Part shown: piece by piece, positions 1-50,394 of the stretch | How positions within the stretch are numbered: position 1 is the first letter of the stretch | How the letters are laid out: each line of letters begins with the position of its first letter | Assembly: GCA_947381965.1 (NCBI GenBank) | Contig: CANCXX010000032.1 | Location: 1 to 50,394, forward strand | Length of the DNA stretch: 50,394 nt | From: an uncultured bacterium | Lineage (GTDB): Bacteria > Bacillota > Clostridia > Lachnospirales > Lachnospiraceae | Direction: 5' to 3' | Notes under the pieces: model-generated | Told to the model about the DNA's origin: nothing | What the model saw: the letters and a program-made list of their open reading frames with translations, nothing else | Database searches by the model: none | Position numbers and translations under genes: made by a program

Positions 1-55
1 TCGCAGAATAGATTGTCAGAATATTCAGCAAGTTTACGAGTTTCGCAATTCCCTA
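1..55. repeat. Right arm of a second copy of the small inverted-repeat element
   Basis: Bases 1-53 match 8236-8288 at 51 of 53 positions and end in the same AGTTTCGCAATT terminus followed by TA. The element is therefore cut by the window start and only its right arm is visible. As in the complete copy at 8076-8293, the arm ends about 30 bp before a start codon (position 88 here), so it may have displaced or supplied the metY promoter. Confidence 0.75.
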
Positions 56-87
56 AAAAAAGAATGGAATGAAAGGATGAGGTCCTT

Positions 88-147
88 ATGGACACATTAC
101 TGCGGGCATATTCCTGTGGTATAGGGAGAAGAAATGAGCAATTATAA
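88..147 (+). CDS. Possible 19-residue leader peptide of metY
   Basis: A short reading frame starts at ATG 88, behind a GGATGAGG purine stretch, and ends at TAA 145-147, overlapping the metY start at 134. The peptide contains a Ser-Cys-Gly-Ile-Gly-Arg-Arg stretch with a single cysteine at residue 10. Overlap of stop and start suggests translational coupling, and a Cys codon ahead of a sulfur-assimilation gene would suit cysteine-responsive attenuation. No family is recognised, no terminator hairpin is visible, and a frame this short can occur by chance. Confidence 0.35.
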   Translation: MDTLLRAYSCGIGRRNEQL

Positions 148-1417
148 AATGAATACAAAATGTGTGCAGGCCGGTTATACGCCGGGAAACGGAGAACCGC
201 GCCAGATACCAATTATCCAGTCCACCACATTTAAATACGAAACCAGTGAGGATATGGGAAAATTATTTGACTTGGAGGCATCAGGATATTTTTATTCCCG
301 CCTGCAGAATCCTACAAATGATTATGTTGCGGCGAAAATTGCAGAGCTGGAGGGTGGAGCGGCGGCAATGCTTACCTCTTCCGGGCAGGCTGCCAATTTC
401 CTTGCGTTGTTTAACCTATGTGAATGCGGAAGCCATATTGTGTCCTCTTCCTCTATTTATGGAGGGACTTTTAATCTGATTGCTGTTACAATGGCTAAAA
501 TGGGGATTGATGTAACTTTTGTTTCTCCTGACTGTACGGAGGAAGAACTGGACGCCGCCTTTAAGGAGAATACAAAGGCAGTATTTGGGGAATCCATTGC
601 CAATCCAGCCCTGACGGTTCTTGACATTGAAAAGTTTGCAGGGGCGGCTCATAAGCATGGGGTTCCGATGATTGTGGACAACACATTTCCCACTCCTGTA
701 AACTGCCGTCCTATTGAGTGGGGCGCTGATATTGTTGTACATTCTACAACCAAATATATGGACGGACATGGGGCAGCGGTAGGGGGCGCGATTGTGGATG
801 CAGGCAGGTTTGACTGGATGGCCTATAAGGATAAGTTTCCGGGACTTTGTACGCCGGATGAATCTTATCATGGGATTACCTATGCGGAGAAGTTTGGGAA
901 GGAAGGAGCTTTTATTACCAAGTGTACCGCACAGCTTATGCGGGATCTGGGTTGTGTGCAGTCTCCCCAGAATGCCTATATTTTAAATCTGGGGCTGGAG
1001 TCTTTACATGTGAGAATGCCCCGACATGTGGAGAACGGACAGGCAGTGGCGGAGTTCCTTGAAGGTCATCCTCAGGTATCCTACGTAAATTATCCAGGGC
1101 TTCCATCAAATAAATATTATGAGAGAGCCCAAAAGTACATGAAAGGGGGAGGCTGTGGTGTGGTTTCCTTTGAATTAAAAGGGGGAAGAAGGGCTGCGGA
1201 AATTTTTATGAAGCATTTAAAACTGGCAGCCATTGAAACCCATGTGGCGGATGCCAGAACCTGCTGTTTAAATCCGGCTACCAGCACCCATAGGCAGATG
1301 AGCGAGGAACAGCTCCGGGCAGCAGGAGTGCCTTCCGGCCTTGTGCGGATTTCCTGTGGACTTGAAGATAAAGAAGATTTGATTGGGGACCTTAAGCAGG
1401 CGCTGGAGGCTATATGA
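134..1417 (+). CDS. metY: O-acetylhomoserine sulfhydrylase (MetY), PLP-dependent
   Basis: This 427-residue protein is a Cys/Met-metabolism PLP enzyme expected to make homocysteine from O-acetylhomoserine and sulfide in the cytoplasm. The PLP lysine is K207 in the motif HSTTKYMDGHG. The substrate-loop segment YFYSRLQNPT near residue 54 and the SSGQAA segment near residue 83 are typical of the family. Its length matches MetY (about 425-430) rather than cystathionine lyases (about 380). The start is supported by GGGAGAAG just upstream. The stop overlaps the start of the Nudix gene (ATGA), so the two are co-transcribed. The insertion-element arm ends 78 bp upstream. Confidence 0.93.
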   Translation: MSNYKMNTKCVQAGYTPGNGEPRQIPIIQSTTFKYETSEDMGKLFDLEASGYFYSRLQNPTNDYVAAKIAELEGGAAAMLTSSGQAANFLALFNLCECGSHIVSSSSIYGGTFNLIAVTMAKMGIDVTFVSPDCTEEELDAAFKENTKAVFGESIANPALTVLDIEKFAGAAHKHGVPMIVDNTFPTPVNCRPIEWGADIVVHSTTKYMDGHGAAVGGAIVDAGRFDWMAYKDKFPGLCTPDESYHGITYAEKFGKEGAFITKCTAQLMRDLGCVQSPQNAYILNLGLESLHVRMPRHVENGQAVAEFLEGHPQVSYVNYPGLPSNKYYERAQKYMKGGGCGVVSFELKGGRRAAEIFMKHLKLAAIETHVADARTCCLNPATSTHRQMSEEQLRAAGVPSGLVRISCGLEDKEDLIGDLKQALEAI

Positions 1418-1848
1418 GCATCACAGTAAAATTTTATGATGATGCAGAGGATGCCTTGCTTAAGTTTGCGGTAATCCTTTCAAAATATAATGGAAAATGG
1501 GTGTTTTGTAAACATAAGGACAGAAATACATATGAAGCGCCGGGCGGCCACAGGGAACCGGGAGAAGACATTTTATCCGCCGCAAAACGTGAACTGTATG
1601 AAGAGACAGGGGCAGTGGACTTTGATATAAAACCAGTGTGTGTTTATGCTGTGAACCGGGAAAGCCAAGTGGAGACACAAGGGGAAAGTTTTGGAATGCT
1701 GTACACGGCTGATATTAAAAGGCTGGAACCGGAGCTTCACAGTGAAATAGAAAAAATTATTATTACCAGGGACCTGCCGGTAAACTGGACCTATCCTCTG
1801 ATCCAGCCGGAGCTTTTACGGGAGGCTGTCAGGAGAGGGGCAATATGA
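1414..1848 (+). CDS. Nudix hydrolase
   Basis: A 144-residue Nudix-fold pyrophosphohydrolase. The complete Nudix box G-x5-E-x7-RELYEETGA lies at residues 45-67 and provides the Mg-binding glutamates. The GGH residues before the box and the WVFCKHK strand resemble the 8-oxo-dGTP/NTP sanitising subgroup, but substrate cannot be assigned. Translation starts inside the metY stop (ATGA), indicating coupling. Whether there is a functional link with homocysteine synthesis is unknown; co-transcription is the only evidence. Confidence 0.88.
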   Translation: MSITVKFYDDAEDALLKFAVILSKYNGKWVFCKHKDRNTYEAPGGHREPGEDILSAAKRELYEETGAVDFDIKPVCVYAVNRESQVETQGESFGMLYTADIKRLEPELHSEIEKIIITRDLPVNWTYPLIQPELLREAVRRGAI

Positions 1849-1943
1849 TAAATACTCTGTATGGCTGGAGTTTTTAAGGGGAGTGTTTGCAGTATATGAA
1901 AGCGCTTGGGGAAATCGTAGATTAAAATTGGGGAGAAACGACA

Positions 1944-2414
1944 ATGCGCCGCAAGGACAGAGAAGTGAAAGAAATAAATGACATAATTGCCATTATTAAA
2001 AAGTGTGATGTGTGCCGAATTGCCTTAAATGATAAAGAGTATCCATACATTTTGCCCCTGAATTTCGGGATGGCAGTAAAAAATGGAATTATAGAGCTGT
2101 ATTTTCATGGAGCCATGGATGGCATGAAATATGATTTGATACAAATGGATAACAGGGCTTGTTTTGAAATGGACTGCGGACACCAGCTGGTAGTGGAAAA
2201 GTCAGGCGGAAGCTGTAAGTGCACCATGAGATATGAAAGTGTTGTTGGACGGGGGCATATAGAAATGCTTTCCGATGATGAAAAGTACGATGCTCTGTGT
2301 ATTTTAATGAACCATTATCATAAAGAGGAATGTTCGTTTAACCAGGAGGTTATGCCAAATACGAAAGTTTTTAAGCTGGTGGTGGAAAAGGTAACGGGCA
2401 AGGTGCGTAAGTGA
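1944..2414 (+). CDS. Pyridoxamine 5'-phosphate oxidase-fold flavoprotein (NimA-like)
   Basis: A 156-residue split-barrel protein of the PNPOx-like family. It begins with MRRKDREV, and the strand around YPYILPLNFGMA plus LYFHGAMDGMKYDL matches 5-nitroimidazole reductase (NimA)-like proteins common in Clostridia. Such proteins bind FMN or related cofactors and reduce small molecules. Clinical nitroimidazole resistance should not be inferred from this similarity. GGGGAGA precedes the ATG. It stands alone, about 95 bp after the Nudix gene. Confidence 0.85.
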   Translation: MRRKDREVKEINDIIAIIKKCDVCRIALNDKEYPYILPLNFGMAVKNGIIELYFHGAMDGMKYDLIQMDNRACFEMDCGHQLVVEKSGGSCKCTMRYESVVGRGHIEMLSDDEKYDALCILMNHYHKEECSFNQEVMPNTKVFKLVVEKVTGKVRK

Positions 2415-2468
2415 AAGAAAATAAATAAATCCAAATAATATGGTATCGGCCGGGGCATTCTATTGCTT

Positions 2469-3023
2469 ATGAATGCGAAAAGGATACCTTATGGATTTGA
2501 TTATTATGCTTTATTATTTTTTATTGTAGCTTTTGCAGGATGGCTTTGGGAGGTGATTCTGCACCTGGTAACAGAACATGCCCTGATAAACAGGGGAGTA
2601 TACAGGGGACCCTATCTTCCTGTATACGGCATTGGGGGGCTTTTGCTGTGTTTTCTTTTTCACTCTTTGCGAAAAAAGCCCCTGAAGGTATTTTTCTGGT
2701 CAGCGGCCATGTGCTCTGTTTTGGAGTATTTTACCAGTTATTTTCTGGAAAAGCGCTGGGGACTTAGGTGGTGGGATTATCATGGACATTTTCTGAATAT
2801 AAACGGGCGGATTTGTCTGCCGGGAGCGGTAATATTTGGAATAGGGGGTATGGCGCTGGTGTGCCTGTTCCTGCCTTTTTACGAAAAAGTATATCGGAAA
2901 ATTCCAGGAAAGTGGCGGAATTTACTTTGTGTTGTTTTTTTGCTGATATTTGTGGCTGACGCAGCATTTTGCGCTATAAATCCCAATACAGGATTTGGTA
3001 TTTCCACAGGCTATGACAGGTGA
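2469..3023 (+). CDS. CmpB-type membrane protein (putative ABC-transporter type IV, PF06541)
   Basis: A small integral membrane protein of 184 residues from the ATG at 2469; an in-frame TTG two codons earlier is less likely. It has about five hydrophobic segments. The opening FAGWLWEV and the GVYRGPYLPVYGIGG loop are signatures of the PF06541 putative ABC-transporter permease family. Function is unproven and no ATPase gene is adjacent. It converges with the CarD gene. The 277-bp gap between them (3024-3300) holds only weak hairpins and no convincing terminator. Confidence 0.8.
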   Translation: MNAKRIPYGFDYYALLFFIVAFAGWLWEVILHLVTEHALINRGVYRGPYLPVYGIGGLLLCFLFHSLRKKPLKVFFWSAAMCSVLEYFTSYFLEKRWGLRWWDYHGHFLNINGRICLPGAVIFGIGGMALVCLFLPFYEKVYRKIPGKWRNLLCVVFLLIFVADAAFCAINPNTGFGISTGYDR

Positions 3024-3300
3024 TTTTTGAAAAGGGACGCGCAGGTGAAAAATATTTTTAATGCCGTGCTTTTGCTCTATAAAAATGGAACAGCCGTTAT
3101 TTTTATGTCCCCCTGTTAGGTGCTGGTTCTTAAAAGGGCTAACGTTTTTATAAAGGCAGTTGGGGATATATTTCCCACCTGTGCGGATAATCTGTGACTG
3201 TGCCCACAGCAATCCTTAAAAATTGATTTCTGTGGGATGCCGGACGGGGAGATTGACTTATCAAAGATTTGTAGTAAACTTATAGTAAAAGGAAAAGCGG

Positions 3301-3819
3301 TCAGGTTTCATCCTTACTTTCGACAATACAGCTGGTAATGCAGGACTTTACTTCTTCGCGGGGCTTATCAAGGACGATGGCAAGTTCCCCATAAAGAGAA
3401 GTTTCTGCAAGACTGTAATAGCGGCTGTCAAGGGCAGTTACTTTATAACCTTTTTTGATCCGGTTTTCCTTTCGGCGGTAAATGGTTTTAATCAGCTGTA
3501 CCCATGCTTTGCAGTTATTGGAACGCATGTATTGCTTATAGGTATTTTCAAGAGTCTTTTCATTGGTCAGCGGAATTAATGGAATGTCGGGAATGGATTT
3601 TATGAGGTTGTCAGCCTCATCTCTGGAAAGGGCAGGGCGCAGAAGAGGACCTTCCGTATCCACGGGGGTATAAACGGTAGTGCTGGATGATGCGTATACG
3701 GGTTTTAACAGATAATATTGCCTGTTTTTGTTGATACCAGGGATGTCCAGTGTGGTTACATCCTGCACACTGCATATTCCGTTATTACCATAGATTACAT
3801 AATCTCCTTTTTTAAACAT
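3301..3819 (-). CDS. CarD-family transcriptional regulator
   Basis: A 172-residue protein starting at ATG 3819. A GTG three codons upstream overlaps the AGGAGGT ribosome site and is therefore rejected. The N-terminal CarD/TRCF RNA-polymerase-interacting domain (residues 1-60) begins FKKGDYVIYGNNGICSV and includes the YYLLKPVY strand. The rest is a helical DNA-binding region. CarD proteins bind the RNAP beta subunit and stabilise open complexes; in Clostridia several paralogues act on specific promoters. It is divergent from the phosphatase gene, with a 156-bp shared upstream region. Confidence 0.88.
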   Translation of the reverse strand: MFKKGDYVIYGNNGICSVQDVTTLDIPGINKNRQYYLLKPVYASSSTTVYTPVDTEGPLLRPALSRDEADNLIKSIPDIPLIPLTNEKTLENTYKQYMRSNNCKAWVQLIKTIYRRKENRIKKGYKVTALDSRYYSLAETSLYGELAIVLDKPREEVKSCITSCIVESKDET

Positions 3820-3920
3820 GGTATTCACCTCCTAAGTTATATAATAACAGATTTTTGAATAAAATGTCAGTCAATTCTTAAAAAAAATAAAAAAATTATG
3901 AAAATTGCGCATGGAAGCGG

Positions 3921-3947
3921 CATAGGACATTGTACATAATGTCCCGC
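3921..3947. promoter_or_regulatory. Inverted repeat in the leader of the histidine phosphatase gene
   Basis: GGACATT and AATGTCC flank a 6-base loop at 3925-3944, with an outer GCG/CGC pairing. It lies 30 bp before the phosphatase start, between divergent genes. There is no T run, so an operator or a leader hairpin is more likely than a terminator. Confidence 0.4.
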
Positions 3948-3975
3948 TAAAGAAATAAAAAGTGGGGGAACAATC

Positions 3976-4557
3976 ATGAAGCTTTATCTGGTCAGGCATG
4001 GTGAGACGGACTGGAATATTGACAGTAAAATCCAGGGACATACGGATATTGCCCTGAATGAAAAGGGCAGGCAGCAGGCAGGAGAGCTTGCAAGGGTGCT
4101 TGCGGAAGGAAATTATCACATTAAAGAAATTTATACAAGTGAAAAAGAACGTGCATGGGAAACGGCACGTATTATAGGAAATGTCCTTGGAATAACGCCC
4201 AAAGTCGCAAAAGGGCTGGAGGAAATCTGTCTTGGAAAGTGGGAAGGCCATACATGGAAGCAGGTGAAAGAGCAGTTTTCAGAAGAGTTTGCACTCTGGC
4301 ACAGCGACCGCCGGCACCAGGTTCCGCCTATGGGAGAATCCTACCAGCAGCTTTTGGACAGACTTTTGCCGGCAATTGATGATATAATAAAGAAAGAACA
4401 GGAGGATACGCTGATAGTTACGCACAGCGGAGTGATTATGACATTGCTGTCATATATTTATGATACGCCTTTTGAGGATATGGCAAGGAACTATAAAACA
4501 GGAAATGCTAAAATTGTTGAGCTGGACAAGGAAATGTTTTATAAAAGATACTTATAA
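3976..4557 (+). CDS. Histidine phosphatase family protein (phosphoglycerate mutase-like)
   Basis: A 193-residue member of the RHG superfamily. The signature LVRHGETDWN has the phospho-accepting H8, and the second catalytic histidine is H150 in VTHSG. Length and the IQGHTDIALNEKGRQQA segment match the GpmB/CobC-like subgroup, which includes phosphoserine, fructose-bisphosphate and alpha-ribazole phosphatases rather than glycolytic mutase. A GGGGG stretch precedes the start. The sugar-kinase gene follows after 28 bp, suggesting one transcript and a possible sugar-phosphate substrate (inference). Confidence 0.88.
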   Translation: MKLYLVRHGETDWNIDSKIQGHTDIALNEKGRQQAGELARVLAEGNYHIKEIYTSEKERAWETARIIGNVLGITPKVAKGLEEICLGKWEGHTWKQVKEQFSEEFALWHSDRRHQVPPMGESYQQLLDRLLPAIDDIIKKEQEDTLIVTHSGVIMTLLSYIYDTPFEDMARNYKTGNAKIVELDKEMFYKRYL

Positions 4558-4585
4558 AAATTTATAGTAAAAGGAGAGAAAGAGT

Positions 4586-5461
4586 ATGAGATTAGGTGCA
4601 TTGGAAGCAGGCGGAACGAAGATGGTGTGTGCAGTGGGGGATGAAACAGGGAAAATTTATGAGCAGATTTCCATTCCTACGGAAACACCGGAAATTACGG
4701 TGCCGAAGCTGATTGATTATTTTAAGAAGGCGGAAGTGGACGCTTTGGGAATTGGGTGTTTTGGACCCATTGACCCGGACAAAAGTTCTAAAACCTATGG
4801 CTATATTACAAGCACCCCAAAGCTGGCATGGGCGGACTATAATATTGTTGGGGCGTTTGAAAAAGCGCTGGGCGTTCCGGTGGGGTTCGATACGGACGTA
4901 AACGGGTCAGTTTTGGGAGAAGTTACTTTTGGGCAGGCCAAAGGCAAGAAATGTGTAATTTATGTGACGATAGGAACAGGTGTGGGCGTAGGGGTTTTTA
5001 TTGAAGGAAAGCTGCTGCACGGAATGCTTCATCCGGAGGCGGGACATGTACATATCCAGAAACGGGAGGATGATGCTTATGAAGGAAAATGTCCTTATCA
5101 TAAAACCTGTCTGGAAGGCCTTGCGGCAGGACCGGCAGTGGAAGCGCGCTGGGGACAAAAGGCAGTGGAATTAAATGACAGAAAGGAAGTCTGGGATCTG
5201 GAGGCGTACTATATTGCCCAGGCGCTTTCAGGATATATCCTTACACTGTCGCCGGAAATGATTATTTTAGGCGGCGGAATCATGCACCAGGAACAGCTTT
5301 TCCCGTTGATTAGAAATTATGTAAAGGAAATGCTTAATGGGTATATTAAGACAGATGAAATAGAGAACATAGACAGTTATATTGTACCTGCAAGCCTTCA
5401 TGATGACCAGGGAATTATGGGATGTCTGGAGCTTGGGCGCAGAGCGCTGAAAGAAAAATAA
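4586..5461 (+). CDS. ROK-family sugar kinase (fructokinase-like)
   Basis: A 291-residue cytosolic hexose kinase of the ROK family. The N-terminal phosphate loop is EAGGTK (residues 7-12), the catalytic Asp is D104 in TDVNG, and the ATP-binding IGTGVGVG is at 129-136. The zinc site His154...CPYHxxC (C169, H172, C175) is typical of Gram-positive ROK fructokinases. Length agrees with that family (about 290). AAGGAGAG precedes the ATG. Substrate (fructose, mannose or another hexose) cannot be settled from sequence. Confidence 0.9.
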   Translation: MRLGALEAGGTKMVCAVGDETGKIYEQISIPTETPEITVPKLIDYFKKAEVDALGIGCFGPIDPDKSSKTYGYITSTPKLAWADYNIVGAFEKALGVPVGFDTDVNGSVLGEVTFGQAKGKKCVIYVTIGTGVGVGVFIEGKLLHGMLHPEAGHVHIQKREDDAYEGKCPYHKTCLEGLAAGPAVEARWGQKAVELNDRKEVWDLEAYYIAQALSGYILTLSPEMIILGGGIMHQEQLFPLIRNYVKEMLNGYIKTDEIENIDSYIVPASLHDDQGIMGCLELGRRALKEK

Positions 5462-5561
5462 CAAAGGATTGTTAAGGAAACGTCACAGGAAAACTTGTTG
5501 CGTTTCCTTAAAATATTTATCATATTATTATGTTAAAAATACAGGAAAGAGATTTACAACA

Positions 5562-6899
5562 ATGTCATTGTTCCAATATTTTTGGTTTGGGTTTTTAGAT
5601 TCTCTGATAGCGCATCTTGTACTGGTATTCTATCTGCTGGCCGTGCTGGACGAACGATTCATATGGAAACAATTGAAAAAGCTGCCCGTGCTGCTTCTGT
5701 CTCCGTTCATTGCCGCTGCGATTCCCGTGGGACTTCTCCTTATAACGCCGGAGCTTAGAATGTTCCGATATTATATAGGTTCCTTTGCTATTTATATTAT
5801 GTGTTCTCTTTGGGTGATGTGGGTGTGGCGGCTGGACTTCTGGCGGGCATTTTCCAGTGTCTGTATGACTGCAATCCTGCAGGTGGCCACCTCTGCCTTT
5901 TGCCAGATTGTATACCTGACTTTTTTGGGTGATTTTGAAGCAGGCTTTGTTTTTTATGTTTCAGGTCTGTTTCTTTCGATTGCTGGGGCTGCCCTGCTTA
6001 GAAAATTTCGTTTTGGCGTCTGGTTCCGGCTGCTATTGGAGGAACAGGCCAGTTGGCGCCAGACTGTGGCGTTTATCTTTGCAATGGATATTATCATGGA
6101 GATGTTTTTTGCTTTGCAAAATGGCATACGGCAGTCATACCTTGTGGTATACTATTTTTTAGTTATTGCGCTGGTTATCATACAAGTTGCACTGGTCGTT
6201 TATCTGGCAGGCCGGCTTGCTGATAAACGAACGCTTCAGGCGCAACAGGATATTATCGTTCAGCAGCAGCTTTACGAACAAAATCTGGAGGACATACGCA
6301 GGGAAGTTCGCTGCTTCCGGCATGATTATAAAAATCTCCTGATGGGTCTGACCCTGCAGGCGAAGGAAAGCAGACTGGATGAATTATGCACTGCATTATC
6401 GGAGTTATATACAGACTTTGACAGAACTCTGGGAGAAAAAATTCTACTGTCCACGCAGATTGGCAACCTCCGGATTATCCAGGTGCGCAGTCTTTTACTG
6501 AGTAAGCTTGCTGCCTGGAGGAAAAGTAATGTGGAGTGTCGTTTGGAGGTGCTTTACCCCGTGGAGCGTGTAGATATGAAGGTTTGGGATTTTGTCCGTT
6601 GTCTGGGTATTTTGCTGGATAATGCAACAGAGGCTGCATTGGAAACAGAGCGGCCATGGGTGGAGATTCTCCTGTCAGCCTGGAGAGGGCAGGTATTTTT
6701 GCGGGTATCCAATCCCTACAGGACTGTCTTTGACCCGGAAAAAATGTGGCAGGAGGGATGGTCTACCAAGGGTGTGGGGCGTGGGCTGGGGCTGTCCAGC
6801 TATCAGAATATTTTGGAGAACTATTCTAATGCCATTTTTTCCACTGCATGGAAGGAAGGTGTGTTTGTACAGGAATTAATAGTGGAGGAGAACGTATGA
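5562..6899 (+). CDS. AgrC-type sensor histidine kinase (GHKL ATPase)
   Basis: A 445-residue membrane sensor kinase. I chose ATG 5562, behind AGGAAAGAG, over a TTG 93 bp upstream because the protein then begins directly with hydrophobic segments. Residues 1 to about 230 form six or seven transmembrane helices. A coiled linker (LQAQQDIIVQQQ) leads to the H box FRHDYKN, an N box LLDNATEAAL and a G box GVGRGLGLSS. This layout matches the peptide-pheromone receptor kinases AgrC, ComD and BlpH. The stop overlaps the regulator start. No agrB or agrD gene is in the window, so the ligand is unknown. Confidence 0.88.
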   Translation: MSLFQYFWFGFLDSLIAHLVLVFYLLAVLDERFIWKQLKKLPVLLLSPFIAAAIPVGLLLITPELRMFRYYIGSFAIYIMCSLWVMWVWRLDFWRAFSSVCMTAILQVATSAFCQIVYLTFLGDFEAGFVFYVSGLFLSIAGAALLRKFRFGVWFRLLLEEQASWRQTVAFIFAMDIIMEMFFALQNGIRQSYLVVYYFLVIALVIIQVALVVYLAGRLADKRTLQAQQDIIVQQQLYEQNLEDIRREVRCFRHDYKNLLMGLTLQAKESRLDELCTALSELYTDFDRTLGEKILLSTQIGNLRIIQVRSLLLSKLAAWRKSNVECRLEVLYPVERVDMKVWDFVRCLGILLDNATEAALETERPWVEILLSAWRGQVFLRVSNPYRTVFDPEKMWQEGWSTKGVGRGLGLSSYQNILENYSNAIFSTAWKEGVFVQELIVEENV

Positions 6900-7633
6900 T
6901 TGGAATTTATCTGTGTGATGATGAAGAGGATGTCCGCCATCAGATACAGACCGCTCTGGAGTGGAAAATTTTCTCAGAGAATTATGATATGAAGGTGGTA
7001 TGCAGTTCCTCCGGGGCTGGGGAGCTTTTGGCGGCTGCACAAGACGGCGGGCGGGGCATTTATTTTCTGGATGTGGAACTAAAGGACGAGGAATGGGATG
7101 GCTTTTTGCTGGGACAGGAGCTGCGGCGCAGGGACCCGCATGGTACTTTGGTATATATTACCAGCTATGGTGACTTAGCCTGGCGAACTTTTAAGTACCA
7201 TCTGGAAGCTTTTGATTACATTGTGAAGGAGCCGGAACAAATTGGGGTGTCTGCAGCCCGGTGTCTGGAAGAGATTTATTGCCGCCTTTTGTCACAGCGC
7301 AAGGCTCCGGCAGAGATGTTTACCCTTCGGACAAGGGAAATCGTGCGCCATATCCCATTGCAGGATATTCTTTTTTTTGAAACGGCTTCTACGCCTCATC
7401 ATGTTGTGCTTCACACATCCAACAGCCGGATTGATTTTCTGGGCAGCTTAAGCGAACTGGAAGAGCAGTTGGGCAGCCGCTTTATCCGCACACACCGGGC
7501 CTATCTGGTAGCGGCGGATAAGATTGATGCAGTGGATTTTAAACAGAATAAACTGTGGGCCGGAGGCCGTGTGTGCCTGATTTCCCGCGCCGGGAAATCA
7601 AAGCTCCACTCAAAAACAAAAGGGAATCCATAA
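6896..7633 (+). CDS. LytTR-type response regulator (AgrA-like)
   Basis: A 245-residue regulator. The ATG at 6896 has GGAGGAG upstream and overlaps the kinase stop. The receiver domain (1-120) has acidic residues CDDEED at 7-12, phospho-acceptor D59 in YFLDVE, and K82-region residues less clearly conserved. The C-terminal LytTR DNA-binding domain (about 140-240) includes TLRTREIVRHIPLQDILFFE and RFIRTHRAYLV. AgrA-type regulators bind paired direct repeats upstream of targets. The target is unknown; the DUF6440 gene just downstream is a candidate. Confidence 0.9.
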   Translation: MIGIYLCDDEEDVRHQIQTALEWKIFSENYDMKVVCSSSGAGELLAAAQDGGRGIYFLDVELKDEEWDGFLLGQELRRRDPHGTLVYITSYGDLAWRTFKYHLEAFDYIVKEPEQIGVSAARCLEEIYCRLLSQRKAPAEMFTLRTREIVRHIPLQDILFFETASTPHHVVLHTSNSRIDFLGSLSELEEQLGSRFIRTHRAYLVAADKIDAVDFKQNKLWAGGRVCLISRAGKSKLHSKTKGNP

Positions 7634-7646
7634 GGTTTCCTTTTTC
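7618..7646 (+). terminator. Imperfect terminator hairpin overlapping the regulator stop
   Basis: AAAGGGAA...CC pairs with GG..TTCCTTTT around an ATAA loop with one T-T mismatch, and the 3' arm runs into T-rich sequence. It overlaps the response-regulator stop codon. Moderate support only. Confidence 0.4.
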
Positions 7647-7751
7647 CATTTAGGAGGTTTGGACGCGCATTTATGAAATTGGAGCCATAGGGCCACGCTT
7701 TTGTGGTATGCTCTGTTGGCAGGCGACAGGATGGGAAAGGAGCGAGAGCAT

Positions 7752-7931
7752 ATGGCGAAAGAGCGTTTTGTAGAAGTTTATTCTCAGGGGATTACCAATG
7801 TGGAAAAAATTATTGTAGATACAGAAACCGGCGTAAATTACATACTGGCATCCTCGGCCTTGACGGTAGGATGCGGAATGAGCGTTTTGGTTGACCAAAA
7901 CGGAAAACCGATTGTCACTCCGATTAGCTGA
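7752..7931 (+). CDS. DUF6440 family small protein
   Basis: A 59-residue protein starting at ATG 7752 behind AAGGAG. It has the compact two-strand pattern of DUF6440: ERFVEVYSQG, then IIVDTETGVNYIL, and a C-terminal VLVDQNGKPIVTPI. The family is frequent in Firmicutes and has no established function. It follows the LytTR regulator by 118 bp and could belong to its regulon (inference from position). Confidence 0.75.
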   Translation: MAKERFVEVYSQGITNVEKIIVDTETGVNYILASSALTVGCGMSVLVDQNGKPIVTPIS

Positions 7932-8075
7932 GGAAAAATATAAGAGCAAAATAGTAACATATCAACATCATCCTGCCTGTTTGCTGATTCTTGCTTCTCG
8001 ACGGACCTCATCTTTTGTGCTATAATCAGAAAATGCCGTAAATTTTCAATATAAAGTTTTCTGTTTATTTGACAC

Positions 8076-8293
8076 TAGGTAATTGCGAAACTTAAAGTTG
8101 TGGAAATATTCTGACAATATATTTCACTCAAATTCTGTTGCACCGGGCATTCCATCAAGCCCAGCAGGACAGAAGACAGTCGGGTAGCATCCCTCCTGCC
8201 TTCTATGGTCTTGATTCCATGGTGCATAAGGCTTTTCGCAGAATAGATTTTCAGAATATTCAGCAAGTTTACGAGTTTCGCAATTACCTATTG
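8076..8293. mobile_element. Transposase-less inverted-repeat element (MITE-like), complete copy
   Basis: About 215 bp bounded by inverted repeats. The left end TAGGTAATTGCGAAACT (8076-8092) and the right end AGTTTCGCAATTACCTA (8274-8290) are perfect complements, and weaker pairing continues inward over about 45 bp (ATATTCTGA motifs). Two readings of the target duplication are possible: the TA at both edges, or the 9-bp ATTTGACAC at 8067-8075 and 8294-8302. The interior has no credible ORF. A second copy enters at position 1. Together with flanks it fills most of the 388-bp gap 7932-8319. The rest (7932-8066) holds nothing recognisable. Confidence 0.8.
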
Positions 8294-8319
8294 ATTTGAC
8301 ACAAGAGGGAGGTGTTTTC

Positions 8320-11109
8320 ATGGACACACAGGACTCTAATAGAGAGAAAAAACATATTTGTGCAGCCCTGCTTGCCCATGTGGATGCCGGGAAAACAACA
8401 TTGTCAGAGGCAATGTTGTATTTAAGCGGCAGCATCCGAAGGCTTGGCAGAGTGGATAAAAAGGATGCCTTTCTGGATAATTACCGTCAGGAAAGAGAGC
8501 GGGGAATTACCATTTTTTCCAAGCAGGCGCATTTGGTGACGGCAAAGACGGAGATTACCCTGCTGGATACTCCCGGACATGTGGATTTTTCACCGGAAAT
8601 GGAACGCACCCTTCAGGTGCTTGACGCGGCCATTTTAGTAATCAGTGGAAGTGATGGTATTCAGGGGCATACGATTACGCTTTGGCGGCTTTTGGCCCAC
8701 TATCAGATACCTGTTTTTCTTTTTATTAATAAAATGGATCAGCCGGATACGGATAAAGATAAGATTTTAAGGCACATACAGGACAGATTTGGGGATGGCT
8801 GTGTGGATTTTTCCCACAGGGAAACAGAAGGTTTTTATGAAAGTATTGCTTTTTGTGAGGAAGAGGCTTTCAATGAGTTTCTGGAAACGGGAAAAATTAA
8901 AAAGGAAAATATTAAAAAGCTGATAAGGGAAAGAAAAATCTTTCCCTGCTTTTTTGGTTCGGCATTAAAGCTTTTTGGCGTGGAAGAGCTGTTGGAAGGG
9001 CTGGACGGCTTTACCGTGCAGAACAGTTACCCGGAACAGTTCGGGGCCAGGGTCTTTAAAATAACGCGGGATGGGCAGGGAAACCGGCTGACCCATATGA
9101 AGATTACCGGAGGAAAACTGAAAGCGAAAATGACTCTTTCCGGCATGAGCCGCAGGATAGGCGGACGGGAAGAGAGGTGGGAGGAAAAAGTTAATCAGAT
9201 CCGGATTTATTCTGGGGATAAATTTGAAAATACAGGGGAAGCGGAAGCGGGCAGTATATGTGCAGTTACCGGACTTACTAAGACCTGGGCAGGGGAGGGG
9301 CTGGGGAATGAAACTGAAACCGTTTATCCGGAGCTGTCTCCGGTTCTAAGTTATGACCTTCTTTTGCCAGAGGATTGTGATTTGCCCATGGCGCTTGCAA
9401 AGCTGCGACAGCTGGAGGAGGAAGATCCCCAGTTTTCCATTACATGGGATGAAAAAAATAAAGTTATTAAAGCCGGAATTATGGGACAAGTGCAGATAGA
9501 AGTGTATAAGAGCCTGATACAGGAACGGTTTGGCCTATTGGCGGATTTTGGAACCGGCAGCATTATTTACAAGGAAACTATTGCAAATGTTGTGGAGGGC
9601 GTGGGGCATTTTGAACCTCTGCGTCATTATGCGGAGGTACATCTTCTGCTGGAGCCTGGGGAGCCGGGCAGCGGCCTGCAGATAGGCAGGGAGTGCAGTG
9701 AGGATTTGCTGGATTTAAACTGGCAGAGATTAATTCTGACCCATCTGGAAGAAAAAGAGCATGTTGGCGTGCTTATGGGCGCCCCTGTGACGGATATGAA
9801 AATCACCTTAAGGTCAGGCCGCGCCCACCAGAAGCACACAGAAGGCGGAGATTTCAGACAGGCAACCTACCGGGCTTTGCGTCAGGGGCTGATGCAGGCG
9901 GAAAATGTTTTGTTAGAGCCATATTATGAATTCAGGCTGGAAGTGCCGGAGCAGACGGTAGGGCGGGCCATGACGGATTTGGACAAGCGGTGCGGAAAGT
10001 TCACTTTGGAGCAGGGGGAGAGCTTAGCAGTCCTTAAGGGGGCAGCGCCTATGGCAGCTTTGCAGGATTACCAGAAGGAAGTGGCCTCTTATACCAGAGG
10101 AATGGGGCAGCTTTATGTAAGTTTCAAGGGATATTATCCCTGCCACAACACAGAGGAGGTTTTGGAAAAGGCGGATTATGACCCTTTAAGGGATACGGAA
10201 AACCCTGCCAGCTCCGTATTTTGCGCCCATGGCGCAGGGTTTATTGTGGAGTGGGATAAGGTTTCTGATTATATGCACATGGACAGCGTTCTGGATGAAG
10301 AAAATAAATCCTCATGGAGTGAGTTTGAACAATGGGATCCGGAGGAAGCGCCGGAAGGGGGAATCCATTCTATAAGAGGAAGTGAAAGAAGCAAAAGGGA
10401 GGACAGGAATGGGAAGGAGGCCCCTTTCATTGGGCAGGATGAGGTGGAAGCGATTCTAAAGAGAACCTTTCACGCAAATAAAAAAGATGATGGGAGCGAC
10501 AGCATAAGAAGATGGGGGAAAACCCGCAGAAAAGAAGCTTCAGGCGGGGAAGGGTTTGCAAAGACCAGAGTATATGAGCCTGTGCGGAAAAAAGATGCCT
10601 ATCTTCTGGTGGACGGATACAATGTTATATTTGCATGGGAGGAGCTGGCAAAATTGGCGGAACGGAGTCTGGACGGGGCAAGGGGGAAGCTTCTGGATTT
10701 GCTTTGCAACTATCAGGCGGTAAAGGGATGCAGCCTGATTGCCGTTTTTGACGCCTACCGTCTGGAGGGGCACCCCACGGAAGTTCTTGATTACCACAAC
10801 ATCCATGTAGTGTACACAAAAGAGGCGGAAACCGCTGACCAGTATATAGAAAAATTTGCCCATGAAAACAGCTGCAGGTATGATGTTACAGTGGCCACCT
10901 CGGACGGGCTGGAACAGATTATTATAATGGGGGAGGGATGTAAGCGGATGTCTTCCAGAGATCTGAAGGAGGAACTGGAACATTTGTCTGCAAAGGTGGT
11001 TGCGGATTATCAGAGAACCAACCCGGATAAAAAAAATTCTCTGGGCAGTGTCCTGCCCAAAGAAGCTTTGGATGAAATGAATAAGTTTAAAGAAACCTAT
11101 CAGGAATAA
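8320..11109 (+). CDS. TetM-like ribosomal GTPase fused to a C-terminal NYN (Rae1/YacP-like) ribonuclease domain
   Basis: A 929-residue protein; the start is ATG 8320 with GGAGGT 7 bases upstream, not the TTG at 8296. Residues 12 to about 650 form an EF-G/TetM-type translation factor: P-loop AHVDAGKTT at 19-27, switch I ERGITI, G3 DTPGH and G4 NKMD, followed by the beta-barrel and EF-G-like C-terminal domains. After a charged, low-complexity linker (about 655-755) comes a NYN/YacP domain. Its acidic residues are D765 (LLVDGYN), D840 (TADQYIE) and D862 (ATSDGLE), arranged as in Rae1, which cleaves mRNA in the ribosomal A site. The predicted role is therefore recruitment of a nuclease to the ribosome (inference). 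It differs from true Tet(M), about 640 residues, in carrying this extension. Tetracycline resistance should not be assumed. Confidence 0.88.
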   Translation: MDTQDSNREKKHICAALLAHVDAGKTTLSEAMLYLSGSIRRLGRVDKKDAFLDNYRQERERGITIFSKQAHLVTAKTEITLLDTPGHVDFSPEMERTLQVLDAAILVISGSDGIQGHTITLWRLLAHYQIPVFLFINKMDQPDTDKDKILRHIQDRFGDGCVDFSHRETEGFYESIAFCEEEAFNEFLETGKIKKENIKKLIRERKIFPCFFGSALKLFGVEELLEGLDGFTVQNSYPEQFGARVFKITRDGQGNRLTHMKITGGKLKAKMTLSGMSRRIGGREERWEEKVNQIRIYSGDKFENTGEAEAGSICAVTGLTKTWAGEGLGNETETVYPELSPVLSYDLLLPEDCDLPMALAKLRQLEEEDPQFSITWDEKNKVIKAGIMGQVQIEVYKSLIQERFGLLADFGTGSIIYKETIANVVEGVGHFEPLRHYAEVHLLLEPGEPGSGLQIGRECSEDLLDLNWQRLILTHLEEKEHVGVLMGAPVTDMKITLRSGRAHQKHTEGGDFRQATYRALRQGLMQAENVLLEPYYEFRLEVPEQTVGRAMTDLDKRCGKFTLEQGESLAVLKGAAPMAALQDYQKEVASYTRGMGQLYVSFKGYYPCHNTEEVLEKADYDPLRDTENPASSVFCAHGAGFIVEWDKVSDYMHMDSVLDEENKSSWSEFEQWDPEEAPEGGIHSIRGSERSKREDRNGKEAPFIGQDEVEAILKRTFHANKKDDGSDSIRRWGKTRRKEASGGEGFAKTRVYEPVRKKDAYLLVDGYNVIFAWEELAKLAERSLDGARGKLLDLLCNYQAVKGCSLIAVFDAYRLEGHPTEVLDYHNIHVVYTKEAETADQYIEKFAHENSCRYDVTVATSDGLEQIIIMGEGCKRMSSRDLKEELEHLSAKVVADYQRTNPDKKNSLGSVLPKEALDEMNKFKETYQE

Positions 11110-11113
11110 TAAG

Positions 11114-12709
11114 CTACCACCGTCCCCAGAACACATAAACCACATTGACAAGGAGCAGCAGCGTCAGGATACCGCCGTTAATCATGTGTACGCTTACTGC
11201 CATGATTTTGTCCACAGGGCGGCTTTCGTGAATCACTGACTGGGTCAGGTAATGCTTGTTTCCAAGTCCAAGCCCGATGGTAATGTAAACCAGACAGATG
11301 GCCACATACCGGAAATCGCTGCTGCAGGTGTATGGGTAAATGATAACAAAGGCAGCAAAAGAAACCAGCAGAATGACATAACCGGTCAGAAGGAAAATAC
11401 AGTCCTCCTTTCCGGTTTTTTTATTTAAAAGTGTTATCACAAGCAACAGGGCGGTTGCAATTCCCAATACAACTGCCAGCACAAATGTGATCTGGCAAAG
11501 CACCAGAAGAATGTCAGGAAGGTCTGTGGGATACTCTTCCGCAAACAGGGAGGTATGGAACATGATTACCCAGGTATTGTTACAGGCTTTTGCACTGATT
11601 GGGTGGAAGGGAAAAGCAAAATTCCAGTCAGAAAAAGACGGAATGCCAAGTCTGCTCCAAAGGCTGTAGGCAGCGGTATACATGGGAGAGGTTTCTCCCG
11701 GCACAGGAACCCCCGGCTTTTCCCCGAAACGGATCAGGTTTCTTACAATCCATGACAGTCCGATGGGAGCCACAATAACGCCAAAAATACAGTAATTCCT
11801 TATCCATTTCATTATATTGAATTTATCGTTTTGACGTATCAGAGAAATAAAATGTATCAAAAAGATAATCGCCAGGGGAATGGCAAGGACCGCGCTGTTA
11901 AGCTTGGTAATCATTCCAAAGCCAATATACAGCGCAAGCCGTACCAGTCCTGGTAAGGTTTTTTCACGTATCCATTTTAAGGATTCATAAATAACCAGGC
12001 ACATGAATAAAATAGTCAGCATGTCATTGTTGACGCTTCCTGCCATAACAATTGTGGCAGGATGGAAAGTCATAAAAGAAAGGGCAATATAAAGTCCGCT
12101 GCCCCTGATCTGAAAAACCTTCAGGATTTTCCAGGTGATAAGAGTACAAAGACAGGAATAAAAAAGCGGCAGTATCTGCAGATTTTCAAATGCCTGGACT
12201 TCCGGTACGCCCAAAAAAAGATTCAGCCGCAGCCATATACAGGAAAGAATATGGTGCAGAGGCGGATGATAGTAGGCAAAAAGCTCATAGGGATTAATAT
12301 CGGGAAGATGACGGAACTTGTATATGTATTCAATATAGCCAATGTGTCCGGGATTGATAAAATCGGTTCCCATGCCGGTAAAGACGCCTGCATCATGCTG
12401 ACGCTCATATAAACCGGACAAAAGCACATAACCGCATCTTAAAAAAACGCCCAGCAGGAGAATCATAAATACCATGTGGTTTTCATCAAGCCGCCGGGAG
12501 GCCTTTAAATAAAAGAAAAAGCCGCCATAGGCGCAAAAAATACATACAAGCAGCAACAGCTTTGCATAGTGGGAGCTGTAAAAGAATGGGCTGCCTTGCG
12601 CGATGGCAGTAAAAAGGCAGGAAAAGATGATTGTAAGTACAATGGAAAAGCTTGTCCTGCGGGCAGTGTTGTCAGGAAACAGGGGTCTGGCATTTTTTAA
12701 TAGTATCAT
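11114..12709 (-). CDS. GT-C fold membrane glycosyltransferase (PMT/GT39-like)
   Basis: A 531-residue integral membrane protein with about eleven to thirteen hydrophobic helices. The first extracytoplasmic loop carries acidic HDAGVF and the YHPPLHH segment around residue 150, both typical of ArnT/PMT_2-type GT-C enzymes that use polyprenyl-phosphate sugars. AAAGGA precedes the ATG. It lies 78 bp downstream of the beta-propeller-like membrane protein on the same strand, and the two probably act together. Donor and acceptor are unknown. Its 3' end faces the GTPase-NYN gene, 4 bp apart. Confidence 0.75.
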   Translation of the reverse strand: MILLKNARPLFPDNTARRTSFSIVLTIIFSCLFTAIAQGSPFFYSSHYAKLLLLVCIFCAYGGFFFYLKASRRLDENHMVFMILLLGVFLRCGYVLLSGLYERQHDAGVFTGMGTDFINPGHIGYIEYIYKFRHLPDINPYELFAYYHPPLHHILSCIWLRLNLFLGVPEVQAFENLQILPLFYSCLCTLITWKILKVFQIRGSGLYIALSFMTFHPATIVMAGSVNNDMLTILFMCLVIYESLKWIREKTLPGLVRLALYIGFGMITKLNSAVLAIPLAIIFLIHFISLIRQNDKFNIMKWIRNYCIFGVIVAPIGLSWIVRNLIRFGEKPGVPVPGETSPMYTAAYSLWSRLGIPSFSDWNFAFPFHPISAKACNNTWVIMFHTSLFAEEYPTDLPDILLVLCQITFVLAVVLGIATALLLVITLLNKKTGKEDCIFLLTGYVILLVSFAAFVIIYPYTCSSDFRYVAICLVYITIGLGLGNKHYLTQSVIHESRPVDKIMAVSVHMINGGILTLLLLVNVVYVFWGRW

Positions 12710-12787
12710 TTCTGGTCCTTTCTGTATTGTTTTTATCAGGCAGCTGCCGGGGCAGTAATTTCTTGACAGTTCCTTATCCGGGGTTTC

Positions 12788-13843
12788 TTAATAAATGGAA
12801 ACCACATCTTTTATTGTATTGTCCTCCACCTGAAAACGCCAGATGGAATGGCCGGGAATGCGGTGCTCGGTCAGGTACCAGGCATCATCAATTTTGGTGA
12901 TATAATAGGGAGTTCCGCCTCCTATAAAGTTACTGTATACATCCTCATAATTACCGGAAGAAAGATCAGTCAGGTTTTTGACCCGGAGCATGGTGGCATA
13001 ATCCTGATTGCCAGTGCTGTCGGTGGATACCGTAATGTAAAAGTAATCATCAATCAGGGTAATCTGGATCATGCCTGCCAGTTCCGTGGGAACCGGGTAT
13101 TCCCTTTTTACTTCAAAGCTGGAAAGATCCGCTTCAATGATGCTGGAATTGCCCGATACAAAGTAAATTCGGTCATTCACAATGGTGAAGGAACGCACAT
13201 AAACGTTGTTCAGGGAAGGAATACTGCGGATTTCCGTCAGGTACATGCGACAGGTCCCTTCCGGGTGGCGGAACAGATACATTTCCCCGCTCTGGGAGCT
13301 CCAGGCGTAAAAGGTATCTGTAAATTCATCATAAATAATATAATGAGGCCGGTTGCCAATATTTAAAAATTCCTGTGTGGGAACAAAAACAGTTTCTCCC
13401 TGGCTGTTTACATCCTTTTCCATTACCAGTATCCGGTTGTTTTCCGTATCATCAATTAAATAAACCAGCCCGTCGCTTGCAAGGGTATGCCCCATGGAAA
13501 TGTCGCTGGTCATTACGTTCCATTCATACAGCGGGTCAGATAAGTTATGATGGTAAATCACCTGATTGTGATAGCAGTCCACAATAAAATAAGTGTCCGC
13601 CACTTTTGTAATATAAGTGGGTACGCTTAAGGAAGGACAGGGATTGGCCGGGATGTTTTCCAAAGAGGAACGGTCAAAAGAAATCAAATCTGACTGGGCC
13701 AGATATTCTTCTGCCAGGTAGGGGGTTGCAGGCTCCCTCTTTTTTGAACCCCAGGAGGTAAATAAAAATAACAGAGTAAGTACGACAAATAAAAAATAAA
13801 TATTTCTTTTGTGGTTTGTTTTTGGATTCTTTAATGTATTCAT
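12788..13843 (-). CDS. Membrane-anchored beta-propeller-like extracytoplasmic protein
   Basis: A 351-residue protein. Residues 14-30 (IYFLFVVLTLLFLFTSW) form an uncleaved signal anchor with no lipobox cysteine. The remainder shows repeated strands of the kind YITKVADTYFIVD, LVYLIDDTENNRILV and DRIYFVSGNSSIIEAD, which suggests a six- or seven-bladed propeller. No enzyme motif is seen. The start lacks a clear Shine-Dalgarno. It is the first gene of a two-gene unit with the GT-C transferase, so a role in assisting or sensing the glycosylated product is plausible (inference). Confidence 0.65.
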   Translation of the reverse strand: MNTLKNPKTNHKRNIYFLFVVLTLLFLFTSWGSKKREPATPYLAEEYLAQSDLISFDRSSLENIPANPCPSLSVPTYITKVADTYFIVDCYHNQVIYHHNLSDPLYEWNVMTSDISMGHTLASDGLVYLIDDTENNRILVMEKDVNSQGETVFVPTQEFLNIGNRPHYIIYDEFTDTFYAWSSQSGEMYLFRHPEGTCRMYLTEIRSIPSLNNVYVRSFTIVNDRIYFVSGNSSIIEADLSSFEVKREYPVPTELAGMIQITLIDDYFYITVSTDSTGNQDYATMLRVKNLTDLSSGNYEDVYSNFIGGGTPYYITKIDDAWYLTEHRIPGHSIWRFQVEDNTIKDVVSIY

Positions 13844-14015
13844 ACAGTTATTATAAATTTTTTGCTTTTAATATACAACATTTTTTTGTATACTTACTGA
13901 GAACGGAGTGAACGGTAACTATTATTCTGTTGCTATTCTTATGGAAAAAGGCATGGCTGGAGTGCCTTAGAAACACTTTCAAGTAAATATGCTCTGTGCA
14001 TTAGGGGGAAAAATA

Positions 14016-15128
14016 ATGGCTAAGTTTAAAGAAAATAAAGAATTTCGAATTTTATCCGCTATAGGAATCATTCTTGTGGTGGCGGGACATTTGGGGTATG
14101 ATCTGTTTGATATTGGCGGTCTGTTTCCTTACTATTCCTTCCATGTGTTTATTTTTTTGTTTATATCAGGATATTTTTATAAGGATGAGGCGGAGAGACA
14201 TATAGGCAGATATTTGCTGAGAAAGTGTAAAACGCTGCTGCTTCCGTACTTTGTCTGGAACCTTTTTTACGGAATTCTTACCACGCTGCTCCACGCAGCA
14301 GGATTTTCCATCGGAGAGCCGCTTTCCTTAAAGACTTTATTTTTATCGCCTTTTCTGGATGGACATCAGTTTTTATATCATTTCCCGGCATGGTTTGTTC
14401 CGGTTCTCTTTATGCTGGAGGTGATTAACGTGCTGATGCGGAAGGTGCTGTCCCTGCTTCGGATCAATTATGACTGGCTGATTTTTGGCGGGTGTCTGGC
14501 AGCGGGAATTTTGACTGTATGGCTTGCAAACGGGGGACATGTGTGGGGGTGGTATAAGCTCCCCGGAAGGCTTTTGTTTATGATGCCCGGACTTCAGATG
14601 GGAAGAATTTACCGGAAAAAGCTGGAGGCTTATGATACACTGACAGACGGCCCCTATCTGTTAATTGTAATGGGAATACAGATATTAATTACTATTTTCT
14701 GCGCGGGACTTAATTTCAGCGCCGTCTGGGTCAGTAGCTTTGCCAATGGGCCGGTGATTCCCTATATTACAGTGATTACCGGTATTGCATTCTGGCTTCG
14801 GATGGCAAAAATTATAAGTGAAATACCATATCTTTCAAAAAAACTGGTGTACATAGGCAGAAATACTTATGGAGTTATGATGAATCATGTGGCGGCTTTT
14901 ATGATAGTAAAGGAAGTTTTCTATCTATGCAGTCTTTGGACGCCTCTGTGCGCAGAGTTTGACAGGGAAGTTTATTTTAGTGAAATTGGGTTTGTATATT
15001 TGCCCGGAGGCGCAGAAGCAGGCAAATGGATTTATCTTTTTGCAGGAATTGCCGTTCCGCTTTTGATATCAGCTCTCCTTCGTCAGGTGGCCAAAATGAT
15101 GAACCTGCCTACCCGCCGGAGAAGATAA
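14016..15128 (+). CDS. Membrane acyltransferase (Acyltransferase_3 family)
   Basis: A 370-residue membrane protein from ATG 14016, preceded by AGGGGGAA; an in-frame ATG 27 bp upstream lacks a ribosome site. The N-terminal stretch RILSAIGIILVVAGHLG carries the family's catalytic-type histidine. The FISGYFY motif follows the second helix, and about ten helices are predicted. Members O-acetylate cell-wall or surface polysaccharides and resemble exopolysaccharide acyltransferases. It is transcribed away from the GT-C pair, with a 172-bp divergent promoter region. Confidence 0.85.
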   Translation: MAKFKENKEFRILSAIGIILVVAGHLGYDLFDIGGLFPYYSFHVFIFLFISGYFYKDEAERHIGRYLLRKCKTLLLPYFVWNLFYGILTTLLHAAGFSIGEPLSLKTLFLSPFLDGHQFLYHFPAWFVPVLFMLEVINVLMRKVLSLLRINYDWLIFGGCLAAGILTVWLANGGHVWGWYKLPGRLLFMMPGLQMGRIYRKKLEAYDTLTDGPYLLIVMGIQILITIFCAGLNFSAVWVSSFANGPVIPYITVITGIAFWLRMAKIISEIPYLSKKLVYIGRNTYGVMMNHVAAFMIVKEVFYLCSLWTPLCAEFDREVYFSEIGFVYLPGGAEAGKWIYLFAGIAVPLLISALLRQVAKMMNLPTRRRR

Positions 15129-15136
15129 AAGCGTGA

Positions 15137-15170
15137 CAGCCGCCAGATGGTGTTTTCTATCCGGCGGCTG
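15137..15170. terminator. Hairpin between convergent genes (probable terminator)
   Basis: CAGCCGCC at 15137-15144 pairs perfectly with GGCGGCTG at 15163-15170. It lies between the convergent acyltransferase and SCP2 genes and could serve both. The flanking T runs are short on both strands. Confidence 0.6.
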
Positions 15171-15187
15171 CAAAAATGTTTTACGGC

Positions 15188-15526
15188 TTACTGATTTTTC
15201 TTTGCCCCTGCAATCAGCGCTTTCAGCTTCAGCGCTTTGTCAATATTGCCTTCTACTTTCAATTTCTGGAAGGTGACTGCAGCAATCGGGTCCTGTTCTC
15301 CGGCTGCAATTTTTTTAAGCGTCTGGGCTTTGGCTGTAAATAATGCGTCCCTGTCGTAATATTCGTATGGCTCTACGTACAGTTTCCCATCCTTTACCTC
15401 CACATAAAAAATACCTTCCGCCTCACCGATAATATTAAACTGATATGCCAGATGTTCTGTGACGCCGCTTACATCTGCTTTTTGGAATTGTTCTTTTACT
15501 TCTGCAAAAAATTCCTGAAATGTCAT
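15188..15526 (-). CDS. SCP2 sterol-transfer-domain protein
   Basis: A 112-residue single-domain protein with the SCP2 fold: amphipathic helix FQEFFAEVKEQFQKAD, strands GIFYVEVKDGKLYVEPY, and the terminal helix-strand VTFQKLKVEGNIDKALKLKALI. Such domains bind lipids or other hydrophobic ligands; the bacterial stand-alone forms have no settled role. GGAGGAAAAA precedes the ATG. It appears monocistronic. Confidence 0.85.
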   Translation of the reverse strand: MTFQEFFAEVKEQFQKADVSGVTEHLAYQFNIIGEAEGIFYVEVKDGKLYVEPYEYYDRDALFTAKAQTLKKIAAGEQDPIAAVTFQKLKVEGNIDKALKLKALIAGAKKNQ

Positions 15527-15653
15527 AGCTTTTTCCTCCGCCTTTTACCAGATGAATAAGTAAATAAGATGTTTTACACATTTATCATACCATTATCAGG
15601 GAGGATGTGCAATGATTACTGTGGGTGATTTCCGTAATGATGTTTGAAAAATA

Positions 15654-15799
15654 GTTACTATTCACGGGTAAGGAATGTGCACTTGTTGCGCATTCCGTGA
15701 GAACATGATGCAGGAGTGAGGGGCGATTTTTGCGAAGCAAAACTTGGAATATCGCTCCGAATTGTTACTATGAGCGGCTCTCAGGCCGTGAATAGTAAC
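15654..15799. repeat. Structured intergenic repeat with terminal inverted repeats (copy A)
   Basis: GTTACTATTCACGG (15654-15667) and CCGTGAATAGTAAC (15786-15799) are perfect complements bounding a 146-bp element. Inside are two nested hairpins: GGAATGTGC pairing with GCGCATTCC, and GGGGCGAT with ATCGCTCC around a TTGC-GAA-GCAA tip. A degenerate relative lies at 46230-46338. This element and the promoter/leader after it fill the 428-bp gap 15527-15954. Confidence 0.65.
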
Positions 15800-15808
15800 G
15801 AAAAATAT

Positions 15809-15837
15809 TTGACAAGGGGGAATGGCTATGGTATTCT
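15809..15837 (+). promoter_or_regulatory. Sigma-A promoter upstream of the Cys/His-repeat surface protein
   Basis: TTGACA (15809-15814), a 17-bp spacer and TATTCT (15832-15837). The inverted pair TTCTAAG (15834-15840) and CTTAGAA (15851-15857) overlaps the -10 and the start region, and could be an operator. Confidence 0.65.
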
Positions 15838-15887
15838 AAGAATACTTACCGCTTAGAAATCCAAATTGAATGAATAATAACAGGTGG

Positions 15888-15921
15888 CCTGTCTGTGGAA
15901 ATTCCATGGACGGGTTTTTTT
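15888..15921 (+). terminator. Intrinsic terminator in the leader, ahead of the coding region
   Basis: A 12-bp stem (15888-15899 with 15903-15914, including G-U pairs) has a 3-base loop and is followed by seven T at 15915-15921. It lies between the promoter at 15809 and the start codon at 15955. No gene on this strand lies upstream, so it would terminate a roughly 75-nt leader transcript: an attenuator, or a small RNA. Confidence 0.75.
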
Positions 15922-15954
15922 GCGCCGCAGCAGGCGGCAGAATGGAAGGTAAGT

Positions 15955-18072
15955 ATGAAAAAATTGTCATCTAAGGGGGAAAAGGGGAAACAAATGTTTG
16001 CACCCCAAGTATTTGCAGGAAAGACAGCGGCTTTTCTGACCATTATTTTAATAGCGGCCACGGTAATTCCCGCTTATGGGGAGGAAGGGAAAATGGCTGA
16101 ATCCTCGTCCAAAACAGTTGTAACAAATATCTATCACAGACATATAGGCAATCCGGGGACTTTGGGAGGCTGCTATAATATTGAAACGGGACATACCCAT
16201 CTGGGAGATCCGGTAAATGGCGGAGGCTGTTATCAGCTTCCGGTTCTTCATGAGCATACCGGAGATGAAAACGGAGGAGGCGGTTGTTACATCTTGCCGG
16301 TTTATCATAAACATAAGGGGGATGAAACCAATGGCGGAGAGTGCTATCAGGAAACAGAGCATCAGCATAGGGACGAATGTTTCCAGTCAGGCAGATGCAC
16401 CAGAACCTTTGTAAAGGGAGAAGAGATACGGATCTACGATGCAGAGTGCTTTGCCCACACACTGTCTCCCCATGTGGAAGCTTATTGTACGATTTATCAC
16501 AGTGAATGTGATTTGGGAGTGCAAAATACGGTTATGGATTATTGCCAGCTTTGTGGGTTTATGCCCCAGGCATCTCATCAATACCAGAAGATAATTTGCG
16601 ATAAAGATACAGACTACATAAGAGTCTGCGGAAAAGAAGAAGATGTGGACATTGACCGTTATGAAGCTTCCTGTGGATTTAGGCCGGGAGACGTGGAATC
16701 CTATGAGCCTTCCTGCGGTATTACCACAGACGGCTATGAGCTGGGATGCGGTATAAGGGAGGATGAGCCTCTGGGCCGGATGATTCTGTCCTGGGAAGCG
16801 GCAGAAGAAGGCGCAAAGGCGGTTATCCGTGTCAGACTGGAGGATTTATCCGGGGGAAAACTGATGCCGGAGGAAAACCCTTATATCTGGCAGGATCAGA
16901 ATGGAAATGGAATTGGCAGCGGCGATAGCCTTGTGGTGGAGGAAAACGGCAGCTATTCCGTTACGGTTAAGCTGAAAAACAAAGATGTGGACGAAGCCGG
17001 ACTGCACAGCAGTATTCTGGTGGATGGGATTTTGAAACAAAACCCTACGGCCACCCCTTCTAAGACGCCGGAAGAGACGCCTTCCTCCAGTCCTTTGACG
17101 ACGCCTTCTCAAGGCCCGGAGGCTGGGGCAAGCGTTAGTCCTTCCGGGACGCCCTCTCAAAGCCCGGAAGCGGGAACCAGCGTCAGTCCTTCAATGATGC
17201 CATCTCAGAGCCCGGAGGCGGGGGCCAGCACCAGCCCGCAGCAGGTTCCCTCCTCCAGCCCTTCGGCCGTTCCTTCTGCCATACCCTCCTCCGTCCCGCA
17301 GGCTTCGCCCACACCTGACGGCACAGGGGAGGGCACTTCTAAGGCAACGCCTCTGGTGACCCCGGAATCTTCAAAGGAGCAGACAGGAGGAGATAATCCT
17401 TCCGATTCGGAGGATGGAAAGGAAACTCTGCATGGAATGTCAGACGGAAACGACAAGAAGAAAGAAGAAGGAGAAAAGGGCACGGAGCAAAAGGACAATT
17501 CCAATAAGAAGGACAGTGGGCAGGATATGGAAAATGGTCGCAGCAGGGATAAAAATGGAACAAAAGAGATAGAAGCCATTACAGCCACCCCTGTTCCCTG
17601 GTCAGATAAACCGATGCAAAAGGAAAGGCAGGAGGTGTCGGCAGCAGAAAACCAGTCGTCTAACCAGTCTGTCCAAAAGGGAGAGCTGAAAAAGGAAATT
17701 GGGATAACCGGTATAATTGGAAGGCTTCTGCATTTGCCTGCAGTTAAAATGATTACCATAACCACCGGTATGCTTCTTCTGGCGACAGGGGTATGGTTCC
17801 TTCTTTTATACATCAGGCGCAGTATAAAGGTTTATAATGATGACGGGGAAGGAAAAATGATTTATCTTGGACGCTGCATAGTCAGACAGAAAGCGGAAGG
17901 AGATGTGATTGTTCTTACAGAGGAAATGCTGGAAAAAGCGTACACCAACAGATATTGCTTAAAGCCGGGGCTTTTTATGTCAGGCAGGAGAGAAGGACAG
18001 GAACTGATTATTTACAGAGGCAGCGAAAAACAGGCTGTTCCTTTTGGAAAGGAAATGATTGTGGTGATATAG
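15955..18072 (+). CDS. Secreted, membrane-anchored Cys/His-repeat protein with Pro/Ser/Thr stalk
   Basis: A 705-residue protein from ATG 15955 (GGAAGG upstream). Residues 1-42 are a signal peptide ending near IPAYG. Residues 60-142 carry four repeats in which an H-x-H pair is followed about 10-12 residues later by GGxCY. Residues 165-226 are rich in Cys, and 225-266 hold three or four copies of a Y-x-x-x-C-G unit. A stalk rich in Ser, Pro and Thr with a SPSxxPSQSPEAG-like period (about 365-450) is followed by an acidic/lysine-rich region. A transmembrane helix (ITTGMLLLATGVWFLLLYI) and a cytoplasmic tail of about 85 residues complete it. No known domain is recognised. The repeats suggest metal or disulfide chemistry at the cell surface. 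Confidence 0.8.
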   Translation: MKKLSSKGEKGKQMFAPQVFAGKTAAFLTIILIAATVIPAYGEEGKMAESSSKTVVTNIYHRHIGNPGTLGGCYNIETGHTHLGDPVNGGGCYQLPVLHEHTGDENGGGGCYILPVYHKHKGDETNGGECYQETEHQHRDECFQSGRCTRTFVKGEEIRIYDAECFAHTLSPHVEAYCTIYHSECDLGVQNTVMDYCQLCGFMPQASHQYQKIICDKDTDYIRVCGKEEDVDIDRYEASCGFRPGDVESYEPSCGITTDGYELGCGIREDEPLGRMILSWEAAEEGAKAVIRVRLEDLSGGKLMPEENPYIWQDQNGNGIGSGDSLVVEENGSYSVTVKLKNKDVDEAGLHSSILVDGILKQNPTATPSKTPEETPSSSPLTTPSQGPEAGASVSPSGTPSQSPEAGTSVSPSMMPSQSPEAGASTSPQQVPSSSPSAVPSAIPSSVPQASPTPDGTGEGTSKATPLVTPESSKEQTGGDNPSDSEDGKETLHGMSDGNDKKKEEGEKGTEQKDNSNKKDSGQDMENGRSRDKNGTKEIEAITATPVPWSDKPMQKERQEVSAAENQSSNQSVQKGELKKEIGITGIIGRLLHLPAVKMITITTGMLLLATGVWFLLLYIRRSIKVYNDDGEGKMIYLGRCIVRQKAEGDVIVLTEEMLEKAYTNRYCLKPGLFMSGRREGQELIIYRGSEKQAVPFGKEMIVVI

Positions 18073-18077
18073 ATTTC

Positions 18078-18106
18078 TTGAAAAAGCCTTGATTTTGGAT
18101 TATGAA
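18078..18106 (+). promoter_or_regulatory. Promoter of the amino-acid ABC transporter
   Basis: TTGAAA (18078-18083), 17 bp, TATGAA (18101-18106), situated 65 bp before the binding-protein start and just after the preceding stop codon. Confidence 0.5.
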
Positions 18107-18170
18107 CGTGATAGACTCGTTAGTGTTTATAAAAACAATTGCATATTTATGCACAAGGAGGAGAAAATTT

Positions 18171-19097
18171 ATGAAAAAATTAGTTGCACTGACATTGGCG
18201 GCAGTGATGACTGTAAGTGTGCTCACTGCCTGCGGAAGCAAAGAGACGGCCGGTTCATCAACACCTGCAGAGGGAACAGAAGCGGATGCGTCCAAAGAAG
18301 GACAGGATGTGTCTAAGGAGGAAGCAGAGCCTGAAGCACAGGAGCCTGCAAAAGAAGAGGAACAGGCTTCAGATACAGAGGGGACTGAAAATGCAGGAGA
18401 AGGATCCGTGTCCGAAGCTTTGGCAGATGGAGTTCTTACCGTTGGAACCAACGCAGAATTCCCGCCTTTTGAGTATGTGGATGACAATGGTGAGCCGGAT
18501 GGGTTTGACATTGCGCTGATTAAAGCAATCGGAGAAAAGCTGGGCGTGGAAGTGAAGGTGGAGAACATGGAATTTGACGCGCTGGTAGCTTCTATTGGCA
18601 GCAAGATTGACGTTGCAATCGCAGGTATGACCGTTACAGAGGAAAGACAGGCAACCGTTGACTTTTCCGATTCTTATTATGACGCGCTGCAGTATGTAAT
18701 TATTCCGGAAGGCGCTGAAATTGCCACAGCAGAAGATCTGGTGGGTAAGACCATAGGCGTTCAGCTGGGAACCACCGGTGATTTTATTGCCACAGATGAT
18801 ATTGAAGGGACCACAGTTTCACAGTATAATAAGGCAGTGGATGCTGTTAATGATCTTATCAATGGAAGAGTTGACTGTGTAATTATTGACAAAAACCCTG
18901 CGCTGGTATTTGAGAGCAAGTTTGAAGGACAGATAAAAGCGCTTGACGGCGCACAGTTTGACTTTGGCGTGGAAAATTACGCAATTGCCCTTCCTAAGGG
19001 AGATGCAGATTTGGCAGAGCAGATTAATACTGCGTTAAAAGATATTAAAGCAGATGGAACCTTTGACGAACTGGTGAAAACCTATATCGAAAACTAG
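18171..19097 (+). CDS. Amino-acid ABC transporter substrate-binding lipoprotein
   Basis: A 308-residue lipoprotein; start ATG 18171 behind AAGGAGGAG. The signal peptide ends in the lipobox LTAC (cysteine about residue 20). An acidic, low-complexity spacer to about residue 80 is followed by an SBP_bac_3 domain: LTVGTNAEFPPFEYVDDNGEPDG, then DVAIAGMTVTEERQATVDFS and the GKTIGVQLGTTGD hinge. These features match polar-amino-acid binding proteins (His/Gln/Cys group); the ligand is not resolved. It is first in the binding protein-permease-ATPase unit, with a terminator-like hairpin before the permease that should leave it most abundant. Confidence 0.92.
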   Translation: MKKLVALTLAAVMTVSVLTACGSKETAGSSTPAEGTEADASKEGQDVSKEEAEPEAQEPAKEEEQASDTEGTENAGEGSVSEALADGVLTVGTNAEFPPFEYVDDNGEPDGFDIALIKAIGEKLGVEVKVENMEFDALVASIGSKIDVAIAGMTVTEERQATVDFSDSYYDALQYVIIPEGAEIATAEDLVGKTIGVQLGTTGDFIATDDIEGTTVSQYNKAVDAVNDLINGRVDCVIIDKNPALVFESKFEGQIKALDGAQFDFGVENYAIALPKGDADLAEQINTALKDIKADGTFDELVKTYIEN

Positions 19098-19109
19098 ATA
19101 AAGCATGTG

Positions 19110-19158
19110 ACCGTCTTCAGACCGGGCGTGCAGCCCGGCCGAAAGGCGGTTTTCTTTT
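19110..19158 (+). terminator. Internal terminator between binding protein and permease
   Basis: ACCGTCTT (19110-19117) pairs with AAGGCGGT (19143-19150) around an inner CCGGGC-GTGCA-GCCCGG hairpin, followed by TTTCTTTT. Partial termination here would favour binding-protein mRNA over permease and ATPase mRNA. Confidence 0.8.
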
Positions 19159-19176
19159 GGGAAAGGGACTTAGGAT

Positions 19177-19878
19177 ATGCAGGCATGGCTTTTAAAGGTA
19201 AGTGAAAAGTTTGAAATGGCGTTTATTACTGGTGACAGGTGGAAGCTTTATTTTAACGGGCTTTTAGTCACCCTGGAAATTGCGTTTTTTGCTGCGGTTT
19301 TAGGACTATTGATAGGAACGGTTGTTGCACTGATGAAGCTGTCCACCAGACGGAATGGAAAGAAAACCATTCTGGCAGTGATAGCAAATGCTTACATAGA
19401 TGTAATCAGGGGAACACCTTCTGTGCTGCAGCTTTTAATTATGTGGTTTATTATTATGAAAAGCTGCAAAAACGGCGTGCTGGTTGCGGTTTTATCTTTT
19501 GGTATCAACAGCGGCGCTTATGTGGCGGAGATTGTGCGGGCAGGGATTCTGGCAGTTGATAAGGGACAGACAGAAGCAGGGCGTTCTCTGGGGCTTTCCA
19601 AATCCCAGACAATGATATATATTGTAATTCCCCAGGCCATTAAGAATGTCCTTCCGCCTATTGGAAATGAATTTATTGTTCTGCTAAAGGAAACGGCAAT
19701 TGTAGGCTATGTGAGTCTGACAGACCTTACCAGAGTGGCGAGTCAGATTTCCTCAAGAACTTATGAGGCATTTATGCCGTTAATCGGTGCCGCAGTGATC
19801 TATTTTGTCATTATAAAAATACTGACAATTCTGCTGGATATACTTGAGAGGAGGCTTCGAAAAAGTGATAATCGTTAA
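19177..19878 (+). CDS. Amino-acid ABC transporter permease
   Basis: A 233-residue HisM/GlnP-type inner-membrane permease with about five helices. The N-terminal [19 protein letters not shown] segment is typical of this group, and the cytoplasmic EAA loop reads [29 protein letters not shown]-like around residues 130-160. It would pair as a homodimer with the downstream ATPase. Its 3' end overlaps the ATPase start by 14 bp. Confidence 0.92.
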
Positions 19879-20587
19879 AGACCTGCATAAAAAATTTGAA
19901 AACAATCATGTGCTCCGGGGAGTGGATTATCATGTGCATCCAGGGGAAAAGATTGTGGTTATCGGACCTTCCGGTTCCGGGAAAAGCACATTTCTCCGGT
20001 GCCTTAACCTTTTGGAAACTCCTACAAGCGGTGAAATCTGGTTTGATGGACAATTAATTACTGACCCCAAGGTGAATATAGATAAAATCAGGGAACATAT
20101 GGGAATGGTGTTTCAGAATTTTAATTTGTTTAACAACCTTTCCATTATGGACAATATTACGTTGGCACCTGTAAAGCTGAAGCTGATGAGCAAAGAGGAA
20201 GCCAGTGAGAATGCTTTAAAGCTTCTTGCAAGGGTAGGACTTAAGGAAAAAGCGGATTCTTATCCAAGCCAGCTTTCCGGCGGACAAAAGCAGCGAATTG
20301 CCATTGTAAGATCCCTTGCCATGAACCCAAGGGTAATGCTTTTTGACGAACCAACTTCCGCCCTTGATCCGGAAATGGTAGGTGAGGTTTTGGATGTTAT
20401 GAAAGAGCTTGCCGACTCTGGTATGACGATGGTGGTAGTAACCCATGAAATGGGATTTGCAAGGGAAGTGGGAACCAAGGTGCTTTTTATGGATGAAGGG
20501 GTAATTATGGAGGAAAATGAACCAATAGAATTTTTCAGCCGCCCCAAATGCGACAGACTGAAAGACTTCCTGTCCAAGGTATTGTAA
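19865..20587 (+). CDS. Amino-acid ABC transporter ATP-binding protein
   Basis: A 240-residue ATPase of the GlnQ/HisP type: Walker [11 protein letters not shown]-loop MVFQNFNLF, signature LSGGQKQR, Walker [15 protein letters not shown] and the H-loop histidine in VTHEMG. I place the start at GTG 19865 with AGGAGG ten bases upstream; the in-frame TTG at 19844 overlaps that site. It completes the importer with the two preceding genes. Confidence 0.93.
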
Positions 20588-20621
20588 GAAATGACTTAAA
20601 GTGTGTGTTTAAAAATGTGAT

Positions 20622-20780
20622 ATGGAAAAAGCTTATGAAGTCTGCCATAAGCTTTATATGTCAAAGGGCCATGTTAAACCGCATGGTCTTTTTTATGCGA
20701 AGGCCCGCCTGTGGAAGCATCTGCTGTCGCAGCATGCAGGCCGTGCGGCAAATAAGTGGAGAAAGGCATTCCCTGCTTGA
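20622..20780 (+). CDS. Possible 52-residue basic protein
   Basis: An open frame from ATG 20622 to TGA 20780 encodes a lysine/histidine-rich peptide (starts MEKAYEVCHKLYMSKGH). Codon choice looks like neighbouring genes, and no family is recognised. Against it: there is no convincing ribosome site, and the frame runs through the hairpins at 20628-20655 and 20667-20694, which look like the transporter operon terminator. The two readings exclude each other in practice. Confidence 0.3.
   Translation: MEKAYEVCHKLYMSKGHVKPHGLFYAKARLWKHLLSQHAGRAANKWRKAFPA
20667..20694 (+). terminator. Terminator of the amino-acid transporter operon
   Basis: GGCCATG (20667-20673) pairs with CATGGTC (20682-20688), followed by six T. 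A second perfect hairpin, AAAGCTTATG with CATAAGCTTT (20628-20655), precedes it. Confidence 0.7.
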
Positions 20781-20805
20781 CTGCACGGACGCCCGAAGGA
20801 AGCCG

Positions 20806-22695
20806 TCAGCCTCTGGAAAAGGAACCGGCGGCCGGAGAGGGGCAGGTTAATGGCAGCAGCGCTGTCATCAGGTAAAAGGGCAGGGATAGCACCATAAAAT
20901 ATACATAACGGAATTCCGTTGCAACCGGCGTTGCAATCAGTACCGTAAAAAGGAGCGAAAGGGATGGCAGGTAGAGAATCAGTTTTTGTTTTTCCTGTCG
21001 GATAAAGGCGGCTCCTATGGAGAAAATCAGTACCCAGCATATGGCGCCCATACTCCAGATGATGCCGTAAAGAGGGAGCATTCCCCCAAGCTTTACGGCG
21101 ATTTCCTTGGCTTTTACTACAAGGGGGCCTCGGATAAGAGGCGTGTGGGATACGCCAAGAGAAGTAGCGCTGACGCCTTCCGCGTCTGCCACAGGGTAAA
21201 AGGAATCCGGGTACCAGTAGCCGTAGGTCTGGTGAATGTAGGCAGTCAGGTAATCCCCCGGATAACGAAGCCCAAGCCCGACCCAGAGCTTTAAAAACTC
21301 CTTTTTGTGTTCTTTCAGGTAATCCTGGTTTCCGGCTCTGACCAGTTCCTTGATATTATCGGCGTAATGGAAATCATAGAGCTTTTTAATATAAGTAAGA
21401 TCCACTACCTGCTCTATCAGTTCAAGCTCTTCTTCTGTAAGGGCACGGTCATTGCAGATAACCGCTGTAACCTGCTGGATAGGGATAGAAAGGGATTCAA
21501 CCAGGTCCGGCTGGGTTACATGAAAAGCATTCATAACAGGATATTTTATAATTACTGCAGCGGCAAAAATGCCAAGAAAAACAGGGTACATTGTCCGGGC
21601 TTTTTTTCTGAAATAAATCAAAAGAAAAGGAAGACATAAAAGAAATGCGTACCAGCCATTGGAGCGGAACAGGCACATTGCCAGCCCGGAAACGGCTAAA
21701 ACACATATATTTTTAAAAGGCAGAGCTGGAACGGTTTCTCTGTTTATCAGGCGCAGAAGCGCACAGCAAAACAGAAGGACGAAAGCGGCAAAGGGGATAT
21801 CCTTCCATATGGTTACGGAATAGACGGCGTGATAGGGAACCAGTGCATAAAAAAGGGTGATTAAAAAGCAGACTGCCGGCCTGGTGCGGTATATTTTTAG
21901 GGTATTGATAAAATAGCATATACTTCCGGACAGAAGACACATTTGGAATAAAGTATAAAGGGACAGGGAGACTAACATACTTCCGGTAATTTGAAAGCCG
22001 ATGGTGTATATCAGCTTGATTAAAAGCGTATGTACCCATGGATGATGGTTGCTGTAGGGAATAACATCCAGCACCTGCTCAAACTGGTTAAGGCTGTCAG
22101 GAGTCATAATTCCCGGATACTGGTAAAGAAAATAAGGAATCCAGCAGAGCAGACACAGGAAAAAAGTACAAAGGCCTGTCCGTTTTTTATAAAGGGAAAA
22201 CAGGCGGAAGGATATTTTATGGAAGATGGTTTTTCTGTGGGAAAAGTCTGTTTCAGGGTGGGAGATCCAGACAGAAAGGTCTGTGCCGGTAAAAAGTATG
22301 CGCTCTGTAAGAAAGCTGCCTATGGCTAAGGTGTATAAACAGGCGAGAACATGATAAAAAAGAGCCGTAAATCCAAGGAACACAAATAAGAGAATACTGA
22401 CCCGGAACAAAGAGCTGGTAAGGGTTTCTATATAAAAGGGATAATCCACCGCCATATACAAAATAGAAAAAATAATGGCAACAATAAGAGAAGTGCGGGA
22501 AATCCTTTGCTTTTGTACAGATTCGCAAAGAGTTAACTTGTTATCGGCATAACAGAAAAACAGCAGGCTGAAAAGAAAAAGGATGCCGGTAAGAATATTT
22601 CCCGGTTCCATACGTCCCGCTTTCATAAGCGCCCAGACGGTAAAGAAACTTTGGGCGGCCTTTAAAATAAGCCCGGTAAAGGACATGGTTTTCAT
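20806..22695 (-). CDS. DUF6020 family multi-pass membrane protein
   Basis: A 629-residue polytopic membrane protein (about twelve helices). The central segment YPGIMTPDSLNQFEQ, the HHPWVHTLLIK loop and IWKDIPFAA are typical of DUF6020, a GT-C-like family in Firmicutes. An acidic loop (about 410-480) probably faces outward. AGGAG precedes the ATG. It is divergent from the GT2 gene, 93 bp apart, which suggests a shared role in envelope glycan assembly, but no reaction is established. Confidence 0.75.
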   Translation of the reverse strand: MKTMSFTGLILKAAQSFFTVWALMKAGRMEPGNILTGILFLFSLLFFCYADNKLTLCESVQKQRISRTSLIVAIIFSILYMAVDYPFYIETLTSSLFRVSILLFVFLGFTALFYHVLACLYTLAIGSFLTERILFTGTDLSVWISHPETDFSHRKTIFHKISFRLFSLYKKRTGLCTFFLCLLCWIPYFLYQYPGIMTPDSLNQFEQVLDVIPYSNHHPWVHTLLIKLIYTIGFQITGSMLVSLSLYTLFQMCLLSGSICYFINTLKIYRTRPAVCFLITLFYALVPYHAVYSVTIWKDIPFAAFVLLFCCALLRLINRETVPALPFKNICVLAVSGLAMCLFRSNGWYAFLLCLPFLLIYFRKKARTMYPVFLGIFAAAVIIKYPVMNAFHVTQPDLVESLSIPIQQVTAVICNDRALTEEELELIEQVVDLTYIKKLYDFHYADNIKELVRAGNQDYLKEHKKEFLKLWVGLGLRYPGDYLTAYIHQTYGYWYPDSFYPVADAEGVSATSLGVSHTPLIRGPLVVKAKEIAVKLGGMLPLYGIIWSMGAICWVLIFSIGAAFIRQEKQKLILYLPSLSLLFTVLIATPVATEFRYVYFMVLSLPFYLMTALLPLTCPSPAAGSFSRG

Positions 22696-22788
22696 GGCAA
22701 TTACTCCTGTTCTAAAAAAATATCCTGTGATATACTATAGCAAACGGTTTATATGGATGTCAATAAATATCAGATAGGAGAATATTCC

Positions 22789-23853
22789 ATGGAGCATTAT
22801 TCCAAGGTAACAATCAGCCTTTGCATGATTGTAAAAGATGAAGAAAAGGTTCTGGCCAGATGTCTTGACAGCATCCGGGAGCTGATGGATGAAATTATTA
22901 TTGTGGATACAGGCTCTCATGACAGGACAAAAGAAATTGCGGCGAAGTATACAGATAAGGTTTATGATTTTAAGTGGGTGGGGGATTTCTCCAAGGCCCG
23001 GAATTTTTCCTTTTCCAAGGCCGGATGTGATTATATTTACACAGCAGATGCGGATGAAGTGCTTGATGAAGAGAACAGGGAAAAATTCCGGACCTTAAAA
23101 GAAACTCTTCTGCCGGAAGTGGAAATTGTCCAGATGTATTATGGAAACCAGCTTTCCCATGGAAGTGTTTATAATTATGACAGGGAGCTTCGCCCCAAGT
23201 TGTTTAAGCGGCTGCGCAATTTTTGCTGGATAGAGCCGGTACACGAAACGGTGCGGCTTCTTCCTGTGGTTTTTGACAGCGATATAGAGATCACCCATCT
23301 GCCCCTGAAAAGTCATTCTTCCAGGGATTTGGAGATTTTTGCGAAAATCACAGGTAAAGGGCAGCCTTTGTCGCCACGGCTTTTGAATATGTATGCAAAG
23401 GAATTGTTTATTTCAGGAGGTAAGCGGCAGCTGAAGGAGGCAGAAGCATATTTCACCTCTGTGGCGGAGGGGGAGGAGACGGCGCCGGAGCAGATGAAGG
23501 AAGCGTTATGTGTAGTGGTCCGGGCAGCAAGAATCCGGGGCGATTTCATAAAAATGTACCGTTATGCCATGAAGGATGTGGCCAGTGACGGTGTCAGCGA
23601 GGTATGTTTTGAACTGGGGGAGTATTATATGGGACAAAAAGACTATCAGGAGGCTGCTATCTGGTACTATAATGCGGCTTATGAAACCCAGAGTATTCTG
23701 GATATCCGCTGCTGCTGCCAGTGGCCTCTTAAACGCCTGGCAGAATGCTATGAGATTATGGGATGCAGGGAACAGGCAGATAAATACCGGCAAGAATTAT
23801 ACTTGCAGGCTGGAACAGATGATGTTACTATTAATAGCGGACTAAATTGTTGA
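22789..23853 (+). CDS. Family 2 glycosyltransferase with C-terminal TPR-like region
   Basis: A 354-residue cytosolic protein from ATG 22789 behind AGGAGA; an ATG at 22753 is in frame but lacks a ribosome site. Residues 8 to about 220 are a GT-A fold: SLCMIVKDEEKVLARCLDSI, IIVDTGSHDRTKEIA and the DADEVLD nucleotide/metal motif. The C-terminal part has helical pairs resembling tetratricopeptide repeats (CFELGEYYMGQKDYQEAAIWY). This architecture is common in SunS/WaaE-like transferases. The acceptor is unknown. Confidence 0.85.
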   Translation: MEHYSKVTISLCMIVKDEEKVLARCLDSIRELMDEIIIVDTGSHDRTKEIAAKYTDKVYDFKWVGDFSKARNFSFSKAGCDYIYTADADEVLDEENREKFRTLKETLLPEVEIVQMYYGNQLSHGSVYNYDRELRPKLFKRLRNFCWIEPVHETVRLLPVVFDSDIEITHLPLKSHSSRDLEIFAKITGKGQPLSPRLLNMYAKELFISGGKRQLKEAEAYFTSVAEGEETAPEQMKEALCVVVRAARIRGDFIKMYRYAMKDVASDGVSEVCFELGEYYMGQKDYQEAAIWYYNAAYETQSILDIRCCCQWPLKRLAECYEIMGCREQADKYRQELYLQAGTDDVTINSGLNC

Positions 23854-23931
23854 TTGAGACAGCAGGCATATCCTGGGATATGCAGGATATAAGTATTGAA
23901 AATTGCTTGTGGTAAGCAGAGGGATATAAAA

Positions 23932-24999
23932 ATGAAATGGGAAGAAAATGTGAGAAAGACAGAGCCTTATGTGGCAGGAGAACAGCCGAAAGAAGAGGGG
24001 ATCATTAAACTGAATACCAATGAATGTCCCTATCCTCCCTCCCCAAAAGTCAGAGAGACGTTAGAGAATCTGGATTATGAGGCTTTGCGTCTGTATCCGG
24101 ATATGAACGGGGAAAAGCTTGTGAATGCGCTGGCAGAGTATTACCACATAAGACCCGGACAGATTTTTGCAGGCGTTGGATCGGATGATGTGCTGGCGAT
24201 GTCTTTTATGACCTTTTTTAACGGACAGACGCCCATATTATTTCCGGATATTACTTATTCTTTTTATGATGTGTGGGCGGATGTTTTCCGCATCCCTTAT
24301 AAGACCTGTCCCCTTGACGGGGATTTCCGTATAAAGAAAGAGGATTACTTTATACCAAATGGAGGCATTGTTATTCCGAATCCCAATGCGCCTACCGGTA
24401 TTTTGGAGGACGTGGGCGTGCTGGAAGAGATTGTGGCGGCGAACCCGGACTCTGTGGTGATTATTGATGAGGCTTATGTGGACTTTGGGGGAAAGAGTAT
24501 GCTGCCGCTGATTGACAGATATGAAAATCTGATGGTGGTGCAGACCTTTTCAAAGTCCCGTGCTATGGCGGGAATGCGGATTGGCTTTGCCATGGCAAAT
24601 GAAAAAATCATTGGTTATCTGAAGGATGTAAAGTTTTCCTTTAATTCCTATACGCTGGATATGCCATCTATTCTTACGGGAGCGGCTGCAGTGTCGGATG
24701 ACGCTTATTTTAAGGAAACAGTGGGGAAAATTATCAGAACAAGAGAGCGTGCAAAAGGAGAACTTGCTAAGCTTGGATTTACCTTTACGGACTCTAAGAG
24801 TAATTTTTTGTTTGCATCCCACAAAAAAGTCCCTGCAAAAGAAATTTTTCTTGCGCTTAAGGCAGGCAATATTTTTGTCAGGCATTGGGACAGGCCTGGG
24901 ATAAACAATTATCTGCGCATTACCGTGGGAACAGATGAACAGATGAATGTACTGATTGGATTTTTAAAAAAATATTTAAAGGAGAGAGAAGATGATTAA
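23932..24999 (+). CDS. hisC: Histidinol-phosphate aminotransferase
   Basis: A 355-residue fold-type I PLP aminotransferase starting at ATG 23932 (AGAGGG upstream). Recognisable parts are IIKLNTNECPYPPSP, the NPNAPTG motif, IIDEAYVDF, and the PLP-lysine segment FSKSRAMAGMRIG. It catalyses transamination between histidinol phosphate and imidazole acetol phosphate in histidine synthesis. No other his genes are nearby. It is translationally coupled to popT (8-bp overlap). Broader specificity for aromatic amino acids is possible in orphan copies. Confidence 0.9.
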   Translation: MKWEENVRKTEPYVAGEQPKEEGIIKLNTNECPYPPSPKVRETLENLDYEALRLYPDMNGEKLVNALAEYYHIRPGQIFAGVGSDDVLAMSFMTFFNGQTPILFPDITYSFYDVWADVFRIPYKTCPLDGDFRIKKEDYFIPNGGIVIPNPNAPTGILEDVGVLEEIVAANPDSVVIIDEAYVDFGGKSMLPLIDRYENLMVVQTFSKSRAMAGMRIGFAMANEKIIGYLKDVKFSFNSYTLDMPSILTGAAAVSDDAYFKETVGKIIRTRERAKGELAKLGFTFTDSKSNFLFASHKKVPAKEIFLALKAGNIFVRHWDRPGINNYLRITVGTDEQMNVLIGFLKKYLKEREDD

Positions 25000-25837
25000 A
25001 AATTTGTTAAAAGGCATTGTAATGGGGGTTGCCAATATTATTCCCGGCGTCAGCGGAGGCACTATGGCGGTTTCTATGGGCATTTATGACAAACTATTGC
25101 ATTGCGTGACTCATTTGTTTAAGGAATTTAAAGAAAGTATGAAATTTCTGATTCCCATTTTTATTGGAATAGGAATTGCATTGGTTGGGCTGTCTTTTAT
25201 TATCCAGCCAGCCTTTGAGCGTTTTCCCCTGCAGACCAGCTGTCTGTTTATAGGCCTGATTGTGGGAGGACTTCCGGCGATCTGCCAGAAGGTGAAAGGA
25301 AAAGGGATAAGGTTAAGCTATGTGCTTCCGTTTCTTATTTTTTTTGCGGTTGTAGTGGGAATGGCGGCGATGGGAGAAAAGGAAGGGACAGCGGCAGACT
25401 TGTCTTTTAATATTCTGTCAGTAATCAAGTTATTTATCGTAGGCGTTATTGCCTCAGCCACTATGATTATTCCAGGTGTCAGCGGTTCTATGATGCTTCT
25501 TTTGCTGGGATATTATAATCCGGTTATTTCTTCTATTAAGAATTTTATCACGGCCCTTGTGTCCTTTGATATGCAGGGAATTTTGCAGGGATGCGGGGTG
25601 CTTGTCCCCATGGGACTTGGCATTGTAGTGGGAATTTTTGCCATAGCAAGGCTCATTGAGCTCCTTTTTGAAAAGTTTCCCATTCAGGCGTACTGGGCAA
25701 TTATAGGTCTGATTGTGGCCTCCCCCATTGCGGTTCTGCTTATGGCAGGCATTGCGTCTGTCAGCGTGTTAAGTGTGCTGGTTAGTATTGTAACTTTTGG
25801 GGCTGGTTTTGTGATTGCTATGAAGCTGGGGGATTAG
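24992..25837 (+). CDS. popT: DUF368 polyprenyl-phosphate translocase (PopT family)
   Basis: A 281-residue membrane protein with about eight helices and two related halves, each with a re-entrant glycine/serine motif: IIPGVSGGTMAVSMG near residue 15 and IIPGVSGSMMLLLLG near residue 160. DUF368 proteins (PopT) were shown to return undecaprenyl phosphate to the inner leaflet. Nearby envelope glycosyltransferase genes fit this role. GGAGAGAAG precedes the ATG, within the end of hisC. Confidence 0.85.
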   Translation: MIKNLLKGIVMGVANIIPGVSGGTMAVSMGIYDKLLHCVTHLFKEFKESMKFLIPIFIGIGIALVGLSFIIQPAFERFPLQTSCLFIGLIVGGLPAICQKVKGKGIRLSYVLPFLIFFAVVVGMAAMGEKEGTAADLSFNILSVIKLFIVGVIASATMIIPGVSGSMMLLLLGYYNPVISSIKNFITALVSFDMQGILQGCGVLVPMGLGIVVGIFAIARLIELLFEKFPIQAYWAIIGLIVASPIAVLLMAGIASVSVLSVLVSIVTFGAGFVIAMKLGD

Positions 25838-25839
25838 TT

Positions 25840-26640
25840 TTGGAAGCTTATACGGATTTTGCCAGTGTATATGATACGTTTATGGACGATACGCCATATG
25901 AAAAGTGGGCGGAATTTCTGGCAGGAGTGATAGATGAGTATGGAATATCCAAACCTGTGCGGGAAGAAGGCGGCAGTGAAAAAAATCTGGTGCTGGATCT
26001 TGGATGCGGCACAGGTACTTTGACAGAGCTGTTATACCAGAAGGGCTATGACATGATTGGCCTTGACTGTTCACAGGAAATGCTGGGCGCCGCCTTTGCC
26101 AAAAAGGAAAAGACAGGAAGCGAAATTCTTTATCTTTGTCAGGATATGCGCAGACTGGATCTGTACAGTACGGTAGGAACAGTAATTTGTGTGTGTGACT
26201 CCATTAATTATCTTCTGGAAGATGAAGAAGTGGCGGATGTTTTTTCACTGGTAAATAATTATCTTTATCCCGGCGGCCTGTTCCTGTTTGATTTTAATAC
26301 TGTTTATAAATATGAACAGGTAATTGGAGACGCCACGATTGCGGAGAACCGGGAGGACTGCAGTTTTATATGGGAAAACTATTATGACAGTAAAGAAAGG
26401 TTAAATGAGTATGACCTGACGTTTTTTGTAAAAGAAAGGGGGGAAGATTTATTCCGGAAGTTTACAGAGACGCATGTGCAAAGGGGGTATACCCTTGAGG
26501 AAATAAAAGCATTTGTAAAAAGCGCCGGAATGGAGTTTTTGTTTGCGCTGGACGCGGACACCCATAAGCCTCCCGGCAAGTGTAGCGAAAGGATTTATGT
26601 TGCTGCAAGGGAGCAGGGAAAACAGAAAGAGATTGTCTGA
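25840..26640 (+). CDS. Class I SAM-dependent methyltransferase
   Basis: A 266-residue Rossmann methyltransferase beginning at TTG 25840, three bases after the popT stop, with GGGGG upstream; no ATG fits the N terminus. SAM-binding motif I is LVLDLGCGTGTLTELL (residues about 49-64), followed by IGLDCSQEMLGAA. Unstructured insertions are few. The substrate is unknown; relatives act on small molecules or tRNA. It is the third gene of the hisC-popT unit. Confidence 0.85.
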   Translation: MEAYTDFASVYDTFMDDTPYEKWAEFLAGVIDEYGISKPVREEGGSEKNLVLDLGCGTGTLTELLYQKGYDMIGLDCSQEMLGAAFAKKEKTGSEILYLCQDMRRLDLYSTVGTVICVCDSINYLLEDEEVADVFSLVNNYLYPGGLFLFDFNTVYKYEQVIGDATIAENREDCSFIWENYYDSKERLNEYDLTFFVKERGEDLFRKFTETHVQRGYTLEEIKAFVKSAGMEFLFALDADTHKPPGKCSERIYVAAREQGKQKEIV

Positions 26641-26689
26641 AGGCTATTGATTGGTTTCAAAAGAGTAGAGATTTTAGAGAGGTTTTAAT

Positions 26690-27568
26690 ATGTCAGATTA
26701 TATTGTAAGGGCAACGGCGGCAAATTGTCAGTTGAGGGCTTGGGCGGCAAATACAAAGGAATTGGTAGAAGCTGCAAGACAGGCCCACAACATGAGTCCG
26801 GTGGCAACGGCAGCTCTTGGAAGACTTATGACGGGCACGGTGATGATGGGCTCTATGATGAAAGGTGAAAAGGACCTTCTGACTGTGCAGCTTAGAGGCG
26901 ACGGGCCTATAAAAGGAATGACGGTGACTGCTGACAGTATGGGGAATGTAAAAGGTTACGCCTATGAGCCGCAGGTAATGCTGCCTCCAAGCGTCAGAAG
27001 AAAACTGGATGTGGGAAAAGCAGTTGGAAATGGAATGCTGCGGGTGGTGAAGGATTTGGGATTAAAAGAGCCTTATGTGGGGCAGACTAAACTGCACAGC
27101 GGAGAAATTGCAGAGGATCTGGCATATTATTTTGCGGTTTCAGAGCAGACCCCTTCCAGCGTGGGACTGGGAGTTTTGATGGAGCGGAATAATACAGTGA
27201 AGCAGGCAGGCGGATTTATTTTGCAGCTTATGCCTTCTACAGAGGAAAAGGTAATTGAACAGCTGGAAAAGAATCTGGCGGAGTTTTCAACTGTTACAAA
27301 GGTATTAAATGAGGGAAAAACACCGGAAGAGATGCTGGGCCTTTTGCTGAAAGATATGGATATGGTGATTACGGAAACTTCTCCTGCAAGATTTTACTGT
27401 AACTGTAACAAAAAACGGGTGGGGGATGTGATGCTCAGCCTTGGAACAAGAGAGGTCCGCAACATGATCCGGGAGAATAAGGATGCCCAGGTGAACTGTC
27501 AGTTTTGTAATGCCTCTTATACGTTTTCTGTGGAAGAATTAAAGGAACTGTTAAATAAATGTCTGTAA
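26690..27568 (+). CDS. hslO: Redox-regulated chaperone Hsp33
   Basis: A 292-residue Hsp33. The N-terminal domain includes TVQLRGDGPIKGMTV. The C-terminal redox switch has four zinc-binding cysteines, C-x-C in YCNCNKKR and C-x2-C in CQFCNASY. On oxidation zinc is released and the holdase is activated. Length fits the family. It follows the methyltransferase by 49 bp with AGAGAGG before the start. Confidence 0.95.
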   Translation: MSDYIVRATAANCQLRAWAANTKELVEAARQAHNMSPVATAALGRLMTGTVMMGSMMKGEKDLLTVQLRGDGPIKGMTVTADSMGNVKGYAYEPQVMLPPSVRRKLDVGKAVGNGMLRVVKDLGLKEPYVGQTKLHSGEIAEDLAYYFAVSEQTPSSVGLGVLMERNNTVKQAGGFILQLMPSTEEKVIEQLEKNLAEFSTVTKVLNEGKTPEEMLGLLLKDMDMVITETSPARFYCNCNKKRVGDVMLSLGTREVRNMIRENKDAQVNCQFCNASYTFSVEELKELLNKCL

Positions 27569-27610
27569 TTCAGATTAGAATTGTAAAACTGGAATAGGAG
27601 ATAAGGCCAA

Positions 27611-29527
27611 ATGAAGCAGGGTTTTATAAAGGCGGCGGCTGTAACGCCGAAAGGCAGGGTGGCGGATACTGTTTATAACAGTGAACAGATTTGTGTGGGA
27701 ATTGAGGAGGCGGTCCGGGGTGGCGCAAAGGTGATTGTTTTTCCGGAGCTTTGCATCAGTGCGTATACCTGTGGGGATCTGTTTTTGCAGGAAAGGCTTC
27801 TTGTTTCCTGTCGGGACCAGCTGATGAGGATTGCAGAATTTACGGAAGGGAAGGATGCGCTGGTATTTGTGGGGCTTCCTTTTGAGAGGGAAGGAAAGCT
27901 TTATAATGTGGCGGCAGCTGTCTGTGACGGGGAGGTTCTTTGTTTTATTCCCAAAACCTTTATTCCTTCGTATGGCGAATTTTATGAAACACGGTATTTC
28001 CAGCCTGGAAATAAAGAAGCGGTGTTGGTGGATTTTGGTGGTGAACAGGTGCCTTTTGGAACCAATATCCTTCTGGAAGCGGAAGGAATGGAAGGATTGG
28101 TTATAGGGTGTGAAATATGCGAGGATATCTGGGTGGCCAACGGGCCTGGCGTTTCTCATGCCATTGCGGGAGCCACCCTTTTGGTGAATTTATCCGCTTC
28201 CAATGAAACCATCGGTAAGGACGCGTACCGTGAAATGCTGGTAAAGTCCTCCAGTGCAAGGCTGACTGCAGGATATATTTACTGTAGCAGCGGGGAAGGA
28301 GAGTCTACCCAGGATCTGGTATTTGGAGGACATGATATTATTGCGGAGAACGGAACCATATTAGCACAGCATAAACAATTTTCCAGTCAAATTTTATACG
28401 GGGATATTGATATTGGAAGAATCCGCATGGAACGCAGGAGAATGAATACTTTTGTGCAGGATGTGAAGTGTAATTATCTTTTTATTCCTTTTACCCTTAA
28501 GGAAGAGGAAACCAGGCTTACACGGACCTTTCCCTGTATGCCCTTTGTGCCCTCCGACCGAAAAAAGCGGGAGGAAAGATGCGGCGAAATTTTGAATATC
28601 CAGTCCATGGGACTTAAGAAACGGCTGGAACATACAGGCTGTAAAAATGTGGTGGTGGGGGTATCAGGGGGGCTTGACTCCTGCCTGGCGCTTCTTGTTG
28701 CAGTACGAACCCTTGATATGTTATCGCTGCCCCGGAAAAATATTACGGCGGTCACAATGCCCTGCTTTGGCACTACAGACAGAACCTACGAAAATGCCTG
28801 CCGCCTGACAAAGACCCTTGGCGCCACTCTTTGGGAGGTGGATATCAAAGAAGCGGTTACTGTTCATTTCCGTGATATCGGTCAGGCCCTGGATAATCAT
28901 GATGTGACCTACGAAAACGGACAGGCAAGAGAGAGAACACAAGTTCTTATGGATATCGCCAACCGGATAAACGGAATGGTAGTCGGCACCGGGGATATGT
29001 CGGAACTGGCTCTTGGCTGGGCAACCTATAATGGCGACCATATGTCTATGTATGGGGTAAATGCCGGGGTACCCAAAACCCTGGTGCGCCATTTGGTACA
29101 GTTTTATGCAGATACCTGCCAGAGAGGGGAATTAAGAGAGGTTCTTCTGGATGTGCTGGACACGCCGGTAAGCCCGGAACTGCTGCCTCCTGTCAATGGT
29201 ACAATTTCCCAGAAGACAGAGGATTTGGTGGGGCCTTATGAACTAAGTGATTTTTTCCTTTATTACATGCTGCGATGCGGTTATTCGCCTGCGAAGATTT
29301 ACCGAATTGCCAAAGGGTCCTTTGAAGGACAGTATGATAAAGGAGAGATTTTAAAGTGGATGAAAATTTTTTACCATAGATTCTTTTCACAGCAGTTTAA
29401 ACGTTCCTGTCTGCCGGATGGACCCAAGGTGGGAAGCGTAGCCGTCTCACCGCGGGGAGATTTGCGGATGCCTTCCGATGCCTGTGTGAGAATATGGATG
29501 GAACAGCTGGAAGGAATGGAGGAATAA
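27611..29527 (+). CDS. nadE: Glutamine-dependent NAD+ synthetase
   Basis: A 638-residue two-domain enzyme. The N-terminal nitrilase-type glutaminase (1-290) has the catalytic Glu in VFPELCIS, a Lys in CFIPKTFIP and the nucleophile Cys in IGCEICEDIW. The C-terminal synthetase (about 320-638) has the PP-loop VVVGVSGGLDSCLAL, followed by MPCFGTTDRTYENA. It amidates nicotinate adenine dinucleotide with ammonia channelled from glutamine. A terminator follows. Confidence 0.95.
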   Translation: MKQGFIKAAAVTPKGRVADTVYNSEQICVGIEEAVRGGAKVIVFPELCISAYTCGDLFLQERLLVSCRDQLMRIAEFTEGKDALVFVGLPFEREGKLYNVAAAVCDGEVLCFIPKTFIPSYGEFYETRYFQPGNKEAVLVDFGGEQVPFGTNILLEAEGMEGLVIGCEICEDIWVANGPGVSHAIAGATLLVNLSASNETIGKDAYREMLVKSSSARLTAGYIYCSSGEGESTQDLVFGGHDIIAENGTILAQHKQFSSQILYGDIDIGRIRMERRRMNTFVQDVKCNYLFIPFTLKEEETRLTRTFPCMPFVPSDRKKREERCGEILNIQSMGLKKRLEHTGCKNVVVGVSGGLDSCLALLVAVRTLDMLSLPRKNITAVTMPCFGTTDRTYENACRLTKTLGATLWEVDIKEAVTVHFRDIGQALDNHDVTYENGQARERTQVLMDIANRINGMVVGTGDMSELALGWATYNGDHMSMYGVNAGVPKTLVRHLVQFYADTCQRGELREVLLDVLDTPVSPELLPPVNGTISQKTEDLVGPYELSDFFLYYMLRCGYSPAKIYRIAKGSFEGQYDKGEILKWMKIFYHRFFSQQFKRSCLPDGPKVGSVAVSPRGDLRMPSDACVRIWMEQLEGMEE

Positions 29528-29569
29528 TCTTGCCGGCCAGGAAAGAAAACCATGGAAAAGATTAAAAGC

Positions 29570-29624
29570 AAAGACCCTGCATTTAAACGTGATAAAGCAC
29601 GTATGGAAGCAGGGCCTTTGTTTT
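29570..29624 (+). terminator. Terminator after nadE
   Basis: CCCTGC (29575-29580) pairs with GCAGGG (29609-29614), enclosing an ACGTG/CACGT hairpin, followed by CCTTTGTTTT. Confidence 0.75.
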
Positions 29625-29661
29625 AGGAGATGCTGCATATATAAATAAGCATATGGCAGAC

Positions 29662-30144
29662 TTATGTAGTGGATGGCGAAGCAGAGGGGCTTGCGGAGGG
29701 AGAAGGAACCGCCGCTTTTTCCAGTGAAGTTTTGATGGCGTTTAACAGGACCATGGAAGTATACTTGTTGTCGTCCGCATAGGTAATATTGTCCAGAGAC
29801 TGGTTTTGCAGTATCTGATGGGCAAGGTCGTCAAAGGACGGCTCTAACAGCGGAAACATGGTTGCTACGGCTTCATCCAGATTCACAATACGGATATCAT
29901 TAATGTTGGTTTCATCCACAGTCACTTCAACATCCACGGCATTATCATTTAAAACAAGGGATGTTGTATAAATGCCGGGCACATAGGAAGCAGAGGGGGC
30001 TTCCACGGAGTTGTTTTCTCCCTTATCCTTTGGAACGAACATAATGATAAGGAGAATGATAAATAATATTCCCAGCAAGGCAAAGATGCCGGTATATATT
30101 AATTCTTTCAGATGAAGTACAACAATTTTGGTTTTGGAGCTCAT
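29662..30144 (-). CDS. Membrane-anchored protein with a degenerate FMN-bind-like domain
   Basis: A 160-residue protein. A basic N terminus and helix (about 15-35, TGIFALLGILFIILLIIMF) anchor it. Residues 50-145 resemble the FMN_bind repeat (YVPGIYTTS, VEVTVDETNINDIRIVN, YTSMVLLNAI). The usual Ser-Gly-Ala-Thr segment that receives covalent FMN is replaced by DDNKYTS, so flavinylation is doubtful though a Thr is present. A Ser/Pro/Ala repeat tail ends it. It is transcribed alone; its 3' end faces nadE. Confidence 0.65.
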   Translation of the reverse strand: MSSKTKIVVLHLKELIYTGIFALLGILFIILLIIMFVPKDKGENNSVEAPSASYVPGIYTTSLVLNDNAVDVEVTVDETNINDIRIVNLDEAVATMFPLLEPSFDDLAHQILQNQSLDNITYADDNKYTSMVLLNAIKTSLEKAAVPSPSASPSASPSTT

Positions 30145-30276
30145 AGGCTATCCCCGTTACATTCTTTTTACTATAGTATTATTTATAATGGGGATTTATG
30201 CTAAGTGACATTAAGATTTTTATACCTGTGGCAGGCGCTTAAAATTGTTCCCTGTGGCCGGGAACATGCCCTGGTG

Positions 30277-30305
30277 TTGACTGTGGGATGAGCGTATGAT
30301 ATTCT
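30277..30305 (+). promoter_or_regulatory. Promoter of the CPBP protease gene
   Basis: TTGACT (30277-30282), 17 bp, TATTCT (30300-30305), 38 bp before the start. A hairpin GTTCCC...GGGAAC (30247-30265) lies just upstream and may be an operator. Confidence 0.55.
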
Positions 30306-30342
30306 TAGGCTAAAGAAGGATGACGGATAAGGAGTATGGTCA

Positions 30343-31245
30343 ATGAACTTTTGGAAATCAATATACATTAAGTGGAACAGCCAGGAATTAGCAAAGTGGA
30401 ATTCTTTCCGAAAAACAGCCTATCTGATTTTACCACTCCTTATTTATTTTCTTGTCCATGATGGTACGGAGGTTTTGTTATGGGCTCTCCTTAACCAAAT
30501 CCTGACAGCGGAAAATACAGGACTGTCAGATTTACTGACAGAGAATGCAGATACGGTAAGAGGGGGAATTAACGGTCTGGCCATACTGACAGGCGTGTTA
30601 GTTATCTGGCCGGCTCTCAAACAGGAAATTGGGAAAGAAGGAGCGGCATTGACTGTGACAGATAAAAAAGCAGAGGATGGGAGCCAAAGATTTGATATGA
30701 CCAAACTGGTCAACAACTATGCGCTTTTAGCTGCTCTTGCGTTTTTGTCTGCTTTTGGTCTGAATTTGCTGTTTCATGTTATAGGTCTTACTTCCGGATC
30801 GGCTTCTTATAATCGTACCGCCCGTGCCCAATATGGCGTAAATTTTATGGTAGGTCTTATTCTTTATGGTATTTTGTCTCCTGTTGCCGAAGAAGCGGTA
30901 TTTCGGGGATTGATTTATAACAGGATGAAGCGGTGCTTTGGCAATTTCCTTGGGGTGACAGTTTCCGCTCTGCTATTTGGATGTTATCATGGCAATCTGG
31001 TTCAGGGAATTTATGGGACAGTTCTTGGACTGCTGATTGCATATTTATATGAAAAATATGGAAGCTTTGCTGCGCCGGTGCTGTTTCACAGTGTTGCAAA
31101 TGTGAGTGTTTATGTAATGACTTATTATAACAGTCTGTCAGATATGAGCCCGGCGGTAAGTATAGGGACAATGGCAGCCTTTTTGATGGGAGCAGGATTT
31201 TGCCTGTGGTACATAAAAAAGAATGTTTCCGCCCCAAAAGCATAA
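30343..31245 (+). CDS. CPBP (Abi/CAAX-type) intramembrane metalloprotease
   Basis: A 300-residue integral membrane protein with about eight helices. The three glutamyl-protease motifs are present: EEAVFRG (EExxxR), LFGCYH (FxxxH, about residue 215) and LFHSVANV (HxxxN/B). Bacterial members process peptides or pheromones or affect immunity to bacteriocins; the substrate here is unknown. AAGGAG precedes the ATG. It appears monocistronic. Confidence 0.88.
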   Translation: MNFWKSIYIKWNSQELAKWNSFRKTAYLILPLLIYFLVHDGTEVLLWALLNQILTAENTGLSDLLTENADTVRGGINGLAILTGVLVIWPALKQEIGKEGAALTVTDKKAEDGSQRFDMTKLVNNYALLAALAFLSAFGLNLLFHVIGLTSGSASYNRTARAQYGVNFMVGLILYGILSPVAEEAVFRGLIYNRMKRCFGNFLGVTVSALLFGCYHGNLVQGIYGTVLGLLIAYLYEKYGSFAAPVLFHSVANVSVYVMTYYNSLSDMSPAVSIGTMAAFLMGAGFCLWYIKKNVSAPKA

Positions 31246-31314
31246 AAAGTTAAGGAAGGCAGCAATTGAAAATGGACTTACATGTTAAATGCGTATGTTT
31301 TTATATTTCCGCTA

Positions 31315-31341
31315 TCAAAAAATGAATAATTCAGCCGATAA
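31315..31341 (+). promoter_or_regulatory. Candidate sigma-28 (SigD) promoter
   Basis: GCCGATAA (31334-31341) equals the flagellar sigma-28 -10 consensus, with TCAA 15 bp upstream (consensus TAAA). It lies 56 bp before the small coiled-coil gene, in a genome that carries flagellin. Confidence 0.5.
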
Positions 31342-31396
31342 AATAAACAGAAGTCCTGGAACAAGAGGGAAAAAGAGCTGACGGGAGGGAACATAG

Positions 31397-31636
31397 ATGA
31401 CAGTGGATATGAGGCAATTGGTGTATTCCATGGAAAATTCCATTAAACTGCAGCAGCGGGCGAGAGCGGAGCGGCGTGCGGAAGAGGCGGAACGTGCCAA
31501 AAGGGAGTTTATGGAAAAATTGATGCGTACAGCGAACAGTCAGGCAGAGCTTGATGGAATGGCATCCAAAGTTAAAGGGACGAAGGATGCAGTGCAGAGA
31601 GATCAGTTAATCGGTTTAATGATGGCAGGATTTTAA
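31397..31636 (+). CDS. Small coiled-coil protein, possibly flagellar regulon
   Basis: A 79-residue, highly charged protein with a continuous helix (about 15-50: Arg/Ala/Glu-rich with RAERRAEEAERAKREF). GGGAGG precedes the ATG and a terminator overlaps the stop codon. No family is recognised. The sigma-28-like promoter upstream suggests co-expression with motility genes, and small helical proteins of this kind can be flagellar chaperones or regulators (inference). Confidence 0.65.
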   Translation: MTVDMRQLVYSMENSIKLQQRARAERRAEEAERAKREFMEKLMRTANSQAELDGMASKVKGTKDAVQRDQLIGLMMAGF

Positions 31637-31650
31637 TCCTGCCTGTTTTA
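31624..31650 (+). terminator. Terminator of the small coiled-coil gene
   Basis: GGCAGGAT (31624-31631) pairs perfectly with ATCCTGCC (31636-31643), then TGTTTTA. The hairpin includes the stop codon. Confidence 0.7.
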
Positions 31651-31651
31651 A

Positions 31652-31707
31652 TGCACACGGGCACCCGGCGGGAAATTGTCAGCAGAAGCTGACAGGTGTC
31701 CGGTGCA
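31652..31707 (+). other. Long two-part hairpin (possible structured RNA)
   Basis: TGCACaCGGGCACC (31652-31665) pairs with GGTGTCCGGTGCA (31695-31707) with one bulge and one mismatch. Inside it, GTCAGC and GCTGAC (31678-31693) close an AGAA loop. No T run follows. It sits between two terminator hairpins in the 233-bp gap before the ACT-domain gene. Confidence 0.45.
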
Positions 31708-31728
31708 GGAGTAGGGAAAGTATAAAAA

Positions 31729-31764
31729 TAGACAAAAATTAATTAAAATTTTTGTCTATTTTTG
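31729..31764. terminator. AT-rich bidirectional terminator-like hairpin
   Basis: TAGACAAAAATT (31729-31740) and AATTTTTGTCTA (31747-31758) are perfect complements with a 6-base loop, followed by TTTTTG. Confidence 0.55.
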
Positions 31765-31765
31765 C

Positions 31766-31794
31766 TTGTCATATCATTTAGTCTGTGATAAAAT
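31766..31794 (+). promoter_or_regulatory. Promoter of the ACT protein-hom operon
   Basis: TTGTCA (31766-31771), 17 bp, TAAAAT (31789-31794), 75 bp ahead of the ACT-domain gene. Confidence 0.6.
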
Positions 31795-31869
31795 ATCTTT
31801 CGGTCACAAACAAGTGTCCGCAACACAAAAACAAATATAAACTGCTGGCAGAGATTAAAGGAACAGGCT

Positions 31870-32307
31870 ATGGGGTGCAGATATTTTGTGGTGAAGGAAC
31901 AGGCGGTGCCGGAGGTGCTGTTAAAGGTGGTGGAAGCCAAAAAGCTTCTTGATACGGGCAGAGTGCATACGGTCAATGAGGCGGCAGACCAGGTAGGTAT
32001 CAGCAGGAGTTCCTTTTATAAGTATAAAGATGACATTTTTCAGTTTCATGACAAATCACAGGGGACCACTATTACACTGACCTTTCAGATGGAGGATGAA
32101 CCGGGGCTTTTATCAGATGTGCTTAAAATAGTGGCTGACTTTGGGGCAAACATTCTGACCATACATCAGAGCATTCCCGTAAACGGGATTGCCACGCTAA
32201 GCTTAAGTGTCCAGATACTTTCCACCACAGGAAACGTATCTGAGATGTTGGAAACCATGGAACGGCAAAAAGGTGTTAAAAATGTAAAAATACTGGCAAA
32301 AGATTAA
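31870..32307 (+). CDS. ACT-domain regulatory protein (PheB/UPF0735)
   Basis: A 145-residue protein with an N-terminal helix-turn-helix-like part (EAADQVGISRSSFYKYKDDI, about 38-57) and a C-terminal ACT domain (about 70-145, TFQMEDEPGLLSDVLKIVADFGANI). ACT domains bind amino acids. The old name PheB (chorismate mutase) is not supported biochemically. Being first in a cluster with homoserine dehydrogenase and aspartate kinase, it is likely an amino-acid-sensing regulator of this branch (inference). Confidence 0.85.
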   Translation: MGCRYFVVKEQAVPEVLLKVVEAKKLLDTGRVHTVNEAADQVGISRSSFYKYKDDIFQFHDKSQGTTITLTFQMEDEPGLLSDVLKIVADFGANILTIHQSIPVNGIATLSLSVQILSTTGNVSEMLETMERQKGVKNVKILAKD

Positions 32308-32352
32308 AATTAATAACAATTGCGGAACTGGAAGAAAGCAATATACCGACCA

Positions 32353-32410
32353 GTGCCTGGAGAAAAAACTGAAAGCGAAGAGGGCAGTTTTTTCTCTGTG
32401 GAAGTGGCAC
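32353..32410 (+). promoter_or_regulatory. Long hairpin in the leader of hom
   Basis: GAGAAAAAACTG (32360-32371) and CAGTTTTTTCTC (32385-32396) are perfect complements, enclosed by GTGCC (32353-32357) and GGCAC (32406-32410). The 15-bp ATTGCGGAACTGGAA occurs on both sides (32319-32333 and 32421-32435), the second copy just before the hom ribosome site. The six T lie within the stem, so this is not a standard terminator. Confidence 0.5.
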
Positions 32411-32446
32411 AGGGAGGGAGATTGCGGAACTGGAATAGGAGGAAAA

Positions 32447-33646
32447 ATGATTCAGATTGCGGTAATGGGATATGGCACAGTGGGAAGCGGTGTTGTGGAA
32501 GTAATTGAAAAAAATAAAGAGGAAATTAATAAAAAGTCCGGCGAGGCCATTAACATCAAGTACATTTTGGACTTAAGGGATTTCCCTGGCGATCCCTATG
32601 CAGATAAGGTGGTTCATGATGTTGAGCAAATTTTAAATGATCCGGAAGTAAAAATCATATGTGAGACAATGGGTGGATTAAAGCCTGCTTATGATTTTAC
32701 AAAAAGAGCGCTTCTTCTTGGAAAAAGCGTCTGCACCTCCAACAAGGAGCTGGTGGCAGTTCATGGACCGGAATTGATTCAGATTGCCCATGAAAATAAA
32801 TGTAATTATCTTTTTGAGGCAAGTGTGGGCGGTGGCATTCCTATTATACGACCTTTGAATTATTCCCTGACGGCAGAAAAAATAGACGCTATTACGGGCA
32901 TTTTGAATGGAACAACCAACTATATTCTTTCCAAAATGGAAAAGGAAGGCGCCGATTTTGACGATGTGCTTAAGGAGGCACAGGAAAAGGGATATGCAGA
33001 GAAAAATCCGGAGGCAGATGTGGAAGGGTATGATGCCTGTCGGAAAATTGCTATTCTTTCCTCTCTCATGTGTGGAAAGAATGTAAAGTATCAGGATATT
33101 TATACCGAAGGAATTACCCAAATTACGGCTGTTGATTTTATTTATGCAAAAGCAATGGGAAAGACCATTAAACTTCTTGCTCAGAGTAAAGAGGAAGAGG
33201 GAGCCTTTTTTGCTATGGTAGCGCCTTTTATGATTGGCAGGGAGCATCCGCTTTCCATGGTAAATGACGTGTTTAATGCGGTATGCGTTCACGGGAATAT
33301 GCTGGGAGAGTCCATGTATTACGGCAGAGGGGCAGGGAAGCTTCCAACTGCCAGTGCGGTGGTGTCCGATGTAGTGGACTGTGCAAGACATATCGGCAAA
33401 GTAATTATGTGCTTCTGGGATCAGGGGGACGTGACGCTTACAGGTATTGAACAGGCAAGCCGCCGTTTCTTTGTCCGTGTGGCTGGGGAAAATGAGAGAA
33501 AGGCAATGGAGACGTTCCAAAGTATTCATGTTGTGGAAGCAGACGTTCCCGGAGAATTTGCCTTTGTAACGGAATTAATGACAGAAAAAGAATTTAATGA
33601 AAAAGCGGAAAAAACAGGCATTATCAGCCGGATAAGAATTGAGTGA
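32447..33646 (+). CDS. hom: Homoserine dehydrogenase
   Basis: A 399-residue enzyme reducing aspartate semialdehyde to homoserine with NAD(P)H. The Rossmann motif VMGYGTVGSGVV is at residues 6-17. CTSNKELVA and the substrate-site stretch GILNGTTNYILSKM, with GYAEKNPEADVEGYDA, are diagnostic. A shortened C-terminal regulatory segment (about 330-399) carries an ACT-like fold. AGGAGG precedes the ATG. It feeds the threonine and methionine branches, which links it metabolically with metY at the window start. Confidence 0.95.
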   Translation: MIQIAVMGYGTVGSGVVEVIEKNKEEINKKSGEAINIKYILDLRDFPGDPYADKVVHDVEQILNDPEVKIICETMGGLKPAYDFTKRALLLGKSVCTSNKELVAVHGPELIQIAHENKCNYLFEASVGGGIPIIRPLNYSLTAEKIDAITGILNGTTNYILSKMEKEGADFDDVLKEAQEKGYAEKNPEADVEGYDACRKIAILSSLMCGKNVKYQDIYTEGITQITAVDFIYAKAMGKTIKLLAQSKEEEGAFFAMVAPFMIGREHPLSMVNDVFNAVCVHGNMLGESMYYGRGAGKLPTASAVVSDVVDCARHIGKVIMCFWDQGDVTLTGIEQASRRFFVRVAGENERKAMETFQSIHVVEADVPGEFAFVTELMTEKEFNEKAEKTGIISRIRIE

Positions 33647-33663
33647 AATGAGGAAATAAATTA

Positions 33664-34872
33664 ATGTCAGACAAAAAATATGTGGTAGTGCTTGGAGACG
33701 GCATGGCAGATGAACCCATAGAGGCGCTGGGAGGAAAGACGCCGCTGGAATATGCAGATACCCCTGCTATGGACCGTTTAAGCCGACTTTCAGAAATTGG
33801 TCTGGTGCAGACCATTCCGGAAGGGATGAAACCCGGTTCTGATACGGCAAACCTTGCTGTTTTGGGTTATGACCCTCAAAAGTACTACTCAGGACGTTCT
33901 CCGCTGGAAGCTCTTAGCATTGGCGTTCCTATGAAAGATACGGACGTGGCTTTGCGGTGTAATATTGTAACCTTATCAGAAGATCAGGTTCCTTTTGAAG
34001 AAAAAACAATTATTGACCACAGCTCCGGTGAAATCAGCACTGAGGACTGCGCCATTTTGCTTGAAGCGGTAAGGAAAGAGCTGCAAAACGACACATATCA
34101 GTTTTACACAGGCACCAGCTACCGGCATTGCCTGATTTGGGATAAGGGGAGCGTCATTGAGCTTTCCCAGCCGCATGATGTTTTAGGGCAGGTGATTGGC
34201 CCATATCTTCCTGCAGATTCCAGCCTGCTTTTTATGATGAAAAGAAGCTATGAAATCCTTGTAAACCATCCGGTTAATATAGAAAGAAAGCAAAAGGGGT
34301 TAAATCCTGCTAACTGCTGCTGGTTCTGGGGCGCAGGAAAGCGTCCTGTACTTTCCTCATTTGAAGAAAAGACGGGACTTAAGGGAATGATGGTTTCAGC
34401 AGTGGACCTTTTAAAAGGGATTGCAGTGGGAGCAGGCATGGGCGTGGCAAAGGTGGAAGGCGCCAACGGCGGTCTGCATACCAATTATGAGGGAAAAGTG
34501 CAGGCGGCGCTTACAGCGCTTTCTGAAGGATATGATTTTGCATATATCCACGTGGAAGCGCCTGACGAGATGGGACATCAGGGAAGTGTGGAGAAGAAAG
34601 TGCAGGCAATTGAATTTTTGGATAAAAGGGTAATTGGGCCTTTGACACAGGCACTTGCGGATGCAAAAACAGACTTCCGGCTGTTAGTAATGCCGGATCA
34701 CCCAACACCTGTCCGGGTGCGGACCCATACATCGGACAGTGTCCCTTATCTTTTGTTTGACAGTACGCTTCCTGGAGCGGAGAACTGGAAATATAATGAA
34801 AGGGAAGCAAAAATGAGCGGCAACTTTGTCTTCCATGGGCATACAATAATAAATAAGCTTATCAAGCGTTAA
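33664..34872 (+). CDS. ApgM-like phosphomutase, proposed homoserine kinase
   Basis: A 402-residue alkaline-phosphatase-superfamily protein of the cofactor-independent phosphoglycerate mutase (ApgM) type. It begins with the metal-binding KYVVVLGDGMADEP and has the KPGSDTANLAVLGYD serine motif (about 56-70). HVEAPDEMGHQG and the metal-binding MPDHPTPVRVRTHTSD lie toward the C-terminus. The TIGR02535 subgroup was proposed as homoserine kinase because it replaces thrB in threonine clusters. Here it sits between hom and aspartate kinase and no ThrB is in the window. The assignment is by context. Confidence 0.8.
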   Translation: MSDKKYVVVLGDGMADEPIEALGGKTPLEYADTPAMDRLSRLSEIGLVQTIPEGMKPGSDTANLAVLGYDPQKYYSGRSPLEALSIGVPMKDTDVALRCNIVTLSEDQVPFEEKTIIDHSSGEISTEDCAILLEAVRKELQNDTYQFYTGTSYRHCLIWDKGSVIELSQPHDVLGQVIGPYLPADSSLLFMMKRSYEILVNHPVNIERKQKGLNPANCCWFWGAGKRPVLSSFEEKTGLKGMMVSAVDLLKGIAVGAGMGVAKVEGANGGLHTNYEGKVQAALTALSEGYDFAYIHVEAPDEMGHQGSVEKKVQAIEFLDKRVIGPLTQALADAKTDFRLLVMPDHPTPVRVRTHTSDSVPYLLFDSTLPGAENWKYNEREAKMSGNFVFHGHTIINKLIKR

Positions 34873-35042
34873 GATATAGCATAAAGATATAATGTAAAAT
34901 ATATTACTATGAAGAGTAAAATCAGCGCTTAGGTCCCCAAATCCGGGCAGTGCAAGTTTAGAAATTACTTCCAAACTCACTATTGGTGCAGTATTGCAGA
35001 CATTGCCTGCAATATGCGGGGGTATAGGAATGGAGGATTATT

Positions 35043-36362
35043 ATGAAAAAGGTAGTTAAATTTGGAGGAAGCTCCCTTGCCAGTGCGGAACAGTTTCGAA
35101 AGGCAGGGGATATTATACACAGTGATGAAGAAAGACGTTTTGTAGTTCCTTCTGCACCGGGAAAAAGATTTTCTAATGATTCCAAGGTTACAGATATGCT
35201 TTATGACTGTTATCATCTGGCAGAACAGGGAAGAAACTTTGAAAGGGTGCTTGGGGATATCGCTTCCCGGTATCAGGATATTATAGAGGGACTTGGACTT
35301 TCCATTTCCCTGAAAGAAGAGTTTGCGGTTATTGAAAAGAATTTCAGGGAAAAAGCAGGGGAAAACTATGCTGCTTCCAGAGGGGAATATTTAAACGGCA
35401 TTGTGATGGCGGCGTATCTTGGTTTTGAATTTGTGGACGCCGCAGAGGTAATCCGTTTTAATGACAAAGGGGATTTTGATTCTGAGCTTACCAATCAGAT
35501 GCTTGGCGGGCGTCTGTCAGGAATGGAAAATGCTGTTATTCCGGGATTCTATGGCGCATATGAGGACGGACGGGTAAAAACCTTTTCCAGAGGCGGTTCA
35601 GATATTACAGGCTCCATTGTGGCCAGGGCTGTGAAAGCAGATGTGTATGAAAACTGGACAGACGTATCAGGCTTTTTGATTGCTGACCCTAAAATTATAG
35701 AAAATCCCCAGGGGATTGAGACAATTACCTATAAAGAACTGCGTGAGCTGTCTTATATGGGGGCAAGCGTTCTTCATGAGGATGCTATTTTCCCGGTGAG
35801 AAGGGAAGGAATTCCCATTAACATCCGTAATACCAATAAACCGGAAGACGGCGGTACATGGATAGTGGAAAGCACCTGCCAGAAGTCAAGATATACCATT
35901 ACAGGAATTGCAGGCAAAACAGGATTTTGTTCTGTAAACATAGAAAAGGCAATGATGAATTCGGAAATTGGGTTTGGGAGAAAAGTTTTGCAGGCCTTTG
36001 AGGACAGTGGAATTTCCTTTGAGCATGTACCGTCAGGCATTGATACTATGACTGTGTTTGTACATCAGGACGAATTTATGGATAAGGAGCAGAAGGTAGT
36101 TTCCGCTATCCACAGATTAGCAGATCCGGATGGGATAGATATTGAAGGGGACCTTGCCCTCATTGCGGTGGTAGGCCGGGGGATGAAATCCACAAGAGGA
36201 ACGGCGGGCCGTATTTTTTCCGCCCTTGCCCATGCCAATGTAAATGTAAAAATGATAGACCAGGGCTCCAGTGAACTGAATATTATCATTGGAGTGGCAA
36301 ACGAGGACTTTGAAACGGCAATCCGGGCAATTTATGCAATATTTGTAATTTCCCAATTATAA
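35043..36362 (+). CDS. lysC: Aspartate kinase
   Basis: A 439-residue aspartokinase: kinase domain with KVVKFGGSSLASAEQ at the N terminus, GRVKTFSRGGSDITGSIVA near 180-198 and ENWTDVSGF. Two C-terminal ACT domains (about 300-439, TGIAGKTGFCSVNI and ALIAVVGRGMKSTRGTAGRI) give feedback control. GGAGG precedes the ATG. The 170-bp gap after the ApgM-like gene has a TATTGCAG/CTGCAATA hairpin (34992-35014) but no lysine-riboswitch or T-box features. It commits aspartate to the lysine, threonine and methionine pathway. Confidence 0.93.
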   Translation: MKKVVKFGGSSLASAEQFRKAGDIIHSDEERRFVVPSAPGKRFSNDSKVTDMLYDCYHLAEQGRNFERVLGDIASRYQDIIEGLGLSISLKEEFAVIEKNFREKAGENYAASRGEYLNGIVMAAYLGFEFVDAAEVIRFNDKGDFDSELTNQMLGGRLSGMENAVIPGFYGAYEDGRVKTFSRGGSDITGSIVARAVKADVYENWTDVSGFLIADPKIIENPQGIETITYKELRELSYMGASVLHEDAIFPVRREGIPINIRNTNKPEDGGTWIVESTCQKSRYTITGIAGKTGFCSVNIEKAMMNSEIGFGRKVLQAFEDSGISFEHVPSGIDTMTVFVHQDEFMDKEQKVVSAIHRLADPDGIDIEGDLALIAVVGRGMKSTRGTAGRIFSALAHANVNVKMIDQGSSELNIIIGVANEDFETAIRAIYAIFVISQL

Positions 36363-36371
36363 GATATCTGT

Positions 36372-36696
36372 TTGATATTGTAATACACAATAATAAGGAT
36401 AAAGAAGAGGTAAAAGCCATTATTGAAGATAAAGAATTATAAAGTTTAACTCGTTGGCATATGTAGATGATTTAGAGGAAATGAAGAGCGGTGACATAGA
36501 TGAAATTGGTAGATATGTTTTTGCCAGTTGCTGGACGGATAATGAAGAACTAAGACAGGAGGTGGCAGGCATGAGTGGGCTGGGACAAAGCATTCTGGAA
36601 GAAGGAATAGAAAAAGGGGATGCCCAAAGACTGGTGCTTTCTGTAAGATCCGCATCTGCCAAGCTGGGTTCAGTGGAAAAGGATAAGTTTTCTTAA
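36372..36696 (+). pseudogene. Decayed C-terminal fragment of an Rpn-family (PD-(D/E)XK) nuclease
   Basis: Two frames read in sequence look like one ancestral protein. The first (about 36372-36440) gives LFDIVIHNNKDKEEVKAI before a stop. The second (from about 36454) gives a YVDDLEEMKSGDIDEI segment and an ending with GLGQSILEEGIEKGD, typical of the tail of Rpn recombination-promoting nucleases. The N-terminal catalytic part is missing and there is no ribosome site. Similarity is judged by eye. Confidence 0.5.
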
Positions 36697-36705
36697 TCAA
36701 AACTA

Positions 36706-36734
36706 TTGACAAATGGACAAGAATATATTAGAAT
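36706..36734 (+). promoter_or_regulatory. Promoter of tRNA-Arg(ACG)
   Basis: TTGACA (36706-36711), 17 bp, TAGAAT (36729-36734), 30 bp ahead of the tRNA. Confidence 0.8.
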
Positions 36735-36763
36735 AACTTTTGTTGCAGGGAAATGCAATAAAT

Positions 36764-36837
36764 GTGTGCTTAGCTCAGCTGGATAGAGCGTTTGGCTACG
36801 GACCAAAAGGTCGGGGGTTCGAATCCTCTAGCACACG
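36764..36837 (+). tRNA. tRNA-Arg (anticodon ACG)
   Basis: A full cloverleaf: acceptor GTGTGCT/AGCACAC, D stem GCTC/GAGC, anticodon stem TTTGG/CCAAA with loop CTACGGA (ACG), and T arm GGGGG-TTCGAAT-CCTCT. CCA is not encoded. It has its own promoter and terminator. Confidence 0.96.
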
Positions 36838-36850
36838 TTTGGATTAAGAC

Positions 36851-36889
36851 AGTGGGAATGTGTATAAAACAACTATTCCCACTTTTTTT
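36851..36889 (+). terminator. Terminator after tRNA-Arg
   Basis: AGTGGGAAT (36851-36859) pairs perfectly with ATTCCCACT (36875-36883), followed by a T run. A weaker hairpin, GCAGGAA/TTCCTGC, is at 36945-36963. The rest of the 325-bp gap 36838-37162 is AT-rich and ends with the left inverted repeat of the invertible segment. Confidence 0.88.
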
Positions 36890-37039
36890 ATGCGCAGGGA
36901 TATATAAGAAAATAAGCTACTTCGCTGCACATCCTGGGCGGCGGGCAGGAAAAGTCTTCCTGCTTAATTTTTACATTTCATGAAAAAAGCTAATGTTATG
37001 AATTTTTTATTAATTTGATTTATATTTTATAATAAAAAA

Positions 37040-37074
37040 TGCAACACTCTATAACAAAGTGTTGCATTTTTTAT
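37040..37074 (+). repeat. Left 35-bp inverted repeat of the invertible segment
   Basis: This sequence is the reverse complement of 37896-37930 at 33 of 35 positions. It consists of two arms, TGCAACACT and AGTGTTGCA, around an asymmetric core ATAACA, followed by TTTTTTAT. With the A-run on its outer side it also forms a bidirectional terminator-like hairpin. Confidence 0.85.
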
Positions 37075-37162
37075 TATCTGTAATTATTATCGGAATAAAT
37101 TAAAAATACTTTAGGGGGAAATTGTAAATTCTATAAGTTTTTTTTATTTGCTTTAAGACAGT

Positions 37163-37741
37163 CTATAACCGGATTTTTTTAAAGACATCATCTTTGTCAT
37201 CCTGATCGATACATAAGTACTTTTTCGTTATGCCATAGGCTGAATGGTTATAAATATCCATAAGTAAAGCGGGCGGCGTTCCCTGCTTCCAGGCGTGGTA
37301 GCCGAAGGTTTTGCGCAGGGAATGACAGCTGATATTTGGGCCGAGTCCGGCAAAAGAGGCTGCCTCTCGTATCAGACGGTAGGCCTGAAAGCGGCTTAGG
37401 GGCTGTCGGCTTTGTATCTGGCTTGTAAACAGCCAGAGTCCTTTTTCCAAAGGGGTGTGTGCTGTGTGGCTTACAAGCGCTTTTTTAATTTCCTCATTCA
37501 TATATATCCGGTTGGTTTTTCCGGTTTTTTGCTCGTTAACCGTTATATGGGTTTTCCATTTCTTTTTCTGAAAATCGTATACATCCCCATAAGTCAAATG
37601 GAGAATGTCAGAAATACGGAGAGCTGAATTTAGTCCAATGATAATCAGCATATAATTTCTTGTATTGGGTTTTTCATATTTGAAATAGTTTTTAAATTGT
37701 GTAAGTTCATCTGTGTCTTTGATTGGCTGTGTGGCGCTCAT
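37163..37741 (-). CDS. FimB-sized tyrosine recombinase (DNA invertase candidate)
   Basis: A 192-residue tyrosine recombinase that consists almost only of the catalytic domain, like FimB/FimE (about 200) and unlike phage integrases (about 300-400). The full active set is visible: R42 (SALRISD), K72 (EQKTGK), H140-x-x-R143 (CHSLRKTFG), H166 (YNHSAYG) and the nucleophile Y175 (KKYLC). AGGAGG is seven bases before the ATG. It is flanked by inverted repeats that are its likely substrates. It could alternatively be a remnant integrase next to tRNA-Arg, but no direct attachment repeats are seen. Confidence 0.9.
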   Translation of the reverse strand: MSATQPIKDTDELTQFKNYFKYEKPNTRNYMLIIIGLNSALRISDILHLTYGDVYDFQKKKWKTHITVNEQKTGKTNRIYMNEEIKKALVSHTAHTPLEKGLWLFTSQIQSRQPLSRFQAYRLIREAASFAGLGPNISCHSLRKTFGYHAWKQGTPPALLMDIYNHSAYGITKKYLCIDQDDKDDVFKKIRL

Positions 37742-37825
37742 GATTTCCTCCTGTCTTTGTTTGGGTTTATCAAAATGTTTTTTGCACGCTTTAAAAGTTT
37801 ACATCTTTTTCCATGATTTTCCATA

Positions 37826-37846
37826 AGTATACCAATCATTCATTGG
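37826..37846 (-). promoter_or_regulatory. Extended -10 promoter and overlapping operator-like palindrome of the recombinase
   Basis: On the minus strand TGGTATACT (complement of 37826-37834) is an extended -10. The palindrome CCAAT-CATTC-ATTGG (37832-37846) lies directly upstream of the hexamer, where a regulator could block polymerase. There is no good -35. The recombinase start is 85 bp downstream. Confidence 0.5.
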
Positions 37847-37895
37847 AAGAAGGCTTTTTGTGCTTCTTATATCAGAATTTACATGATATATCTGG

Positions 37896-37930
37896 ATAAA
37901 AAATGCAACACTCTGTTATAGAATGTTGCA
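37896..37930 (-). repeat. Right 35-bp inverted repeat of the invertible segment
   Basis: Read on the minus strand it matches the left repeat except at positions 8 and 18. Its T run faces inward (toward the recombinase). Its outer side continues into CTCTGGGGG without T residues, so it is a poor terminator for transcripts leaving to the right. Confidence 0.85.
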
Positions 37931-37981
37931 CTCTGGGGGTAATGGGTTGGCTTTTGGATAGAAAGGCAGGGAGGTATTTAT

Positions 37982-38257
37982 ATGATGCGGTTAACTTTAA
38001 GCACAGAGGAATATCTGATGCTCAACGATAATATTAAAATTATTTTTCTTGGCGGAACCAAAAACCATATTAAAATCATGGTAGATGCCCCAAGAGAGGT
38101 AAATATTGTCAGAAGTACGGTGCTGAGAAAAAAGGCCGGGAGTCAGGAAGAAAGAGAGAATCTTCCTAAGTATTATGCAGAGCCGGAGGTAGATGAAAAG
38201 TACCGTAAACGCAGAAATCCAAAAGTAAGTATTACTTATGGAAGCCCGGAACCTTAA
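37982..38257 (+). CDS. csrA: CsrA-like RNA-binding translational regulator
   Basis: A 91-residue protein, longer than typical CsrA (60-75) through a charged C-terminal tail. Residues 3-50 follow the CsrA strand order: LTLSTEEYLMLNDNIKI, then NHIKIMVDAPREVNIVRS, with L4 and R44 at the positions used for RNA contact. CsrA dimers bind GGA motifs in hairpin loops and block translation; in Bacillus it represses flagellin (hag) and is antagonised by FliW. GGGAGG precedes ATG 37982. It sits 51 bp outside the invertible segment and 179 bp before flagellin. No fliW is in the window. Confidence 0.82.
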   Translation: MMRLTLSTEEYLMLNDNIKIIFLGGTKNHIKIMVDAPREVNIVRSTVLRKKAGSQEERENLPKYYAEPEVDEKYRKRRNPKVSITYGSPEP

Positions 38258-38303
38258 AGAGTGGAAGACTTTCCTGCTTTAAGTCCAAGGGATAAAAAGG
38301 TAA

Positions 38304-38368
38304 TAACCAAAAACTGAAAGGTGCAGGGAAACCGGGCCCGCTTCTCTTTTCCGGACGGTTTTTGGTTA
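38304..38368 (+). promoter_or_regulatory. Large hairpin between csrA and flagellin
   Basis: TAACCAAAAAC (38304-38314) and GTTTTTGGTTA (38358-38368) are perfect complements enclosing a GC-rich inner region. It may be a terminator with its T run in the 3' arm or part of the flagellin leader. Confidence 0.55.
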
Positions 38369-38398
38369 CTATATAAATTAAATAAAAACAAGTACTGA

Positions 38399-38430
38399 CG
38401 CAAAAGGATTTGCGCAGCAATACAAGGAGG
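38399..38430 (+). promoter_or_regulatory. Candidate CsrA binding sites in the flagellin leader
   Basis: CGCAAA (38399-38404) and TTTGCG (38409-38414) form a six-bp stem that presents AGGA as its tetraloop, the classic CsrA target. Ten bases downstream the Shine-Dalgarno AAGGAGG (38424-38430) holds a second GGA. This two-site layout mirrors the Bacillus hag leader. Confidence 0.7.
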
Positions 38431-38436
38431 TAAATT

Positions 38437-39348
38437 ATGGTAGTACAACACAATCTTACAGCAATGAACTCTAACAGAATGTTAGGCGTAAACACAAGCT
38501 CACAGGCAAAGACAACAGAGAAGTTATCCTCTGGCTACAAGATCAACCGTGCAGCTGACGATGCGGCAGGTCTTTCCATTTCAGAAAAAATGAGAAGACA
38601 GATTAGAGGTCTTACACAGGCTTCTGCAAATGCACAGGATGGTATCTCCTGCGTACAGACAGCTGAAGGCGCTCTCAATGAAGTTCATGATATGTTACAG
38701 CGTATGAATGAACTGGCAGTTAAGGGTGAAACCGGAACACTGGCATCTGTTGACCGTTCTTACATCCAGGCTGAAATTAAACAGCTGATGACAGAGGTTA
38801 ACCGTGTAGCGTCTACAACGACATTTAATGAGCAGAACCTGTTGAATGGTGACTTTAAAGGCAAAGGTCTTCAGGTTGGCGCAGAGGCAGGCCAGCACAT
38901 TACGATTACCATTGAAAAAATGAGTATGGAAGGATTGGCGGCTAAAGCTAAAAATGTTAAGTGGAAAAATGATAAGGGAACGGATATTTCTGTTAAGGCA
39001 GAGGATGTCATCAAGAGATTTAAGGATGACTTTAAGGTAGAAGATGAGGCGACTTATGCGAAATCCAATGATTTTGCAAGCCTGAATGCTTTTGTTAAGA
39101 GTGCATTACAGACTGTTTCCCAGCAGCGTTCTGATCTTGGCGCTGTCCAGAACCGTCTGGAGCATACCATTGCTAACCTTGACAATGTAGTTGAGAACAC
39201 CACAGCAGCTGAATCCAGAATTCGTGATACCGATATGGCTACCACAATGGTGAAGTATGCAAACAACAATATCCTTGCACAGGCAGGTCAGGCAATGCTT
39301 GCACAGGCTAATCAGGTTAACCAGGGTGTATTGTCTCTGCTTGGTTAA
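38437..39348 (+). CDS. hag: Flagellin
   Basis: A 303-residue flagellin with conserved D0/D1 ends (NLTAMNSNRMLG, LSSGYKINRAADDAAGLSISEKMR; C-terminal RIRDTDMATTMVKY and QANQVNQGVLSLLG) and a short variable middle (about 145-225). The TLR5-binding stretch is QRMNELAV at 88-95, close to the stimulatory consensus QRVRELAV. A cysteine at residue 72 (DGISCVQTAEGAL) is unusual for flagellin. AAGGAGG precedes the ATG, within the candidate CsrA site. No sigma-28 promoter is visible immediately upstream. Confidence 0.95.
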   Translation: MVVQHNLTAMNSNRMLGVNTSSQAKTTEKLSSGYKINRAADDAAGLSISEKMRRQIRGLTQASANAQDGISCVQTAEGALNEVHDMLQRMNELAVKGETGTLASVDRSYIQAEIKQLMTEVNRVASTTTFNEQNLLNGDFKGKGLQVGAEAGQHITITIEKMSMEGLAAKAKNVKWKNDKGTDISVKAEDVIKRFKDDFKVEDEATYAKSNDFASLNAFVKSALQTVSQQRSDLGAVQNRLEHTIANLDNVVENTTAAESRIRDTDMATTMVKYANNNILAQAGQAMLAQANQVNQGVLSLLG

Positions 39349-39447
39349 TTTCTGCAAAGAACTGGCATGGGATTGTTACATTAAGGCAAGTCAAAGTTTG
39401 TCTGGAAAACCCGGATGTTCAAAGCAAAAAGAATATTGTGGAAGAAG

Positions 39448-39476
39448 GGACTGGCGAAAGCCAGTCCTTTCTTCGT
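39448..39476 (+). terminator. Flagellin terminator
   Basis: GGACTGGC-GAAA-GCCAGTCC (39448-39467) followed by TTTCTTC. The remainder of the 302-bp gap 39349-39650 shows only a possible extended -10 (TGCTAAAAT, 39606-39614) for the kinase gene. Confidence 0.88.
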
Positions 39477-39650
39477 ATCTTTTTTTGATAACTGCCTGAG
39501 TGCTTTTTATGTGTTTCAAAAACCCTTAAATCTAAAATAATAACATTTGCTTAATGAATTTATAAGAGTCTTAATAAAAAGTTTACTGAAAATGGCAGCT
39601 ATATATGCTAAAATAATTTTGCCAGAAGTAGGAAATGAAAGTGATTTATA

Positions 39651-40490
39651 ATGAAAACAATATCCGATTCGCAGAAAAAAATTGCAGCGATTAATGATTT
39701 AACCGGCTATGGAAGGTGTGCGCTTACTGTTTCCCTGCCGGTTATTTCGCATATGAAAATACAGTGTTGTCCGGTGCCAACCTCTGTTTTGTCCAATCAT
39801 ACAGGATACCCGGAATATTATTTTGATGATTATACGGACAGGCTGCCAGAGTATCTTTCCATGTGGAAAAAGCTGGGGTTGGAATTTGACGGCATTATGT
39901 CAGGTTTTCTGGGGTCCAAAGCACAGATTGGCATTGTGGAGGCATTTATCCGGCAGTTTGCAAAGGAAAATACAGTGGTTGTGATTGATCCGGTGATGGG
40001 GGATCATGGAAAAATTGCAGGAACCTACACAGAGGAAATGTGCCGGGAGATGAGGCGGCTGATAACATATGCGGATATCATTACGCCCAACCTGACAGAA
40101 AGCTGCAAGCTGACGGATACGCCTTACAGGGATAGGGGATGGAAAAGGTCTGAGCTTCTTGTTATGGCCAGGTCGCTCCGGGCAATGGGACCGGAAAAAA
40201 TAGTGATTACTGGCATCCCCCAGGGTGAGTTTATTGCCAATTTTATGTATCAGGCAGGGGAAGAACCTGCTTTTTTCAGAACCCATAAGGTGGGGGACGA
40301 ACGGTGCGGCACGGGGGACTTGTTTGCCGCAATTATTGCGGCAGATGCAGTAAATGGAGTATCTTTTGCCAAATCAGTAAAGAAAGCATCTGTTTTTGTA
40401 AAAAAGTGCATGATTAAATCTATGGAAATGGGAATCGGGCAGAAGAATGGAGTGTGTTTTGAAGAAATTCTTCATTTGCTGAAACCATAG
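39651..40490 (+). CDS. Pyridoxamine/pyridoxal kinase
   Basis: A 279-residue ribokinase-fold kinase of the PdxK/PdxY-like group, phosphorylating vitamin B6 vitamers. The N terminus AAINDLTGYGRCALTVSLPVIS carries the substrate-loop pattern; VVIDPVMGDHGK (Mg/ATP site) and the anion-hole segment DERCGTGDLFAAII, with catalytic Asp in CGTGD, follow. It is six bases from the cardiolipin synthase frame, so co-transcription is likely. Confidence 0.88.
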   Translation: MKTISDSQKKIAAINDLTGYGRCALTVSLPVISHMKIQCCPVPTSVLSNHTGYPEYYFDDYTDRLPEYLSMWKKLGLEFDGIMSGFLGSKAQIGIVEAFIRQFAKENTVVVIDPVMGDHGKIAGTYTEEMCREMRRLITYADIITPNLTESCKLTDTPYRDRGWKRSELLVMARSLRAMGPEKIVITGIPQGEFIANFMYQAGEEPAFFRTHKVGDERCGTGDLFAAIIAADAVNGVSFAKSVKKASVFVKKCMIKSMEMGIGQKNGVCFEEILHLLKP

Positions 40491-40514
40491 AGTCTTGTGG
40501 AAATAGAGGTGGAA

Positions 40515-42065
40515 ATGAAACGGTTTATAAACTGTTTGTTTAAAGTTATTTTTGGCCGGACGCTGGTAATTATGCTGATGGTGGTATTGCAGGCGCTGGC
40601 GCTTCTGGGAAGTTTTATCGGGGTGAAAAGCGCTTACCCCTATATTTGGCAGAGCATGTATATTTTGGGGGCATTTTTGATTATTTACATTATCAACAGG
40701 GATGAACCCACAGAGTTTAAAATGACATGGATTATATTAATTTGCCTTTTCCCGGTGCTGGGTGCCCTTATTTATGTGTTTGTAATGGGAAATTTTGGCG
40801 GCATAGGATTAAAGGCAAAGCTGGGCAGGCGTATGGAGGAAACAAGAGGATTGCTTTATACCAATGAAGAAACCAGAAGCACGCTCAAAAACTGTCCGGT
40901 ACAGTTTCAGGGGTTTGCCCATTATATGGAAAATACTGCAGGATTTCCTGCATATCATAATTCCACAGTGAGGTACTATCCTTTGGGAGAGGATAAGTTT
41001 GCTGATTTACTGGTAGAATTGAAAAAGGCGGAAAGGTTTATTTTTCTGGAATACTTTATTATAGAACCGGGGACTATGTGGGACGCCGTGCTTGAGATTT
41101 TAAAGGAAAAAGTAAAGGAAGGCGTGGAAGTCAGAGTGATGTATGACGGTATGTGCTCTATCATGCTGCTTCCTTACAAATACCCGGAGGAACTAAAAAG
41201 CTATGGTATAAAGGCGAAAATGTTTGCGCCCATTGTTCCGTTCCTTTCCACTACCCAAAATAACCGGGACCACAGAAAGATTCTGGTAATTGACGGAAAA
41301 ATTGCATTTACCGGAGGGGTTAACCTTGCAGACGAATACATCAATAAAGTGCAGCGTTTTGGCCACTGGAAGGATGTGGCGGTAAAAATTACAGGGGATG
41401 CGGCCCGGAGTTTTACCGTAATGTTTCTGCAAATGTGGAATGTGTCAGAGTGGGGAAATGAAGAATATGAGACTTATCTGAAGAACATTACTTTTGAAAA
41501 GCCTCTTTATCATGACGGATTTGTAATTCCCTATGGGGAGACGCCTACCAGAAGTACGGAGGTTGGGAAAAAAGTGTATGAGTCCATGATACAGAGGGCC
41601 TCCAGATATGTGCATATTATGACTCCTTACTTTATTATTGACAGGGAATTTTTAGATACCATGCGCTATGCGGCCGAACGGGGTGTGGAGGTGGCAATGA
41701 TTCTGCCCCACATTCCTGATAAAAAAATAGTTTTTTATATTGCCAGAACTTTTTACCCGGAGCTTTTGGAAGCCGGAATTAAAGTTTACGAATATACGCC
41801 TGGATTTATTCATGCAAAAATGTTTGTTTCCGATGATGAATGTGCAGCTGTTGGAACCATCAATCTGGATTACAGAAGCTTTTACCATCACTTTGAATGT
41901 GGCGCCTGCTTTTTTAAAAACTCGGAGATAGCAAAAGTGGAAACGGATTTTCAGGATACCCTGAAGAAATGTCAGGAGGTCACGGAAGATTATTATTATA
42001 AAGAAATTCCCTTATACCAGAAAATGATTGGAAGAACCTTTAAGCTTGGAGCAACCTTGTTGTAA
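40515..42065 (+). CDS. cls: Cardiolipin synthase
   Basis: A 516-residue membrane-bound phospholipase-D-type enzyme condensing phosphatidylglycerol. I place the start at ATG 40515 (GAGGTGG upstream); a GTG at 40497 is the alternative. Two N-terminal helices (about 10-70) precede PLDc domains with HRKILVIDGKIAFTGG and HAKMFVSDDECAAVGT, both HxKx4D motifs intact. Length and order match bacterial Cls (about 480-515). Confidence 0.93.
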   Translation: MKRFINCLFKVIFGRTLVIMLMVVLQALALLGSFIGVKSAYPYIWQSMYILGAFLIIYIINRDEPTEFKMTWIILICLFPVLGALIYVFVMGNFGGIGLKAKLGRRMEETRGLLYTNEETRSTLKNCPVQFQGFAHYMENTAGFPAYHNSTVRYYPLGEDKFADLLVELKKAERFIFLEYFIIEPGTMWDAVLEILKEKVKEGVEVRVMYDGMCSIMLLPYKYPEELKSYGIKAKMFAPIVPFLSTTQNNRDHRKILVIDGKIAFTGGVNLADEYINKVQRFGHWKDVAVKITGDAARSFTVMFLQMWNVSEWGNEEYETYLKNITFEKPLYHDGFVIPYGETPTRSTEVGKKVYESMIQRASRYVHIMTPYFIIDREFLDTMRYAAERGVEVAMILPHIPDKKIVFYIARTFYPELLEAGIKVYEYTPGFIHAKMFVSDDECAAVGTINLDYRSFYHHFECGACFFKNSEIAKVETDFQDTLKKCQEVTEDYYYKEIPLYQKMIGRTFKLGATLL

Positions 42066-42166
42066 GGTGGCAGGTCAAAGCTCCCCTTGCGTGCAATGGG
42101 GTATCAGGGTTGCAGTGCTGAAAGGCGGCGGAAAATTTGACTCTTGCGGCAGTTTCTCGCGGGAAT

Positions 42167-42198
42167 AAAGAAAGGCCCGAAAAGTGGGCCTTTCTTTT
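42167..42198. terminator. Bidirectional terminator between cls and cellobiose phosphorylase
   Basis: AAAGAAAGGCCC (42167-42178) pairs perfectly with GGGCCTTTCTTT (42186-42197), with T runs available in both directions. It lies between convergent genes. Confidence 0.9.
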
Positions 42199-42211
42199 GT
42201 CAGAAGATTAG

Positions 42212-44668
42212 CTATCCCATAGTAACCACCACATTATATTCTTCTTTTCCTTTTATGTAAGGAATGATACAGCCCAGGCTTTTGCCGGATTTATTTTCAA
42301 GTATGGAGCCGTCAACGGTGACGCTTTTAATTCCTTTTTCCACTTTATCAGGATTTATCACCTGAATGTGATAGGTTCCCTCCCGGAATTTCCGTGTAAT
42401 TTCAAAATTGCCAAAGTCTTTTGGAATACAGGGATTTACGCTTAATCCCTGATGGGTGGGTGCAATGCCTAAAATATATTGTGAGATATTTACAAAGGTC
42501 CATGCGGCAGTGCCGGTTAGCCAGCTGTTCTTGGCTTCTCCGTGGAATTTTGCATCTCTGCCTGCCACCATCTGGGAATAAACATAAGGCTCTGTTCTGT
42601 GGATTTCACTGATTTCTTCCACATAGGCAGGGCAGGTTTTCCGGTAGATTTCAAAGGCGCGTCCTCCGCGTCCAATGACCGTTTCCGCAATGGAAACCCA
42701 GGGGTTATTGTGGCAGAAAATACCTGCATTTTCTTTATAGCCGGGAGGATAGGAGGAAACCTCGCCAAGTTCCAGGTGATATCTTGTATAAGCAGGCTGC
42801 AAAATCATAACGCCATATTCAGTGTCAAGTCTGTCTTTTACGGAATCAAGGGCTTTTTGGGCCAGACCTTCTTTTACGCCTACGCCTGCCAGAACGCAAA
42901 AGCCCTGAGGCTCGATATAAATCTGGCCTTCATCGCATTCTTTAGATCCAACCTTGTTGCCATGGGCATCATAAGCACGCACAAACCAGCTGCCGTCCCA
43001 GCCGTCCTTTAAAATGGCGCTGTTCATAATTTCCACTTCCTTACGTGCACGTTCCGCTTCCGGCGCATCACCTATTAACTCACATAGTTGCGCATATTCT
43101 TCTCCGTACTTTACGAACATGCCGGCAATAAACACAGACTCGGCAACGGGACCTTCGCTGGGACCGAAGGTCTGGAAGGATTCGCCCGGATGGGCGGAAA
43201 AACAATTAAGGTTCAGGCAGTCGTTCCAGTCAGCACGGCCAATCAGGGGAAGGGCGTGAGGTCCTTTATGGGTGATAATATAGTCGAGAGAGCGTTTTAA
43301 ATGTTCCATCAGGGGGACAGCTGTGGAAAGGTCGTTGTCAAAAGGAACCATTTCCGTAAGGATAGAGGTGTCGCCTGTTTCTTTTACATAAGCGCTGGCG
43401 CCTGCGATCAGCCATAAGGGATCGTCGTTAAAGCCGCTGCCGATATCAGAATTGCCTTTTTTGGTAAGGGGCTGGTACTGGTGATAAGCGCTTCCGTCTG
43501 CAAACTGGGTGGAGGCAATATCAATGATACGTTCCCTTGCACGGTCGGGAATCAGATGAACGAATCCCAGAAGATCCTGGCAGGAATCCCTAAAGCCCAT
43601 GCCCCGGCCGATGCCTGATTCATAATAAGAAGCAGAGCGGGACATATTGAAAGTTACCATACACTGATACTGATTCCAGATATTTACCATGCGGTCCACC
43701 TTATCATTGGAGGATTTAAGGGTATATCTGGCAAGGAGGTTTTCCCAATAGGTATTCAGCTTTGCAAATGCTCTGTCTACGCCCTCCTCTGTCTGGTATT
43801 TGTCCAGCATGGCAAAGGCAGGTTTTTTATTGATGATTCCGTATGATTCCCATTTTTCATTTTCAGGATTTTCTATGTACCCCAGAACAAAAATAAAGGA
43901 TTTGCTCTCACCAGGCGCTAAAGACAGGTTAATCTGGTGGGAAGCAATGGGGGACCAGCCGCTTGCCATGGAATTGGTTAAAGATCCCTTTTCAACTGCT
44001 TCAGGATTGTGGGCGCCTCTGTAGGCCCCTAAGAACGCGTCCCGGCTGGTATCAAAGCCGTCAATGGCAGCATTTACAGAATAAATGGCATAGTGATTGC
44101 GACGTTCGCGGTATTCTGTTTTATGGAAAATGGTGGAACCGGCCACTTCCACTTCACCGGTGCTTAAGTTTCTCTGAAAGTTTTTCATATCGTCATCGGC
44201 ATTCCAAAGACACCACTCCACATATGAAAAGAGAGAAAGACTCTTTTGGGAAGGAGAGTCATTTGTCAGTGTAATCCGGCTTACCTCACAGTTATCATCC
44301 ATAGGGACAAAGGTAAGAACGGAAGCGCTCAGATTGTTTTTGGAAGAGGTAAAGCGGCTGTAACCAATTCCATGCCGACACTCGTAAGAATCAAGAGAAG
44401 CCTTGACAGGCTGCCATCCGGGGTTCCAGACGCTGTCTCCTTCTTTAATATAAAAATATTTGCCGTTTACATCCACAGGCACATCATTATAGCGGTAACG
44501 GGTCAGACGCAGCAATTTTGCATCCTTGTAAAAAGAATAACCACCGCAGGTATTGGATATCAGACTGAAAAAGTCATTACAGCCAAGATAATTGATCCAG
44601 GGAAGCGGTGTTTGGGGCGTGGTGATTACATACTCCCGGTTTACATCATCAAAAAAGCCAAATTTCAT
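42212..44668 (-). CDS. Cellobiose phosphorylase (GH94)
   Basis: An 818-residue cytosolic phosphorylase cleaving cellobiose with phosphate to glucose 1-phosphate and glucose. It matches the family length (about 810-820). The N-terminal GH94 beta-sandwich starts [15 protein letters not shown]. The (alpha/alpha)6 barrel has [18 protein letters not shown] and the catalytic acid within [32 protein letters not shown] is also characteristic. GGAGG precedes the ATG. It is controlled from the promoter/operator at 44768-44828 and preceded by a 24-codon leader ORF. No transporter is adjacent. Confidence 0.93.
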
Positions 44669-44669
44669 A

Positions 44670-44744
44670 CTAATCCTCCATTCTTGCTAGGCGCGCTAAT
44701 TTGGGCGCAAGCACAAATTTGCCTGTGAAAAATGTATTTTTCAC
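44670..44744 (-). CDS. Possible 24-residue leader peptide of cellobiose phosphorylase
   Basis: The frame starts at GTG 44744 behind a strong AAAAGGAGAAGG site and ends at TAG 44670, one base before the GH94 start. The peptide is basic and hydrophobic ([13 protein letters not shown] within it). The start codon lies inside a perfect CTGTGAAAAA/TTTTTCACAG hairpin (44724-44747). Coupling or hairpin control of the downstream gene is plausible; no known family. Confidence 0.5.
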
Positions 44745-44767
44745 AGTACCTTCTCCTTTTATCAATA

Positions 44768-44828
44768 ACTAAAACGTTTAAGTAACTGTTATACTCCGCA
44801 TTATACAAAAAAATTCAGGTCATTGCAA
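44768..44828 (-). promoter_or_regulatory. Promoter and LacI-type operator of the GH94 gene
   Basis: On the minus strand TTGCAA (44828-44823), 17 bp, TATAAT (44805-44800). The near-palindrome ACTAAAACGTTTAAGT (44768-44783), with the central CG of LacI-family operators, lies roughly 10-25 bases after the expected start of transcription, a repressing position. Confidence 0.65.
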
Positions 44829-44923
44829 GAAATAAATACAGAAACAAAAGTTGTTTTTTTTGGCGGAAAGCGGTATATTTATATACAAATAGTAAACGAC
44901 ATAAATATTAGGAAGTGATAGTA

Positions 44924-45310
44924 ATGCAGGGGATTTTGTATGATGCCACCAAAGTAAAGGTCTGCCAGGCTTTTTATGATATCTGTGATTATGCAGAGCT
45001 TTCCAGAGACTGGGCGGATAAGCTGTGGCTGGATATTCTTGCACGGAGAGAGATTTATGAGGAACTGGTATATTATATAGAACACCATACCTTTTTGGAC
45101 AAAGTGAAGGTACAGGGCTATTCGCTGTGCGATTTGTATGTGTGGCAGATGAACCGATATAATCTGATAAAAGATACCGGGAAAAACCCAAAAACCTGTA
45201 ATAAGGAAAAAATGGCAATGCAGGCATTCCGGTCAATGATGGATTTAATGGCGCACCCGGAAGAATACAAAAAGCGGCTGGAATATGGACAGGGAACAGA
45301 TAAACTGTAA
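44924..45310 (+). CDS. Hypothetical protein, all-helical
   Basis: A 128-residue soluble protein from ATG 44924 with AGGAAG upstream. It is predicted mostly helical with aromatic residues (ELSRDWADKLWLDILARREIYEELVYYIEHH, split over two helices) and no signal peptide or catalytic motif. I do not recognise the family. It is coupled at 11 bp to the DUF1700 gene. Its neighbour suggests an envelope or regulatory setting, without proof. Confidence 0.75.
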   Translation: MQGILYDATKVKVCQAFYDICDYAELSRDWADKLWLDILARREIYEELVYYIEHHTFLDKVKVQGYSLCDLYVWQMNRYNLIKDTGKNPKTCNKEKMAMQAFRSMMDLMAHPEEYKKRLEYGQGTDKL

Positions 45311-45320
45311 AGGGATATCA

Positions 45321-45668
45321 ATGACAAAAAAAGAATTTTTGCTGGAATTACAGCGGATTTTGAATGGCAGAATGGGAAGCAGTGAGGCGGCGCCCTATGT
45401 GTCATATTATCAGGAATATATAGAGATAGAGGTCCGTAAGGGAAAAGCGGAAGAGAAAGTGATAGAGGAGCTGGGAAGTCCGAGACTGATTGCCAAAAAC
45501 GTGGCAGATGTGTTTGACCGGAAAAACCAGAAAATGACTCCGGGCCGGACGGCTTTACGGTATGGGGAAAAGCTGCTCTTATATGGAGAGGCCTTTGGAA
45601 AAAAATGTTTGGAGTTATGCGTATCGGCGGCGGAACAGGCAAAAGTCTGGTTTGACGGCCTGCGTTAA
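45321..45668 (+). CDS. DUF1700/HAAS-domain protein
   Basis: A 115-residue protein from ATG 45321. The N-terminal three-helix HAAS-type domain reads KKEFLLELQRIL, then APYVSYYQEYIE and VIEELGSPRLIAKNV (about residues 3-60), as in DUF1700 membrane proteins. The usual C-terminal transmembrane segments are absent, so this is a short version. Such proteins are often regulated with PadR-type repressors, none of which is seen here. Confidence 0.78.
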   Translation: MTKKEFLLELQRILNGRMGSSEAAPYVSYYQEYIEIEVRKGKAEEKVIEELGSPRLIAKNVADVFDRKNQKMTPGRTALRYGEKLLLYGEAFGKKCLELCVSAAEQAKVWFDGLR

Positions 45669-45692
45669 GGACAGGCCCATAAATATGTAAAA

Positions 45693-45713
45693 GCCTGTCA
45701 ACTGTTGACAGGC
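45693..45713. terminator. Perfect palindrome after the DUF1700 gene
   Basis: GCCTGTCAAC and GTTGACAGGC are complementary around a single T. Only short T runs flank it, so it is a weak terminator or a protein-binding site. It starts the 302-bp gap 45669-45970. Confidence 0.5.
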
Positions 45714-45825
45714 CTCTACAGGGGAGTATAAATAGTTAATATAAGGGTTGCAAATAGGAATTGAAGGGTATTCCTGTTTACAAATATATTATATCTCATG
45801 ATTATATATTAGGCAATGTTTATAT

Positions 45826-45898
45826 AGTACAAAAGTACCAACAAATTTACATGAAATTATTGTGCAATTTGAATAAAAAAACAGTACTAAAGTACTAG
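45826..45898. promoter_or_regulatory. Paired AGTAC palindromic motifs upstream of the small Asn/Gln/Ser protein
   Basis: AGTACAAAAGTAC (45826-45838) and AGTACTAAAGTAC (45883-45895) are near-identical and 57 bp apart, within an AT-rich region. Candidate promoter elements (TTTACA with ATTATA 18 bp downstream) lie just before. They look like two operators for one regulator. Confidence 0.45.
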
Positions 45899-45970
45899 AG
45901 ACAAAAGGAATAAAAGTTTTGAAAAAAGAAATAATACTCCTGTAACCTAATGAATCAGGAGGAAATGAAT

Positions 45971-46117
45971 ATGTCTAAGAATGATTATCAGAACAACCAG
46001 AACAACCAGGAGAACAAATCCAGCCAGAACAGTCAGAACAGCCAGAAGAACAGCTCATCCAATTCTTCTAACTCTTCTAACTGCAAAGACAACAACAAAA
46101 AAAATAACGAATTCTAA
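45971..46117 (+). CDS. 48-residue Asn/Gln/Ser-rich small protein
   Basis: The frame begins at ATG 45971, eight bases after AGGAGG, and ends at TAA 46117, followed by a strong terminator. The product is almost entirely Asn, Gln, Ser and Lys (starts MSKNDYQNNQNNQENK), with a single Cys and a charged end. It is hydrophilic, disordered and has no signal peptide. The good ribosome site, long regulated-looking upstream region and own terminator argue for a real, possibly abundant protein. Function unknown; spore- or stress-related small proteins have similar composition. Confidence 0.8.
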   Translation: MSKNDYQNNQNNQENKSSQNSQNSQKNSSSNSSNSSNCKDNNKKNNEF

Positions 46118-46133
46118 CTGGATTTGGAAATAG

Positions 46134-46163
46134 GGCGTCCCTTTTGGGGCGCCTTATTTTTTT
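46134..46163 (+). terminator. Terminator of the small Asn/Gln/Ser-rich gene
   Basis: GGCGTCCC (46134-46141), TTTT loop, GGGGCGCC (46146-46153), then TTATTTTTTT. Confidence 0.88.
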
Positions 46164-46229
46164 AAAAGCTGATACGTCATATGACAGCGTTTGCCAATGA
46201 GAGAAAATTACTCGGACAGAATATGGGTG

Positions 46230-46338
46230 GTTACGATTTCAGGTCAGGAATGTGCATTTTGTGTGTACATGATTCAGGTGTGAGCGGGACGACTGCTCCC
46301 AAATGGTTATTGTGAGCGGCCCGGACGCGAAAAATAAC
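46230..46338. repeat. Structured intergenic repeat (degenerate copy B)
   Basis: It shares the blocks GGAATGTGCA, ACATGAT-CAGG-GTGAG and GTTAxTxTGAGCGG with copy A at 15654-15799, in the same order. The outer GTTAC...AAC ends are eroded. It occupies most of the 320-bp gap 46118-46437. Confidence 0.55.
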
Positions 46339-46379
46339 AAATGAGAAAAAGGCAGGGGTTTTGCTTTAAAAGCTCTGTA

Positions 46380-46408
46380 TATACAAAAAAAATGGTTTGT
46401 GGTATAAT
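46380..46408 (+). promoter_or_regulatory. Promoter of the rRNA methyltransferase gene
   Basis: TATACA (46380-46385), 17 bp, extended -10 TGGTATAAT (46400-46408), 30 bp before the start. Confidence 0.6.
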
Positions 46409-46437
46409 CACAAAAAAGATTGGAAAGTGAGATTTTC

Positions 46438-47583
46438 ATGAAAAGATATGAATTGATTGCCCCCTGTCATTTTGGGCTGGAAGCTGTTTTAAAGCGTGAA
46501 ATTACAGATTTGGGATATGATATCACAAAAGTGGAGGACGGGAGAGTCACATTTATTGGCGATGCGGAAGCCATCTGTCGCGCGAATATTTTTCTGCGCA
46601 CGGCTGAGAGAATACTGATTAAGGCAGGCAGTTTCCGGGCAGAGACTTTTGAAGAACTTTTTCAGGGAACCAAAAGTATCTTGTGGGAAGAGTTTATTCC
46701 TGCAGACGGAAAATTCTGGGTGGCAAAGGCAGGCAGCGTGAAAAGTAAGCTGTTCAGTCCTTCAGATATTCAGTCAATTATGAAAAAAGCCATGGTGGAG
46801 AGATTAAAAGAGGTGTATCATAAAGAGTGGTTTCCGGAAGACGGAGCCGCTTATCCCATACGGGTTTTTTTATTAAAAGATGAGGTTACTGTGGCGCTGG
46901 ATACCACAGGCGACTCTTTACATAAAAGGGGATACCGTAAACTTACGGCAAAGGCCCCCATTGCAGAAAATCTAGCTGCGGCGCTGATAATGCTTACGCC
47001 CTGGAAGGCGGGAAGAATACTGGTGGATCCTTTTTGCGGAAGCGGAACCTTTCCTATAGAAGCGGCTATGATGGCGGCAGGAATTGCACCGGGAATGAAG
47101 AGAAGTTTTACTGCAGAAAAGTGGAAGCATTTGATTTGTGCGAAGGAGTGGGAAGAAATACGGCAGGAAGCGGAAGAAATGGTCGATATGCAGGTGGATA
47201 CGGATATTCAGGGATACGACATTGATGAAAATATGGTAGCCATTGCAAGGGAAAATGCAAAACTGGCCGGAGTGGACGGGCTGATTCACTTTCAAAAGCG
47301 GGATGTGCGCCAGCTTAGCCATAGTAAAAAGTACGGCTTTCTTATTACCAATCCTCCTTACGGAGAGCGGATGGAAGAAAAAAAGGATTTGCCGGAGCTT
47401 TACAGGGCGGTAGGGGAACGCTTCCGGTCTTTGGATTCCTGGTCGTTATATTTAATCAGCGCCTATGAGCAGGCGGAAAGCGCGATGGGGCTTAAGGCGG
47501 CAAAAAACAGAAAAATATATAATGGGATGATGAAAGCTTATTTCTATCAATTCCCGGGACCCAAACCGCCCAGAAAGGGATGA
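46438..47583 (+). CDS. THUMP-domain rRNA guanine-N2 methyltransferase (RlmL/YpsC-like)
   Basis: A 381-residue methyltransferase from ATG 46438 (GGAAAGTGAG upstream). The N-terminal THUMP RNA-binding region (about 45-155) precedes a Rossmann domain: VDPFCGSGTFPIEAAMMA (motif I), IQGYDIDENMVAIARENAKLAG, and the catalytic TNPPYGER. This matches the N-terminal half of E. coli RlmL (23S G2445) and Firmicute YpsC. It overlaps or touches the amidase-like gene that follows. Confidence 0.9.
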   Translation: MKRYELIAPCHFGLEAVLKREITDLGYDITKVEDGRVTFIGDAEAICRANIFLRTAERILIKAGSFRAETFEELFQGTKSILWEEFIPADGKFWVAKAGSVKSKLFSPSDIQSIMKKAMVERLKEVYHKEWFPEDGAAYPIRVFLLKDEVTVALDTTGDSLHKRGYRKLTAKAPIAENLAAALIMLTPWKAGRILVDPFCGSGTFPIEAAMMAAGIAPGMKRSFTAEKWKHLICAKEWEEIRQEAEEMVDMQVDTDIQGYDIDENMVAIARENAKLAGVDGLIHFQKRDVRQLSHSKKYGFLITNPPYGERMEEKKDLPELYRAVGERFRSLDSWSLYLISAYEQAESAMGLKAAKNRKIYNGMMKAYFYQFPGPKPPRKG

Positions 47584-47588
47584 GGTTT

Positions 47589-48656
47589 ATGCAGTTTGAT
47601 TTGATGAAAAAAGCAGCCCTTGGCAGTGTGGTCTTTTCCTTTGTGGCTATGGGGACGATTATATTTATTTCTACCGGTGGAATAGAAAACTTTGTAAACA
47701 GAAAACAGGCAGTGGAGCAGGAGACGGAAAACGCTGTGCAGGAGCCATCAGAAGAGACAGAATCGGATGCAGGCAAAGGGGCGCTGACTTTTGTGCTGGG
47801 GGAATCAGATACCAGCTATCTGCGTATTCCTTTGCCAGAAGGATGCCAGGCGGAGGACATTACCATTGAAAACCATTATATGGTCCAGGAGCTTTATGTG
47901 GTGATAAAAAATGGGGCAGATGAGTTTTATGCTGAAAATCCGATTTCAGGGAACCGGGAAATGATTACACAGGGACGTTATGAAGCAGACGGAGGACAAA
48001 CACGGCTGCAGTTCGATTTGACAGGAATTTTCGAATATCATACAATTTTGGAAAATAATGATTTATATATCCGTTTTGTAAGTCCCAGGGAAATGTATGA
48101 TAAGGTGGTAGTCATTGACCCTGCCTGCGGCGGTACCAATGAGGGAGAAATAGCCCAGGGGCTAAAGGAAAAGGAAATTAACCTTCAGATAGCGGAAAAA
48201 TTAAAAGAAAAACTGGACAAAACAGGTATTAAGGCATATTATACCAGAATGGACGATATCAATCCTGACGAAGACGCAAGAGTAAAGCTTGCCAATGAAA
48301 CAAGGGCGGATATGTATATACGTATTCAGACAGACGCCAGTGAAGATGACGCTGTATATGGGATTTCTTCTGTCTATAATGGAGATTTTTTTATTCCGGG
48401 CTTTGGAAGTATGGAACTGGCGGAGCTGTTAGCTGACGAAGTGACAGAAAGCGTAAAAGGAAAAAGCCTTGGCACAAAACCGGCAGAAACGAAGGCGTAT
48501 GCCATAAGACAGATTACCATACCGGCAGCAGCCATAAATGTTGGGTGCATCACAAATCCCCAGGAGGCGATTTTGCTTAAGAGGGAAGAATATCAGGAAA
48601 AAATTGCAGATGGAATCTACCAGGCAGTGATACAGGCTTATGAAGACTTAAAATAG
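47589..48656 (+). CDS. Membrane-anchored amidase_3-fold protein lacking catalytic residues
   Basis: About 355 residues; ATG 47589 is nine bases after AGAAAGGG, while ATG 47580 overlaps the preceding stop. A signal anchor (LGSVVFSFVAMGTIIFI) leads to an AMIN-like region (about 65-165) and an N-acetylmuramoyl-L-alanine amidase fold (about 175-355). Counting from 47580, the first zinc ligand is Cys183 in DPACGG instead of DPGHGG. E199 is kept. The second His is Gln250 (RIQTD instead of SIHxN), and the catalytic Glu is Asn320 (INVGCITNP). Three of four key residues are lost, so it is probably a wall-binding pseudoenzyme. Confidence 0.82.
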   Translation: MQFDLMKKAALGSVVFSFVAMGTIIFISTGGIENFVNRKQAVEQETENAVQEPSEETESDAGKGALTFVLGESDTSYLRIPLPEGCQAEDITIENHYMVQELYVVIKNGADEFYAENPISGNREMITQGRYEADGGQTRLQFDLTGIFEYHTILENNDLYIRFVSPREMYDKVVVIDPACGGTNEGEIAQGLKEKEINLQIAEKLKEKLDKTGIKAYYTRMDDINPDEDARVKLANETRADMYIRIQTDASEDDAVYGISSVYNGDFFIPGFGSMELAELLADEVTESVKGKSLGTKPAETKAYAIRQITIPAAAINVGCITNPQEAILLKREEYQEKIADGIYQAVIQAYEDLK

Positions 48657-48716
48657 AATTTACAGGGAGTTTCCTATAGTAAAGTTTTATATATTCTGTG
48701 GAAAGGAATTAAAACC

Positions 48717-49391
48717 ATGCAGAGAATTATTTTTGCCACAGGGAATGCGGGAAAAATCAGGGAAATCAAAATGATACTGGAAAACCTTAAAGTGAATGGG
48801 GAAGCGGCAGAAGTGATTTCAATGAAGGAAGCAGGTATTTTGGTGGAGGTAGAGGAAGACGGAAAATCCTTTGTGGAAAATGCAGTCATAAAGGCAAAGG
48901 CAGTTGCAAAGGAGGCGCAGGGCGCCATTGTGATGGCGGATGATTCCGGCCTTGAGATTGATTACCTGAATAAGGAGCCGGGGATTTATTCTGCCAGATA
49001 TATGGGAGAGAATACCTCCTATCATGTAAAAAACAAAAAGCTGATAGAGCGCCTTTTGGGAGTGCCGGAAGAAAAAAGAAGCGCCAGATTTGTGTGTGCC
49101 ATTGCCTGTGTGCTGCCAGATGGCAGGGTTTTGACGGAGGAGGCGGCGGTGGAGGGCAGAATTGGTCATGAGGAGAGAGGGGAAAACGGCTTTGGTTATG
49201 ATCCAATCTTTATGATTCCGGCATATGGGAAGAGCACGGCGGAGCTTTCGGAAGCTGAAAAAAATGAAATCAGCCACAGGGGAAGGGCGCTTAGGGCCAT
49301 GAGAGTGCAGCTTGAAAATTTATCTGAAGTCAGAGACGAAAAGACTGACGGGATAAGGGGAAGCTTTTATGAAAATACTGATTGTCAGTGA
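48717..49391 (+). CDS. rdgB: XTP/dITP diphosphatase (RdgB/HAM1 family)
   Basis: A 224-residue housekeeping enzyme hydrolysing non-canonical purine NTPs. Signatures are IIFATGNAGKIREIKMIL at the N terminus, MADDSGLEIDYL (about 77-88, catalytic Asp) and GENGFGYDPIF. The C-terminal extension of about 20 residues is longer than usual. AAAGGAA precedes the ATG. Its end overlaps the phosphodiesterase gene by 23 bp, a pairing common in Firmicutes. Confidence 0.94.
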   Translation: MQRIIFATGNAGKIREIKMILENLKVNGEAAEVISMKEAGILVEVEEDGKSFVENAVIKAKAVAKEAQGAIVMADDSGLEIDYLNKEPGIYSARYMGENTSYHVKNKKLIERLLGVPEEKRSARFVCAIACVLPDGRVLTEEAAVEGRIGHEERGENGFGYDPIFMIPAYGKSTAELSEAEKNEISHRGRALRAMRVQLENLSEVRDEKTDGIRGSFYENTDCQ

Positions 49392-49848
49392 TACACACCG
49401 TAAAAATGATAATTATTTAAGAGTGATAGATAAAACAGCGCCGGTGGATATGGTAATCCACTGCGGAGACATAGAGGGCAGCGAGTATCTGATTGCGGAA
49501 AGCGTCTCCTGCCCGGTGCAGATGGTTGCAGGAAACAACGACTTCTTTTCAGATCTTCCAAGGGAAAAAATATTTCAAATAGGAAAGTATAAAGTATGGC
49601 TTACCCATGGACACAATTATTATGTTTCCATGAGCAATGAAAATTTAAAGCATGAAGCCCGGATGCGGGAAATTGACATTGTCATATACGGGCATACCCA
49701 TAAACCGGTAATAGATATCACAGACGACGTGACGGCAGTCAATCCAGGGAGCCTTACTTATCCAAGACAGGAAGGAAAAAGACCTTCTTACATTATCATG
49801 GATTTGGACAGAAATGGTGAAGCCCATTTTACAATAAATTATTTGTAA
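49369..49848 (+). CDS. YfcE/MJ0936-type metallophosphodiesterase
   Basis: A 159-residue calcineurin-like phosphoesterase with all metal motifs: IVSDTHRKN (D-x-H), IHCGDIEGSE (GD), AGNND, LTHGHNY and VIYGHTHKP. Length fits the stand-alone MJ0936 group, which hydrolyses phosphodiesters in vitro; the natural substrate is unclear. It overlaps rdgB and likely shares its transcript. Confidence 0.93.
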   Translation: MKILIVSDTHRKNDNYLRVIDKTAPVDMVIHCGDIEGSEYLIAESVSCPVQMVAGNNDFFSDLPREKIFQIGKYKVWLTHGHNYYVSMSNENLKHEARMREIDIVIYGHTHKPVIDITDDVTAVNPGSLTYPRQEGKRPSYIIMDLDRNGEAHFTINYL

Positions 49849-49876
49849 AAAAATTTGTAAAAAATAAAATTACTTA

Positions 49877-49905
49877 TTGACAGATGCTGGAATATAATTT
49901 ATAAT
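49877..49905 (+). promoter_or_regulatory. Promoter of the tRNA-Pro/tRNA-Gly unit
   Basis: TTGACA (49877-49882), 17 bp, TATAAT (49900-49905): both hexamers are perfect consensus, 38 bp before tRNA-Pro. Confidence 0.88.
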
Positions 49906-49942
49906 AATTCTTGCGTTGCACGAGAGGGCAACAGGAAACCAG

Positions 49943-50017
49943 CGGGGTGTGGCTCAGCTTGGCTAGAGCGCCTGGTTTGGGACCAGGAGGTCGCAGGTTC
50001 GAATCCTGTCACCCCGA
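49943..50017 (+). tRNA. tRNA-Pro (anticodon TGG)
   Basis: Acceptor CGGGGTG/CACCCCG, D stem GCTC/GAGC, anticodon stem CCTGG/CCAGG with loop TTTGGGA (TGG), and T arm GCAGG-TTCGAAT-CCTGT. CCA is not encoded. Confidence 0.96.
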
Positions 50018-50038
50018 CTTAAATAAATAATATCTTTT

Positions 50039-50109
50039 GCGGGTGTAGTTCAATGGTAGAACACCAGCCTTCCAAGCTGGACACGTGGGTTCGATTCCCA
50101 TCACCCGCT
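50039..50109 (+). tRNA. tRNA-Gly (anticodon TCC)
   Basis: Acceptor GCGGGTG/CACCCGC, D stem GTTC/GAAC, anticodon stem CCAGC/GCTGG with loop CTTCCAA (TCC), T loop TTCGATT. It is 21 bp after tRNA-Pro in one transcript. Confidence 0.96.
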
Positions 50110-50120
50110 TTTTGCTTTTG

Positions 50121-50157
50121 TCGGAAACCACCATTTTACGTGGACCGATTTTTTTAT
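50121..50157 (+). terminator. Terminator of the tRNA-Pro/tRNA-Gly unit
   Basis: TCGG/CCGA and CCAC/GTGG form a stem with an internal bulge (50121-50148), followed by seven T. Confidence 0.8.
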
Positions 50158-50255
50158 TGCTTTGATTTCAGGGCTGCATTTTTGGTTACTATCTGTACAT
50201 AAGTGTCTGAAAAATTACATTGTTACAAAAAAATTAATTTACTTTAAATTGAGTG

Positions 50256-50284
50256 TTGACATTAGTAGATTGGTATGCTAATAT
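50256..50284 (+). promoter_or_regulatory. Promoter of tRNA-Arg(TCT)
   Basis: TTGACA (50256-50261), 17 bp, TAATAT (50279-50284), 56 bp before the tRNA. Confidence 0.75.
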
Positions 50285-50340
50285 CATTTAGGTACTGATT
50301 GGTGCGGCAGTAGACAGGCTGGTACTGACAGTTACAATAA

Positions 50341-50394
<54 letters not shown>

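Follow-up and report, generated by a model that had tools for sequence, protein, structure and literature searches.

A candidate self-contained inversion switch carrying a sigma28-type promoter upstream of a csrA-flagellin operon in a Lachnospiraceae genome

A small tyrosine recombinase gene enclosed by inverted repeats, next to a csrA gene and a flagellin gene, raises the question of whether this DNA is a phase-variation switch and, if so, what it switches. The locus lies in a stretch of 50,394 nucleotides (the window) from an uncultured bacterium of the Lachnospiraceae, with a tRNA-Arg gene to the left of the element. The arrangement very probably serves the phase variation of an alternative flagellin: the DNA bounded by the two crossover sites would be inverted by the recombinase, and it carries a putative sigma28-type promoter at the 3' side of the recombinase gene. 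In the ON orientation the promoter would read across the csrA-side site, whose hairpin lacks a T-run, into the csrA-flagellin operon; in the OFF orientation it would run into the far site, which together with its T-run would act as an intrinsic terminator.

The 35-bp inverted repeats, placed at 37040–37074 and 37896–37930 with 821 nt between them, are identical at 33 of 35 positions. Their ungapped pair score is 29, with a best value of 15 in 300 dinucleotide shuffles of the region 36900–38100, which bears out the preliminary description of two inverted repeats with arms around an asymmetric core. Each repeat holds a 27-bp site formed by two 9-bp arms (TGCAACACT with AGTGTTGCA or AATGTTGCA) and a 9-bp asymmetric core. 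The left, far-side site extends over 37040–37066 (plus strand) and the right, csrA-side site, its inverted copy, over 37904–37930 (minus strand); the pair differs at one core position and at one outer-arm position. Inverted crossover sites of this kind, paired beyond chance and with an asymmetric core, are those of an inverton. No third copy of the 27-bp sequence was found in the 4.3-Mb genome (G000) at up to 3 mismatches, only these two being present, and a search of the window that ignored the core and allowed up to 4 mismatches in the arms gave four matches, both crossover sites included.

The relatives of the element come from one scan of genome contigs, from which the best 80 of 148 loci were taken; these 80 rows are related species and are not independent. 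Their titles are mostly Lachnospiraceae or Acetatifactor, and the remaining ones read Bacillota, Clostridium, Eubacterium, Ruminococcus, Bacillus sp. or 'bacterium'. Sites were located in them through the arms alone, with up to 4 mismatches allowed, and the cores were compared in 62 elements (the window and 61 of the best 80 loci), after 19 loci had been set aside in which the recombinase has a single site (10 loci) or no site at all (9 loci) in its vicinity. Within one element the cores, read in inverted orientation, are 96% identical, against 45% between elements and 46% within an element when compared in direct orientation, and none of 2000 permutations gave a within-element match as high. 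The core pairs are perfect in 41 of the 62 elements, and 52 distinct cores are seen among them. A tyrosine recombinase needs conserved arms and cores that are free but paired. The combination of conserved arms with free but paired cores fits this need and identifies the sites, as far as sequence can tell, as recombination sites.

The preliminary description expected relatives with the recombinase to keep both repeats, and most loci do have two sites; the expectation fails for L019 (at a contig end), L031, L034, L035 and L079, in which no second site was found and one or none is present. Of the 19 loci set aside, the inverted copy is more distant in L008, L015, L016, L026 and L055 (1.8–2.5 kb, 1–3 mismatches) and weaker in L045, L057 and L066 (6, 8 and 5 mismatches, respectively), and the sites of L063, L064, L067 and L083 have other arms. 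A variant layout could be seen in L058 (sites at ~737 and ~1160, recombinase at 1463–2032) and L072 (sites at ~3511 and ~3701, recombinase at 4001–4570), where the recombinase lies outside the sites and both of these, on one side of it, bracket a few hundred bp beside csrA.

The sole gene between the repeats, on the minus strand (37163–37741), encodes a 192-aa tyrosine recombinase made up of the catalytic domain only (PF00589, E 1.2e-21, residues 10–176). Alignment with XerA (5hxy) places the R-K-H-R-H/W-Y residues of this enzyme class, and R42, K72, H140, R143, H166 and Y175 are invariant in all 81 aligned rows (the window plus the best 80 of 148), in agreement with the earlier account of a catalytic-domain-only enzyme with six active residues. 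The NCBIfam invertase models PRK09871 (5.4e-13, 48.9 bits) and PRK09870 (3.9e-10, 39.7 bits) match well under their curated cut-offs of 222 and 221 bits, placing the protein outside the FimB/FimE-type invertases; the highest-scoring NCBIfam model, XerA-type with 64.9 bits, also stays below its cut-off of 220. The next recombinases of the genome are at most 30% identical to this one. It would be the enzyme that performs the inversion, and inversion would still take place in the strain.

A promoter of the recombinase itself was not found, the sigma70 scan of 36840–38450 giving 5 matches for 5.0 expected. In six relatives (L009, L010, L011, L020, L022 and L074) fewer than 27 nt lie between the site and the start of the recombinase gene, too few to accommodate a promoter. 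On these two grounds the proposal that inversion re-aims the recombinase promoter was set aside; inversion would instead turn a distinct sigma28-type promoter, located at the 3' side of the recombinase gene. A far-flank promoter that drives the recombinase only in the ON state was also considered in 58 elements and is too weak to claim: the far flank reached a best sigma70 score of 8.26, the csrA flank 7.52 and shuffles 7.57, and scores of at least 10 occurred in 4 of 58 far flanks, 3 of 58 csrA flanks and 6.2% of shuffles. On entering the element, a T-run (at least 5 T) follows the site on the recombinase-3' side in 41 of 59 elements and on the 5' side in 14 of 59.

The sigma28-type promoter (TAAAGTATTTTTAATTTATTCCGATAA, 37087–37113, minus strand) occupies the gap that separates the left repeat from the stop codon of the recombinase gene, and aims left, away from csrA and flagellin. 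The general sigma28 consensus for Eubacterium and Roseburia flagellins is given in PMC3720852 as TAAA, N15, CCGATAT. The pattern TAAA-N15-CCGATA has a single match with zero mismatches in the 50-kb window, that at 37087–37113; the other zero-mismatch sigma28-type match, at 15405, has a spacing of 16. Elsewhere in the genome, seven other flagellin-type genes were compared over 700 nt: one of them, C17:37767, which neighbours the flagellar cluster, carries the motif with zero mismatches (TAAAGTATTGTAAAAAGCCTCCGATAT, 165 nt upstream), another carries it with one mismatch, and five lack it. FliA is encoded in the genome (266.8 bits, cut-off 189.6), and we infer that sigma28 uses the segment promoter. 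When the segment is inverted in silico, the motif faces right and ends 99 nt from the csrA start. The segment thus contains, at motif level, the internal promoter of an inverton, directed at the neighbouring operon in one orientation.

Of the 76 loci with enough sequence past the recombinase stop (members of the best 80 of 148), 58 have a sigma28-type match there, on the outward strand and no more than 330 nt away; among 1520 random stretches drawn from these loci the number is 29. L016 and L026, counted as misses, have a zero-mismatch motif directly before their second site (at 2942 and 6467, with 2 and 1 mismatches), outside the reach of the rule and facing away from csrA. The sub-branch formed by L063, L064, L067 and L083 has its promoter at the 5' side of the recombinase. 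A sigma28 promoter of the flagellin itself was sought from the right site up to the start of the gene, with no match at up to one mismatch and two matches at two mismatches.

The far-side hairpin (37029–37077, minus strand) is a perfect 20-bp inverted repeat with a T-rich tail and is the predicted terminator of leftward transcripts. The left repeat with its flanks folds at −26.0 kcal/mol on the minus strand and −22.2 kcal/mol on the plus strand, and since the sequence is symmetric it may also stop rightward transcripts. A generic terminator scan did not have the left repeat among its matches; its loop limit was 8 and the loop of this hairpin is 9. The right outer side of the window has no T-run, and a csrA-side hairpin lacking one would permit read-through. 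T residues were counted in the 8 nt beyond each site in the 59 elements, out of 70 with an assigned state, that have two sites. The far site is followed by more T than the csrA-side site in all 59 of these elements, with at least 5 T in 51 of 59 on the far side and in 2 of 59 on the csrA side. Orientation-dependent read-through with a terminator on the far side only, as put forward in the preliminary description, is at the sequence level the rule among the relatives.

The state of each locus was assigned by whether the promoter faces csrA or flagellin. Among the best 80 of 148 loci, 65 are OFF and 5 ON (L010, L032, L034, L057 and L067); two have flagellins on both sides (L023 and L030), five have no motif in reach (L016, L026, L031, L058 and L066) and three no csrA or flagellin in reach (L019, L035 and L079). 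The ON call of L034, with one site only, is doubtful and should be discounted, and the calls of L072 (OFF) and of L105 (ON, in the genus set described below) depend on distant motifs that are probably due to chance; a weaker motif seen by eye between the sites of L072 also points OFF. On the recombinase tree the distribution of ON and OFF requires 5 changes over 71 rows, and 4 over 69 rows without L034 and L072.

A direct comparison of L057 (ON) with L043 (OFF) showed that the element, from one site to the other (3941–4721 against 3940–4692), and the csrA flank (4704–5029 against 3963–3644) align on opposite strands, the strand break falling in the site. The recombinase of L045, L047 and L076 is reversed with respect to the csrA flank when compared with L057, and the same is seen for L011 and L020 against L010 and for L064 and L083 against L067. 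L032 (ON) and its nearest row, L031, are oriented alike, with no flip between them. The opposite orientation, sought in related genomes as the proposed test of a switch, was hence found between species. Together with the paired cores, this supports the initial idea of a self-contained invertible switch. No alignment between ON and OFF relatives extends into the far flank past the site and its T-run, so that their chromosomal positions may differ. No opposite orientation within a species was seen among the 13 of 49 loci common to two genome collections, all of them 100% identical. In the window the promoter faces left into the terminator and flagellin has no sigma28 match with up to one mismatch; the assembled window is therefore predicted to be OFF.

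The connection of the element with csrA and flagellin is close: among the best 80 of 148 loci csrA is found within 900 nt in 73, flagellin within 1400 nt in 75 and one or both in 77, which upholds the earlier choice of this gene pair as the target of the switch. Across a sample of 397 genomes of the family, a relative at E ≤ 1e-40 is present in 30, that of the window included. The 29 loci from this sample (4 of them identical to loci of the 80) comprise 15 OFF, 0 ON, 3 without motif and 11 without csrA or flagellin in reach; 8 of these 11 are less than 50% identical, and L129, L142 and L145 have less than 200 nt upstream. A genus search gave 20 loci (9 identical to loci of the 80), with 13 OFF, 1 ON (L105), 1 without motif and 5 without csrA or flagellin.

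The csrA gene (37982–38257, plus strand) encodes 91 aa (PF02599, E 6e-16) and the flagellin gene (38437–39348, plus strand) 303 aa (PF00669/PF00700). With 59 bits the former is a diverged paralogue; C17:32801, the canonical copy (92 bits), has FlgK, FlgL, FliW, FliD and FliS-like ORFs, named by eye, as neighbours. A third csrA match (38 bits) is located at C25:66773–66925 (L158), near an ORF that by eye is integrase-like. Ten Flagellin_N matches, two of them weak, are present in the genome. In the flagellin leader a GGA-loop hairpin (38399–38414, plus strand) precedes a GGA-containing Shine-Dalgarno sequence (GGAGG), both being candidate CsrA-type sites. GGA in a hairpin loop is the CsrA-type binding motif, and such a hairpin is seen in the flagellin leaders of 58 of 75 relatives and in 10 of 1500 shuffles. 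CsrA controls flagellin in B. subtilis, and the leader hairpin would fit an analogous control here. As csrA and flagellin lie behind one switched promoter, flagellin transcription itself should switch, and the earlier notion that the switch acts through a translational repressor finds no support in this layout. Since it shares the promoter, CsrA probably acts as a brake produced along with flagellin or, in a bolder view, as an FljA-like repressor of other flagellins.

This bolder view amounts to an analogue of Hin/FljBA assembled from unrelated parts and spread across gut Lachnospiraceae, a normally-OFF cassette whose ON state would supply both the alternative flagellin and a dedicated CsrA to silence translation of the main flagellin; such a scheme is possible but less likely than not. 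Were it true, the filament antigen would be exchanged and not merely added, and in L023 and L030 the cassette would choose between two divergent flagellins. In these two loci the cassette lies between flagellin genes whose centres are 19% and 69% identical and whose ends are 87–91% identical, an arrangement that could be a two-flagellin selector.

Other explanations of the locus were weighed against the phase-variation cassette. Ordinary bidirectional terminators that flank the recombinase by chance, with no inversion, would account for the strong fold of the left repeat and its flanks with a T-rich tail on both strands. Terminators have no need of matching asymmetric cores, yet these are paired within the 62 elements; moreover, the T-run is mostly missing on the csrA side, and the relatives show opposite orientations, all of which makes this explanation most improbable. 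A small mobile element, composed of the recombinase and terminal repeats and inserting upstream of csrA-flagellin in either direction, is very unlikely as well. It would agree with the far flanks that differ among relatives and with the passenger ORFs of some larger copies, but not with the steady adjacency of csrA and/or flagellin (77/80), the promoter of which lies inside the element, nor with a genome that has one copy and two sites. The recombinase and this csrA type also co-occur in the genus (both in 12 of 37 genomes, csrA type only in 1, recombinase only in 3, neither in 21; Fisher p 2.8e-6), and a pattern scan of viral contigs gave 7 matches with no relative among them. The whole module, switch and csrA-flagellin together, may move as a unit. 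As to the passengers, transposase-like ORFs were seen by eye beside the recombinase in L015, L034 and L055, and L008 has an acylase/bile-salt-hydrolase-like ORF (by eye) at 4542–5651 inside its invertible segment. A small ORF of the window (36454–36696), without a Pfam match and by eye the C-terminal end of a PD-(D/E)XK transposase-like protein, resembles the passengers of related cassettes.

The switch might instead have been lost in this lineage, with recombinase or sites defunct and the window locked OFF. The 65 OFF loci among the 70 scored and the differences between the window sites at one core and one outer-arm position are what a lost switch would leave, but the reading frame is intact, the six catalytic residues are kept and the cores stay matched (mean 96% over the 62 elements), so that such a loss is unlikely. 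Against the preferred phase-variation reading, the excess of OFF loci could mean that many copies rarely switch.

Host immunity in the gut targets flagellins of the Lachnospiraceae. If inversion switches one of several flagellins and this one is mostly OFF, antibody and TLR5 responses to these commensals would depend on the position of the switch, and so would flagellin counts in metagenomes; this position would be readable from ordinary sequencing reads.

Several known systems resemble the locus in part. In the fim switch of E. coli, FimB and FimE are catalytic-domain-only enzymes of ~200 aa encoded outside the invertible promoter segment, and the target is fimbriae. The window has in common with it a tyrosine recombinase of this size and domain content and an invertible promoter, but its recombinase lies inside the segment and its target is flagellin. 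Mention of fim is made in PMC5386303, which describes the Cdi4/RecV switch of Clostridioides difficile, a 154-bp element upstream of the early flgB operon that acts after transcription initiation, RecV serving also the cwpV switch. Cdi4 shares with the window the tyrosine recombinase, the inverted repeats, the gut Clostridia as hosts and flagellar phase variation; the window segment is not of the Cdi4 type, since it measures ~0.86 kb, holds both recombinase and promoter, and would control one alternative flagellin.

Two genome-wide surveys of invertible sites treat the general class to which the window element belongs. PMC5903667 notes a prevalence of fimbrial, flagellar and pilus genes close to such sites; 'csra', 'Lachnospir' and 'Roseburia' occur neither in its main text nor in that of PMC11892184, the latter also lacking 'flagell'. 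Among the matches listed from the open-licence literature, titles and beginnings of abstracts report no invertible csrA-flagellin or flagellin promoter in Lachnospiraceae. Flagellar phase variation by DNA inversion has long been known, and it is the combination seen at the window locus that appears to be new.

The Hin/fljBA system of Salmonella has the recombinase gene and the promoter of the flagellin operon inside the invertible segment, and the fljBA operon also encodes FljA, a regulator of flagellin expression. Both parts are found within the segment of the window too, the promoter at motif level, and the operon likewise includes a regulator gene. Hin is a serine recombinase, whereas the window enzyme is a tyrosine recombinase (PF00589) and falls outside the Hin family; Hin is named in PMC11868660. 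In the window the promoter is of sigma28 type and placed at the 3' side of the recombinase, a csrA regulator gene precedes flagellin and the far site doubles as a predicted terminator. If the switch works as proposed, the layout of Hin would have been reached from a different class of recombinase, a case of convergence.
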